Assembly (NCBI GenBank): GCA_031763025.1
Contig: JASSKH010000014.1
Coordinates: 10,964,563-11,028,562 of the forward strand
Origin: Macrocystis pyrifera
Taxonomy: Eukaryota; Sar; Phaeophyceae; Laminariales; Laminariaceae
Direction: 5' to 3'
Length of the DNA: 64,000 nt
In this document: positions 1 through 64,000 of the stretch, one piece after another
Position numbering within the stretch: position 1 is the stretch's first letter
Layout: each line of letters starts with the position of its first letter
Program-made: the position numbers and the translations under genes
The notes under the pieces: model-generated
Told to the model about the DNA's origin: nothing
The model's database searches: none
The model's input: the letters and a program-made list of their open reading frames with translations, nothing else

Positions 1-540
1 TAAAGGAGAAATCCCGTGCTGTTTCCCGCTTCGGTTCCGGTAAGAGTTAGTCTCAATTCGGTTCCCTCATGAACGGATCGCGTAGGCACAAATTCCATGT
101 TCAGTCCCCTAGTGCACCGGTCCTCTAACGCGTTGCCTCCTCACGCATGACAACGGTCGGCTCTCAAAATGTGAGCATCAAGCTGAATCATCCCTGCAGT
201 GGTTTGCGTGCTGTTTCGCTCCGTGGTGGTCTGTTTCTGCCACTTTCTGTCGTGAGCATCCTCCATTCAATGGTGAGTACTAGCTGAGGACTGGGGATCT
301 GGCTGTGTACCCAGGTAGACGTTGTTTTGATACTTTCTGTTGGCCCACAATCACCACGCAAAGATGAAACCTCGAGAAATCCGGAATCGGAATAAAATAT
401 CCTGTACTCTGTGCAGAATGTCCGGCTTCCTCCCTCAACCCCTGACGAAGACATTAACCGACATAGCGCCCCCCCCCCCCCCCCCCGAAGATTGATTCAC
501 CTTTTGCATGTTTTTGGTGTTTCGTGTTGACTTTCTGTAG
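1..540. other. Unassigned stretch with a poly-C run
   Basis: I see no gene-like reading frame or repeat structure here. The only notable point is an uninterrupted run of about 18 C at 469-486, which is prone to sequencing and assembly length error. Confidence 0.5.
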
Positions 541-544
541 CTGA

Positions 545-1535
545 GGGATTTTGCTCGCACTCACTTGTTGTTGTTGTATATTGTTTTATATTGTGGATTA
601 TTTATTATTTCCATCCGCCCCACTGCTAGTTTTGGTGTTCTTGGTGATATGTGTTGCTGATTATCCCCCCCCTCAATCTCGCCAATTGTTTTCTATTGTC
701 GATGTGTGTTGCTTTATTTGTTTTTGTTGTTGTTGTTGTTATTGTTGATATTGTTGTTGGGGTTGGGGTTAACTGCTTTCTTTGGGCTTCTTGTGGTCGT
801 ATCGTCCGTTTCCCCCTCGGTTATGTAATTAAAATGCATAACTATTACGGGGGACCATAGTGAATAGGACCTAATATTGCTAGTAAAAATAGGGAAATAA
901 TAGGGCTTTTTTTGGTGCACCGTAGGTCCGATTTACTATGGTCCCCCGTCATAGGTATTCCCGGCACATACCCCCCCTCCCGCCCACCCAGTTTGCCATG
1001 AAAGTGTTTCTGCTCACGCGCATCGTTTAACATCGACGTGTTGGCGGTGGGGAGTGTTGGTGACAGTGAGACCCACCAGCCCACGCGCCAAACGACGCAC
1101 CCAGCAAACCACCTGCGTACCCACCAACCCACACCCAGCCAGCCACTATCCAAACATTCTAGACCAACACTCAACGCCTAGTAACGCATACGATCTCAAG
1201 ACTTTTGCTGGCACACAATAAAATTATAAAACCCGCCAGCGCAGTTGACCATTTCATGATTGCAATCCCGTTTCGGGGACAAACTACTCAAGTTATCGGT
1301 GGTTTGTGCCCACAATGGGACTGCTGCTCTGACTGGGTTAATGCCGACAAGAGTTGACTACTTAGAGGCATCCGTCGCGCTCGTCATTGCCACCGCCATT
1401 GCCATGAGGATTGCGCAATACTCTCCTGTAATGGTCCCGCACGGGGATGTGTTTGCGCAGGTGGGAGTACACGAACGGACAGAAACGGATGAGAAAGGGT
1501 CCCTCAAAGTGTTAGAGCGTGGCCACAATGAATTG
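545..1535 (+). repeat. Diverged direct duplication, copy 1
   Basis: This segment aligns in the same order with 2290-3205. Shared blocks include a GT-rich tract before the MITE, a C-rich tract after it, GCATCG..TAACATC near 1020 (compare 2727), a CACCCAGCAA..CCACC block near 1095 (compare 2808) and a GAACGGACA...CTAGAGCGTGGCC-like block near 1474 (compare 3140). Identity is patchy, so the duplication is old. No protein function is visible. Confidence 0.55.
845..951. mobile_element. MITE copy 1 (TTACGGGGG family)
   Basis: A ~107-bp element bounded by terminal inverted repeats of about 20 bp (TTACGGGGGACCATAGT at the left, its near-complement ending CCCCCGTCA at the right). It is flanked by TA on both sides (843-844 and 952-953). 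It has an AT-rich middle and no coding capacity. Five copies of the same family lie in the window. Confidence 0.85.
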
Positions 1536-2289
1536 TTGAGACCCATCTGTAGTGTCTCGTATGTCCGTCTGCCTGGTTTGTTATTCCCCCACCTTGCGAC
1601 ACGTGCAGGTGACCAATTTAGACATTACTGGGATCTAAAGAGGCCTGATATCTAGGTCGTCTACCTTGTGCTGGTCGTGATGAAAACCGTGTCGAGATCG
1701 GAGAGCGTGATTGTGGTGGGTGATCTATTTTAAGGCTGACAGGGCCATTAGAAACAGGGAATCCAAGCGTGTGTACGAATGGTATCAACACCGCAGCAGC
1801 AGCACTAAGCTGGTGATTTTGTGCTTCAAAAACTCAGGCATCCAACATCTTCTCCGAAAACAAAGGCGTAGAATCTCCCAGCCCCAAAACATAGAACAAA
1901 TCTCTTAAAGCTTGCAAAGCTCTGTAAGTGGTGTTGTTCCTGTCCTCGTTGCCTAGAGGCCGAACGAGCACGACGGGACCAGAGCACGGTGTCTCAGTGG
2001 GTTTCACATGAACATGTTGGCTTGAATCAGGGAAACGGGGAACGTACAGATACGTACGTATTGACGTCAATAATCGTTGATGTCCCCCTGATCGGATCCT
2101 GAACCACCTCGTACCAGGAAGCATACCATTTAATATTACTACTACTGCGGCATAATACTGATTAATGCTGGTGTTCAGCAGCAGTGACAACTTATTCATT
2201 CCCACCTGGTGCATACCTGTAACCTGATACCCTGTATATAATATTACCTGAAGAATATTTTAATCAAACACCTTGGCCCCTCTACAGCT
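1536..2289. other. Unassigned stretch
   Basis: Short frames only, with no recognisable domain, repeat or RNA structure. Confidence 0.4.
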
Positions 2290-3205
2290 TGATCGATTGT
2301 TTCACATTGTGTTTGTGTTGTTACGTGTTCGTGGTTGGTTAGTTTTGTTTGCACTGCTTGGTGTTTTAACTTTTGTTGTAATGTTTGTTTCACTCCGCTT
2401 TCCGCCGGTTGTTGTCCGCTGTTGGTGTCGTGTTTTGTTTTGGATATGTTTACCTGTTGCTGTGGTTGACTTGATTTTTTGGACTTCTCGTGGGTGTTAT
2501 TACTATTACGGGGGTCCATAGTTAATAGGACCTATGGTTTACATGAAAACCTATATATTTACCTATTTTTAGTAACAAAATTTGGTCCCGTTAACTATGG
2601 ACCCCCGTAATATCATTGTTACGTAGTTTGTGTATAGTTAAGAAAATGTCGTTCAGTTTTGCCGGTACATCTCGCCCCTCCCCCCCCAGCGTCCACTCAT
2701 CCACTAGGCAAGGTGTCCTTGCTGACGCGCATCGCCTAACATCCAACTTTTCGAAGTGAGTGGTATTGGTGATGGTAGGACCAACCAGCGTACGCCTAAA
2801 CCAGCGCACCCAGCAACTTATCTACCTACCCACCGACCAACACCCACCCCAGCACCAGTGCACGCCCGGATACAATACAAGATTTCTACGCTTACTTGCG
2901 CCGCATGACTGCGAATACGATATCAACACTGTTGTTGGAACACTTTCTGAATATAGTAACCGCTAGAGCAGTAACTTATGGCAGTTACGAGTATGGCAAC
3001 TTCCAGGCCTCTGTTACGCCCCTTCATTCCCACCGTTCGTGTAGTGAGTAACCAACATCTGAGTGAGGGAAGCGAACTAGGATTTTGAAAAGCTCTTCTA
3101 CAATGGTCGGGTGTTGCGGTACGCATAGAGCTGGGGGTAAGCGAACGGACACAATCAGATCAAAAGGTACACCCAAACGGACTAGAGCGTGGCCTGATTC
3201 AACGA
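2290..3205 (+). repeat. Diverged direct duplication, copy 2
   Basis: Second copy of the segment at 545-1535, with the same order of GT-rich tract, MITE, C-rich tract and CACCCAGCAA block. The matching position of the MITE in both copies suggests that it was present before duplication. Confidence 0.55.
2506..2610. mobile_element. MITE copy 2 (TTACGGGGG family)
   Basis: 105 bp, starting TTACGGGGGTCCATAGTTAA and ending with the complementary GACCCCCGTAA. TA lies on each side (2504-2505, 2611-2612). The arms are almost perfectly complementary, so the single strand would fold into a hairpin. Confidence 0.88.
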
Positions 3206-3269
3206 TATACCGGGTAACGAGTTCTATTTTGTTCACCTTTCTCGTCTGTCTGTTTATTCGATTTGGTAT

Positions 3270-3544
3270 TGTTGATAGATCTCTAAAGGTACAGGCGCAG
3301 CTGGCACGGGAACGCGTGGTTGACTGCAGACAGTAACACGGAACTCCCCTTGTATTATATCCGAGCTGTCGAGTGACAGCTCATGCATCGTATGCAGGTT
3401 CATATCCAACAGGACGCGGGAATGAACCTCCCGTTTATCCCCGCGAATATACGACTAAATATCCCTCCAATATTATCCAATATCAATATATGGAACTCTC
3501 TAATATTAGATGTAACGTCTCCGTCGTGTTTCTGAGCACAATCA
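3270..3544 (-). repeat. 3' LTR of element A
   Basis: About 275 bp, matching 9625-9899 with many substitutions. On the minus strand it runs from TGATTGTGCTC to TATCAACA. It contains the TATAATATAAG-like box that is also seen in the LTRs of elements C and D. Confidence 0.9.
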
Positions 3545-4185
3545 GTATCCCCCCTGCTCATTATACACGACCATACTTTAATATCCCCCCAGCCCTGTAC
3601 ACTACAATGTACGACTCCGCTGGGTGGAAACATCTCAATATTATCCCAACTCATATGAAATTCAGAAACATAATTTCACTCAGAACCAAAAATCAAACTC
3701 AATTTCCAAAATACTATCCAAACCCTCCAACTCAGAAAACATTTTTTATATGCACTTCATAGTCTCCCTCCAACCTTATCTAAAACCTCTCCCTCTATTT
3801 CATGAGGAATTAACGCAAATCATATAAAATATCACAGTAGTCATACTCATCAAAATAAAAATTATGCCAAGAAAATAAATGCCAGATATCGCAAGGAACC
3901 CCGTTCCCCCGGACACGAGTCTCCCCTTGTCCCCTACTCCCGCCATAGCTACACAGATCGCGACGGTAATGCGAGATAGCATACATTCCTTCACTTGGAT
4001 TTTATTTGACGTTGGGACTACTCGAAAACACCAAAAACTTTCGAAATCCATCACCAGGAACGAAATGGTATCATCCTCGGAATTAGCCAGGGAAAAACGG
4101 CAGCATCTTCGGATTTATACGTAGTTCAGACAAATCCTTCACTCTAATAAAATAACATAAAACCTTCTACCTCGAAAAAACCGCG
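3545..4185 (-). other. 3' UTR and polypurine tract of element A
   Basis: Non-coding stretch between the end of pol (about 4186) and the 3' LTR. It aligns with 60125-60771 of element D and, in part, with 28070-29180 of element C. Immediately upstream of the LTR on the minus strand is a GGGGGGATAC purine-rich tract, the expected plus-strand primer. Confidence 0.8.
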
Positions 4186-4725
4186 TCAAATATTCATCAG
4201 AAAATCCCGGTGGTAACGAAACACCGTGTTGTTGAGCGGCTTTGTCAAGAAGTCTGCATGCTGTTTCTCCGACTCTACATGGGTATTAACAAATTCCCCC
4301 TTAAAAATAAGCTCGCGCAAAAAGTAGTGTCGTATGTCGAGATGTGCTTCGAATTCGACGTGCACACTGGATTTTGTGCCAGGTGCCTTGCCCCCTCGTT
4401 ATCCTCGAAAACCGTAATGCACCTCTCCCCGAACCCCGGAGAAATAAAAGTCCATACATAGCGCATGAGCATCGCCTCCTTGGTAGTATCTGCCAGTGCT
4501 ACATATTCGGCCTCAGTGGTTGAGAGTGTGACGCATTTCTGCGTCCTAGAAAACCAGCACACACACGCCCCAGCACACATGATAGCCCCACCGGAAACTG
4601 ACCTCCTGTCAGTGGCTTTGTTGGCATAGTCTGCATCTGCAAACGCTACCAGCTCAAGCCCGCTACCCTTCTGGAACGTAATGCCGAAATCACTTGTAGA
4701 AAATACATACTCTAAAATACCGACT
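4186..4725 (-). pseudogene. Copia RNase H domain, element A
   Basis: C-terminal RNase H part of the copia pol, which degrades RNA in the RNA:DNA hybrid. Visible on the minus strand are the motif STTEAEYVALAD (second acidic residue) and VFEDNEGA (third), followed by an out-of-frame KHI-type and QHADFLTKPL-type terminal region. The copy in D shows the same C-terminus. Frameshifts break the frame, for example between the EDNEGA block and the terminal block. It belongs with the RT immediately to its right. Confidence 0.85.
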
Positions 4726-5870
4726 GCTGTCCTCTAGTGTACTTCCCTCGGCCTATTCGTGTACTTCACCATCGCCCCCACCGCGTTCGCAATATCGGTT
4801 CGCAAGCCACATCAAGCACCCCACCAACTCGCGGAAAGGCCAATCACCCACGGGTTCATTCTCGTCAACCTCCTCGAGCTTCACGCCAGTCGAAAACGGG
4901 TTTTCCCTCCCAAACTAACACCAAACCTCGCCGCTGTATTTTCAGCGAACGCCCGCTGCGAAATCGTTAAAGTACCAGCATCCCAATCCCTCTAAAAACA
5001 ACAACCAGCATACCACCGCAACTCGCCCAGGTTGTTGATCGGAACAAGGTTGTTCGGGTCTTCACAGAAATGATCGCATCTAGCCTTGAGTCCTACAGCA
5101 AAAATAGCATCCACATGAACTACCGTTACAATGGAGACAGAGCCCGACTCGACCAACCTCATGACACGCGTCAGCGGGGCTCTGCTCAAATCCTAGACTC
5201 TTCATGTGAGTGAGAAGGTGGTTGTGACACGACCTCGACGCTTGCTTCAAGCCGTAGAAACTGCGATTCAACCTGGCTACCGCAGCAGACATTTCGCCGC
5301 AGCCAGGGGGTAGTCGCTTGAATACATCCTCATCCAAACTCGACTGCACGAATGCCTGCTCAGCATCAAACTGACACAAATCCAAACCCAACTCGCACAC
5401 AATAGCACCCAACAAACGGAAACGCTGCAGGCGTCGGAGCAAAAGTCTTATAGAAATCAATACCCTCACGCTGCTTGAACCTCGTGCCACCAGCCTTGGT
5501 TTCGCCCGCATCACATCACCATGCTCGTTGGACTTCCAGGCGAACACCCACTTCGCCGAGATGACGTTGAGCCCCTCTGGTTGTACGTCGCTCCAAACGT
5601 CCCCGCGTCCGCCAGCCCATGGTACTCCTTGTCCATCGCCTGTCTCCAAATGGACGAAACCTCGTCCGCACACGCTTCAGCATACGAGTTCGGCGTCGAA
5701 AGCTCGCTCGCCGGGCGTGTGGGAAGGGGAGGGTTCTCACGCGGTGGGGCTTGGTGGAAAAGTACATGGCCTATACCTTCCCGAGCTGCCATCAACGACA
5801 GCAGCCCATGCCCCATAGCCTCGCGGTCCCGCGCAGTCTCCCCTCTTGTCCGCCCCCTCAGCACATCCCC
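4726..5870 (-). pseudogene. Copia reverse transcriptase, element A
   Basis: RVT_2-type reverse transcriptase that would copy element RNA into cDNA. Readable on the minus strand: WRQAMDKEYHGLADAGTF, then after a -1 frame change NVISAKWVFAWKSNEHG, then FDAEQAFVQSSLDED and LNRSFYGLKQASRS. The catalytic box reads VVHVDA, where copia RT normally has YVDD, so the second catalytic Asp is Ala. Element D shares both the frame change and HVDA. Further private frameshifts follow, for example just after ARGSSS near 5480 and after ADAC near 5150. The enzyme cannot be functional as read. Confidence 0.9.
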
Positions 5871-7534
5871 ACCTTCCGGGTGTCACCCAGCTTCCCCCCT
5901 GGCCCGATCACGCTGCACACGGCCACCACCCTCCTGGTGTCGTGCGGTCTCGCCCCTAGTCCACCCTCTCTCCACAGCGCCACCGCTCTTCTGGTGTCGT
6001 GCAGTCTCCCCCCTTGTCCGCCCCCTCAGCACATCGCCATCCTCCCGGGTCCGGGATACAAGAACCCAGTGCCCGGGCAGCACGCTGCGAAAGCTGTGGC
6101 TGCGGTGACTGCTGCGGCGGCGACGTCGATGATAACGGCGGCGACGGCGGCGGCGGTGACGGTGGCTGCAGCGGCGGCGGTGACGACGACAGCGGCAGCG
6201 ACGGCGACGGTGACGGCGATGGCGGTGGCGACGGCGACGGCGGCGGCGGCGGCGGTAGCGGCGGTGATGACGGTGATTGCGGCGGCAGCAGTGGAGAAGG
6301 GGACGGTGGCTCGGGCCATACGTCGGGACCCCTCAGAGGCTCCGGCGCACCCGGCGGCGATGGCGACGGCGACGGCGGCGGCGGGGAGCTCTCCTCTTCC
6401 GAAGGCAGTGACCCCACAAACGGTTTCGTCGGGTGTTCCCAAATGACGTCACTGGAGACCGACCTCCGGCCGGGCATCAGCAGGATCTTGCTGCAGTCAG
6501 CTGCGTGGTAGTTGCCGCCGTTGAGGTAGAAGCAAGCCTCCGCCTTCGGCTCGGTCTTCAGGGCCCTCCTGACGTGGTGGAAGCCCGGCTTCAGAAACGG
6601 GAGCAACCGCGCAAACGGTGGCCTCCCGTAGAATTTGCTGTACGGCGAGTGTATTTCCGGCTTGTCCCTTACCCTTGGCGTCATGTTGATCACGTCGCTC
6701 GCGTACAAGCATGACTCAGCCCAGAGGGGATGCGTCGCCGGCATCCTTGCATCGCCGAACAGGCGGGTGGCCTCCAGGCGGGACTCCATTGCAAGCTCCA
6801 GCGTCATGGCGATCCGTCGCTCGGCCACCCCGTCATGCTTCGGAGAATTGACGGGCGTGTACTCGCGGCGGATGCCGTGGTGGTTGAGCAACTCCACGAA
6901 CTCCGCCTTGGTGAACTCGGTGCCGTTTGTCCGAGCGAAGGCACTCCACGATGGACGGCACACCCTTTGCGTTGATGTCGGCCAGGAAACCAGCGAAGAC
7001 CTTTGGGACGTCGGACTTCCGCTTCAAGAAATACGGCCACCCCAGTCGCGAGTAGTCGTCGACGATTATCATCAAGTACTGCGCACCGCCAGCAGACGTA
7101 GGCTGTTGTCCCGACAGACCCACGAATAGACGCTCCAGAGGCCTGGTAGAACGGCACTCGGTCGTCCACGGCACCGCCATCCTCCTCCCTATCGCCTCAG
7201 AACACCCAGCGCACAGAACCAACTCCCCAAAAACCTTAATGCCCATCTGACGTGCCGTCTCACGGAGAGTGTCAGCATGGGAGTGGGCAAGGGCAACGTG
7301 AAGGTCGTTAACATCAATCCTCCTCATTTTTCCAGGAGCCGAAACAGCGGCAGCAATCGGGGTCTCTACAATCCGCATGGCGTCTACGTATGAACCCGCG
7401 TCCCTACGCACGAAGGACAGCCGCCCATTCAACGTGTGAGCTCCCTGAGCATCAAGTGTCACCGGGCATTTCAACATTACTGCATGCAGCGAAAAAACGT
7501 TGAAGCGAAACCCGGGTACGTATGCTACGTCCAT
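5871..7534 (-). pseudogene. Copia integrase with Pro-rich linker, element A
   Basis: Reads from MDVAYVPGFRFN through a GAG-pre-integrase segment (HVALAHSHADTLRE and a CxxC) into the rve-type integrase core (LFVGLSG, IVDDYSRLGW, NGTEFTKAEF, HDGVAERRI). It ends in a long Pro/Ser-rich linker (about 5960-6430). The first catalytic Asp, intact in element D as VDLSG, is Gly here. A 1-nt insertion near 6930 breaks the frame at SDKRH, where D has SDNGTEF. The GC-rich linker gives long but meaningless antisense frames. Integrase would insert cDNA into the genome; this copy lacks one of the three DDE residues. Confidence 0.92.
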
Positions 7535-7790
7535 CAGCCTACGTCCATCAGCCTAACTTGAACGTCACCCTGAGAGCTGTGCATCACAACTGGAATCTAT
7601 CCGAAGTACTCTATCTTCAGTGACCTAATGTCACCGACCACCAAACTGCTCTTATCAGGAGAGGAGGGGGAATACAGTTTACCATAATACAAGGGTTACC
7701 AGTCACATGAAAGGTTGCTCCCGAATCCGCTACCCACTCTTCTCTCCCAATAACCCAAAACAAATCATCCGTCGCCTTGCCTTGGTGCGC
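7535..7790 (-). pseudogene. Copia aspartic protease, element A
   Basis: The minus-strand frame contains GREEWVADSGATFHVTGNP. The DSGA tetrad is the active site of copia proteases, which mature the Gag-Pol polyprotein. It lies between the zinc knuckle and the pre-integrase segment, as expected. The frame is lost soon after NCIPPP, near 7650. Confidence 0.88.
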
Positions 7791-8451
7791 AAACTGCGCG
7801 GTGAGGAGGTGCGGATCCAACGTAGCGTAGGGTTGTCGTTGTTCGCTGGGCCAGGGGAGGGGGAAGTACTGAAGGAGGGTTGTTGTGGCGGGGAAGCTCC
7901 GGCCGAGGTATGCCCACCACTGCCGTAGGGCGTCTCCTGCAGCCAGTCACCTCCGTAGTATGGTTGTTGGGCGGGTTGAGGAGAAGCTACACCAGGGATA
8001 GCGACGTTCATTTGCGCGGGAGCTGCCTGGCATTCCGCGGCGTGGTGGCCTGGTCTGCCGCACCGGAAGCAGGGCCCCTTGCGCCTCCATGTGATATTCG
8101 GTGGGGGACCCCAGCCTGCCGGAGTCGCTACGGGCGGCGGGGGCATCGGCGGCAACGTCCCTGGTGGTGGGTCGGTAGGTACCCAACCCATGGGGGGGGA
8201 CTACTCCACCCGTACCGAAGGGGTCTGGGATTGAGTCATCCCAACGGTACCTGCAGGCCACGGCATCTCAACGCCATTTGGGGCCGGTTATTCCCCCCCC
8301 CACGAAGCTCCTCCCCGGTTGCCCCGTTGCCGATGGGGACGGTGCTGCTGCTGCTGTTGCTGGGGCTGCTGCTGCTGCCGTTGGTGCTGTTGCTGCTGCT
8401 GGCGCTGCTGCTGCTAATACTGCTGCTGCTGCTGCTGATACTGTCGCTGGA

Positions 8452-8488
<37 letters not shown>

Positions 8489-9556
8489 ATACTGCCGCTG
8501 CCGCTGCTGCTGCTGCTGTTGCCCATCCTTGAAACTCCCGCCTCTCCTGTTCCTGCTTCCCCCTCCTGGACCCGCACCTCCGCCACCGGCAGGCTGCGCA
8601 CCTCCAGCGCACAAGGCGTGCTGATCTACCACTCCTTGCACGCCCAACACCCTAGAAACCATCTCCTTCTCTACCCTGTCGTTTACATACGCGTCACGGA
8701 TGATCTCATCGATCTCGGAACGGGGGATGGAAGGGCGGGAAATAATTTACTTGCTTTGAATAGTATACAAAGATGAGAGGTTGGTAACAATGTGACGGTT
8801 CACTTCCTCTGCACTCTTACCACGTCCTAACATTGCCAGCTCATCTTCTGCCTTGTCCACCCTTCCTAGAAACAGCAAGGGGTTCTCGTCCTCCGCCATT
8901 CGGATGGTATCAAACTCTCTCCTTAGTCTATGTGTTGCTGCTATCGTCTTAGGCATGAAATAGTCCCCCAACTCCTTCCAAGCACCACTCGGAGACATTG
9001 CCTTCTGCATCCTAAACTCTGCCATATCGTATCCTGTCATGGCCTCCATCATCAATCCATACACCAATCGCGCGTCCCTAATCTCCTGGGGGGGATATCT
9101 GGAGGCTAGTTCCTCCGGCGAAACCCTCATGTCGCCTACCATAACTGGGTTTGCTGTGCTACTGAGTACATGCAAGCACCCAAGCGATGATAGGTGCCCC
9201 AAAACCTTGCTACGCCACATGCTAAAGTGGGCCTCTACATTATCGAACTTCGGGGGTCTCGACTGGGACAAACTTGGACGGTACAAAGAAGGGAATGACT
9301 GCCTGATTGGGCCTCCAGCCCAGGTGTCGGCACAATCAACGCTGCTTGTTGTCTTCCAGCAATTCCTTCTCCTCTCGTTCCCCCACCGGCCCCCCCTTCC
9401 TTTCCTGCTCCCTGCGCGTCCCTCTCGACGCGCAGTCTCTGCTCCTCCATCGTCCTTTCCAGGACCTCTATTTTATTCCACATCTCTTCTATAATATTTT
9501 CACTCTCCACGCTGGCTTCTTGACTGGGCACATCCTCGAAACTAGGCATGTCGAAG
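7791..9556 (-). pseudogene. Copia gag with poly-Gln tract and CCHC zinc knuckle, element A
   Basis: Structural protein of the virus-like particle. From the likely start MPSFEDVPSQ (about 9550) there is a short acidic coiled-coil-like segment (NIIEEMWNKIEVLERTMEEQ). A UBN2-type capsid region follows (PPKFDNVEAHFSMWRSKVL to RHIVTNLSSLYTIQSK), then a Gly-rich segment, a long Gln tract encoded by CAG repeats (8341-8520) and a CCHC knuckle CFRCGRPGHHAAEC (about 8032-8073). A private 1-nt deletion near 9291-9303 separates the coiled coil from the capsid region, and another break follows YTIQSK. Confidence 0.9.
8341..8520 (-). repeat. CAG/CTG trinucleotide tract in gag A
   Basis: An impure (CTG)n run on the plus strand, read as poly-Gln with occasional Arg, Tyr and Leu on the minus strand. 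Element D has the equivalent at 55803-55920. Confidence 0.9.
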
Positions 9557-9624
9557 CAGATTACCACCTCTCTAGGTTGGACTTGGCTACGCTTACCAAT
9601 AGAAGATCACCGGACTCACTAGTG

Positions 9625-9899
9625 TGTTGATTGATATCTAAAGGTATAGGCGCAGCTGGCACGGGAACGCCTGGTTGACTCCAGACAGTAACACGGAACT
9701 CCTCTTATATTATATCCGAGCTGTCGAGTGACAACTCATGCACCGTATGCAGGTTATTATCCAACAGGACGCGGGAAGAAACCTCCCGTTTATCCCCCCG
9801 AATATCCGACTAAATATCCCACTCCTATAATCCAATATCAACATATGGAACTCCCTAATATTAAATATAACGTCTCCGGCGTGTTTCTGAGCACAATCA
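9625..9899 (-). repeat. 5' LTR of element A
   Basis: About 275 bp, the partner of 3270-3544. It differs by a short insertion after TGTTGA (TTGATATC against TAGATCTC) and by scattered substitutions, so the insertion is not recent. Confidence 0.9.
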
Positions 9900-12779
9900 A
9901 TAGGTCCTTTCTGTATCACTCCTATCTTTTGCATGCATCAAGGTTGTTTCTGACGGACACGCAACAGACACGCAAAATAACAACAACAACAACAATAGGG
10001 TACCACCAAGAACTACAGCAATGCACGTACAGGACTATACTCGCGTCATCATCAGCAAAGCACTCTTCCTGCGACTCGTTGTATTTCTGATGGGCTACCT
10101 TTTTTTTCTGAGGTTTTCGAGGTTCCTGCGTACCAGTACTCAATTTTGTACCAGGTCCATCGCTATCGCTACCCTTGCAGCATTAAAAATTTCCCCCCAC
10201 GTATGCGATTATGTATACCTCATACCCACCCAAACAAAGCATTCTATCAACCCCCCCACTGTTTTGTGTGCTTATGACTCCGCATTGACAAAAACAGGTG
10301 CGTTTGAAGGCTGGCCCAGTTCGAAGTGGTAGTACTAGATGTACGTAATTTATCATAATGCTACAGCATTCCTAGGGTGCAAGTTTGATGACTATATAGT
10401 ATAGCTAGGGAGTTTACCTTCTTCAGGTCCCATTACCCCGGGGCCAGAGCTGTGTGGTTGATTCAAGGTTATGCGACCGAATAGAGCGAAAAATGGTTGT
10501 CGAGACCGAACAGGTCAACGTAATAAAACGACTCTATTTCGTACGCATTTGGAAATACATACCCGGTATGGTATATAATACCTGGCGTACGCCCCCCCAG
10601 GAGATGTGGCAGATAACACAAGAACCAGCAAACTAAATAATATCACAACGGGTGCTATACTGAACAGAGTAAGACCACGGAAATAGTAGGCAAACCGGAG
10701 CACAACAGTCGCAGCAATTTGTGGTACGAGTTGCACAGAAAGGGTATTTATATACTATTAATCGATCTGATACCAACAGTAGCTATCCTGTCTGCCGTCT
10801 CTTCCCTGTTTTCGTCAACCGTACTCCTCTCCCGGAGCTTCCCCCCCGGAGCTGATACAGAGCTGATATGGGCGAGGCAGCGTAAAACAAACAAATTAGG
10901 CTCACCGTCCATATGCTGCGCGTGGGCGTGTACTATCAACATTTTATATACTTGAGGTCGCCAGACTTGCGATTTTCACTCGCGTTTTGACCTTTCAAGA
11001 ATGTCCAGCAAATACATTAGCAACACGCCCTGACAATTTGCCATCCCAGCATGGGATACGCTCTTACCACACTTTGTATCTCGCTTACTTCATGTCCCTA
11101 TTAATAGTCCTATCTCGGTGGCACAGCGGTAGTACATTGCCGTACGTGCTGTACGAGGAAACCTGGTGAGATATTCCCGAGGGTGTAATACTGCCAACCA
11201 GTACGATCATATTATTATCAGGTCCAAATAGGAAAATCATACCTGGTAGGTTTTCATCCCGACGACAACACACATTTTCTTTTAGAACGTTAATACAATC
11301 ATGGACATTTACATTGGTTATTACTCACGGGATCTTCCACACCTTTTCGTTCATAGTAAGAACGACGACTCCTTTTTCGCAGGTGATCATATCACTGCAG
11401 GTCGCCAGTTTGCGATTTTTTCCATCATCAGACATAAACCTCCTACTCCTTATTTGTGTTGATACTAGAACTACTAATATAATTGCAGCAGTGCCTGGAG
11501 ATACGAGTGTTTGTGGCACTGCTCGATGCCTTGGATACTACTGTGACCAGTACCAGTTGAATGCTCCCTTGACAATGCAGGGAGCCAGCGCAGACACTTT
11601 TTGCTTGCTTTACCAGGACTTTACATGAGTTTGGTGGCAGCGCCCTACTGTTGACAGGACAAACGTACCTATGCAGCCCACCGCAAGTAGTACTCGAGCT
11701 AACTGAAACAGATCCAATACATCACAACTCAGATTCCGCGCATGGTTTTTTGCGTTGGTGTGTGTCAACCTACTTCCCCCTTCTGTATGCTCGAGACCGA
11801 CAGCAAGTATCACGTCAGCATTTATTTTATCTACTGTACGTGCCTATCAGCTCAAGGGAAACGATTCCAAGGTTATGTTAAAACTGGTCACATCCAGTCG
11901 GCTTTTCGATGCTTTCCGTCTGCTCGTATGGACGTAAACACGATCGCAAGCAACCGCTCGTCCTAAGCTCCTGCCGATAGTCACAAGCTGCCAGGCAAAC
12001 ACAGGTAACCCGCAAGCCAGTGTGATATTGATACGGGCTCACTTGCTTTGCCGAGCTATATCCAGCTTATGACGAAGGACAGCGTATTATCATATTTCGG
12101 TGTACGCGACAACGACGGCTGCAGTATGTACCAGGTATACAGCAGTACATGTACTACTGTAAAAGTATCGTGGATCGCTAATCTATTCTCCAGTATATAA
12201 ATACATATATGTTCACTATTATCGCAGTACGTCTTAGATTGTTGTCGGCACAAAATACGTCAATCAATCGCGCACGATAATTCATCTCATATTACTGCTG
12301 GTATATCCTCTGAAAATGGCAGATTTGGTCCTGTTCACGTGGCATAACTCAATGTCTTGTTATCGTGGGTTAGGTGCTTCATAGATGCGAATGGCAGCGC
12401 CACACGGCAGGCAGTCCAGCTACCAGCTGTCTGTCTGGCTTCGTTCGTGCTGCCTAACCATTTCCTGTCCGTATATGCACCTCTTATGACACCGTCTATG
12501 ACCCTTCCGCGATGAGCTTTGTTTCAATTTCACCTCTGTTTTTTCCACGTAGTGGGTTTTCATTTTCATACGACATAATAGTATACCAGCTGTAGTTCGT
12601 CACTACGTGGATGTGATCAGTAGCATGTCCCAAGTAGTAAAATAAAAGCTCTGTGCCGGCTCGTTAGTGCTCACCGTCACCCTGAGCACTACCCCCGAGA
12701 AGCGCTCACCCCGCGACTCGTCATCTGCCACAGTGGCTGTCGGGCGCTCACTTTCGCCTTTCAGCTGCGTACGACGACT
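9900..12779. other. Unassigned stretch
   Basis: About 2.9 kb with short frames only. A ~25-bp motif GGTCGCCAG..TTGCGATTTT occurs twice (about 10954 and 11399), and CCACGTAGTG at 12545 is answered by CACTACGTGG at 12600. I recognise no protein domain, RNA gene or element end. Confidence 0.4.
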
Positions 12780-12784
12780 TACAA

Positions 12785-12915
12785 ATGTTCATCAGATTCC
12801 ACCAGTTCGTCAGGCCCAAGCTTCACCGAACCAACCGCATTATCAGATTCCATCAAGTCCGCAAAACAAACATTACAGAACAGCATCAGATTCCATCAGT
12901 TCGCCGAACCCCCCA
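12785..12915 (+). repeat. Short tandem repeat, CATCAGATTCCATCAG motif
   Basis: The motif ATCAGATTCCATCAGTTCG and close variants appear three times, at about 12790, 12842 and 12884, at 42-52 bp intervals. Confidence 0.6.
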
Positions 12916-13042
12916 AATATTTTTGCGGACACCAGCCCTCGAGCAGCTGGTGCTCCTGTGACTTGCTCTCTCCGACCTGCACGGTGCTCGTAACCCTATC
13001 AGCACTTCCTGGTCCTGCCTGGGTCGATCTCCGGGTTCATCA

Positions 13043-13854
13043 TGTTACGGCAAGCTCCCCGGGGTGAGTTGTCAACGCTCACCTGACTCGCCTCCGAGCT
13101 ACAGTGGAGGAAAGCCTAAACCGTTGGTCCAAACGGCGGGTCTGGCGGGGATGGAATCGGCAGGGGGGGAAGAAAGAGAAGCAAGGGAGGGCGCTGGTGA
13201 CCACCCCGGCCTAAACCGTTGGTCTAAACGGCGGGTCTGGCGGGGATGGAATGGGCAGGGGGGGAGAAAGCGGAGGAGCTCCGTCATCCGGGACCGCGCT
13301 TTCTTAAGATCTGGAAGATAGCACCAGACTTGGGGGGGTGTTACGGCGGAGGGACGTGGGAGCAATCTAAAGTACGACGGGTCGAGGCATGCAGCCACGA
13401 GTCGTCGGGCGCAGAGTAGCGGCGGACCACTCTGTGGGTGTGGGACTTGCGTTTCATTTAGCAGACAGTTTCAGTCTGCTGAATGTCAAACGCCTGACCA
13501 AGGTGCACAACGCATGCCGCGTTGTGGCCAACACCGAGTGTCTTTGCACGCTACCCAGGCAAGGAAGAGAATACGCGCGAAACCTAAAAAGTGGATTAAA
13601 GGACTAAAAACGAAAGGATTAAAGGATTAAAGGCTAAACCGACTGTTCGCTCGCATATACGCATCATTACGCGTGATAACGAGCATAATCGAGTATCTGC
13701 ATCGCTCACAATCGAGGGTTTAGTTCATCGTTTGCTTCGCTCTCGCCTGAGCGAAGCCCTGGAGCCGCTGGGACTGCCGAAGGGTCTAACGTACGAACTG
13801 AGGAGGCGAGTCAGGTGAGCGTTGACAGCTCACCCCGGGGAGCTTGCCGTAACA
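13043..13854. mobile_element. 812-bp element with 53-bp terminal inverted repeats
   Basis: 13043-13095 and 13802-13854 are reverse complements over 53 bp with one mismatch, beginning TGTTACGGCAAGCTCCCC. No transposase frame lies between them, so it would be a non-autonomous DNA transposon or MITE. I could not find a convincing target-site duplication. It contains the tandem duplication at 13112-13265. Confidence 0.75.
13112..13265 (+). repeat. Tandem duplication inside the TIR element
   Basis: A ~55-bp block beginning CCTAAACCGTTGGTC and ending in a G-run occurs at about 13112 and again about 98 bp later at about 13210, with two or three differences. Confidence 0.8.
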
Positions 13855-14099
13855 AAATACCCAGCAAGTATCACTGCGTTGTTGGAGGTGTGTGTACATC
13901 TCACCTCCTGCCATATTTCTCATACGAAGTGTGGACTCCAAACTCTAGACCCAGAGTAGAGTATACTGCTGTACGCTGTCAAGGAAAACTTCGTCACAAC
14001 CCACAGCACCGCTGGGGTTAAGTAGCAATGCCATGTGTAGTCCACATCGTGGGTCGTCAGCTTCGCACAATCCGAGCTGCAGTTGTATAGACGCATTTC

Positions 14100-14395
14100 C
14101 CGACGATATACTACCGGTTTTTAAAGGAACCCTGACTTCGCTAAAAGCAGTTCCCGACGGTACCACCGTCTGTTAAACCCTGACTTCGGAAATACATTCA
14201 AAGCTGAAGTCATGTAGAAGCAGCTCCCGGCGGTACCGCCGTCTGTTCAAGGAACCCTGACTTCGCAGGAAGAAATTGCCGACAGCACCACCATCTGTTA
14301 AATAAACCCTGACTTCTATTAATAGAAGCAATTGCCGGCGGTACCACCGTCTGGTAAAGGAACCCTGACTCCGCAAATTGTCAACAGGGTGATCG
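14100..14395 (+). repeat. Tandem repeat with palindromic GACGGTACCACCGTC core
   Basis: Four to five units of about 60-70 bp. Each contains AACCCTGACTTC and a near-palindrome of the form CCGRCGGTACCRCCGTCTG. Each core could form a short hairpin. No coding role is apparent. Confidence 0.75.
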
Positions 14396-15549
14396 TCGTC
14401 GAGGAGGGGCCCCTGGAAAAACAAAAAATCTCGATAGTATCGCGTCGAGTACTTAAGTACGTAGCTTGGGGCTGTTTCAGTAGCTACCCCAACGGCAATC
14501 ACAGCAGTACCGCCGTAGATTAGGGCCACTGCTAGGCTCCATCCACCACCGTGGACTAGTAAGCCTCGTGACTTACGAGCAGAAACAATAGCAAAGCATC
14601 TCCCGGCCATCGCTGCCTATTCGCGGAACTCTGCTTCTTCTATCTTCGAAACGGAACGCGTGTACTGATGTATCACCTGTATCTTGCTGATAATACAGCA
14701 GTACTGTCGAGTGCTGCATCATACATATGGCAAGTTGAAAGCCTCGGTATCCCCGAGCATCTTGCAGCAGCTACTCCAAGAGATACTGTTGTATATATGG
14801 TTCTACTGGTGTGGTATCATTCAAGACCGCCTGGCCAAGTGCTGCTCATCATCATGCGGGACTAGGCTTTCCACAACAGCGGCAACCTCGCCAAGGATTA
14901 AAGATTCTTCATCAGGGACCGGAACGTCATCATCACAGACTGGAACACTACCGCCACAAGCTGGAGTGTCGTCATCATCATCAGGAGCAACATACTATAT
15001 TTCACCCTGGGACGCATCTGCTGCATCGCCCAGGGTCCAATATTCCACTTCGGCTGGAGGCACACCAGATGCACCGCGTCACGAGACCGCCAGTACCCTA
15101 CATAATCCAGGCGTCGAGGAGACCTTCGACAGCACGCACGCCAAAAGAGCGTCGGGAGAAGACCCCCCGGCCACGTGTGTGGATTTCGCCTACACCAATA
15201 GAGACCCATTTCGGATCTCGGAGGAGGAAAAGTGGGTGATCACAATCCCCACCATATCACTACGACGCCACTTATTCTTCGGAGCATCATCACCCGGGAA
15301 CATCGGATCATCAACATCTGGGGTCATCGGAGCCTCAGTATCTGGGACAATCGGAGCATCAGTATCTGGGATCATCAGCTGGATCATCATCACCTGGCAT
15401 CACCAAATCACCACCTGGACCATCATCGTCTGGCATCACCGCATCGTCAGTTGGATCACTATCATCTGGCATCACCAGAGAGCATCAGCTGAGACGTCCC
15501 ACCTGCTTCACCAGGGGTCGTGTCAGCTATTCGAGAGTTGTGTCTAAAT
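14396..15549 (+). other. Low-complexity ATC-rich stretch, coding status unknown
   Basis: The stretch holds an open frame of 287 codons (14684-15547, plus), but another plus frame and the minus strand are also open. The composition is driven by ATCATC and TGGCATCACC repeats at 15280-15480, giving Ser/His/Ile-rich peptides. I recognise no domain and do not call a gene. Confidence 0.35.
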
Positions 15550-16215
15550 CGCGCCTCCACACGAGCCGAGCCCAAGACAGAGAACACGGAGACCAACCAC
15601 CAGCTGAAGGAGGTCAACACGCTCACGATAGCGGAAGGACGACCACGGGCGAACCCCGGAAGTGGATCTGCGGCATCGACACAGGACGACCAAGAGCCAC
15701 TGGCGACTACGGCCTGCGTGTAGACCCTCAAGCCAACCTCAGGCTTACTCTTCTTGCTGGACGGAGAGCCCATCAACATCGAGACCAAGAAGCAGACACT
15801 GACTGTCTTCGTAAAATAACAGTGGAGGCGGATCTGAAACGACGATCAGTTTCGAGGGAAAGGAAATTACCAACCTTTCCAACTTCAACATAAGTTGAGC
15901 TTCAAATCCTAAGGTTTACGGACCACGCGCAATGGAGACCACCGGCGTCTACCCCAACAAGGTCAAGCCACTGAAAGCGTAAGCTGCATTATCTCCCTTA
16001 CCGAAGCTGTAGGATTTCGCATGTTCAATTAGTACGGGGCGGATAAAATAGTCGACTCCTTGGTCAACGAACTGATCTCTGGAGTTCCGTCCTTGCGTTT
16101 ATTGATAGCGTATCACGTCCATCTTCCCTACAATGCCGTAATGGCCGGTGTTGTGCAGGATTACAGCGTGTTGCAGTCAGTACCAAGTAAGGGTGCATTG
16201 TAACCAAGTCGAAAC
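15550..16215 (+). pseudogene. Decayed unidentified coding stretch
   Basis: Across several frames this stretch reads like protein of normal composition: LLFLLDGEPINIETKKQTL near 15735, GKEITNLSNFNIS near 15860, and then, after a frame change, ADKIVDSLVNELISGVPSLR near 16050-16110. It is broken by at least two in-frame stops (after NFNIS, and before YGADK) and by frameshifts. I do not recognise the family. It could be a retroelement protein or an old host pseudogene, or a gene with introns that I have read through. Confidence 0.3.
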
Positions 16216-17639
16216 ATTAGTTTCGATCGAGTAGTTGAAAGGCAAATTTGACTATGTCATCTCCGGAACTTCAAGATGTATGGCAGTAAACCCGGCCACG
16301 TAGATGAGTTCCAAGGGGGAAGTAGCATACACGAGGGGGATGTTTCTCTGATTACAGTATGTCTTGTGACAGCTTTAAGCTGGCAGTATAAAAAAGATGC
16401 TCCGTTGTTTCGTCGGCGGTAGGAACGTTAATACTTTGTTCACTCCTATTCTTGGAATGATGAACAAATTCACTGTTTTAGACTACTACATACATTTTGT
16501 ATCCCTTGGTAGTTGACTGACTAGAATGTGGTTCACGGCTTGGTGGTTCTTGGACTGATAGCTAAGCTTGCACAAGACGTGCAGAAACGCTAATAGTAGC
16601 AGATTTGGATTTTTACATCCGCTTGTTTTGTGTAACCCCCCGGGTATTGTAGCACAATGAGTTAGCTCTCAGTAGTTTATGTCGAATACTTTCTCCGCAG
16701 CATTTATCACCTTGTTGTGTGCATGTTTGGAAGTATGCCATGTAACGCAGAACTAACGTGTGCATTATTACAGAGTTGAACTGAAAAATTCACTTAATTC
16801 GATGTGTTAACGCATCGAGGGGTTTTGTTAGGGATGAAAACTGTTAGAGCAGAAGTCAGTATCATCTAGACGCTGCTGCATAACACAGGACTACCAGGTA
16901 CTCCGGTAGTAACCATAGTTTAGGTACACACCCATCTCTTACGAGTAGGAGTTAAGGTATAACAGAACTAATCTATGTTCTGTTATTTGGTTGTCCTGTA
17001 TGTGTTGAGTACACTCCATGAATCTCAATCGGTAGGTACATCATGTACAACTTAATATTCTTGGAACTCATATAGGTACACTAGGTGCAAGGGTTTGTTC
17101 CCAAGGGGATCGTTTATACGCCAGCGTCCCCTAAACGACACTATTAGCGCGCTGCATGCTAGGACGGTTGGTGTCCCGCAACCGGGATTGGACTACAGCA
17201 ACAAGGTGACCAAGTCATGCACGGCGACAGATTGCGGGGGAGCGACGAGTGGATCGGAGGCGGCGTGCGTGGTAGAGTGCAGGAGGGGAATGGGGCCTGT
17301 GTGCGCGTCGGAGTTCACCAGTGAAACGGAGGCGGTAGAGGGTGGTTGAACTACATGAGGGCTGTGAAGCGCAGCAGGCGAGAGGTGCATAGCACGAAGG
17401 TGGTGGGGCACAGCAGTGGGGTGGCGGATGCCGTGAGGGTGGTGAAGAACAGGGAGGCTGTAAAGCCCAGAGACAGTCACCGCCAATATTTAATGGTCGA
17501 TAGCCAAGCCCCGGCAAGCCGCGAGAAGCACGTACAGGGACCACCCTCTTTGGGGCATATTTTCAGGTTCAGGCAAGTGTCGGTATCTTCCTGTCAAGCG
17601 TGGCCTCGTGGGGCCTATAGTGCATGAGAAAATTATTTT
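16216..17639. other. Unassigned stretch
   Basis: Few open frames and no recognisable repeat or domain. Confidence 0.4.
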
Positions 17640-17859
17640 AACTAGACAAAATGCTGCCTTGCGCTGGTGGTTCTGCCCGGTTCTTCGACAAGGGTTTTCC
17701 TGGTATAGACGAGAGAAGTAATTGATCATTGGTGATGGTCGGAAAAGGAAAGTAGAGTTCTCCGGGTAAATAGATGTTGCGGTACATTGTGACGAAGTCA
17801 TAAATGCGACCCCAAGGGATGTGACCCTTGTGCCTGGGGTGCCGTTCGAACTCCGCAAG

Positions 17860-18690
17860 TTCGACTTGATGTAAAAGGAGACCGTCATCACGCTTAATCG
17901 CACAGTGGGTACGCGAAATGTTATCCGTGAGCATGGCGAGAGATTGGCAGCCTCCGTACGGCTTAACGCGATGCTTCCCCCACAGGCAAACATGGACGAG
18001 CGCAAGCCGTGTGCTGGAGCGGGGGCGATCGGACCGGGGGTGCGCACTTTTCTTGCTTTTGAAAATTGCGCAAACTTCGCATTCACCTGCTTCGATGTTG
18101 CGCTTAAACTTCACCCCTGCTGTCGGTTTCTCAGCTAGCTGTTTCAATGCGCGCGAGTTACAGTGGCCCATCCTTCGGCGCCACGCGTTAGCGGCTACTG
18201 TTGTGAGGAATACGTTTTGTTCCATCTCCTCCGCATCCGAGACTATGTGGAGGACATGCATCCGTGTAACGTCCGTTGAAATCGGAAATGCGTGTTTGCC
18301 TTGGCGTAGAACAGGAGGGACGGACAATCGGTCGAGCTTCACTCCCTTTTCGTGGAGCGCTCTTACCGAACATTTACTCGCCCCTAGATTGTGAACAATC
18401 AGCACGTCCAGGCTGATCGGTACCATCTCACCTCGTTCATAAACACGAGCGTCCCTTTCGACGTTGCTCAACGTCCGCATCACCCTTTGATTCGCACACT
18501 GCAGGCGGTTGTATCCACCACATGTTGACAAAGACGGGATATGGCGGTTACCATATGGCTCGATGCTGCGGTATCGATGAACACTAGGGGGCGTGCTGGC
18601 TCCTATTTCCATCATCTCCGGGAATGCGGTATCTTCCTGAATTTCGTCATGACTTGAAGATTCCACGCCATCGGCGACAACAACCTCAAC
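17860..18690 (-). pseudogene. Copia GAG-pre-integrase and integrase start, fragment B1
   Basis: Within a 433-codon minus-strand frame (17638-18939) the canonical pre-integrase signature is visible: NAWRRRMGHCNSRALKQLAE followed by GECEVCAIFKSKKSAHP. The integrase start follows, with LVHVCLWGKHRVKPYGGCQS and TDNISRTHCA. The region before it (LDVLIVHNLGASKCSVRALHEKG) has the look of the protease-to-pre-integrase spacer of other copia elements, but no clear D[ST]G protease site remains. Integrase homology fades at about 17860; the rest of the frame to 17638 is unrelated. Confidence 0.75.
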
Positions 18691-19460
18691 GTTCTCTAGG
18701 TCGGCATTCGCACCAAGCTTGCGAAGTAGATGCCTCCGCGGGCCCAACGTGTGTAGTATTAGCATACTGGAATTCCTCGGTCCGCTGGTGCGAATGGCGA
18801 AGGGGGCAGTCGTGCCAGCCGCGCTCCGTGTAGTTCCGGCTGTAAATGCAACGGCCGTACCGGTTCTTTCCGTCATTTCGTTCACGCCCTCGTCCTCCTC
18901 GACCTTGGTTGCCGCGGCCTCGTCCACCACCTGTTCCACCTGTGTTACTATGCTCTGATGATTTCCGGTTCACGTTCGTAGACGTGTAACCTCCGTCATT
19001 GTTGTGGATTGTTGCGGAGCTATTGGTATTACCATTACCTCGACGTCCTCTTCCTTGACCTCGACCGTTGTTTCTATGGAAGTCGCCAGATCCTCCGTGC
19101 GCTGCTGTATTCAGTGCCCGCTCGTGACTGCCTGCATTATTTTCGCCTCGGCCCGCACTTTCATCGTTAGCTGTCACCTTTTCACGAATCTGCATGGCAT
19201 GGTAGGATGTTGCTTGAGCTGCAATATCTTCGAATTTCGAGATGCTGCCATCACGCTGCCTGTGACAAAGCAGTACTGTCTTCGACGAATCGTACTTCTC
19301 ATCAGGGAATGCTCTGGAGAATGCGGGCGTCTTGCGAACAGGGACTGCAACATCACCGAGCGCTCCCAGTTCGACACAAATGCGGTGGAATTCCTGAATT
19401 ACTCGCGCAGGATCATATTTTTTCAGCCTCGGTCACTTGTAGATTAGCAAGCTGATCGTG
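18690..19460 (-). pseudogene. Copia gag fragment with degenerate zinc knuckle, B1
   Basis: The minus-strand frame 18686-19195 is Gly/Arg/Asn-rich and contains RCIYSRNYTERGWHDCPLR. This is a zinc-knuckle relic in which one Cys is lost and the spacing is altered. Upstream, in another frame, the gag body can be followed (ELGALGDVAVPVRK and SKTVLLCHRQRDGSISK). Frameshifts and stops prevent a continuous gag. Confidence 0.6.
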
Positions 19461-19860
19461 CAGCTCCTGCATTCTCGACTCACCATCAAGACGGTATTTT
19501 TCCTCCAGTGCCATCACTGCACCGCCACCATCGCCAAACTCGGCCGTTATTACCGGAGCGAAAGCTTGAACAACTTGAACGGCAACACTAGCATACCCGT
19601 CCTGGCAATCCGCTGTGGCGAGAAGTATTCGAGTACAAAGCTCACCATTCTTTTCGTCGAAGCAGCGACACTCGTTTGCCTGTTGTGTCTTCTGGAGCTG
19701 GGTAGTTAGCTGCTTCCTCCAGGGCGGCAGGTGTAGTCTCGACGCCCGACATCACTTTGCCGAGCCCTTTGCCGAGTCCGCCTTCGTACATCAGTGACCG
19801 CTGCAATTAATTCGCACCGTGGTATTGGTTGAGTTCCCCATTAAAGGGGCGGTACCCTTT

Positions 19861-21383
19861 TCGGAAAGGGGCGGAAATTGTTGACTGTAATCCCCACCAC
19901 CGTGTAGGGTCATGACCTGTCGATACTACAGCAGTAGAGCATGCAATAGTGACGTCGCTGCTGCAGACGAGCATCCAGTAGCTAGCGCTGGTCAGAGGGT
20001 AGAGCAAAAACAGAGTGAATTACTATGTCAAAGCACAGACGCATCGAAGCTGCCTGTACTGACGATTTCATATCCAAGCAAACCGCGATACCATACAGTA
20101 CAAAACCCAATATCCTATTGATTCGTTCTTGCACTACAGATATCCTTACAACCCTTACATCTAACAGCCGTGGGTACTGACATGATATAAAGCGATATTA
20201 CGAGAGACGCTCCTGTCTGTCAGAGATATCCTTGTTCCGGCACGTGCGTGTTAGGCACACTAGGCTCCAGCATGAGGTTCTCGCTCCTCGCGCCGGTACG
20301 CTCCTTTGCCGCCGCCTCGGCTAATGCCCTTTCGGTTATCGCGACTGCCTCAGTCGTTCCCCCGGTATCTCGTTTCATTGCCGACAACACAATCCGCTGC
20401 TGAAACGGCTCGCTCTCCTATGACATAGCGACACCTCTTCAGAAGCTCCAGGCCGGGAGACACGATATCGGTTTATACATAATGCGATAGTGACGTTTTC
20501 GATCTGACCACTCCGGCTGGCGGTATGCCGGTGAGAAAAAGGGAATAAACGAGTGATCCGCACGGTGTTGTCACAGGACATATATGCGGCCAGTATCGTT
20601 GTATCACAGACCCGGGTTGAAAATCTTATTGCATCAACCACTCGTCCACAGAACAAGCCGTTCACAAAGGTAGAAACAAGCACAGGAAGACCTCAAACCA
20701 ACGTTGTCGCGTCTGACGATGTAAACCTCAAATATCCGTGGACCAGCCCACCTACTCGGTGGGAAATACAGCAGGGCCCGACAACGATAACAAATACCAG
20801 GTCAAAGGGCACATCTCAAATTATATCGTATTTTGTGGCCGTCAGAAAACGGCAATCCCAAATCCTATCTTCAAGCATTGTCAAGGTAAAACGGCAAGCT
20901 CAACACCAAATATCTCAAGATCAATTCCCATATTGATATCCCAGGTCGAAGCGAGCCGGGAGCTACGACAGGGGAAAAGTCAAACAAACAAGATAGTTGC
21001 CTTTATATCGTACCACCTGGAAACACCTCCCTTCCCGTTGTGTACATGTTCAGAGCAAGATAACTACACGCCTTACCGAACAATTCATGTTGAATTGTAA
21101 CTGCCCCGCTGCTTTCTGTTCTCTCCCAAACAACGTATTACGTCTGAAACGAAACACAACACAGACATTAGTGAGCAGGCCCCTTGTACGTTGTGCATAC
21201 GCAACCAATAGCCAAGATGTACGGCACAATATGTCAAGGCCATCCGTATACCCGACTCGCTTTTCTGAGCGTACCAGAAACAATGGTACGTCCCGATACA
21301 TTTTCCAATTCCGGAAATTCATATCGCGGAACCCCGTGGCCATCGCCACGTATTCCATGTCAGTCAATTAAAACGTGGCTCAT
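19861..21383. other. Unassigned stretch, position of an expected copia LTR
   Basis: This lies between the gag start of B1 and the RNase H end of B2. If the two fragments form a head-to-tail unit, this is where the shared LTR and leader should be. I could not delimit an LTR because no second copy is in the window. Confidence 0.35.
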
Positions 21384-22400
21384 TTATGTTTTTTTAATGG
21401 TTTGAAACGCTACCCAGGCACCAGCGCACACCAGGCACCAGCACACAGCACGACTGACTTCTCCAGGGGCAGCACTCAGGTCATTATCTTTGGGTGCATT
21501 ATCCGCATCCACGTGACATTCCAACTGATATACGCTACTCAGACTCCTCTGAAGAGATGTACTATACGTACTGGTTGTGACGTGCACACGATGTACAGGG
21601 CTGCCTATCAAGGCACCAACGTTGGTGCTGCAGAGTATCTTGCCACATCGTTGAAAAATGTTCGGGCGACTCTGGTTTGCCCGCCACATTACCTTTCCTG
21701 CCAACGACCTAAATATTAATTGTGTGTCAGGATCAACCTCGTCAAACAGCTTGAACTCCAGGTCAGCCGCCATCAGAGTACTCGTGCCGCGAGTGAAACC
21801 GCTCTCCGCTACGATACGTTTAGCGAAAACCTGCTGGGGTCTTCTCGGCGTCCTTCCACCCGAGACTCGAGCAAATGGGTAACTATGTATCACCGCAACC
21901 CTTCTAGCTTGATGATACTAATGAACTGGCTCAGGTCATAACAAGTATTGTCATACATTCTCCTAATCTTCATTGACGAGCATTGCCATGTACAGGTACT
22001 ACTATAATACTGCTACCATGGAAATGTCTCCCGCTTCGACCAAATGCATGACACACACCTCAGAATCACACTGTTCAACGTCAAGATCTATTATGCCGTG
22101 CACCAAGTGGTTGAGCAACTTATCGAACATCACCCCGCACCCCTTGGAGAGGCGCATGTAATCATCGTTTCGTATCTCTGGCTGGATAGACGCCTGCTCG
22201 GCATCGTAGTGGCGTACGCCCAATCCCGACTCGAACGCGATCGCAGCCTGCAAACGAATACTTGCAACGACTGGGCACGGGATGAAAATCTTCACACTGT
22301 CAATGCATGCACGCTGCCCATAGTTTTTCGCTACAGTATGGCATTTTTTCCTGCGCTGCTCTACAAGGCTCGTGAACTCCCCAATAATAATCACCTCCCA
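21384..22400 (-). pseudogene. Copia RT and RNase H remnants, fragment B2
   Basis: The RT part (22002-22394) reads AIAFESGLGVRHYDAEQASI and DDYMRLSKGCGVMFDKLLN, matching the FDVEQAF...YMRLPxGCG block of RVT_2. Around the expected YVDD box (about 21990) only a frame-broken VVPVHGNA-like remnant is left. The downstream frame 21384-21893 has DPDTQLIFRSLAGKVMWRAN and SRPNI, equivalent to the PFRSLVGxLMW-LANQTRPDI block, and then ECHVDADNAPKD, which is the RNase H first-Asp region. Confidence 0.75.
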
Positions 22401-22859
22401 CTTGAGACATTTGTTTTTTCATCGTGTCACAGCCTCTCTCATCCACGAAAACGCCTAATGCCCGGCTCAGGGAAGGACTCCAGACTCGGCGGCATCACCG
22501 CCGAGGATACCTGTGGCTTGTGTCCTGGCATTTCCGATGCACATGGAGGAGGCGCGCGTGAAGACGACGTCGATACACCGGTCACTGGCGGCACGGGCGA
22601 CGCAGGGAGTTAGGCCGCCGGCTAAACCTCTCGCGATGCCCCGGTCGTTGACGCCGACTGCTCCTACTGCTGCGGTACGGAGGGCCCAGCGGGTAGGGGC
22701 ACAGGTGAGGACTGTGGTGATGCACTTGTCAAAGGCGTCCATGGCTGGTATCAAACCTCGAAGCGGTGCCGTGTTTCCGGCTGTTGGGCTGGGGAACTGG
22801 CCCTCCCTCCCTTAGCGGACGATAATGGCCCGGGCATCCCAGCTACTCCGCCGCCTGTG

Positions 22860-23420
22860 GTCCACGCCGCCATGACACACTCGCGCCGGTAGCCGAATGT
22901 TTCATCCGAGGAAGACGTCCCGACACCTGATGACGGCGGAATGATCTTGCTGCAGTCACGGCCGCGGCCATTGTCGGGTGTAAAGGTAGAAGCAGAAATC
23001 TCCCTTCGGCTCTAACGTTGACCCTGTGGCGTCCCGGTACCATGTACGGCAGTACCAAACACCTGTGCGGCCTCTCGTGCAACCGATCGAGCCTGCATAT
23101 CATTTCCGGGCTTCTGATACATCCACGCCATGAGGTTGATTGAGTGCGTCGCACATCCATGCCCATGCTTCCTGCCGTGTGCGCCTATAGTCTGATGCCT
23201 TGACCAGAACCTCCAAGCCATCAAGCACGGGCTAGATAATCACGAACGCAGCCATATTGCCTTTTACAAGAAAGTTAATATTTCGCTCCACCCGCCCATT
23301 ACTCGGACCGTTGACAGACGTGTACTCACGGCGGATGTTGTTGTCAACTAGAAGCCTTTCGATGTCGCTGTTGACGAATCTAGGTCATTCTGCGTGCAAA
23401 AGCCTTCCGGCTTCCGGTAG
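22860..23420 (-). pseudogene. Copia integrase C-part remnant, fragment B2
   Basis: In shifting minus-strand frames one can follow the NDL...VNSD block near 23400, VDNN..REYTSVN near 23330, VERNINFLVKGN near 23270 and then INLMAWMYQKPGN near 23100. This corresponds to the second half of a copia integrase. No continuous frame remains. Confidence 0.6.
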
Positions 23421-25585
23421 GCATTGCCGACCGCCAGGAACGGGCGGAAGCATACTTTGGTACACTCAAACATGTCATGAACTTGACAGCAATTCACTCC
23501 TGAACACAGTACGGAATATATGTATGTATGTTGTAACTGTCAGTAGTTGTATACGCTGCTGGAACCTCAGCATATAAAATCGTAGGCACACATGCCTTCG
23601 CATTAAATATCCCGAGCCGCCAACACGGGAATTCGGGCAGGAGAGCACCAAGCCAGTTCATAACCTCACGTTCCGGCACACGCGGGGCAAGGGCGAGTCC
23701 GGGTAAGTCTGTCGAACGCCAACTGCTCCTCCTTGCTGAGGTGGACGACTGGGGGTACACTCCCTTGCAGTTGGCGTCCTTCATATCATCACTGTAGGTC
23801 GGACATGCCGAACATCTTCGAGCAGCAGTTCGGCTCAGATGTTTTGTGGTCAACCTCAAACCACTGCACATGTGGTCGTCGTGTCATTCACTCGCATCCA
23901 TCACATGTTTATCCGGTACATTCTGCTGTGTTGACGATGAATGAGAGCTCGAGTCAGACCATTGAGCCACACTCAGGAGCTGATCCACGGTACCCGACTG
24001 TGAATGAGAATCGCCCGCGTAACACTGCCCTAACTCTCTGCATCCGATGAATGCTCCTCTATAGGAGACGGCGCGCGACACGCCACAGCAGGACACGATA
24101 AACATAGGCAGTTAATAGGGTACGAAGGGCTTGGGACCGGAAACAAAGGAGGTCATGGCCTGGAGAGACACGTTCAAGAATGCTGTCGCGAAGACGTATG
24201 CCGCCGGCCCCAGATGGCTGTGTCACAGGGTGTGCACATGCAGATAAGCCAAGATGCTATCTAGGTCTAAAGAGAGCGCTGAGGGGACTGCCCTCTTGAA
24301 GGGTATTGGCTGGTGGGAGGGCAGGCGAAGCTAGTGCGTGCACGACCATGACATATTTAAAACGATAATTGCGCACAAAAGTGGGCAGCCCTTCTCAGCT
24401 GTCGGCATAAACAGCTAAGGCCTTGCCGTCGACTCTGGCCTCCCTGTCGTTAAGGCGTCCAGTAGTTGGACAGGCAAGACGGTGGCTTCATCAGGCATGT
24501 TCAGTTGTTTTTACCGATATGTCCAAGAGGGTGGGCTCATGTCCAATATGTCTAATTTCTCCGATTTGTCTGTAGCTAGCTGCACGTACAAGTGCATACC
24601 ACGAACACTTTATGTTACCGCCGGTACAGCATGCATGCATATGTGTTTCTCGAGGCTTTCCGGGAATGGGGAGACACATTTGCCGATTTTCGCCAACACG
24701 GACGAAGAATGAAAACCGACGACGTTGATGAACTTGATGGTGTACCGTCCTCCGCTCCCCCCCCCCCTGCGCCTACCCCCAGGCTTCCATCAAATATTTC
24801 GCTGCTATTATGCGTGCTGCTGGTAGTGCTGGATAGAACATAGTTGAGGACACATTGCATGGCGACATGGGGAGCGTCGTGCCAGTCGGTTCGACTTCGG
24901 TGCCATCTTTCAAGACGAACAGACATTCTAAACAGAGCCACTGGAACAACCAAAACGTGGCACGATCGACCCGGAGGACACGTCGAGAAGACACCTGGAA
25001 TAAGACTGGACGTGGGTGGGGACTAAGGTCTGTTGCACGCGCATCTGGCTTGGAGAGGGGAACATGAAGCGGCGCTGGGTAGAGCAGGCTCCCAACAATA
25101 CTGTGTATGTAAAACACGGCAGACGGGGCGGGGCGAAGAAGCGAGACGACTGTCAATAGAGTGGTGCCCAGGCCGGTGGTCTGCGAGGCAGGGACGGCGT
25201 AGGAGAAAGATGTTGCCCGCTGACAAACCTTGTGGGACGGCGGTCACAGGGAGAATATCCTCTGAACCGATGCCGACGCAGCCACTGAAGGCGAAGAGAG
25301 GTAAATTCGACATTCGTAAGACCAACTTGTCCAAACGCGAGTTCGCTCATGTTACATAATTCCAACAGTGACACCCTCAAGAGGCCTAATCTAGGGATCA
25401 ACAGGCGGTCTACTTGTAGGAACTGTTTTCACAACAAATACTGCAACCGACGGAGGACGCCCGTTTGCTTGGCCAAAGACGCGCGATCGTTCGCTGTATG
25501 CTACGGCTGGTGAGGTATTTCGTGGCTTGGAGGAGTCATGCGAAATTGAATTGTTTCCTCCTGCACCGAAGGGTTTGACTTTGTA
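23421..25585. other. Unassigned stretch
   Basis: No domain recognised in either strand. It contains a C-run (about 24762-24771) but no repeat unit shared with other parts of the window that I could see. Confidence 0.35.
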
Positions 25586-25846
25586 TATTGTACTCAGAAA
25601 CACGAGATATAAGATATGGTAGATTGGGGAGTTCCATTCTAAAAAAAGGATTCCAGCAGTAGGGTATTGGGATATCGGGGTAATGGGTGCCCAGTAGTGC
25701 CACTTGTCAGGTGTAACTCTATACTGCATATGAGGCGAGTCGACTCCGTAGCTAGATATAATATAAGAGAAGTTCCGTGTTACTGTCTGGAGTCAGCCAC
25801 GCGTTCCCGTGCCAGCTGCGTCTATACCTTTAGGGATCAATGAACA
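25586..25846 (+). repeat. 5' LTR of element C
   Basis: Matches 29181-29443 and, more distantly, the LTRs of A and D (ACTCAGAAACACGA at the start; TCTGGAGTCAGCCACGCG, CCCGTGCCAGCTGCG and CTATACCTTTAG near the end). A TATAATATAAG box lies at about 25757-25767, a likely promoter for element transcription. Confidence 0.88.
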
Positions 25847-26035
25847 AACTTGTGAAAATGCCGGTGATCTTCTATTGGCAAGCATAGCCCATGCCAACCT
25901 AGAGAGATGGGAATCTGCTTCCAACATGTCTATTCTTAGATTATATGCTTTGTCAGAGAGCCAGCGTGTGTATTTTGAAGAAGAGATCGAGGTCTTGGAG
26001 GAGAGGACGTGTGTGTGAGAAGGAGAGGCAAACGA

Positions 26036-26345
26036 TGCCGAACCAGAAGCAGCAGCAATCTCAGCAGGGCCAAGTTTTTGCCGGACCTGGTAGATTCGCT
26101 TGGTACTGGTGGCGAAGGCGCTGGAGAGTAGTAATTGCAGGGCAGCAGCAGCTCCAGCAGCATCGTGAGCAACGTCAGGAGTCAGAGGATTGCTGCACTT
26201 TTGTTGCGACGATGAAGCGCTTGCAGTAACCACCGTTACCGCCGCCGCCGTGACCACCGCCGCCGCAACCGCCGGTTTGGCTACTGCCGTCTTCGCTACC
26301 GCCGCTGCCGCCGCCGTCGTCTCGACCGCCGCGTACCCGTCGTTG
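26036..26345 (+). pseudogene. Gln-tract and Pro-linker remnant, element C
   Basis: The plus-strand frame 26035-26229 reads NQKQQQSQQGQ and later GQQQLQQHREQRQ, a trace of the gag Gln tract. Next comes a (CCG)n-rich stretch giving PLPPPP..PPPPQPP, equivalent to the integrase-RT linker of A and D. The zinc knuckle, protease and integrase that separate these tracts in A and D are absent, which marks one deletion junction near 26200. Confidence 0.65.
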
Positions 26346-28069
26346 CTGCAACACCCCGGGAAAACCAGGCATCTGCCTGAATCTGTAGGTTCGATGCGTG
26401 CTGGCGACATAGATGTACGTGATGATATATGAAAGAGGGAGTTTGGCCGGCAGGAGCCGGGAGGGAACGTGGAGACCGCGGGAGCGACGCTGAAATTGTT
26501 CTGGAAGAATCGTTTGCCTGGACTGCTGAAGCACCACGCACGCAGATGGGGGGGACGTTGCCCCCGAGGAAGGAGACGAGGGAGAGAGTGAAGATGGGCG
26601 CAGGGGAAGGAGCCAGCATCATCTGTTCGGGACCAGCGCACGGGCGCGACAGGATACGCTGCCCCAAGAAAGAGAGGATGGAAGAGAGAGAACCGAGGCG
26701 CCACCAGCAATGACTTATGTCCGCACCAGGCACGTTTGACTTTATTGATTGATTGCTGTGGTGATTTCCGTTTTTAGATTGATTGTGTATCGATTTAAGA
26801 ATGGTGGATAATCTCCAAGCATTGGAGATTGAGATTTAGGAATGTTGGAAGTGGAACTCACAGCTGACGTAATTCATAATTTTACAAAAGGAGATGCACA
26901 GACGTATACGTATATAGCTTCCCTTAGTGAAGGTATCCTGTAGACGCACTGCAGGACTATGACGTCTGTCTGTTTTATGGTTGACTGGTCGAGGGCTCTG
27001 GTTGGGCATCCACACGAGTAAGAGTATGAACTGAAATGGGTAAAGGAACTCTAGAATTTAGTTGGGACACGTGCGAAAGATGTAAGCTAAATGACTGCAC
27101 AATCACCCTTCGCCCATGTGCGCCTTCTTGACGTCATTACGTATCATATACAGTGAGAAAATTGATAAGCCCTCCCTATGGTTGAGTTTGGCATTGCGTT
27201 GGTCTGATACTGGCAGAACCGAGCAAGTACAGCAGAAAGAGGTGTATGTGTTGAACCCTTGTGCCCAACTACACCAGCACGTCTGTTTACGGCATTTCAC
27301 ATATTTACACCTTGGTATGCGGGTATCTCATTTCTGAGTTAGTGGGTTGATGTGTAGCTGTTTAGCACGACCCGCGCCACTTGTTACGTGCCAAAAGGCA
27401 AGGTATTTGTGGACGGATAAATACTATACGAGTACAGCAGCAGCAGAAGTAGTATGGTACTGAGAGCGACACATCAGAGTATACATTGCACAGATTCGCG
27501 TTAAACACTCACTGAACTGCAGAATAGAGGAACACCCCCTCGTCCAGCGTCTGTTGCCCCGTACTACTGCTGATGATGTAAGAGTTATTAGTATGAGCTG
27601 ACACGAAAACAGTTTGCTTGGCACTGCTGTATATATTCATCAAGTACGTACTGCAGTATATAGTGGTCGTGGAATACATGGGTTTAATGTGGGACCAGAT
27701 ATTCTCGTCGACAGGTTACTGTTATTTTAGCAGTAGCATTTGAGAAGTTGAACTATGGTGGTGAAGAGGAGTTTGCAAGCTGTGAGCGCGTCAAAAGAGC
27801 GAAACACCGAATGCGGACCTAATCGCTCGAATGCACGTCTCATTCCTTGTGTGTGCCGGGTCAATGCTGCGGAGGCGACGTTTGATTTCACCCAGGAGGA
27901 TAAGCTGGATGACCGAAGCTGCGGTGACGCCATGAGAGCGGGCGGAAAGGCAGCCGCGGCGGAGGCAACAGCAGTAGTGTTTGGGGCATTGGGGTGGGGG
28001 GTTTTTAAATGTGGTTGCCTGTGAATCTGGATGAATATTTTCATTGTTATGTTTTAGAATTGTTTTCAG
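26346..28069. other. Internal region of element C without recognised coding
   Basis: This occupies the place of RT and RNase H in A and D, but I see none of their motifs. It may be rearranged or captured sequence. Confidence 0.4.
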
Positions 28070-28439
28070 GTCGATTATGATTCCGCGAGAGTTATTGGAG
28101 TTTTCGAGTAGTTTCAACGTCGAATAACATTCCAGTGAAAAGAGATGTATGCTATCTTGCATCACCGCCGCTATCTATGTATATATGGCAGGAGTTGGGG
28201 GCAAAGGGGGACTCTTGTCCGGAGGAACGGAGTTCCTTGCGATCTCAAGCATAATATTTTCTTAGCTTAATTTTCATTTTTGATGAGCATGACTACTGTT
28301 TATGATTTTTTCCATGATTTGCATTAATTTTCTACCAAATAGAGGGAGAGGTTTTTGACGAGGCTGAAGTGGGACTATCAAGCGCCTGGGGGCGGGTGCG
28401 ATCCATGTTTAATGGTTTCTGATTTGGAAGGTTTGAGTA

Positions 28440-28547
28440 TTACGGGGGGTACATAGTTAATAGGACCTATGGTATATACACAAAAACCTATATATTTTCC
28501 TATTTTTACAAACAAAATTTGGTCCCGTTAACTATGGACCCCCGTAA
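28440..28547. mobile_element. MITE copy 3, nested in element C
   Basis: 108 bp, TTACGGGGGG... to ...CCCCCGTAA, flanked by TA (28438-28439, 28548-28549). The same 3' UTR in element D at about 60598-60605 has the uninterrupted site (GGATAGTATTTTGG). This shows the insertion point and supports a TA target duplication. Confidence 0.9.
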
Positions 28548-28609
28548 TAGTACTTCGGAAATTGAGAGTTCGATTTTTTTTCGGTTCTTGAAAACTTGTG
28601 CGTTTGTTC

Positions 28610-28905
28610 AAAGTCAATACTGACTGAGTGGTCTAGCAGGTAGTGTTATATAATTCCCTAGGGTGGGTCGGGGGTTCAAGTCTCGCCGAATTCGTAAGTT
28701 GTTCGTTTCGAGCGTGCGCGGTGGAGACAATGCGAATGATTATGATAGTGTGCCTGTAGACACCAGTAGCGTTTGGTGAAGGGAGCGCCCCGGAGATCAC
28801 TGTCACTATATCGACGAGATTCCACCGAATATCTTTGGACCAATCCGCGGAAAATGTGTTGTACCTGACTGAATCCGAAAAGAATGCCGTTTTACCTGGC
28901 ATTGG
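28610..28905 (+). mobile_element. SINE-like insertion with tRNA-type A and B boxes
   Basis: This segment interrupts the 3' UTR of element C relative to D. It contains an A-box-like TGGTCTAGCAGG (28629-28640) and a B-box-like GGTTCAAGTCTC (28673-28684) with tRNA-like spacing, so an RNA polymerase III promoter is likely. It is not the same family as the SINEs at 52.2 and 62.7 kb, and I see no clear A-tail. Confidence 0.45.
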
Positions 28906-29180
28906 ATTTCGAGAGTTTTATGTGTTTGCAACAGAGAGGCTGGGGATTTGAGCATTTGAGTGCTGATTTGAGGATTTGAATATTGATTCAAGAATTTGAT
29001 TTTTGAGTTACAGATTGAATTTTTGACCTTCTGACTTTGATTTGAGTTGATTGTAATATTTAGATATATCAACCCTGCGATGTCGTACATTTTCATGTAC
29101 AGAGCTGGGGGGAATATTGATCATGCACAAGAGCAGGGAAGATATTAGTATGGTCGTGCATAATGAGTAGGGGGGATGTG

Positions 29181-29443
29181 GGTTTTACTCAGAAGCACGG
29201 CATATAAGATACATGGTAGATTGGGGAGTTCCATGCTAAAAAAGGATTCCGGCAGTAGGGTATTGGGATATCGGGGTAATGTGTGCCCACCAATGCCACT
29301 CGTCAGGTGTAACTTTATACTGCATATGAGGCGAGTCAACTCGGCAGCTCGGATATAATATAAGAGGAGTTCCGTGTTTCTGTCTGGAGTCAGCCACGCG
29401 TTCCCGTGCCAGCTGCGTCTATACCTTTAGAGATTAATCGACA
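29181..29443 (+). repeat. 3' LTR of element C
   Basis: The partner of 25586-25846, preceded by a GGGGGGATG purine tract (about 29170-29179). The two LTRs differ at many sites, including a diverged 5' edge. Confidence 0.85.
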
Positions 29444-30927
29444 GACTTCTTTGCATAGTCTTGACCCGTGATGTATTGACGTCGCGGGCGAATGGAACAT
29501 GCTAACTACTTCGTTGTGACAGCCGCTTCGTTAAGATATTCCCTCTTTAGCGAGTCAGTTTCTCTCAGGACCGGCCGATACCTTCGTGACATAGTCTCCC
29601 CTCGCTCCCTTCCCGCAGATGGCGCGAGAAGCATAGAATACGCAATAGATGCTGCACGCCTATACGCTTGAATATGATGACACGTCAGTTTCGTCCCTCT
29701 TCTCCCGATACGTATCGTTCTCAAGACGCATGCTACGGAACAGGGCACCTACAGTAACATTTTATGAGGCTCCTCGTTTAAGTACCACTACTATGGAGGA
29801 GGCGTTCTGCGAGAGGGGTGGTATTGTTTGGGTATCTTGATTTCTGAATGACGGCGGTAGGTTCCGCGACTCAGCAACTACTAAACCATCCATACTCTCA
29901 TTCGTTTGGCAATATTTCTCGAACAAAACGTACGATAGGCCGATTTTAAGCGTCACTTTTATTTTTGTCATCAACAGTCTTCGAGAGAGATACATAGTTT
30001 CTCACGTCAAGGGCTCCAGAAAACAAAGCGTGCTACATCTACCATAATGCAGGTTCCATAAGTTAATGTAGGTATCCAACAAATAATATGATTTACTGTC
30101 TAGCAGTAAACGTCCACGTTGAACCCGACAATATTGGGTACGGTAGCTCCTCGGATCTGGAACCCCGTCAATGTTAATCGCATTTGGGCTCGAACATGCA
30201 GCCCTCCATCGAGAATGCCTCGAAACGGTTCTTCAAAATCTCGTCGTGCCGTTTCATCGATACTATGTACTCAGTTATTTCCGAAATATTTTATCTACCG
30301 CGCGGCACTGAGGTTTGCTTCAATGTGCTTGGTATCTCCAGCGAAATGTAGGGGAATATCAGCCGAGCGTATGGCTCCTTGAGTACTCTTAGACACTCGA
30401 GTCTACCGCTTGCTTTTCGTACGGGGAGTAAAGTAGCATATTCTTGATATCATCAGGTACGTTTCTGCGCTGCTGGCTCAGGCTTTGGTTGAACCCCATT
30501 CTAAGATAATGGCGTTTCCCGACACCGATTTCCGACTATAAAGTCCGTTGCCACATCCCGCAGCAACCTAACAACCGAACGGCATGCCTACGCTTCGTGC
30601 ACGGCAAGCCCGGCGTGTCCTGTAACCACCAAGCAGAGAAGGCTTATGGTTACACTCAAGAGTACGCGCCTATGACGAATGGCGGGAGCAAACCCGAAAC
30701 ACCGATCACCCTCGTAGTGTAAGGAGTACCATCATAATCCTGTGCGCGGGGTTGTTCGTCCTACTGCTCTATTGGATTGTTCACCTAGTATGGTGCCAAA
30801 CGCAGGACTTGTATTTTCATTGTGGAGAATGCAGGACGCTTCTACAGTACAGTACGGAAACTGTATTGACACTCACTCCAGCATGGCCATCACAAGTTGC
30901 GGATGTCAACCCACCTTGAGAGTTCGT
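29444..30927. other. Unassigned stretch
   Basis: Short frames only, with no domain or element end recognised. Confidence 0.35.
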
Positions 30928-31441
30928 GATGAAGTAGCACATCCATCGTATAGGAATGCATATACTCGTAAGTGGACCTTATATAGTTTCAACAGCTTCA
31001 TAGAAAAACCAGGTTTACCTGTGGACGAATCTTATATGGTGATTCGTAGCACTTTAGGCGTGTGTCTGCAGGCGAATCTTATATGGTGATTCGTAGCGCT
31101 TTGGGAATCTTCTGGATGACAACGTCCCGGTAGAGAACAATATCTTATGTAAAAATTAGGAATTTTCTGTATGACAACGTCCCGGTAGAGAACAATATCT
31201 TATTTAAAAATTAGGAAGTTTCTGTATGACAACGTCCCGATACACTGTATCTGCATACGGATTAGTTTGTGGTTAATGTCTGGGCTGAGTTGTGTCCCCG
31301 ACGATGCCCTCCTCGCTCACGCGAGTTCTCTCTTTCCCTCTAATCGCTTGTGGATCAATAAGAAGTTCGCAAGCAGCGTGCTCTACCCAGCATCGACATC
31401 CCTGTGCCCCTTACTTACCAGCTTATACCTCTGCAATACCT
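30928..31441 (+). repeat. Unclassified dispersed repeat R, copy 1
   Basis: Matches 52130-52158 plus 52519-52919: TAGCACATCCATCGTATAGG at the left, CTTTGGGAATCTTCTG and TGACAACGTCCCGGTAGAG inside, and a GCATCGACATCCCTGTGCCC block at the right. It has internal sub-repeats (TCTTATATGGTGATTCGTAGC twice; TATGACAACGTCCC three times). It is non-coding and could be an LTR or other element fragment. This copy lacks the SINE found in copy 2. Confidence 0.8.
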
Positions 31442-32216
31442 TTCACCTTTGGCATCGTCGACTAGCACTGGTCACCGCTGAGCTAGACGCACCTGCTTCT
31501 CACGGCATTCTCTTACCCTCCCTGACTCCTGTCGCCCTGTCAGCGTCATGAGAGGCTTTCTATTTTTCAGTTGCGAGTCATTTTGTTTTATTGCATGCAG
31601 CAACTTTCGGGCTGCACCCGCCGCAGCAATCTAGCCTCGTCACAGCAGTAGCCTCTTGGAACCCCTGCCATCCGCTCGTAGCCCCGCGACCTCTCAGATA
31701 GCGCCTGTGCGTTTGCTCTCCTGGCACAGTCGATTTTCTTTGACGATGGTCTACGAAAGGCCAACTTTGTACAGTAGCGAGATGAGAGCCTATCCCTTAC
31801 AGTAGTAAAATACGAGCACGTACTATTAGTAGTAGCATTTCTTCTTCTCGTTTTTGGGGAACCTTGCTGGGTTTTAGGGGATTTTCAGGTACAGCAGGAA
31901 TATCGCAACATAATTGCAACATGTGTCGTTCCATCGGCATGGTACATACTACTCCTCAAGTATATAATATACTCGTACAAGTGCGTTTTTAATTGAACCG
32001 TATTTTCCACCCGTTGTTGGCACCCTGATTCTGTTTCAGTCTCGTTTGTAGACAACAGAACAAACTGGCGCACATGCTCGCACTGCTGAACAGCCAATTG
32101 AGCACCGCCTGCATCAATTAATACTCGGAAGTGTCTAACGCACCTGCTATATATTACGGCCCAACCCCGTCCCGTTTGGCGTTTGGTGCTTTGTACACAT
32201 TGCGCTCGTTGTACCT
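31442..32216. other. Unassigned stretch
   Basis: Nothing recognised on either strand. Confidence 0.35.
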
Positions 32217-32560
32217 TCTGTAACATGGACCGGCATTTTGCTAAATGGACCGGCATGCTGCTCGTGTGGATAATTCTCCGGTATTCGATAATTTACCAGC
32301 GATGCATATCCTGCACAACGCGCACACGCGAACGTTGGAACATGTTCAAGCACGATCCAAACATATTCAATCAAGTATACGGCGCACCATAAAAATGTTG
32401 ATTTTATATCGGCGTGCTGTGCAAATGTTGATTTTGTACCGGCGTGCCGTGCAAGTGTTGGTCTTATGCCAGTATGCTGCGCAAATGCTACAAAATATGC
32501 CGGCGCGAAAATTTGGGTCGGTATGCTGCACAAATGTCGCAAAATGTACCATCACATTTA
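32217..32560 (+). repeat. Minisatellite, GTGCAAATGTTGATTTTRTACCGGCGTGC unit
   Basis: About 31-bp units are repeated with variation at 32380-32560, preceded by shorter ATGGACCGGCAT repeats near 32225-32256. The frame yields repeating MLILYRRAVQ peptides, which I read as a by-product of the repeat and not a gene. Confidence 0.75.
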
Positions 32561-32666
32561 TTCATTGGGTTTTTTCTTTTTTTTTTTTTTATTGTTATAA
32601 TATTCGATTCCTTATCTTATTTCTCGCGTCTATCCCTGACTTATCAATGTTACCTTGAGACCGTAC

Positions 32667-32834
32667 CTACAGAAAAATGACGATCTAATTCATGAACTCA
32701 AATTCGGTACAAATAATGGAACCATGGATGATATGGAAATGTCTCGGAATTTGTATCGAAGCGAGGTCACTTCTTCTTTTCGCTCCCGAAACCTCCTAAG
32801 CTTTACGAATCGGTCGCGAAAGTCTTGAGAGCAT
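32667..32834 (+). repeat. Split direct repeat A1
   Basis: Matches A2 at 42348-42512: CTACAG.AAAAT.ACGATC, GGTACAAATAATGGAACCAT and TGTATCGAAGCGAGGTCAC, then weaker to TCTTGAGA. It forms the left end of the element. Confidence 0.88.
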
Positions 32835-32840
32835 TGAGGG

Positions 32841-33357
32841 ATGCCGCGAAACACGCGCTCAACACCGGCCCTCCCAGCAGCCGCTGCTGCTATCGCGTCA
32901 GCCCCGGTCCCGGCGTTGCCCGAAGAGGCTCCGCGTCCCAACCTGAATCGGGCGTCGGCGACCTGGGTAGACCCTTCCACACAGCTGGAGCAGCTGCCCT
33001 GCTTCAAGCAAGGGGCCTCCTCGAGTCGGAGTTCCGCTTCACGGAGCATACGAGGAAGGCACAGGCCGTCAGCCAGGAGGGGACGCGGGAGCTGCGGGGT
33101 TGGGGGGGCTAGCAGCTCCGTTCGAAACGGTCGCGATCGCCGGTGGGGTGAACGCTGGGAGGAGTGCCTCGGCAACAGCGAGCTCGTCTGGGGCTGAGGG
33201 AGCTGGTCCGAGTGGGGTCCCGCAGTCTCAGACGCCGACCAAGGGAAGCGAGGAGCAAATACGATCAGGACCTGATCGGACTTACGACTTCCACGCACTT
33301 CCCAGAGGTACGAGTGTGTTTGCCGCCTGCTCGCGTTCACGAGGTTGGGTTGTCTAG
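32841..33357 (+). pseudogene. Putative gag N-part of the tyrosine-recombinase element
   Basis: The frame opens just inside A1 with MPRNTRSTPALPAAAAAI (from 32841). It is Ala/Pro/Ser-rich, then moves to another frame (33100-33357: ATASSSGAEGAGPSGVPQS and EEQIRSGPDRTYDF). Low-complexity N-termini are common in gag proteins of this group, but assignment rests on position only. The antisense frame at 32690-33340 is judged a shadow. Confidence 0.4.
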
Positions 33358-33559
33358 CGCCGCCGTGCTCGCGGGCCGTAGAGCCGACAACAATAGAATG
33401 GGTGCATTGCAGTATTAAACAATTTTTGTATCGGAGATTGGGTATTTTGTGGCACAGAGTATCGGAGATTGCGTGGGGTGGAGCGTATCATGCTGCTGTG
33501 TTCGATACTGTTATGCTCTCTTAGTCACTGCTAACTGACGTGCGTGCGCGGAGGGTACT

Positions 33560-35640
33560 CGAGTTACCCGATACCCTCCTTCTCGATACTGTGGTATTCC
33601 CTGGTTGTGACGGTCTGGTACTGTTGTGCCCCCTCACTCGCTTTCGATACGGCTGTATCTCCTCGTTTTGACGGGGGAGTCGATACTGCCGTATTTGCTC
33701 GTGTTGGACGATGGAGTGGAGGGTATTAACCTACGGAGTCTGGTACTGTTGTGCCCCTCACTCCCTCTCGATACTGTTGCATTCTCTCTTTTGACGATGG
33801 ACAAAAGGGTTTGGTCCTACGGGGTCGGGTACTGTTGTGCCCCCTCACTCTCTCTCGATACTGCTGTATGCTTTCTTTTGACGGTGGAGTGGATTGTAAG
33901 TTTATACGAGGTCTGGTACGGTTGTGCCCCCTCACTCCCCCTTGATGCTGCGGTATTTTCTCCTCTTGACGGCTGAATGGAGGGTATGGTCCTACGGGGT
34001 CCGATACTGCTGTGCCCCCTCACTCACTTCTCGATACTGCCGTATTCTCTCGCTTTGACGGGGAGTGGAGGGTATGATCCTACGTGGTCTGGTACTGTTG
34101 TGCCCCTCACTCATTCTCGATACTGCTGTATTCTCTCGTTATGACGGTGCGGAGTGGAGGATATTATCATACAAGGTCGGGTACTGTTGTGCCCCTCACT
34201 CTTTCCCGATACTGCTGTTTTTTCTCTTTTGACGGTGGAGTGGAGGGTATAGTCCTACGGGGTCTGGTACTGTTGTGCACCCTCACTCATTTTCGATACT
34301 GCCGTATTCTCTCATTTTGACGGTGGAGTGGAGTATATGGTCCTACGAGGTCTGGTACTGCTGTGCCCCCTCACTCATCCTCGATACTGCCGTATTATCT
34401 CGTTTCAACGATGGAGTGGAGGGAATGACCCTACAGGGTCTGGTACTGTTGTGCCCCCTTGCGCATTCTTGATACTGCTGTATTCTCTCTTTCGACCGTG
34501 GAGTGGAGGGTATGGTCCTACGGGGTCTGATACTGCTGCGCTCCCTCACTCAATATCGATACAGCTGTATTCTCTTGTTTTGACCGTGGAGTGGAGGATA
34601 TGGTCCTACGGAGTCTGGTACTGCTGTGCCCCCTCACTCATTCTCGAATCTGCGGTATTCTCTTGTTTTGACGGTGGAGTGGAGGGTATGGCCCTACCGG
34701 GTCTGGTACTGCTGTGCCCCCTCACTCATTCTCGATACTGCTGTATTCTCTCGTTTTGACGGTGGAGTGGAGGGTATGATCCTACGGAGTCTGGTACTGT
34801 TGTGCCCCCATACTCACTCTCGATACTGCTGTTTTCTCTCTTTTGACGATGGAGTGGAGGGTATGATCCTACGGGGCCTGGTACTGCTGTGCCCCCTCAC
34901 TTCCCCTTGATACTGCTGTATTCACCGGTTTTGACGATGAAGTGGAGGGTATGGTACTGCTGTATTCTCTCGTTGGGACATTGGAGCGGAGGATATGATC
35001 CTACGGGGCCTGATACTGTGGTGCCTCCTCGCTCCCCCCCGATGCTGCTTTATGCTCTGGTTTGGACGTTGGAGTGGAGGGTGTGATCCTACGGGGTCGG
35101 GTACTGTCGTGCCCCCTTTCTCTCTCTCGATACTGGGGTATTCTCTTCTTCGACGTTGGAGTGGAGGGTATTATCCTACGGGGTCTGGTACCGTTGTGCC
35201 CCCTCCCTCCCTCTCGATGCTGCTGTACTCTCTCCTTTTGACGGTGGAGGGGAGGGTATGATCCTACGGGGTCTGATAGTGTTGTGTCCCCTTACCCCCT
35301 TGGTACTGCTGAACTCTCTCGTGTTGACGGTGGAGTGGAGGGTATAACCTTACGGGTATGGTTGTGTCCCCTGACTCCCTCGCGATACTGCTGTACTCTC
35401 TCACTCGGACGTTGGAGAGTAGGGTGTGATCCTACGGGGTCGAATACTGTTGTGCCCCCCCCCCCTCCCACTTGATACGGCTATACTCGCTCATTTTAAC
35501 GGTGGTGGTGAGGGTCTGACCCTACGGGGTCTGGTACTGTCGTGCCTCCTCACCCCTTCTAGATACTGCTGTGTGTTGGAGGGGGGGGTTATGATAGTGG
35601 AGGGGGGCGTTCGATACTGCTGTATCCATTCTTTGTGGTA
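33560..35640 (+). repeat. ~2.1-kb minisatellite of about 25 units of 85-91 bp
   Basis: Tandem units of the form GGAGTGGAGGGTATGRTCCTACGGGG, TCTGGTACTGYTGTGCCCCCTCACT and CTCGATACTGCTGTATTCTCTCGTTTTGACGGT. They diverge from one another by substitutions and small indels. Because unit lengths are not constant multiples of three, frames drift, and the many short Cys/Trp-rich frames here are by-products. The array lies between the two gag-like parts of the tyrosine-recombinase element. Confidence 0.95.
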
Positions 35641-35789
35641 CTCGTATACAGGTCGAAACTACTGCACCTCTCATTTTGTATTCGCGCCGCGTGTATAATG
35701 TCTCCGTGGTATATGGCACTGCCGTGCGTGCGATCTCAGCGTACTTCCCGTCCTCTTACCCCGAGGTTGCGACCGTCCTGTTACCTCGC

Positions 35790-36607
35790 TGCCATGATCA
35801 TGCTTCGGTTACAGTTCCGGCAACTTGTCGTAGAGATGGCCCGGACCTGGCGCAACTCCGCCGGAACCTACAACTGGTACGATTTCGCACCCACCCTGCA
35901 CGCGGCAGCCAATGTCGCCCATGATATGGGTCTGTCCTCCGAACAGCGATTCTGGAGCGGACGCTCACCTGGGGGGAGTTTGTACTCAGACGTTTCGCGT
36001 GACTTTGGGGGTCTTCACGGATAAGCTTCCAAATTCGCGTGGCCTCACTAAGGGCCAGATCGACCAGGACTTAAAGGACGGGCCGGCCATCCAGAAGGAT
36101 CTGGGCACAGGTTCTACAGTTAGGCAGGCGCCCCCCACAGCCGCCGGCAGGGGGCGAGGTGCTTACGGCGCGTCTGCCCCCCGCGGCCATTCGCGTTCGC
36201 AGGGTTTTCAGGGCAGCGGGCACCGCCTGCGGCTTCGCTCCGCTGGCGGCAGGAGGGTGGCGCGGGGGTGCGGCAGCCGCGCAATCGGTGGTGCTCCCGC
36301 TTTCATCGGTAGCGGGGAGGGGGGCACGAGGAGTTAAAACGGCAAAGACAGGAAGGGCGGAGGCAGCGGCGGCCGTGGCAGCGCCCCGCCCCAACCTCCA
36401 TCGAACCGTGCTCTATCTGCAATCGCCAGGTTCAACTCCATCATGCAGGAGGGGCAGCAGCAGTTCGAGACGGTTCAGGGCGGTCCTACTTGCGACAAGT
36501 GCACCGCGGCCGGGAAGAACCCCAACCATGACCACCGGACTTGCGCTGTCGTCTATTGCTCCCGTTGCAGGTGCGGGGGTCACCGTGGAGCCGTCTGCCC
36601 GTATTAA
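35790..36607 (+). pseudogene. Gag C-part with zinc knuckles, tyrosine-recombinase element
   Basis: A globular segment reads RTWRNSAGTYNWYDFAPTLH and AANVAHDMGLSSEQRFWSG (about 35835-35960). After frame changes there is a Gly-rich stretch and a 55-codon frame (36443-36607) with two Cys/His clusters, CDKCTAAGKNPNHDHRTC and CSRCRCGGHRGAVC. These are nucleic-acid-binding knuckles of the kind found at the end of Gag. A stop occurs upstream at about 36336, and more than one frameshift separates the pieces. Confidence 0.6.
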
Positions 36608-38622
36608 TATGGGGGCCAACAGCAGTTGTAGAATAGTCGCCTTCCGCGTTGCGTAGCCCACGGCGAGATTGGCCTTACACCACGTGCGCCCCGAGGAAGG
36701 GAGGCGGGGGGTGGGGGTTGGGTTCAGTCGGCGACCGGTTCTTCGACTCGACTTCGCCGACAGTTACGGGATCAGTCCATAGTAGGACGTGTGTGGGGTC
36801 CGGAACACGTGGCGGGCGGTCGGTGTTGCGACCGCGTACCATCGGGGCTCCTTGGGAGAGTGGGGCGAATGTTGTCGAAGGGCGCTGGCGATGGGGTCAG
36901 CGTACATAGGGGGGGAGCTGCCGTCCTTATCCTACGCTCGGGCATTGACTTCGCGTGTCCCGCGAGACTAATACTGAATGGTATTCGTTGTGGCTCCCGC
37001 TGGTTTCGCCGAGAACATGTGGTTTCTGGTGTTCATTCCCCTTCGACCTACGCTATTGTTTGGGGGCTGTCAGCCCATACTAGTCAGTAGGCTGCGACCG
37101 CGGTTTGGCCTTAGAAGCTCCACGGTATGACTATCAATTCGCTGGGCTCAGGCGGGGACTCCTCAAACCGGCGAGGGCGACTGCTTGGTTTCTCCGTAAA
37201 CAGTTTATTTCTGGCATTCGTTCCGGTCGACTCTTGATGATAAGTGGTCTAGTGCGGCGCACGTAAGTTAGGAAGCGGCGACCGTCACCTTGTTCGTGGA
37301 AATCTCCGTGGGCCGGCGGGGGGGCCCGCTTGACTCACGCTAATACAATGATATTTGTCCTCACGTATGACGGCGCACCTATTGGGGTTTTCACTTTCGC
37401 TTTCGACACTCTAGCGCAAGCTTGTCTTGTTTCCATAATTTTTGTACGATTGTACGCAGACACCAACGCAACTCGTTATCCACACTTTCTGCTCCGGTAT
37501 CAAAATCCATGTAGATACGCACGGAGTTGCGTTGCCGATGTTTGTGCAATCGTCATGTTTTCTCGGCGACCCGCCTTGAAACACAGCTTCGCTTCGACGC
37601 TTGCTTACAAAAATTTACTTACTTTATACCGAGGGCGGCAGGATTCTGCCCCTCGTTGAATCGATTACCTTACCAATGCTGGAAAAGATTTTCATACTGC
37701 GTACCAAGGGTGGTAGAATACTGCCTCCTCGTCGATACGATCACTTTAAGGACGGATACATGCGCGTTTCGCGAGGCTTCCTTTGCGCTCGGATATCCTC
37801 AAACGGGTGTCCTCTCCTCCTTTCCTCTACGGTGCGCTGTACGTGGTCGCCGACGGTTGGCTCCGACGCCTCGATTGACGCCACGCACACGTGCGGTCTG
37901 TTCTTCTCGCCACGCCCCCCCTGGACACCGACGACCGCGAGTGGGCGCGCACGGGAGCTGCCTGCCTCGGGAGCGTGGCCGTCCGTGGCGGACGTCACTC
38001 GCGACCCTATGCAGGGTCGGCTACGGTGTATGCCGTTGGATGCTCCGATATGGAATGCGAGGGGGGGGGGGTGTACTCGACAGGCGAGATGTACTCGATC
38101 TCATGCATGGCCGTAGTCGTATGATCATAGATCCTCGCATCCCTACAATGCCGGGACGGAGCATGTCGGGTATTCACCGACCAGGCATTGCTTGCACCAA
38201 GCGCGAAGCGCCGTGAGGTGTCCGGCGAGTCGCATGAAGGGTGAGCTGCATCCTACTAAGAACCGCTTGTGAGGCGGACTTGCATATGGATGACAGCTTC
38301 AATGAGTTAGTTCAATTTACGGTGTAGCCACTTCCAGAGATAGCAATTTGAGCACTATGTAACTGCCTCTTGGGTGCCTTACCTTGAACACTACGTGATA
38401 CGATCAATTCCCCTGTGCAGAGAAAAAGTTCTTTACCTCGCACAAATGATCTAACTCGACGACCAGCTGTGGGCGACCGCCAAAAAAATAAAATAAAATG
38501 AAATCGGTACCCTGGTTGTCTAGCTCACGTAGTGAGCGGCATGGTTTACAGTGTCGTTGCCAACCGACGCCAACCCAACCCATATATAATCTATATAGGG
38601 GGGGGGGGGTGGAGACCTATTC
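36608..38622. other. Gag-to-RT interval, mostly unassigned
   Basis: About 2 kb with no recognised domain. At 37610-37740 two ~68-bp units (ATACCGAGGGCGGCAGGATTCTGCC and a variant) echo the wording of the minisatellite further left. Much larger than expected for a gag-RT spacer, so an unrecognised insertion is possible. Confidence 0.4.
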
Positions 38623-40600
38623 GTGCCGCGGTTCGTGCGCCGGCATGTAGGCTTCTGGCACGACATGATGGCCAAAGAGCACCCTCTTCGAGAAACGCCT
38701 GTGTTGTACTTACGCGACGGAGTGGACCTTCAAGATTTTCTCATAAAGGAATACCGGGGTCCGGCGAGCGCCTGCCCGTATTACGTCCCCAAGGTTCACC
38801 AAATTCGTGGACGACGAGGTACGAGCCCTCGTGGATCGTGGGTGTGTTGTCGAATGGGCGGACATCCGAGCCCCCGGGGAGCCGCAGGGCCCTCGCTTGG
38901 TCATGGCGTTGTAGGTCGAGGAGACAAAACCGCGTCTAATTTACGATGCGAGGCCGTTAAACAAGCGGTGCAAGAAGGTCCATTTTTCGATGGATACGGT
39001 GGTGCGGGTGGCTAGCGTCGCTTCGAAGGGTTGTTTCATGACTTCGTTGAATGATGCTTCCGCCCTTCACCACATTCTTCTGCTCCTCTCCGCTTGGCTG
39101 CTCTTTATCTTCGCGTACGGTGGCATTGATTACTGCTGGTGTGTCGTGCCTTTCGGACTCAGTTTGAGTCCATGGTGCTACCATACACTTAGCAAGGCGA
39201 AAGCAGCCTACCATTGCTCTAAAGGGATCCCGGTGTTAGCGTACCTTGACGACTCGTGGTTGAGTGACCGCCTCACCTCTGACGGGCAGACGGCGCGGGA
39301 GCAATGGCTTACTGCGGGCGAGGCTACACACGTGGCGATGTTGGTGTCGTTCCTGTGTGGTCCATTCCTGTCGGCCAAGAAGTGCGACGTCCGGGCGACT
39401 AGGCTGCAGCAGTATCTCGGGATGTTGTGCGACTCTAACACCACCACCTTTCGGGTTCCACAGGACAAGCTAGACAAACTGCAGCAGCTGCTGCGAGCAG
39501 CCCTAGACGAGGGATGTCTGTCATTCTGTACGCTGCAGCGTATCGCGGGCAAATGCATGAGCATGTCGGTGGCTATTCAGCCGGCATCGCTGTGGACGCA
39601 TGCTATGTTCGCTGGGCTTGCTGAGCTCGAGAACTCAGCTCTGTGCATGGTCGACACTAAGCAACACTCTAGGGCCGACCTTCTAGGCGAATTTAAGCTA
39701 TGGCTCAATTTGTCGGCTACCTCGCAAGAGGGGCCCTGGCAGCGGGCGTGACATTTCGTGGCGGCTTTGGCGAAAGGATCGTCAGACGCGTCATCTGTCG
39801 CATGGGGGGGCGTGGTGAACACGGCCTCAGGCACCTTCCCCGCGGGGAGGGTGTTCCCGCCAGATTGGTTGTCACAGCATATCAACCAGAAGGAGATGTA
39901 TGGCTTCTACCATCTCCTTCGACAATTCTGCATGCGACACCCGGACGTGTTGCGGCGGGCACAGGTACTAATAGACGTGAATAACCAGGCAGTAGTGGGT
40001 GCCTTTAACCGTGGGCGTGCGGAGAACCGCGAGACGCACGCGTTGCTGGTGCAGTGCTTCGAGTTGCAAGTGGCGTACGGCTTCATGCTATCGTTGAAGT
40101 GGATCCCGACGGCGGAGAACGCAGTCGCAGATGCCATTTCGCTGCCGTCACGAGACGCCATCATCCGCATAGCGCCGGCATCGTTCCAAGCAGTCTGGGA
40201 CGAGATGGGCCCGTTCAACGTCGACCTCATGGCTGGCACGGCGTCGGTGCTGCGTTCTCCAGTGACTAGGGAGGCACTACCGTTTTAATCTCAGTACGAC
40301 TGTGCGGGTTCGGCGGGGACCGACGTGTTCGCGTACAACGTCTCGCTCGTTCCGGGTACCAAGGTCCCGGTCGTCGGGTTTTGTTTCCCACCTCCGGTTA
40401 TGGCCGGCCACTTCGTGCAACATTTGGCGGAATGCGAGGCCCGCGCGGTTGTCCTTTTGCCAGACGTGAAGGCCCATTGGTTCCCTTTGGTGTAGCTAGC
40501 CACAGTGCGGTTGATCGAGGTGGCCGCAGTGGCGGTGGAAGGGTGTTTTCAGTGGCCCAGTCCAGATGGTGGCCGCAAGAATTGGTGGTACTCTCGCTGA
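38623..40600 (+). pseudogene. RT, RNase H and MT-like ORF of the tyrosine-recombinase element
   Basis: The start (FVRRHVGFWHDMMAKEHPL) is in one frame; from about 38791 a single frame runs to 40600. RT: FTKFVDDEVRALVDRG, PRLIYDARPLN, SLNDASALHHILL and the catalytic box AYLDDSW. RNase H: SSDASSVAWGG, NQKEMYGFYHLL, VLIDVNNQAV and AVADAIS. After it come FNVDLMAG and, beyond a stop, GFCFPPPVMAGHFVQHLAEC and VVLLPDVKAHWFP. These resemble the dam-like methyltransferase domain described in DIRS/PAT elements, with CFPPP in the place of an NPPY-type motif. In-frame stops lie at 38912, 39749, 40286 and 40493. Catalytic residues of RT are present, but the copy is broken. Confidence 0.9.
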
Positions 40601-40764
40601 GGTATGATAGCATACGAGTGAGACGTCGGTACCAAAGGCTAACGATTGCCCAAGTTTCGGCAACTATCGCGCGCGGATGGGCAGCTATCACGTAGTAGAG
40701 TGCATATATTTCGCGGTTTCGGACGTTTTCGAACGCTCACTGAAGTTTACGGTCTCACTTTCTT

Positions 40765-42066
40765 TTGTGTTCTCCTTCAAACAGCACGGCGCTAGCGGGA
40801 GCCACCTTCAGGGTGGGGCACTTATCAGCGGGGCGGCCACGACCAGGGACTTGGTTCGGTTTGCGTTTTGGCTTTACGTGTCAGGAAGAAAACGTTGCAC
40901 AGCTTAATTTTGCTGGAAATGCGGCGCTCCGCCGGTTCGATCATTGCCAGCCCCGCGATATCCGGGGCGGTTGCCGGTCGTTGTGGATGTGGATAAGATG
41001 CAAGCACGTTGACGCCAAGTACTGGCGGCGATGGAAGGGCGCTCCGGGCAAGTCCGGAAAAGCAAGGTGGTCGAGGAGATTGACGCGTTTATTGCTCGTT
41101 GTATCGGCCGGGTTCCGTGGTTGGCAAACAACCACCCCGGACGATGTCTTTAACTTCCTCTGCTTTCTGGACACGCAAGGGAAAGGCACCTAGATGGTGC
41201 ATGAAGCGTCCTGTCCCGGTGTGGGCCATGCGGGCGACGATATGTGCCTGGCGGGGTCGTCGTGTGCTAAACGGCACGCGGCCGAGTCTATTCGGAAAAA
41301 AAATGTCTCGAAGCTGAAAATGGCGATGAAAGAAATCGGTAAGGGAGAGGAATGGGACCCTGTCCGGCGGGTAGGAAATCCCTGCTCGAGCCCGTTGGTA
41401 GATTCGTACCTTACCTTCGTTTCTGAGGAACAGAAACAGGTCGGGGATCAGGTCAATCAGGCCGCGCCGATGTTGGAACACACACTCAGAGATCTGTTAA
41501 GCGACATGCGGTGGCGCGCTCAGGTGGACATCTCTCTGGCAGAGCGTATTTTTCTGACCCGAGATATCGCCTTGTATTCTTTGGCCTTCTTTTCGATGCG
41601 TAGGGGTTATGATCTTTCCTTTACCATGGGGTCGCACGTTTTGAAGCTCCCAGCGTCCAAGGGTTTGATTTTCAACTTTTAGTTCGGCAGGACGCTTTGG
41701 GCCTCTAGTGAGGCAGTAGTAGGCTTAGCGAACCGGGACTGCTTGGCGATTTGCGCCTTTCGGGCGGTTACGGTGTATATCTCGGCCGCACAAAAGATTA
41801 GGTGGGACTTCACCACCGGGCACCTCTTCCCCGTTGCTACGGTAGAAGGTGGCCGGGGTCGTCTCTCTCTCTCCGCGGCCCGTATGACGGCGAACCTGCA
41901 AAGCTGTCTGCGGATGGCAGACCTTCCGACCCACTTCACGATGCACTCCTTTCGAGTGGGAGGCTCGCTCAGCAAATCCCTGGCCGGGACGGCTGTGGAC
42001 GAGATCACGAAAATTGGGGGCTGGAAGACAGAGTCAGTTGCGAAGTACTACATCGGAGCTACCTAG
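40765..42066 (+). pseudogene. Tyrosine recombinase of the DIRS-group element
   Basis: One frame with two in-frame TAG stops (41191 and 41680). The C-terminal catalytic part shows the first Arg in FFSMRRGYDLS, the HxxR box in FTMHSFRVGG and the Tyr region in GGWKTESVAKYYIG. That is the R...HxxR...Y set of tyrosine recombinases, which integrate a circular cDNA without staggered target duplication. Its position after RT/RNase H and before B1 fits PAT/Ngaro elements. The stop at 41680 sits in FNF.FGRT and would be a one-step change from a Gln codon. Confidence 0.9.
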
Positions 42067-42280
42067 AGTGGATAAGTGCGGGGTAGCAAGAAGAAACGGG
42101 GCCAGAGCTACGCGGAAGCCAGCGAACTACCATTGTCGTCAGAGTTCGGAAAGGATTTTGCGGCGTGTGCGGGAAAAGGCTGAGTTCAGGTTATAGAAGC
42201 TTGGGTGAGACAACTCTGCCCCGGACCAGCGGTTAACTATACAGGCAATATGAAATACCGAAGTATGGGCGGGACCACAG

Positions 42281-42352
42281 GCCGGTACAGGAGGCCTCAT
42301 CCAATCCAGTACTCACATTAAATGATCGACGGTAGAGGAACAGAATACTACA
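42281..42352 (+). repeat. Split direct repeat B1
   Basis: Matches B2 at 42628-42702 (GGAGGCCTCATCCAATCCA, ACATTAAATGAT, ACGGTAGAG and ACAGAATACT). It abuts A2 directly. Confidence 0.88.
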
Positions 42353-42512
42353 GTAAAATAACGATCTAATTCATGGACTCAAATTTGGTACAAATAATGG
42401 AACCATAGATGATATCGAAATGTCTCGGAAGTTGTATCGAAGCGAGGTCACTTCTTCCTTTTGCTCCCGAAACCTCGGGAGTAGAGTTGGTCGCGCCATT
42501 TCTTGAGACCAT
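42348..42512 (+). repeat. Split direct repeat A2
   Basis: The internal copy of A1. The B1/A2 junction around CTACAGTAAAAT should correspond to the joined ends of a circular cDNA. Confidence 0.88.
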
Positions 42513-42627
42513 CCCACCCACCCGACAGTAAGACTAGCATTCTTGGCCTCGTATACTCAGATCATTTACAGGTATTAACCCCGCGCAGAGTACGTGATTC
42601 ACCACTTTACCAGACGAGACGTCCTAC

Positions 42628-42702
42628 CCGGTGCAGGAGGCCTCATCCAATCCAATACTTACATTAAATGATCCACGGTAGAGAGACAGAATACTGCAGT
42701 AT
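42628..42702 (+). repeat. Split direct repeat B2, right end of the element
   Basis: Terminal copy of B, ending near GCAGTATAG, similar to the B1/A2 junction. Confidence 0.85.
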
Positions 42703-43703
42703 AGTAGATACGTATCATTTCCTAACAAGGTACCCACACGCTGCAGAATATATATTTTTGCCACATTTAGTACTTGTCTGTTTTTCTTTTTTCAAGCCCA
42801 TCGGTATACCTAGTATCGTCAGTCGTCTCCTACATACAGGAACCACACTCTGTACCTATGTTTTGATCTGGTTTCATACTGACAAGCTTGGGTGAATACA
42901 GATGTAGCACTGACCAAATTTATATGGTACCACACAACAATCGAGCCATGCGCGAATACCAGACTTGAACTTTGCCGAGCAGTCTGTAACATCGTATAGT
43001 TCTTTCCGCGTCGGGTTCTAAACGGTAGCGTACGCACTTCCCCCGTGCCGCAAGTCTCTGTTTTTGGGAGGGGGGTTCTGTATCGTTTTACATGCGTATG
43101 CCCACCGCCAAAGGACAATGCTTGTGTATCTGGTATATTATACTGTTTTGAGCACTCCCGGAAAACATCGGAGTTTCACTCATTTTGAAAACCATGTCGG
43201 GGAATGGCCCATTTTAGCGTAACATTTGCTTTTGCTCGTGTTACAACCATGTATGCTTGAGCCAAGACATGCTCTCGCAACATTTGCGCACTTTACTGAT
43301 ACATCCGAACTATATGTGCCTCGGAACAAGGTGTATACGTCTCATACACCCCGAGCTACGGGATATTTGAGTGTATTATTAGCCGCCGCACGTGGTTCCT
43401 TACCCCGTCTCTGTAGTACCTAATGGTGTACATAAGTGAACACCAGGAGCCCTCCGTCCTTAAAAGCCCCGCTATCCTTCGGAGGACCCTATAACTTGCG
43501 TGCCTGAGAAGTACTTTTGCCGTAGAGTATGCCTTAAGATATATTGTTGTGTTTTTTTTTGCTTTTTTTGTATAGGGATTTCTCGGTGATTTTAATCCCC
43601 TGCCGAGCACGCAAGCTCATTCCGGGTCAATCATCAATCTTCACGTTCCGGCTCTGTTGGTGACGTTCGTACACTACTAGTACTGCGTCCTCTGCTCCAG
43701 CGA
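42703..43703. other. Unassigned stretch
   Basis: No recognised coding or repeats. A gypsy LTR might be expected close to its right edge, but I found no second copy that would define it. Confidence 0.35.
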
Positions 43704-45562
43704 ATGCATTGTTCCTGCACCACAACGCGATTCCGGACCCCTATGGATCCATCTAACAGTGTACACGCCACCCCCGGGCTTAGAAGCCCCCACAGATGCG
43801 GTCACGACTCGCCTAGGCCCACCAGGATTTACATGATCTCACCCGCCACCACCGGCCTCATACCCTTGCGCTTAACCGCCCTCATTGTTTGGTTCATAGC
43901 TCTCATCTTTCCTGCTGCTGTGCTTACGGCGCGTCTACGGCCTCGATCACCCGGCGCCCAACCACAGTTGTCCTACGCCGAAATACCTGTTGAGGTTATT
44001 TCTATGAAATTATGACCTCAACAGGTGGAAGCCGCGACGTTTCCACTATGTATGCCGCCGCGACGATAGCCATGCTCAACCACCGCACCCACCATCATGC
44101 GTCGTGTTATTCGCTCGCTATCCTCCTATCCCGGTTAACACGCCACCCTCGGCATTGACATGCCCATCAACTGCGACAAACAACGCCTTTCCACCCAACG
44201 CCGGTTCCGCACCCCTACGGCGCCTGCGCCCACCACCTACCGCGCCAAACAACCCCGTAAGCAAACACCGCAACACCACCCAGTACTACCGTCGTTCTTC
44301 CACGTCTACCGGCTACATCTTCGAGCAACAGCAGCGACAGCAACATTGACTCACCATGCAGACGTTACCCCAACAGTGGTAGCCACGACGACGGTCGCGC
44401 TCACCTCAAATTTTGCGACGCCCCTGGCGCCTGCATTGCCCTCCCGAAATCGTCACAACCGTGGCGGCTTGCAACCAGAACACACTTGCGACGGCCCCTC
44501 GAGCCAGCGCATCAACCGTCTGCACGCTTCTTGGGCCTACTACGGGCGTATACAACCAGCATCATCCCTTCTGTACTGCCAGACACCATCTGGATATAAG
44601 TTACGCCGGCTGCACCTCTTTATCGAATACTCCCGGTTTTTAGTTTTTCGACGTCTACACCGTGTTGACGACACATTTGCACAATAGCACCACCGCTATT
44701 TTGCCTCTGCATGTCAGCTCCGTGCGCGCAGAATTGTTGCGTGCTCAGGGTGAACCCTGCCTCAGCTGTAGCAGCCTAGCCTGCAGCGTGAAGGCCTGTA
44801 GGAAATTTGTTGGCACAGCGTGGCACAAGTCTGACGATGGACAGCAGCTACCGCGACGACAGGCTTAATTCCAGCGGCAGCGTGGGTGGCCGATCACGAC
44901 CTCGGCGACATTATTTTCGACGCTGCACGCTTGTTGCCGATACCTCACCTTATGCGAAACGGTATCTCTTTCGGGTCCAGGACCAGGTTCGCCTTTATCA
45001 GGATGATCTTTCTCCTTCTTATCCTCTGATGACACCATTCCCCCTACTCACTCATTCCAGTAGTAATCACTTGACCAAGTGTGGATCCGCTTGTTTACGT
45101 CATCCTCTTGAAATGTGGTTGGTAGGAGGTTCAAAAGTCGAGCCTTACAAGGACGCTCGCCTCGACGTCTCCTGTCGATGAGCAACGCTGGGACTTGCCA
45201 ACCACTGCTGAGTGTCCAGAAGGAGAAATTAACCTGCCAGACGCCTCGACGACCAAGGCTACCAGCGGTTCCGGTACTGTGCGCGGCTCAGCCGCCTCTT
45301 CAACCGAGCCATCGACCTAGCTGGCTTGCAACAATCTAAGCGCTCTGCTCGCGGTACGTTCGCGAGCTCCACAGCAGCTTCTGCTGGATCCCAGAATGAA
45401 ATTGACGTCGAGACCTCCGCTGACCGCCAGATGCTGACAACTCCACCATCCCTAGACCTAGGGGGTAGTCCCGCCCTTTGAAAGGCGCAAGACTCGCGAC
45501 TATCGTTGACTAGGAGATTCGTGGAGCCACCTGTCCCGCCATCCTTCCCGTTGCCGTGAAAT
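43704..45562 (+). pseudogene. Possible gag / ORF1 region of the gypsy element
   Basis: Ser/Thr/Pro/Arg-rich frames in changing phases (for example 43704-44015 and 44807-45181). No Cys/His knuckle or recognisable capsid domain is visible. Called from its position upstream of the pol domains and its shared strand. An imperfect 14-bp inverted repeat lies at 43986-44029. Confidence 0.3.
43986..44029. other. Inverted repeat, ACCTGTTGAGGT arms
   Basis: ACCTGTTGAGGT at about 43986 is answered by ACCTCAACAGGT about 18 bp further on, a potential hairpin. No function is inferred. Confidence 0.6.
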
Positions 45563-46720
45563 ATGATACGACACCGCAGGACCCGGATGACAACAATCGT
45601 CTCTCCTAGCAAGTGGACCCCAGCTTCCCAGTCGAAGACCAACCCAAGCAGGAACCTCAAGGGTATCTTCGGCTATGCTCGAGACCCTCCGGGAACTCGG
45701 CGATGCCGCCCATTTCCCGCACGGACGTCGCGAGCGCAGCCGGGCTCCTTGACCCGGTTTGTCTCCCAACGACGCTCCGGCTACGTCCAACAGCGTCCTT
45801 CAGATTCGGTAAGACCGACCATTTCCTCCGCCAACATTGAGAGCGTAGCTGGACTTATTGATCTGACTCCCCCACCCACGACACCATTCGACAGTCTCAG
45901 AGACCGCCGCCCATCACCACAGCCAGATCAGTCTGCACACACTCGGAGCTTCACGCCTGACCAACTTAACTTGTTCTGGCAACATGCCTCCACCCTTTCA
46001 CAGTGATACATGTCGGACTTCGTAAACGAAGGCACCGACTAAAACCACGCCGACCAGTTCGTCAAGGCGCGAAAGGCCGCTCGTTTTGGCGGCAATATGC
46101 GGCACCATCCAATCATTGCCTCGTCCGATCTGGCTCAGTAGAAAGCCCTCGAACGCTCCGTATCTGCTTTCGACGACGACGTATGGGTCCAACACCGCCT
46201 CTCCATGGTTTTTTAAACGAAGTTGAACAAGTTCGGCCGAAGCCCGGATTTTCTCGGATCGCTCTTGGAGACGGACAACAAACTTCTGGCTGAAGCCAGC
46301 CCTTATGACCTTATCTGAGGCATAGGTTTCAGGGCCGGTGAACGACTGGCCTACCACCCTTCGCTCTGGAAGAGCTTCAACCTTGTAGGGTGAATGCCGG
46401 GGACCATCCGACAGGATCTTCCACCCCCCTTTTTCCACCACGATCCCGACCGAGCCGCCGCGTTATTCCTGATGACCGCTAACCACCTTCACGCCGGCAC
46501 CCCAACGATTTCGCCTTTGACCACTCCAGCCCTCGTCGAGGCCAACCTGGTGCGACAGCTCGACACTCCAGCGTTCACCGAGACTTACATAGTTATTATG
46601 TCAACATGCTTCCCCGTGATGATCTTCCTTCAAACACGGCGATGGTCAAACGTCAAACACGATTATCTTTGTCTCCGAAGGGCACCCGACTGTTACGCTT
46701 TCCGGCTCCACCGGGCGTGA
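45563..46720 (+). pseudogene. NADAR (YbiA/DUF1768-like) domain fused in a gypsy polyprotein
   Basis: One frame from 45563 to 46720. A Pro/Ser/Arg-rich N-part (to about 45960) runs directly into a NADAR domain at 45971-46390. Recognisable blocks: LNLFWQHASTLSQ; NHADQFVKARKAARFGG (normally an AEQ..MA.KA..FGD-like motif, here Asp replaces the usual Glu); KALERSVSAFDDDVW; LNKFGRSPDFLGSLLETDNK; LLAEASPYDLI followed by a stop and GIGF, the place of the invariant WGIG; and SLWKSFNLVG. Stops lie at 46004, 46040, 46139, 46214 and 46316, and after LVG at 46391. A further 108 codons (46394-46717) stay in the same frame. NADAR proteins are N-glycosidases acting on ADP-ribose derivatives. No indel breaks the domain, so the loss is by point mutation. 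Confidence 0.85.
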
Positions 46721-46860
46721 ACCGGGGGATCCCCTTGGGACCTCCTCGTTTCCGTTGGTACAAGTGCCAATTTTCACCCTTGCCTACCCTTCCCTGGAGC
46801 CCCCTCTGTCCCTTTCGCCCCAAATGTCCAAACCCCTCACGACGCTGACGAAGGCCCCAC

Positions 46861-47335
46861 TCCTGGCTGGTTCGTCAAGGTAATCACCAAGGTAATCAAA
46901 GACCTGGAACGTGTCGCCACCTATCTTGACGACATCATCGTCAAATATCCGGACCCTGCAGCCCACACCACCAATATCCGAGCCCTCTTTGAACGCCTTC
47001 GCCTCCACAACCTCAAGCTCTCCGCCACCAGGGCAAGAATTGGCGCCACCAAGACCGACTTCGTGGGACACACGATTTCCCCTGCCGGCGCTGCCCTAAC
47101 GCCGACAAGGTAGCTGCCTTGACCAAGATGCCGATGCCGTCAAACGTGAAGCAAACGCGCGCGCGTATTGGCGGAATTGGCTACTACCGCAATTCCTAGG
47201 AACCCTCTCCACAGGCCTACACCCCATAACGGCCCTGCTCAAGCAAGGGGACAAATTATTCTTCACCCCGGCCATGGACGCAACCATCTGAGAGACTCTT
47301 CGTGAGTTCGCTGCTTCTCCGATCCTGGTGTTCTC
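46861..47335 (+). pseudogene. Gypsy reverse transcriptase palm remnant
   Basis: Reads GWFVKVITKVIKDLERVATY then LDDIIVKYPDP, so the catalytic YLDD is intact. LFERLRLHNLKLS and FVGHTISPAGA follow, then after a frame change ADKVAALTKMPMPSNVKQT and a stop (CTGAGAG) near 47288. The finger and early palm motifs that should precede GWFVKV are missing, implying a deletion between about 46720 and 46860. Confidence 0.85.
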
Positions 47336-47770
47336 CAACTACAACGCCGTCGTAAACAACTCCCGCCCCTTCCGCTTGTACTGTGACCCCAGCCGCGACG
47401 GCTTCAGCGCCACCTTCGATCAGAAACACCTAGACGGCTCCGTCCGACCCAACCTGTTGATCAGCCGTGCCACCTTTGACTCACAACGGTCTTGGATCCC
47501 CCTCGACGTTGAAGCCGGTAGCATCGTTTAAACCATCAAGCGGCTACGCGGTCACCTTTGGTCCACCAAGGTTATCATCTACTCCGACCACAAGGCGCTC
47601 GAGAATGTCGCAAAGTAGGCGAGCACAACGCCCGCGTCCAGCGTTGGTTGGAGTTCCTCTGCGCCTAGACATGCACGCTGACGTATCGGAAAGGCCCGAC
47701 CAACGGCAACGCCAACTTCCTCTCCCGCCTTCCCCAGCCAGCCACGGAGGCTGATCGAACTGGACCCAAC
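47336..47770 (+). pseudogene. Gypsy RNase H domain
   Basis: FRLYCDPSRDGFSATFDQ contains the first catalytic Asp. It is followed by PLDVEAGSIV, a stop (TAA near 47529) and IKRLRGHLWSTKVIIYSDHK, typical of Ty3/gypsy RNase H. After a frame change come HNARVQRWLEFL and NANFLSRLPQPATEADR. A stop also falls in the YTYTLEYRKG-equivalent stretch. Confidence 0.85.
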
Positions 47771-48759
47771 CGCCTAACCAACCCCGACACGGTGGGCATC
47801 TACCTGATCGGTATCTGCGGCTTCACGCCTTGCGAACCCTCCATGCTGGGCATCGGCTTTGGTGGGCTCGTACCTACTCCTTCCCTTCCCATCCCAGTCA
47901 TCCGACCAATTACTTTCACAGATGATGACTATGGCAACGTCCGCCGCCTATGACCCCCCATGGGCTTTTCCAGACTTTCCTCGGTCCCCAAAACCTTCGT
48001 CGGGCCTATTTTAACCCACGCCAACACCGCCGGATCCCTCGTCAAATCCGCAACCTGGGCCGTGGACGCTGGCGGTCCTTCTGGCTTAGCTTTCAGGCTG
48101 CCCGTTGTCTTTCCACCACCCACCATTGACGCCACAACACCAGCTCCTACGGACATAATCTCTTCGCGGACCCGCCATCACGCCGTTGCCGCCGCTGGCA
48201 TCCCCCGCGCCACCGCCGACGATGGTTTCGCCGAGCAATGGTGTCTGTGCCTCCAAGGTCAACGCCGACCCGTCCCCGTACACCCACGCCCGCGCACGAG
48301 GGACCATCGAACCCTTCCGAACCAACAATCCCCTAGGCCGTGCCGCCCGCGCAACCAATGCAGCCCGCGCTGCGAGCGTCCCTGGGCTGAAGATCGCTAT
48401 TGACACCGTCTTCTTACCCATCTAGGCCCCACACCCCCGAGCCTGCCGTCGCGCCCTACAACGATCTTCCACGACCGGCTTCATACCGACCTTTTCCACG
48501 ACCTCCGGCGTCGCCCTCGCTTTTCCTGCCAGGGTTCGCCGACGACGACCCCCACACTCTATCTTATGTGGAGCAAAACACGCACGTATTAGGCGCGCGA
48601 ACAAGCCGCAGAGCCCCTCTGCGCCGCTACCATACACTCATCTCCTTGCGCTCGCCGGCCCCTCCGCCTCCCGATCTCCTGGATTATTTGCAGCCGTCCC
48701 GGCGCCCTCTAAACGTGCTTGCCTTGACAGGAAAAAAATAACAACTCCGCCGCAATGTT
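47771..48759 (+). pseudogene. Gypsy RNase H-integrase linker region
   Basis: TGPNRLTNPDTVGIYLIGIC opens a connector in frame with the RNase H end. The rest is Pro/Ala/Arg-rich with changing frames (47960-48403, 48400-48741) and no catalytic motif. Long antisense frames here are composition effects. Confidence 0.5.
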
Positions 48760-49613
48760 GGCGACACCGTTCCCCTGGTTCGACAACCACATATGCCCGC
48801 CTACACCGGGACCAGCTGCACGTCTTCCACCGTACCACCCCCGCGCATCCACGGTCCGATGTTGATGCGCCTTTGCGTGCTGCACATCTGCCACGCCACC
48901 GCTTCCTACTACTTGGGAGTTGCGCGCAGGGTCAGCATGCTCGCGTACGTTTTATGGTGAGTAGGCATGGGCATCTCCGCCCGCTGGTGGATCCGGCGCT
49001 GTCTCAAGCGCCAGGTGGGCAAGACCTCGCGCCAAACCACCCGCTGGACCACCCGTTCCTTGCCCCTACCCAATGGCCCCGGTATAACCTTCAGCGTCAA
49101 CTACTTCGGCCCGCTGCTTCTTACCCCACGCGGAAACTCCTACATCCTCGTCTTCACCGATCGCTTCTGCCGCCGCACCGACATGTACGCAGTGGAATAA
49201 GCGCAATTTATCGCCGTCGGCGCTGCCGACATCCTCCTCGACCGGCATATCTCTCTGTGGGGGTGCCGCGTCACCCTCATTTCCGACAAAGGGCTGCACT
49301 TTACCTCGAACCTCTGCAACGCCATCTACGAACGCCTTGATATCAACAAGATCAATGCCAGCTCTTACCACCCCTGCACCAATGATAGCTTCGAGCGCGT
49401 CAACCACACTATGGCCCAAATGCTTTCCATGAGCAGCAACGAGCGACGAGACAACTGGGACGAGCTGCTTCCGCACGTCGAAGCAGCCTACAACAACTCG
49501 CCTACCGCGACCACTCGGTCTACTGCAACCTTGCCACCGAGCGCCAACAACGCGCCTACCGCCTCGTCCGCGACCACCCACGCCGTCACCGCTTCACGTC
49601 TGGCCCGTCGCTA
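48760..49613 (+). pseudogene. Gypsy integrase
   Basis: An HHCC-like relic (LCVLHICHATASYYLG then RRCLKRQVGK, where the second Cys of the CxxC is Arg) precedes the core: GPGITFSVNYFGPLLLTPRG, ILVFTDRFCRRTDMYAVE, stop, DILLDRHISLWGCRVTLISD, SSYHPCTNDSFERVNHTMAQ and LPHVEAAYNNS. The first catalytic Asp is Asn (VNYFGP), whereas the second Asp (ISD) and the Glu (FERVN) are present. A stop also occurs in ...LW.VGMG near 48958. Dead by both nonsense and active-site change. Confidence 0.88.
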
Positions 49614-49739
49614 AACCCCATCATGGACGCCCTTCGTCCTTCTCCTCCTTATACCTCAGGCGGCTGGGCATGGGTCTACAACTCCGCGGCCACTATCCGC
49701 TAAGGTTCCAAAAAAAGGCATCGACACCACCGTGCTCTA

Positions 49740-50667
49740 GGGGAACCTTTCCCTCAACTGGATTGAACTGTTCAAGATTCTCGCGGTGGGCCTAGCGCCG
49801 GCCTCTGACATCCTCGACAACTGACCCCTCGACGACAAACTCCTCCTCGACGTACCCTCCGACCTACCTGGACGAGACTTCAAACGCCGCGTCTCCGTCG
49901 AGCACTGTAAGCCCTGCCGAAACCCCGACGACACCAACGATATGCCCAAGAATACCCTCAAGCCTCACAAACTACCTTCGCCAACCAATCCCCTCCCTTT
50001 CACGTCACCTTCGACGACGTCTCAACACCGCCAGAACTACTCGAGGTCAAAAAGATTACGGGTCACCAACTCGTTCGCGGCCGTGGTGGGGTGATCGCGG
50101 TGCTCTATGAAAACCCATTGGATCGGACTGCTTAGCCATTTCCGGGAGCGGAAAGTGACCTCCAATACTCCAGACGCCACATCCTCTTCTATTGGTCTGG
50201 CACTCCAACGCAACACCGCCAGTCAAATTGCCTCTACCGACATACCTGGTATGCGCATCGGTGCCGCGGAGCTCGAGCTATCGCGCTTTAAGGACCAAAT
50301 ATTCCTGGCTTCCAGCTACACCCTTGTTCCCCGTGATTTCTGGCTACGCTCCTTCAGCTTCACCGTGCTTCCAGCGAGAGCACATCTTTGGTACAAGGCT
50401 CGCGATGGCCTATGGTGGCTGGACAAGATTGCCATTTGTGTTCCCCCGGACTCTCCTTCGGACAACACTTGCGTCATCCGGTTCCTCGACGACCCCGGAC
50501 AGGTCAAGATCAACCTCCGGCTGGCGAAGTCCACAACCTCCAGCGCCACCATCTACGGGTCGTGGTGTTTACAACGAAATAATACTGGGAGCCTAGCTCA
50601 CGGGGTATTACGCAGTTCCGACAGGTGCAGTGAATCTCATATTTCCCCTCTAGGCCATCATGAGTAG
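49740..50667 (+). pseudogene. C-terminal region of gypsy pol
   Basis: After a broken stretch with frame changes, a 186-codon frame (50107-50667) reads THWIGLLSHFRERKV, GMRIGAAELELSRFKDQIFL, LRSFSFTVLPARAHLWYKAR, DGLWWLDKIAICVP and VIRFLDDPGQVKINL. The WYKARDGLWWLGKI...FLDDPG pattern resembles the Tudor/chromo-like C-terminal tail of some gypsy elements, which may steer integration. I identify this by its place after integrase more than by domain certainty. Confidence 0.65.
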
Positions 50668-50834
50668 ACGTATTTTGCATTGAGCATTTGTTCGGATCTT
50701 TAGGGTGCGTTTACCTTCGTTTTGCGACCCTAGTATGCCGCTTCCTTTCGGGTTGAGGTTTCGGCTGATTCGGTTTAGCATTACGTGTACGATTTTCTGT
50801 GTCCCTTCTACTTCAGGGTGCATTGATTTGGTAT

Positions 50835-51410
50835 TTCCATCTTACCACCGACAGTTGGCGTGGTTTATTTTACGCTCGGACTTGTAGGTTTGTTTCTTTT
50901 GTCTACATATATTCGTTTGTTTTGAATTATTCCTCACAGAATAGTGTTGTATTTTCAGGTGTGTTGGTATGGTGTCTTACGTCTGCTACTGCCGATTCCA
51001 TTCGCTTTCTCTAGCAAAGGCAGTCGAACTGTCGTGGTATTGTCTTTTCGGATGTGTCAGTTTAGCCTCTTCAATCTACCACCGCCGGTTCCCTTTGCAT
51101 TCTCTCGCGAACGCAGGAAAACTGTCGTGGTGCTGTCTTTCGGTTGTGTGGGTCTGCTGTTTTCAATCCACGGTTACCGGATCCGTTCGCCTTTTATAGC
51201 GGTGACAGCCAAATTGTCGTGGTATTGTGCCTTCGGGATAAATATATCGGTTATTCTCTCTACCACTGCCGGTTCCGCTTGCCTCCACAGCGAATGCCGC
51301 CTAACCGTCGTGGTATTGTACCTTCGGGATATGGCGTTCGATGTTTCACTCTACCACTGCCGGTTCAGCCTGCCTTCTCATTGAAGGCCGCCAAACCGTG
51401 GCGCTACAGT
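50835..51410 (+). repeat. Tandem repeat of ~90-100 bp units
   Basis: About six units share TCTACCACYGCCGGTTCC, a CATTCTC..GAA block and ACTGTCGTGGTATTGT.CTTTCGG. Units diverge strongly. It lies just beyond the gypsy pol end and may belong to that element's 3' non-coding region. Confidence 0.8.
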
Positions 51411-52129
51411 ATTTTTTGTCAAGGCGTTTGCCTACTTCTTTGCATGTTTTTTCGGTTTTTCCTATCTTACGTATCTGTTGGACAGATACCTTCTATTTCT
51501 TACTTCGCTTTCGACGTACGTGACCTGCTTTAGGTTTCATGCTTCTGTTGCCGTTTTCCGGGCGTTTCTTTTGGCCCCCTTTGATTGACATGTTTGTTTG
51601 AGCCGCGAAAAACCTGGCTCCAATCCACTTTATTCTGCTTGTTTCGCAGTATATGAGGCGTTCCCAAATGCCCTCGTCTTTCATGGCGTATGTATTCTCG
51701 GAAAGACCCGTCCCTGACACCCTTGCGCTAGTGTATTCACCAGCTGACGGCCTCGGGTCCCACGTCTTGGTCTATTGGTTCCACCCTCTCGCTAGCCTCG
51801 AGACCCCATGTTGTAGACGCCCTTTTATTTTCCTTTCAAAGTTTGCAGCGTGCTTCCCGCCAACCTATTATATTTCGCCTTGGTTTTCTTCATGCCCTAG
51901 CGCCTTTGTCTGGTTTCTTGCGCTTTGTTATTCTCCTTCCGGGTAGTCGTTTATTTTTCAGGGAGGCGTCTACACCTTACTACGGGTTGAGGGGTGGATC
52001 TATCACCTATGTTATGTGTTGAATAGCCGCATCTTCGATCCCTCTTCCCGAGTTCGAGATGGTATGCTCTAATCTAATCTTTTATCGTCGTGTGATCTGC
52101 ATCTACAACTATCTGGGTGGGCTAATGTG
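51411..52129. other. Unassigned stretch
   Basis: Nothing recognised on either strand. Confidence 0.35.
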
Positions 52130-52919
52130 ATGGAGTAGCACATCCATCGTATAGGAACCTATATATATATTATTATTTATTTATTTATTTTTTACTCGTC
52201 ACTTTCACTTTCCAGCCTAATTCGTAAAGAGGTTTTACCTTCGACGACCTTCTGGACAAGCCGTGGTCACAGGTGTCTTCCCTTCTCCCCCCCGGTACGT
52301 GCCTTTATTTTTTATCGCGCACAGGGTTCTGCATTCCCGCTGCTCGTCCATTTTCATCGAAAGTAGCCAACTCACACTCTCGCGCTTTCCGCTAATCAAT
52401 CTATTTTATGCAAGAAAAAGCCCCTACGAGCATGCACTCGGTGAGACTTGAACCCACGAATATGATCTTGATAGGCACGCGGACCACCTACCAAGCCGCC
52501 GGGGACGCCGGCTATATACTCGTAAGCGAACCATATATAGTGGCATCTATAGTTTCGGGAATACCAGGTTTACCTGCGGATGAATCTTATATGGTTACAC
52601 GTAGCGCTTGACAATTGTATCTGCAGGCGAAACTTGTATGGTTTTACGTAGCGCTTTGGGAATCTTCTGCATGACAACGTTGCGGTAGAGAGCAATAAAT
52701 TATAGTTTAGGAAAGTTATGTATGCAACGTCCCGATAGACTGTATCTGCACACTCGTTAGTTTTGGTCAACGTCTTGGCTGAGTTGTGTTCCCGACGAAA
52801 TCTCGTCCCTCAACTCACTTGTGGAGCAATAAAAACAAGTTCGTTAACTACAGGCAGCATGCTCTACCCAGCATCGACATCCCTGTGCCCCTTACTAGCT
52901 TGTATCTTTGCAATCTCTG
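52130..52919 (+). repeat. Dispersed repeat R, copy 2, interrupted by a SINE
   Basis: Same repeat as 30928-31441. The segment 52130-52158 continues at 52519 after the SINE, so copy 1 is the empty site. It shares the CTTTGGGAATCTTCTG, GCAACGTCCCGATA and CAGCATCGACATCCCTGTGCCC blocks. Confidence 0.8.
52166..52511 (-). mobile_element. tRNA-derived SINE, copy 1
   Basis: Read on the minus strand. A tRNA-like head of ~90 nt has a degenerate A box (GGCTTGGTAGGTGG) and a B box (GGTTCAAGTCTC). A ~220-bp body includes a GTGACCACGGCTTGTCC block, and an A-rich tail appears as the T/A run at 52168-52192. CTATATA occurs on both sides (52159-52165 and 52512-52518), a plausible target-site duplication. The matching empty site is in repeat R copy 1 at about 30955-30967. 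Confidence 0.82.
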
Positions 52920-54413
52920 TTCACAGCGTAGGTACAAAGAACCCTCATTACTTCATCGTGCGTCCCAACAAGTCGTCATTTCTACCAAAACCTAGCAAGG
53001 TGTACAACGGAACCGAGATGTGGTTTTGCTATGAGCAAAATGGTGCGGTCCTGTGCTGTGCAGAGTATAGTGTTTGAGATTCGTACGGTGCGGTGCGTTT
53101 CGAAGAGGAAAGTCCCAAGCTCGCACCGCACCGCACAGCACAGCGGCACGTTGTGAGCACAACGTTTCTCTGGAGGGCCCCGTAGTGTTCAGCGCTGATT
53201 ATCTTTCGTGGGAGTCGAACGGTGCGCTTGTATGCGGGATCCGTATTGCGGAATCGTTTGGTGTGGTGCAGTACGCTTTCGCACTGTTTAGAATTCTAAG
53301 GCGTTGCGCGGGGCGTTTTGTGCGAGTTGGTATGATGCGTGTTGAAGCTGAGTTTTGTTTCGGAGAGACATGCAGACGTCGCACTAGGTGACTGATAAAT
53401 TTACAGCAGTGATCATGGAACAACAGGGTTTGGGGGAACAGGCGCTTGTTCTGGTCAATATATAGACAATATATAGAAACGAAGAAAAGGGAAAGAGTGA
53501 TCTAGGAGTGGTCAGGGCGGGCGGGAGTGTTGCCTGATCGACTCGGGAAGCCGTACACACCACAGGTAGGTGTGCCCTACGGGCTGCTGTACTCCGGGCC
53601 GCCTGTGTTTATCCTACGGCGTATGTGGCATACGAATGGTGGCAAGCTATCTGGCCTGCCAGAATGTCAATGTCTCGAGAGAGGCGAGTAGAATACTCAA
53701 TGACGAGATTTCCTCAAAATCTCACACATGAGCCGCAACATCGTCGCCCACAGCAGAGTCATGAGCCCCCTTTGACATTAACCCTGTTAGAAGAGCAACC
53801 CCGTTTCGGGCACAAATCCCTCTACGTCTAAGTAGTTTTTTCCCCCAAACGGGAATGCAGCCCTGAAAGACCCCTGTCGCTGGAGTTACAACTGACTCAA
53901 AATACAGTACCGACAAGACGAAAATTGAACTGTCGTGGCGGGCGCAGAGAAGTTAGGTGATGAGTACAAACGTTTATGAATATAAATAAGTGTGATACCT
54001 CAATGGAGCCGCGCATTCAAGGAGTCTGACCGCCGTAGAACTTGCACGCAGCCACGAATTTCCTTTGCTGGCAAATGAACACCCCGTACTAGCCGTCCGA
54101 GACGCAAGCTGCGCGTACGTTATGTCACGGAGCCATGAATTAGTGCCGAATATGCTTGGTATTGTGGTTAACGGTTTGATAGCGAGGACGTTTCGAGGGG
54201 CGCCACCGCGAACCCGATTATGGTACATTCAACTAATAAAACAAACAATACGAAAAACAGAAAGATTTTCGTCTGCGTTGTGTTCACTCTCTCTCGTGGT
54301 GATGAGGCACCGTCATTGAACGCGTACGACCCGGTCTACCCAAAGCAAATTTCAACAATCTTAAACCCTTGAAGAGTCCGAGATGCAGGTGTTGTTTAAT
54401 GTGTCGAACGATC
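52920..54413. other. Unassigned stretch
   Basis: No domain recognised. GTGCGGTGCG and GCACCGCACCGC occur at 53088-53130, giving a local inverted repeat. A short block near 53770-53820 resembles 1300-1345 in reverse orientation. Confidence 0.35.
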
Positions 54414-54692
54414 TATTGCTTGTGCTCAGAAACACGACGGAGACGTTACATCTAATACTAGGGAGTTCCCTATATTGATATGGGATTATAGTAGAGGGAT
54501 ATTTAGCCGGATATTCGGGGGGATAAACGGGAGGTTTATTCCCGCGTCCCTGTTGGATAATACCCTGCATACGATGCGTGAGCTGTCACTCGACAGCTCG
54601 GATATAATATAAGAGGAGTTCCGTGTTACTGTCTGGAGTCAACCACGCGTTCCAATGCCAGCTGCGCCTATACCTTTAGAGATCTATCAACA
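54414..54692 (+). repeat. 5' LTR of element D
   Basis: Begins TATTGCTTGTGCTCAG and ends TATCAACA. It matches 60772-61048. The A and C LTRs share its TATA-like box. Confidence 0.9.
54600..54613 (+). promoter_or_regulatory. TATA-like box in the 5' LTR
   Basis: GGATATAATATAAG, conserved at the same place in all six LTRs of A, C and D. In LTR elements such a box sets the start of the genomic RNA; transcription would begin some 25-30 bp downstream. Inferred from position and conservation only. Confidence 0.5.
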
Positions 54693-54767
54693 CACTAGTG
54701 AGTCTGGTGATCTTCTGTTGGCAAGCGCAGCCAAGGCCAACCTAGAGATGTTGGAACCTACTTCGGC

Positions 54768-55826
54768 ATGCCTAGTTTCGAGGATGTGCCCAGTCAAGAA
54801 GCCAGCGTGGAGAGTGAAAAAATTATAAAAGAGATGAGGAAGAAAATAGAGGTCCTGGAAAGGACGATGGAGGAGCAGAGACTGCGCGCCGAGAGGGACG
54901 CGCAGGGAGCAGGAAAGGAAGGGGGGGGCGGTGGGGGGACGAGAGGAGAAGGACCTGCTAGAAGGACAACAAGCAGCGTCGATTGTGCCGACACCTGGGC
55001 TGGAGGCCCAATCAGGCATGCCATTACCTTCTTTGTATCGCCCAAGTTTGTCCCAGTCGAGACCCCCGAAGTTCGATAATGTAGAGGCCCACTTTAGCAT
55101 GTGGCGTAGCAAGTTTTTGGCGTACCTATCATCGCTTGGGTGCTTGCATGTACTCAGTAGCACAGCAAACCCAGTTATGGTAGGCGACATGAGGGTTTCG
55201 CCGGAGGAATTAGCCTCCAGACATTCCCCCCAGGAGGTTCGGGACGCGCGATTGGTGTATGGATTGATGATGGAGGCCATGACAGGATACGATATGACAG
55301 AGTTTAGGGTGCAGAAGGCAATGTCTCCGAGTGGTGCTTAGAAGGAGTTAGAGGACTATTACATGCCTAAGACGATAGCAGCAACACATAGACTAAGCAG
55401 AGATTTTGATACCATCCGAATGGCTGAGGACGAGAACCCCTTGCTGTTTCTAGGAAGGGTGGACAAGGCAGCAGATGAGCTGGCAATGTGGGATACAGTA
55501 AGAGTGCAGAGGAAGTAAACAGTCACATAGTTACCAACCTCTCATCTTGGCACACTATTCAAAGCAAGTCAATTATTTCCCGCCTTTCCATCCCCCGTTC
55601 CGAGATCGATGAGATCATCCGTGACGCGTATGCAAACGACAAGGTAGAGAAGGAGATGGCTCCTAGGGCGTTGGGCGCGCAGGGAGTGGTAGATCAGCAT
55701 GCCTTGTACGCCGGAGGTGCGCAGCCTGCCGGTGGCGGAGGTGCGGGTCCAGGAGGGGGAAGCAGGAACAGGAGAGGCGGGAGGTTCAAGGGTGGGCAAT
55801 AACAGCAGGAGCAGCAGCGGCAGTAT

Positions 55827-55862
<36 letters not shown>

Positions 55863-56568
55863 CAACAGCAGCAGCAGCTCCAGCGACAGTATCAGCAGCA
55901 GCAGCAGCAGTATTTAGCAGCAGTAGCCCCAGCAGCCCCAGCAGCGCCGACGGCAGCGGCAGCAGCCCGAGCAACAGCAGCTGCAGCACCGTCCCCATCA
56001 GCAACGTGGCAACCAGGGAGGTGCTTCGTCGGGGGGGAACCGGCCTCAAATGGCGTTGGGATGCCGTGGCCTGCAGGTACCGTTGGGATGACTCAGCCCC
56101 AGACCCCTTCGACACGGGTGGAGTAGTCCCCCCCATGGGTTAGGTACCTACCGACCCACCACCAGGGACGTTGCCGCCGATGCCCCCGCCGCCCGTAGCG
56201 ACTTCGGCAGGCTGGGGTCCCCCACCGAATAACATATGGAGGCGCAAGGGGCCCTGCTTCCGCTGTAGCAGACCGGGCCACCACGCCGCGGAATGCCAGG
56301 CAGCTCCCGCGCAAATGAACGTCGCCATCCCGGGTGCCGCTTCTCCTCAACTTGCCCAACAACCATAATACGGAGGTGGCTGGCTGCAGGAGACGCCCTA
56401 CGGCAGTGGTGGGTGTACCTCGGCCGGAGCTTCCCCGCCACAACAACCCTCCTTCAGCACTTCCTCCTCCCCTGGCCCAGCGAACAACGACAACCCTGCG
56501 CTACGTTGGATCCGCACCTCCTCACCGCGCAGTTTGCGCACCAAGGCAAGGCGACTGATGATTTGTTT
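54768..56568 (+). pseudogene. Copia gag with poly-Gln tract and CCHC zinc knuckle, element D
   Basis: Starts MPSFEDVPSQEASVESEKI with a coiled-coil-like KKIEVLERTMEEQRLRAE. A 1-nt insertion near 54961 shifts the frame before the capsid part (PPKFDNVEAHFSMWRSKFL). TAG at 55339 replaces a Trp codon seen in A (SGAWKELG). A small deletion near 55488 shifts the frame again (MGYSKSAEEVN). After GGRFKGGQ a TAA at 55800 begins the Gln tract. The knuckle CFRCSRPGHHAAEC is intact (about 56251-56292). A further TAG at 56141 replaces Trp. The protein would form the particle and bind element RNA. Confidence 0.9.
55803..55920 (+). repeat. CAG trinucleotide tract in gag D
   Basis: Impure (CAG)n reading as poly-Gln with Arg, Tyr and Leu, the counterpart of 8341-8520. 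Confidence 0.9.
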
Positions 56569-57171
56569 TGAGTTAATGGGAGAGAAGAGTGGGTAGCGGA
56601 TTCGGGAGCAACCTTTCATGTGACTGGTAACCCTTTTGGTGTGGTAGACTGTACCCCCCCCCCCCCTGGTAAGAGCGGTTTGGTGGTCGGTGACATGAGG
56701 TCACTGAAGAAAGAGTGCTTCGGCCAGATTCCAATTGTGATGCACAGCTCTCAGGGTGACGTTCAAGTTAGGCTGATGGACGTAGCATACGTACCCGGTG
56801 TTCGCTTCAACTTATTTTCGCTTCATACAGTAATGTTGAAATGCCCGGTGACACTTGATGCTCAGGGAGCTCACACGTTGAATGGACAGCTGTCTTTCGT
56901 GCGTAGGGACGCGGGTTCTTACGTAGACGCCACGCGGATTGTAGAGACCCCGATTGCTGCCGCTGTTTTGGCTCCTGGAAAAATGAGGAGGATCGATATT
57001 AACGACCTTCACGTTGCCCTTGCCCACTCCCATGCTGACACTCTCCGTGAGACGGCACGCCAGATGGACATTAAGGTTGTTGGGGAGTTGGTTCTGTGTG
57101 CTGGGTGTTGTGAGGCAAAAGGGAGGAGGATGGCGATGCCGTGGTCGACCGAGTGCCGTTCTACCAGGCCT
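56569..57171 (+). pseudogene. Copia protease and GAG-pre-integrase, element D
   Basis: TGA at 56569 replaces the Trp of A's DLFWVIGREEW. Then follow EEWVADSGATFHVTGNPFG, with DSGA at 56599-56610, and MDVAYVPGVRFNLFSLH. The pre-integrase part has LHVALAHSHADTLRETA and LCAGCCEAKGRRM. It continues in one frame until a 4-bp insertion near 57170 (AGGT, absent from A) shifts into the integrase frame. Confidence 0.9.
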
Positions 57172-58124
57172 AGGTCTGGAGCGTCTGTTCGTGGATCTGT
57201 CGGGACAACAGCCCACGTCTGCTGGCGGTGCGCAGTACTTGATGATGATCGTCGACGACTACTCGCGGCTGGGGTGGTCGTATTTCTTGAAGCGGAAGTC
57301 CGACGTCCCGAAGGTCTTCGCTGGTTTCCTGGCCGACATCAACGCAATGGGTGTACCGTCCGTCGTGGAGTGCCTTCGCTCGGACAACGGCACCGAGTTC
57401 ACCAAGGCGGAGTTCGTGGAGTTGCTCAACCACCACGGCATCCGCCGCGAGTACACGCCCGTCGATTCTCCGAAGCATGACGGGGTGGTCGAGAGACGGA
57501 TCGCCATGACGCTGGAGCTTGCAATGGCGTCCCGCCTGGAGGCCACCCGCCTGTTCGGCGATGCAAGGATTCCGGCGACGCAGCCCCTCTGGGCAGAGTC
57601 ATGCGTGTACGCGAGCGATGTGATCAATATGACGGCGAACGTAAGGGACAAGCCAGAAATGCACTCGCCGTACCGCAAATTCTACGGGAGACCACCGTTT
57701 GCGCTGTTGTTCCCGTTTCTGAAACCGGGCTTCCACCACGTCAGGAGGGCCCTGAAGACCGAGCCGAAGGCGGAGGCTTGTTTCTACCTCATCGGCGGCA
57801 ACCACCACGCAGCTGACTGCAGCAAGATCCTGCTGATGTCTGGCCGGAGGTCGTTCTCCCGTGACGTCACTTGGGAACTCCCGAGGAAACCGTTTGTGGG
57901 GTTGCTGCCTTCGGAGGAGGAGAGCTCCCCGCCGCCGCCGTCGCCGTCGCCACCGCCGCCGGGCGCGCCGGAGCCTCTGAGGGGCCCCGACGTATGGCCC
58001 GAGCCACCGTCCCCATCCCCACTGCTGCCGCCGCAACCGCCGTCATCACCGCCGCTACCACCGCCGCTGCCGCCGTCGCCGTCGCCGTCGCTGCCGCCGC
58101 CATCGTCACCGCTACAGCCACCGT

Positions 58125-58157
<33 letters not shown>

Positions 58158-58588
58158 TATCATCGCCGTCGCCGCCGCAGCAGTCACCGCAGCCACAGCT
58201 TTCGCAGCGTGCTGCCCGGGCATTGGGTTCTTATATCCGGGACCCGGAGGATGGCGATGTGCTGAGGGGGCGGACAAGGGGGGAGACTGCACGACACCAG
58301 AAGAGCGGTGGCGCTGTGGAGAGAGGGTGGACTAGGGGGGAGACCGCACGAAACCAGGAGGGTGGTGGCGGTGTGCAGGGTGATCGGGCCAGGGGGGAAG
58401 CTGGGCGATACCCGGAAGGTGGAGATGTGCTGAGGGGGCGGACAAGAGGGGAGACTGCGCAGAACCGCGAGGCTATGGGGCATGGGCTGCTGTCGATGAT
58501 GGCAGCGCGGGAAGGTATAGGCCATGTACTTTTCCACCAAGCCCCACCGCGCGAGAACCCTCCCCTTCCCACACGCCCGGCGAGCTAG
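57172..58588 (+). pseudogene. Copia integrase and Pro-rich linker, element D
   Basis: An open frame holds the complete integrase core: LERLFVDLSGQQPTSAGG, MIVDDYSRLGWSYFLKRKSD, ECLRSDNGTEFTKAEF and DSPKHDGVVERRIAMTLELA, so Asp, Asp and Glu of the DDE triad are all present. A Pro-rich linker (about 57930-58190) and a Gly/Arg-rich tail follow. The frame ends with TAG at 58586, where A has a Glu codon in RPASELSTP. This is the best preserved enzyme domain in the window, although it is cut off from its upstream frame. Confidence 0.92.
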
Positions 58589-59578
58589 CTTTCGACGCCG
58601 AACTCGTACGCTGAAGCGTGTGCGGACGATTATTCGGCCATCTGGAGACAGGCGATGGACAAGGAGTACCATGGGCTGGCGGACGCGGGGACGTTTGAAG
58701 CGACGTACAACCAGAGGGACTCAACGTCATCTCGGCCAAGTGGGTGTTCGCCTGGAAGTCCAACGAGCATGGTGATGTGGCGCGGTCGAAAGCAAGGCTG
58801 GTGGCACGAGGTTTCAAGCAGCGTGAGGGTATTGATTTCTTCGAGACTTTTGCTCCGACGCCTGCAGCGTCTTGTTTTCGTTTGTTGGGTGCTATTGCGT
58901 GCGACTTGGGTTTGGATTTGTGTCCTTTTCATGCTGAGCAGGTGTTCGTGCAGTCGAGTTTGGATGAGGATGCATTCAAGCGACTATCCCCGCTGCGGCG
59001 AAATGTCTGGTGCGGTAGCCAGGTTGAATCGCAGTCTCTATGGCTTGAAGCAAGCGTCGAGGTCGTGGCACAACCACCTTCTCGCTCTCATGAAGAGTCT
59101 AGGATTTGACCAGAGCCCCGCTGACGCGTGTGTCATGAGGTTGGTCGAGTCGGGCTCTGTCTCTATTGTAACGGTAGTTCATGTGGATGCTATGTTTGGT
59201 GTAGGACTCAAGGCTAGATGCGATCAGTTCTGTGAAGACCCGAACAACCTTGTTCCGATCAACAATCTGGGCGAGTTGCGGTGGTATGCTGATTGTTGTT
59301 TTTCGAGGGATTGGGATGCTGGTACTTTAACGATTTCGCAGCAGGCGTTCGCTGAAAATTCCGCGGCAAGGTTTGGTGTTAGGTCTGGGAGAAAAAACCC
59401 GCTTTCGACTGGTGTGAAGCTCGAGGAGTTTGATGAGAATGAACCCGTGGGTGATTGGCCTTTCCGTGAGTTGGTGGGGTGCTTGATGATGTTGCTTGCG
59501 AACCAAACACGACCGGATATTGCGAACGCGGTGAGGGCGATAGCGAGATGCACGAATAGGCCGAGGGAAGTACACTAG
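58589..59578 (+). pseudogene. Copia reverse transcriptase, element D
   Basis: AIWRQAMDKEYHGLADAGTF is followed by a -1 frame change shared with A near 58700-58715. Then come SAKWVFAWKSNEHGDVARSK, RLVARGFKQREGIDFFETFA and FHAEQVFVQSSLDEDAFKRL. A private 2-bp deletion near 58988 and a return to the first frame give RLNRSLYGLKQASRSWHNHL, TVVHVDAMFGVG, NNLGELRWYADCCF, FRELVGCLMMLLANQTRPDI and ends at 59578. The catalytic box is HVDA, so the second Asp of YVDD is missing, exactly as in A. Confidence 0.92.
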
Positions 59579-60124
59579 AGGACAGCAGTCGGTATTTTAG
59601 CGTATGTATTTTCTACGAATGATTTCGGCATTACGTTCCAGAAGGGTAGCGGTCTTGAGCTGGTAGCGTTTGCAGCTGCCGACTATGCCAACAAAGCCAC
59701 TGACAGGAGGTCAGTTTCCGGTGGGGCTATCATTTGTGCTGGGGCGTGGGTGTGCTGGTTTTTCTAGGACGCAGAAATGCGTCACACTCTCAACCACTGA
59801 GGCCGAATCTGTAGCACTGGCAGACACTATCAAGGAGTCAATGTTCATGCGCTATGTATGGAGTTTTATTTTTCCGGGTTTTGGGGAGAGGTGCAATACG
59901 GTGTTCGAGGATAACGAGGGGAAAGACACCTGGCACAAAACCCAGTGTGCACGTCGAATTCGAAGCACATCGACGTACGACACCACTTTTTGCGGGAGCT
60001 TATTTTTAAGGGGGAATTTGGTATTACCCATGTAGAGACGGAGAAACAGCATGCAGACTTCTTGACAAAGCCGCTCAACAACACGGTGTTTCGTTACCAC
60101 CGGGATTTTCTGATGAATATTTGA
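59579..60124 (+). pseudogene. Copia RNase H and pol C-terminus, element D
   Basis: FAAADYANKATDRRSVSGGA, FSRTQKCVTLSTTEAESVAL and VFEDNEGK give three acidic positions of RNase H. After a frame change KHIDVRHHFLRELIFKGEFG, QHADFLTKPLNNTVFRYH and FLMNI lead to the stop at 60122-60124. The last block is the classic copia pol terminus. A stop near 59577 and the frame change near 59930 break it. Confidence 0.9.
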
Positions 60125-60771
60125 CGCGGTTTTTTCGAGGTAGAAGGTTTTATGTTATTTTATTAGAGTGAAGGATTTGTCTGAACTACGTATAAATCCG
60201 AAGATGCTGCCGTTTTTCCCTGGCTAATTCCGAGGATGATACCATTTCGTTCCTGGTGATGGATTTCGAGAGTTTTTGGTGTTTTCGAGTAGTCCTAACG
60301 TCAAATAAACCTCAAGTGAAGGCTATCTCGCATTACCGTCGCGATCTGTGTATCTATGGCGGGAGTAGGGGACAAGGGGAGACTCTTGTCCGGCGGAACG
60401 GGGTTCCTTGCGATCTCTGGCATTTATTTTCTTGGTTTAATTTTTATTTTGATGAGTATGACTACTGTGATATTTATATGATTTGTATGAATTCCTCATG
60501 AAATAGAGGGAGAGGTTTTGGATAAGGTTGAAGAGAGACTATAAAGCGCCTGGGGGCGTGTGTGGTCCATAGAAAATGTTTTCTGAGTTGGAGGGTTGGA
60601 TAGTATTTTGGAAATTGAGAGTTTGATTTTGGTTCTGAGTGAAATTATGTTTCTGAATTTGATATGAGTTGGTCATAATATTGAGATGTTTCCACCCAGC
60701 GGAGTCGTACATTGTACTGTACAGGGCTGGGGGGATATTGAAGTATGGTCGTGTATAATGAGCACGGGGGA
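60125..60771 (+). other. 3' UTR and polypurine tract of element D
   Basis: Non-coding; aligns with the same region in A and C. It contains the empty site for the MITE found in C (about 60598-60605). It ends in AGCACGGGGGATAT, the likely plus-strand primer, immediately before the LTR. Confidence 0.82.
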
Positions 60772-61048
60772 TATTGATTGTGCTCAGAAACACGACGGAG
60801 ACGTTACATCTAATATTAGAGAGTTCCATATATTGATATGGATAATATTGGAGGGATATGTTGTCGGATATTCGGGGGGATAAACGGGAGGTTCATTCCC
60901 GCGTCCTGTTGGATATGAACCTGCATACGATGCATGAGCTGTCACTCGACAGCTCGGACATAATATAAGAGGAGTTCCGTGTTTCTGTCTGGAGTCAACC
61001 ACGCGTTCCCGTGCCAGCTGCGCCTATACCTTTAGAGTTCTATCAACA
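60772..61048 (+). repeat. 3' LTR of element D
   Basis: Begins TATTGATTGTGCTCAG and ends TATCAACA. Followed by CGATC. Confidence 0.9.
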
Positions 61049-62334
61049 CGATCAGATGCCATGTACAGCCGTGCTACGTGTAGTAACTGATACGCAGACG
61101 CCAAATCGGGCATCAGCGTTTGTAAGAATGCACCGCACCGCATTAATTGTTGAAATAGGTCAAAACTGCACCGCACTCTACCGGCACAAACCGTACGGAA
61201 TTTTCGCGAGTGTCGAACGATGAGCTTCGGTGCGGATTTCGTTGTTTAGAATCGTCGGGCGCGGCGCCATGCAGATTGTTACGCTTGAAAATCCTACCGT
61301 GCAGTGTAGTGCGGCGCAGATTAGTGAAAGGAACAATCGTACGCCAAACCCGTGCTGAACGGTACGGTAAAAATCTATGAAAACGTGTGAAGCCGAACCA
61401 CTGGGGTCTGGGCCAAAACGCTTGAGTGCTCAATCTGACCCAACCTCAAGAAAGAGAAATCTCGGGGGGAGGGGGGGGTAGTCATTTGTTGCCTGCCTTA
61501 GCCGTTCGACCTTTGACCACACATCCTTTTCAAGACGGGGGAGGGGGGTAAGGTTTCATCCCAAAATATCAGGCATCTTTCATACAAATCGAAATCCCAA
61601 AACAGGGGCCGAAACAAAGTCCCCTGGAGGACACCGCTTGAACAATCGGACCCCCCCTTCTCCCTATCCCGGAAATCCCCCCGCCTCCTTTCCCGGGGAC
61701 CAAGCCAATCATCCCCGGAAAGCTGCCTTTGAATGCCCCCTGCCAGCTGAGGTTTTGCAGTGGCACCCTGTTTTCGCTGGGGACGCCGAGCACTTGTGTG
61801 GAGGGGGGGAGTAGGACGGTGGCGCGGCTTCGAGAATCCGGGCGGCGCCGAGGAGAAGCCGGTGTAAAACATGTAGACCTATATGTGCGCTTAAACCGGT
61901 GTGGATACCCTCAAAAGATGCCATCACCACTTGAAGGATATTGAACAATATCGATGCGAGCACCAGGCGAGTGAGTGTCGACGGACAGGCGAACCTATAC
62001 ATGGGAGACGGGTGCCATATGCACGCCAAAGAAAGCGCCACGTGAATCAGCCGAATGATGACGGATGATCCAGGAAGGGGTGCAACAAGCGCACCTCCCG
62101 ATTGCATGCGCATGAATGTGTACATTTATCATCAATAGTGATTTATACTAATGTGCGTCTGCCATTATTCTCATTGTTGTTCGCAGGCCGCTCTGGTTTT
62201 CGTTGCACCATGTGTGACTCGAAACTTCAGCAAGGTTGCAACTGCAGTACTGCTGCTACAGCAGTTCAGTTTGAATTCTTCTAAAAGTAGCGGTTTCAGC
62301 GTTCATAGATCTATATGTGTGTGTCCGTAAACTA
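61049..62334. other. Unassigned stretch
   Basis: No domain recognised. It is rich in short G and C runs (61465-61480, 61537-61555, 61650-61658), and GTGCGG/CACCGC motifs occur at 61130-61310. A 124-codon minus frame at 61498-61872 has no recognisable content. Confidence 0.35.
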
Positions 62335-62452
62335 TTTCGGGGGACCATGGTAAATAGGACCAAATATTGTTAGTAAAAATATAGTAAAAATAGGAAAATA
62401 TGAAGGTTTTTATCTATACCACATAGATCCTATTAACTATGGACCCCCGTAA
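62335..62452. mobile_element. MITE copy 4
   Basis: 118 bp with a variant left end TTTCGGGGGACCATGGT and a canonical right end CCCCCGTAA, flanked by TA (62333-62334, 62453-62454). It has a short internal duplication of TAGTAAAAATA. Confidence 0.85.
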
Positions 62453-62650
62453 TAGAGGATAGCGACCACTACTGTTTGTGCACACGGGTGAAATGCAGAG
62501 CGCGAATGGCAGTCTAATTCACTTCACAGAGTCAGCAAAGTCCTTCAGGCAATTATACTCTGTTGAGGAACAAGAGCAGCAGCATTGAGCAGATCAGCAG
62601 TAGCACGGCACGACTACAGGACGATGAAGTGCTGCAAACATGAAGGTGTG

Positions 62651-62997
62651 ATTTTTTTTTATTTTTTTTTTTATTTTTTTTTTCATCATCACTTTTACTT
62701 TCCAGCCGACTCGTAGGAGGTTTTACCCTCGACGATCTTCTGGACAAGCCGTGGTCACAGGTGTCGTCCCTTCTCCCCCCCGGTACGTGCCTTTAGTTTT
62801 TATCGTGCATACGGTTCAGCATTCCCACTGCTCGTCGATTTTCATCGAATGTACAGCTAACTCACGCTCTCGCGCTTTCCGCTAATCAATTTTATGCAAG
62901 AAAAAGTCCCTATGGGCATGCACTCGATGAGACTCGAACTCACGAAATTGATCTTGATAGGCTCGCGGACCACCAACCAAGCCACCGGGGACGCCGG
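62651..62997 (-). mobile_element. tRNA-derived SINE, copy 2
   Basis: Minus-strand orientation. The head contains an A box TGGCTTGGTTGGTGG (complement at 62970-62984) and a B box GAGTTCGAGTCTC (complement at 62929-62941). The body matches copy 1 almost throughout. The tail is the long T-rich run at 62651-62682. I see no clear target-site duplication for this copy. Confidence 0.85.
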
Positions 62998-63295
62998 CTA
63001 TTAGATATACCAGTACCTGGCACGCCTCAGCTAGTACTACAGAAAATGATTTCGTGCCCGCAGTTTTCTGATTGGTCAATTGTTTTGGTTGGAAATTTTG
63101 AATGGTGGAAAATCCTTGGTCGACATTTATCGTAATCCGGAATCGTGACGTCACTTTCCGGAAAAACAAAAACTTGGAAAAGTGGCCGTGGATGATGACG
63201 TCAATCTTCTTTTTTTGACAAATTGACCGGAAAAAGTTTTATTCGGAGCATGTTTTATTTCGACAAATGCGCGAAGTAATTCGCAGATGTCACTA

Positions 63296-63400
63296 TTACG
63301 GGGGCTCAAAGTAAATAGGACCTACGGTGAACATAAAAACCCATATGTATACCTATTTATACTAACAATATCAGGTCCTATTTACTATGATCCCCCGAAA
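63296..63400. mobile_element. MITE copy 5
   Basis: 105 bp, TTACGGGGGCTCAAAGTAAATAGG at the left and a diverged right end ATCCCCCGAAA, flanked by TA (63294-63295, 63401-63402). Confidence 0.82.
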
Positions 63401-63729
63401 TACTCAATTTTTCAGTAATATTTTGTTCTAAGGGTTGAAAAAATAACTTCCGACCGCTCCCTGGTACATGTTGCGCTGATACGATATATCCTACTGCTGT
63501 AGCGCGCGTAAATTTTCAATGAATGGGGTTCAAATAGGTCATGGGTCATGGGCAACTTTTGTGGTTTTCTGATTGTTGTTTCAACGGTACGGAACAAGGT
63601 GATAGGCGAACCGAAGAGTCTCGTAGAAAGCGGGAAGAAAAACTAGTTTAGCGACAACAGACATTTTTCGAATTAGACGACGAACACAACAGCAGCTCAC
63701 CTGAAAACCATAATATTTTCTAACAATCG

Positions 63730-64000
63730 GCCGAGAGGGGAGAGGTTCCTTCAGTTGCCCGTTAATATCACGGTTGTTGCTGCTCCATCCACCCTGCCGT
63801 ACGACTGCTTGCTTGTGCTGTCTTGCATTTGCGTTTTCTTCCTGGACGTCGATGGATAGAAAACATAACTGGTTGCAGCACTCAGGCGAGAGCCGAGAGG
63901 TTCGTCAAATTGACCGCTGTATTGTACCAAGCTTGTTTTCTGCTCCATCCATCTTGCGCGTTGACTGCTGCCTTCGCGTTTTCACATGGATGTCGATGGG
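63730..64000 (+). repeat. Tandem repeat of ~155 bp running off the window
   Basis: Two diverged units share GAGAGGTTC, a TGACCG/TTGCCCGTTAAT-like block, TCTGCTCCATCCA, GACTGCT, TTCGCGTTTTC and GGA.GTCGATGG. The second unit is cut by the window end. Confidence 0.65.

What the first reader, a model, noticed from the sequence alone, without database searches (positions are those of the whole stretch)
45563..46720. NADAR domain fused in frame inside a Ty3/gypsy polyprotein
Seen: the frame carries the ordered NADAR blocks (NHADQFVKARKAARFGG; KALERSVSAFDDDVW; LETDNKLLAEASPYDLI then GIGF; NLVG), with Pro-rich sequence before it and 108 codons after it in the same phase, all upstream of gypsy RT, RNase H and integrase on the same strand. 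Known: NADAR/YbiA proteins are N-glycosidases on ADP-ribose derivatives, including ADP-ribosylated nucleic acid. Inference: an ancestral element may have used it to remove ADP-ribose marks from its nucleic acid or proteins, or to counter an ADP-ribosylation-based host response. This copy is inactivated by five stops with no indel across ~140 codons.
Basis: partly seen in the sequence, partly recalled or inferred. Interest (0 to 1): 0.88.

Follow-up and report, generated by a model that had tools for sequence, protein, structure and literature searches.

The report
Decayed kelp retrotransposon carrying NADAR enzyme
A dead, internally deleted copy of a giant-kelp Ty3/gypsy retrotransposon still shows an ADP-ribose-removing NADAR domain, which better-preserved relatives carry just before the protease; a recent brown-alga study already described such elements, so the finding is real but largely known.

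Summary
Window 45974-46430 (+) encodes a NADAR domain (PF08719, E 1.1e-20 with stops masked), broken by six stops, upstream of remnants of gypsy RT, RNase H and integrase. The assembly's size and contig number match giant kelp (Macrocystis pyrifera). NADAR is a standing part of this element lineage: the genome gives 1264 first-look NADAR candidates, and all 150 scored pass the cut-off. Of 20 RT relatives fetched (of 39), 11 keep NADAR upstream; none joins its two flanks without it. Better-preserved copies and database proteins give the order NADAR, protease, RT, RNase H. Comparisons across families show purifying selection (omega 0.13-0.18), and catalytic residues are conserved. The window copy lacks the protease and RT N-terminus through deletions shared with two other copies. 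The lineage is already in print: a 2025 Ectocarpus paper reports NADAR at the N-terminus of Pol in one Gypsy lineage. Added here: the kelp copies and three families, selection and active-site tests, the deleted subfamily, and a distant gypsy polyprotein (P0108) that probably captured NADAR separately. Anti-host or RNA/cDNA-cleaning roles remain inference.

The parts
42701..52138 (+). Remains of one Ty3/gypsy-type element (family C here). Ends approximate; the copy's own LTRs were not found.
   Evidence: Copy L042 is homologous from 42701 on. 50680-51440 recurs downstream of several family C copies. 51977-52138 matches the 3' region of family B copies. No 5'/3' repeat found inside the window.
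45563..46006 (+). Pro-rich open frame upstream of and running into NADAR
   Evidence: DNA of this stretch is homologous in L039, L040, L041, L042, L044, L045, L048, L051, L055 at least in part
45974..46430 (+). NADAR (YbiA-type) domain, stops at 46004, 46040, 46139, 46214, 46316, 46391
   Evidence: PF08719 E 1.1e-20; stops; 61.7% identical to L041 over 128 aa
46428..46430 (+). Junction of an internal deletion; relatives carry the protease region here
   Evidence: Alignment breaks here against L041, L039, L048 but runs through in L042 and L051. The motif LLDTGSPQ lies at L041 3573, L048 3571, L058 3532, inside the lost stretch, and is absent from window, L042, L051 and the decayed L039.
46430..46810 (+). 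Remnant of the protease-RT linker
   Evidence: Homologous to L041 3892-4264; matches the L058 linker by eye
46806..46862 (+). Second deletion junction; N-terminal part of RT missing
   Evidence: L041 jumps from 4264 to 4998 while window, L042 and L051 are colinear
46862..47110 (+). C-terminal part of reverse transcriptase with YLDDI
   Evidence: PF00078 positions 128-205, E 5.4e-6, below curated cut-off
47330..47620 (+). RNase H remnant (approximate limits)
   Evidence: PF17917 E 6.2e-14, PF17919 E 5.9e-9
49074..49610 (+). Integrase core remnant
   Evidence: PF00665 E 0.0048, below cut-off; family B copy L033 has Integrase_H2C2 5e-16 and rve 6e-6 (rve below cut-off)
50019..50590 (+). Decayed C-terminal chromodomain-like and PWWP/Tudor-like stretch of Pol (approximate)
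   Evidence: Same-place stretch of family B copy L081 searched alone: PF00385 Chromo E 0.0021, PWWP E 0.088, both below curated cut-offs; whole ORF no hit. Window matches L081 here at 70%. No Pfam hit in the window ORF itself at E 0.5.

Best explanation
The segment is a decayed copy of a brown-algal Ty3/gypsy retrotransposon lineage whose Pol starts with a YbiA-type NADAR domain, followed by protease, RT, RNase H and integrase. This copy belongs to a subfamily that lost the protease and the RT N-terminus but still multiplied, presumably in trans. Shown: domain, position, recurrence, past purifying selection, conserved catalytic residues. Inferred: the intact NADAR is made with Pol, goes into the particle with RT and integrase, and acts as an N-glycosidase that strips ADP-ribose from guanine in the element's RNA/cDNA, or from soluble ADP-ribose derivatives, so that reverse transcription and integration escape ADP-ribosylation by the host or by RNA processing. 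I hold the identity at about 0.95 and the enzymatic protective role at about 0.4; the confidence given blends the two.
For: Domain. 1264 first-look NADAR candidates in the genome; 150 scored, all over cut-off, 126 without a stop by my count by eye. 11 of 20 fetched RT relatives have NADAR upstream (9 of the 18 fetched without prior knowledge, plus L057 and L058, fetched after one search had shown NADAR beside them); 0 of 20 show joined flanks without it. By coordinates, 4 more of the 19 unfetched have a NADAR hit upstream. Database proteins with NADAR and RT in one chain: P0100 (Ectocarpus sp. CCAP 1310/34) and P0113. Selection on NADAR: 31 intact copies omega 0.379, lnL -2560.4 versus -2594.5 at omega 1; representatives of three families 0.183 (-1546.4 versus -1593.7) and 0.125 (-1439.1 versus -1491.1). 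Residues matching E43, K50 and E125 of the ADPr-bound NADAR 8BAU: 22, 22 and 23 of 23 family A copies, 7 of 7 each in family B. NADARs hydrolyse guanine-linked ADP-ribose (PMC11543638, passages). Shared deletions with L042 and L051.
Against: No activity, expression or substrate data. NADAR is less constrained than RT (omega 0.125-0.183 versus 0.035), and synonymous sites are near saturation between families (pS 0.63-0.77). Within families the ratio is near neutral decay (pooled pN/pS 0.54 for A, 0.72 for B; dN/dS 0.63-0.98 for window against L041, L044, L040). Nine of 20 relatives lack NADAR; in L043 homology starts right behind the NADAR end, so a loss at that border cannot be told from a truncation there. 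The copies used for active-site counts came from the best-scoring hits and are biased to intact ones. Only one PARP exon was found in the host, and the DarT search did not complete, so a host ADP-ribosylation threat is not established.
Confidence: 0.6

Rival explanations
1. A one-off nested insertion or host-gene fragment that landed in this copy and has nothing to do with the element.
For: This copy alone, with stops and deletions, could look like that. Nine of 20 fetched RT relatives have no NADAR.
Against: NADAR sits at the same place in 11 of 20 fetched relatives and in two other kelp families. None of the nine without it has both flanks joined. Published in Ectocarpus.
Confidence: 0.01
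2. The NADAR is a binding or structural module (RNA or ADP-ribose recognition, particle assembly) rather than an enzyme of the element.
For: NADAR evolves faster than RT. Positions matching ligand residues Y84 and D86 are F and mostly C or E in kelp A and B copies.
Against: E43, K50 and E125 are nearly invariant in the intact copies looked at. In the E. coli C7 NADAR the counterparts of K50 and E125 are needed for efficient hydrolysis, while the E43 counterpart tolerated alanine in vitro but not glutamine (PMC11543638, passages).
Confidence: 0.2
3. The NADAR cleans up ADP-ribose derivatives formed in RNA processing or repair, helping the RNA intermediate, with no host conflict.
For: Processing of RNA intermediates is proposed in PMC12477816 for these elements (passage); RNA-processing by-products are named as possible substrates of viral NADARs in PMC9503650 (passages).
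Against: No direct evidence either way. [quoted passage not shown]
Confidence: 0.3

Closest known systems
Ectocarpus Gypsy lineage with NADAR (Gypsy-12_Ec32; PMC12477816, passages read)
   Same: YbiA-type NADAR at the N-terminus of Pol, Ty3/gypsy, brown alga, putative chromodomain at the C-terminus of Pol. Database protein P0100 from Ectocarpus sp. CCAP 1310/34 has NADAR, RT and RNase H, with RT 59% identical to a family B copy over 307 aa.
   Different: Other host (giant kelp); several diverged families; this copy is decayed and lacks protease and RT N-terminus.
Tx1 LINE ORF1 NADARs of Crassostrea gigas (PMC12477816, passage)
   Same: NADAR in a retrotransposon protein
   Different: Non-LTR element, other ORF; not compared here
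NADARs in polyproteins of positive-strand RNA viruses (PMC9503650, passages)
   Same: NADAR embedded in a replication polyprotein
   Different: RNA viruses of animals, RdRp instead of RT
Phytophthora nicotianae NADAR, PDB 8BAU (PMC11543638, passages)
   Same: Best solved-structure match of a kelp element NADAR, E 1e-18; positions matching E43, K50, K75, R79, W89, R93, E125, D130, W133 are identical in family B (the chain runs two ahead of the paper's numbering, my inference)
   Different: An orphan YbiA-type NADAR, not described as part of an element in the passages read
P0108, a 1415-aa database polyprotein NADAR-protease-RT-RNase H-integrase from an unnamed ENA contig
   Same: Same order of domains
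   Different: RT only 32% identical to family B although its NADAR is up to 54% identical to kelp NADARs; one clade with the grouped element NADARs rejected, p-AU 0.028

Membership tests
NADAR superfamily (PF08719), YbiA family | Profile match above curated cut-off | tested here: met
   74.9 bits versus 35.1 for the window with X at stops; 161-173 bits in three intact kelp ORFs
NADAR superfamily (PF08719), YbiA family | Catalytic residues E43, K50 (8BAU numbering of the paper) | tested here: met
   Families A and B nearly invariant (22 of 23 each in A, 7 of 7 in B); the decayed window copy has D at E43 and K at K50
NADAR superfamily (PF08719), YbiA family | Glutamate (not aspartate or histidine) at E125, which defines the YbiA family | tested here: met
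   E in 23 of 23 A, 7 of 7 B, 4 of 4 C rows including the window; rule from PMC11543638
NADAR superfamily (PF08719), YbiA family | Hydrolysis of ADP-ribose from guanine | not testable with these tools
   No assay
Ty3/gypsy (Metaviridae) | Protease, RT, RNase H, integrase in that order | tested here: met
   In relatives: LLDTGSPQ motif, then RVT_1, RT_RNaseH, Integrase_H2C2, rve below cut-off. No Pfam protease hit in L004; P0108 hits gag-asp_proteas weakly. In the window copy the protease and RT N-terminus are missing.
Ty3/gypsy (Metaviridae) | Long terminal repeats | tested here: inconclusive
   Family B: 404 bp at C126:3105375-3105778 match the 3' end of another B copy at 99.3%; last 62 bp not matched. 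None found for the window copy.
Brown-algal NADAR Gypsy lineage (PMC12477816) | NADAR at the N-terminus of Pol, before the protease | tested here: met
   L004 877-aa ORF: NADAR 454-603, then LLDTGSPQ; P0113 begins with NADAR and runs into RT
Brown-algal NADAR Gypsy lineage (PMC12477816) | Chromodomain at the C-terminus of Pol | tested here: inconclusive
   PF00385 E 0.0021, below cut-off, when the stretch is searched alone; no hit for the whole 452-aa ORF
Brown-algal NADAR Gypsy lineage (PMC12477816) | RT groups with that lineage | tested here: inconclusive
   RT identity of family B 63% to P0113 and 59% to Ectocarpus P0100 versus 32% to P0108; no RT tree with the published families

The most novel reading that the evidence does not exclude
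ADP-ribosylation of nucleic acid (or an ADP-ribose signal) is a general barrier to retrotransposons, and NADAR is a recurrent counter-measure. It was captured at least twice by unrelated Ty3/gypsy Pol polyproteins, at the same spot before the protease (the brown-algal lineage and P0108), as well as by Tx1 LINEs and RNA-virus polyproteins, and was kept by selection through deep divergence among giant-kelp families.
Probability: 0.3. Interest if true: 0.75.

Novelty: new member of a known kind. Interest (0 to 1): 0.42.

Why it matters
It turns a striking single observation into a tested one: the NADAR is a lasting, selected part of a large kelp retrotransposon lineage, and gypsy elements probably captured it more than once. 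That makes it directly testable whether retrotransposon nucleic acid is ADP-ribosylated in algae and whether elements fight it. The precedent in Ectocarpus lowers the surprise.

Tried and rejected
First NADAR protein search with the masked window domain gave no hit (6 candidates, none at E 0.001); words broken by X and length limits may explain it. Nested one-off insertion: rejected. An early guess of mine that the host was a protist parasite of oysters was dropped when assembly size and contig number matched giant kelp. LTRs of the window copy: not found. LTRs in the family B copy on C193: not found, its 5' side being broken; a repeat was found on C126. One search ended in a script error after finding no match. 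Family B 3' end: 40 scored of 2439 candidates, none, by eye, with a full-length partner 5-20 kb away on the same strand, as an LTR shorter than the 501-bp query would give. One origin of the grouped element NADARs: not rejected (p-AU 0.292) but not shown, few deep branches being supported. Both AU tests were run after a quick tree had been seen, which weakens them. P0108 in IMG/VR: 10 pattern matches, no relative; P0108 in the kelp genome was asked once and not answered. NADARs of 706 phage records match a kelp element NADAR below 60% identity; not pursued. P0133 (1503 aa with NADAR) has no other Pfam domain, so my impression of a reverse-transcriptase-like part is unsupported. Literature: searches (20 of 104 papers listed, many for an author name; 1 paper; 0; 1; 4); in these listings only PMC12477816 dealt with NADAR in retrotransposons. 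A codon comparison was one codon out of register for the window rows; redone, and the window rows are dropped.

Full report
Observation. The frame at 45563-46720 does carry a NADAR domain. With X at each stop, Pfam gives PF08719 at E 1.1e-20, 74.9 bits against a cut-off of 35.1. The domain runs from about 45974 to 46430, with six in-frame stops at 46004, 46040, 46139, 46214, 46316 and 46391. Downstream on the same strand are remnants of RT (C-terminal part, E 5.4e-6), RNase H (E 6.2e-14) and integrase (E 0.0048), the RT and integrase hits being below their curated cut-offs.

Host. The window lies in an assembly of 537,376,219 bases in 223 contigs. The giant kelp genome paper gives 537 Mb, 35 scaffolds plus 188 contigs and GC 50.37% (PMC10498591, passages). 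I take the host as Macrocystis pyrifera; the tool does not name it.

Is NADAR part of the element? A genome search with PF08719 gave 1264 first-look candidates. The 150 scored were all over the cut-off, and 126 had no stop by my count by eye; being the best-scoring, they are biased to intact copies. A search with the window's RT-RNase H DNA gave 903 candidates, 40 scored, one being the window. I fetched upstream DNA for 20 of the other 39: the 16 best-scoring, L028, L029, and two (L031 and L034, refetched as L057 and L058) that one search had already shown to lie beside a NADAR. By tblastn, 11 of the 20 have NADAR upstream, 9 of the 18 without prior knowledge. By coordinates, 4 of the 19 unfetched also have a NADAR hit upstream (C200:16079443, C190:12609736, C193:333073, C223:3543779); for the rest I do not know. 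The 9 fetched without NADAR (L043, L046, L047, L049, L050, L052, L053, L054, L056) lose similarity to L041 before the slot or at its border: L043 starts right behind the NADAR end, and L054 has a detached upstream match 2.8 kb away. None shows the two flanks joined without NADAR.

Anatomy of better-preserved copies. In L004 one 877-aa open frame holds NADAR at residues 454-603, followed by the aspartic-protease motif LLDTGSPQ (recognised by eye; no Pfam protease hit). Family B copy L033 has RT, RNase H, integrase zinc-binding and a sub-threshold integrase core in one open frame. In L057 and L058 NADAR and RT are open but in different frames. Database proteins P0100 (named Ectocarpus sp. CCAP 1310/34) and P0113 hold NADAR and RT-RNase H in one chain. 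So the order is (gag)-NADAR-protease-linker-RT-RNase H-integrase; the gag label is my inference from position. A C-terminal chromodomain-like stretch (E 0.0021, below cut-off) and a PWWP/Tudor-like stretch (E 0.088) follow in L081 when searched alone; the whole ORF gives no hit. For family B an LTR is supported but not complete: 404 bases at C126:3105375-3105778 match another B copy's 3' end at 99.3%, its last 62 bases unmatched. The 3' terminal 501 bases match all 40 scored of 2439 candidates at 97-100%, which suggests recent spread of family B.

This copy. Window, L042 and L051 align in one gapped stretch over 45660-47460, whereas L041, L039 and L048 all break at window 46428-46430 and near 46806-46862. 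The protease motif of L041, L048 and L058 lies inside the first lost stretch and is absent from window, L042 and L051, though also from the decayed L039. The three copies therefore share two internal deletions, which removed the protease region and the RT N-terminus. They lie at three different places and are about 77-84% alike, so a deleted form multiplied, presumably with proteins supplied in trans (inference).

Selection and active site. A codon model on 31 kelp NADARs without stop or gap (23 A, 7 B, 1 C; 140 codons) gives omega 0.379, lnL -2560.42 against -2594.54 at omega 1. Four-copy sets across the three families give 0.183 (-1546.42 against -1593.67) and 0.125 (-1439.14 against -1491.11). 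RT of the same families (four copies) gives 0.035, so NADAR is selected but less tightly. Caveats: synonymous differences between families are near saturation (pS 0.63-0.77), and within families pN/pS is closer to neutral, 0.54 and 0.72. Window against L041, L044 and L040 gives dN/dS 0.63, 0.70 and 0.98, as expected of decaying copies. The best solved match is 8BAU, E 1e-18, the Phytophthora NADAR with bound ADP-ribose. Residues matching its E43, K50 and E125 are kept in 22, 22 and 23 of 23 A copies and 7 of 7 B copies. The window has D, K, E at these places, and a stop where W133 stands.

Relatives and origin. In a careful tree of 55 NADARs, family C (window) joins family B and its close database relatives (94/82). 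Family A falls with Ectocarpus P0100, P0113 and others; the unnamed P0004 also falls among them. Holding 18 rows that I grouped as element NADARs as one clade is not rejected (p-AU 0.292). Of the database rows in that group only P0100 bears an organism name here, and four (P0002, P0003, P0005, P0077) are short proteins in which I saw no Pol. P0108 is a full NADAR-protease-RT-RNase H-integrase polyprotein from an unnamed ENA contig. Its RT is only 32% identical to family B, although its NADAR reaches 54% identity to kelp. Kelp A and B are 74% alike in RT but only about 51% in NADAR. Adding P0108 to the clade is rejected at p-AU 0.028, a test run after a first tree had been seen. A separate capture of NADAR is the simplest reading.

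What is known. PMC12477816 (passages read; [quoted passage not shown] PMC11543638 and PMC11125620 (passages) show guanine-ADP-ribose hydrolysis by NADARs. My literature searches (with 20 of 104 listed, 17, 68, 69, 70) showed no other paper on NADAR in retrotransposons.

Mechanism. Shown: a catalytically plausible NADAR, kept by selection, at the head of Pol. Inferred: it is co-made with Pol, packaged, and strips ADP-ribose from the element's nucleic acid or from soluble derivatives. The host has at least one PARP-type exon (1 match of 6 candidates); the DarT search did not complete. I put the identity of the element at about 0.95 and the enzymatic protective role at about 0.4; the single confidence of 0.6 blends them.

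Verdict. Real and well placed, but a new member of a known kind. Interest 0.42, with a bolder convergent-capture reading at probability 0.3.

Noticed in passing
window 38500-42063: Open frames that read like a DIRS/Ngaro-type element (RT-like part, then a tyrosine-recombinase-like ORF ending near 42063), followed by two 79-bp repeats at 42282 and 42628, 89% alike. Naming is by eye; no profile search was made.
   Followed up: no
window 50944-51389: Degenerate head-to-tail repeats of about 91-93 bases in the element's 3' region; the region recurs downstream of other family C copies.
   Followed up: partly
G000:C198:1310671-1892864: Nineteen copies of the element's 3' region within 0.6 Mb, many about 30 kb apart and on both strands, suggesting a segmental array (40 of 82 candidates scored).
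   Followed up: no
window 52170-52510: Dispersed repeat also found in L080 and in part beside L018; it contains a tRNA-like stretch on the minus strand by eye, perhaps a SINE. ARAGORN finds no tRNA in the window.
   Followed up: no
L081:4345-5700 (minus strand): End of Pol in family B carries a chromodomain-like and then a PWWP/Tudor-like stretch, both weak: possibly two chromatin readers in a row.
   Followed up: partly
database protein P0133 (1503 aa): NADAR inside a long protein with no other Pfam domain; its C-terminal part looked reverse-transcriptase-like by eye.
   Followed up: partly
database protein P0096 (682 aa, Haliotis rufescens): Three NADAR-like units in tandem in a mollusc protein, by eye from the sequence.
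   Followed up: no
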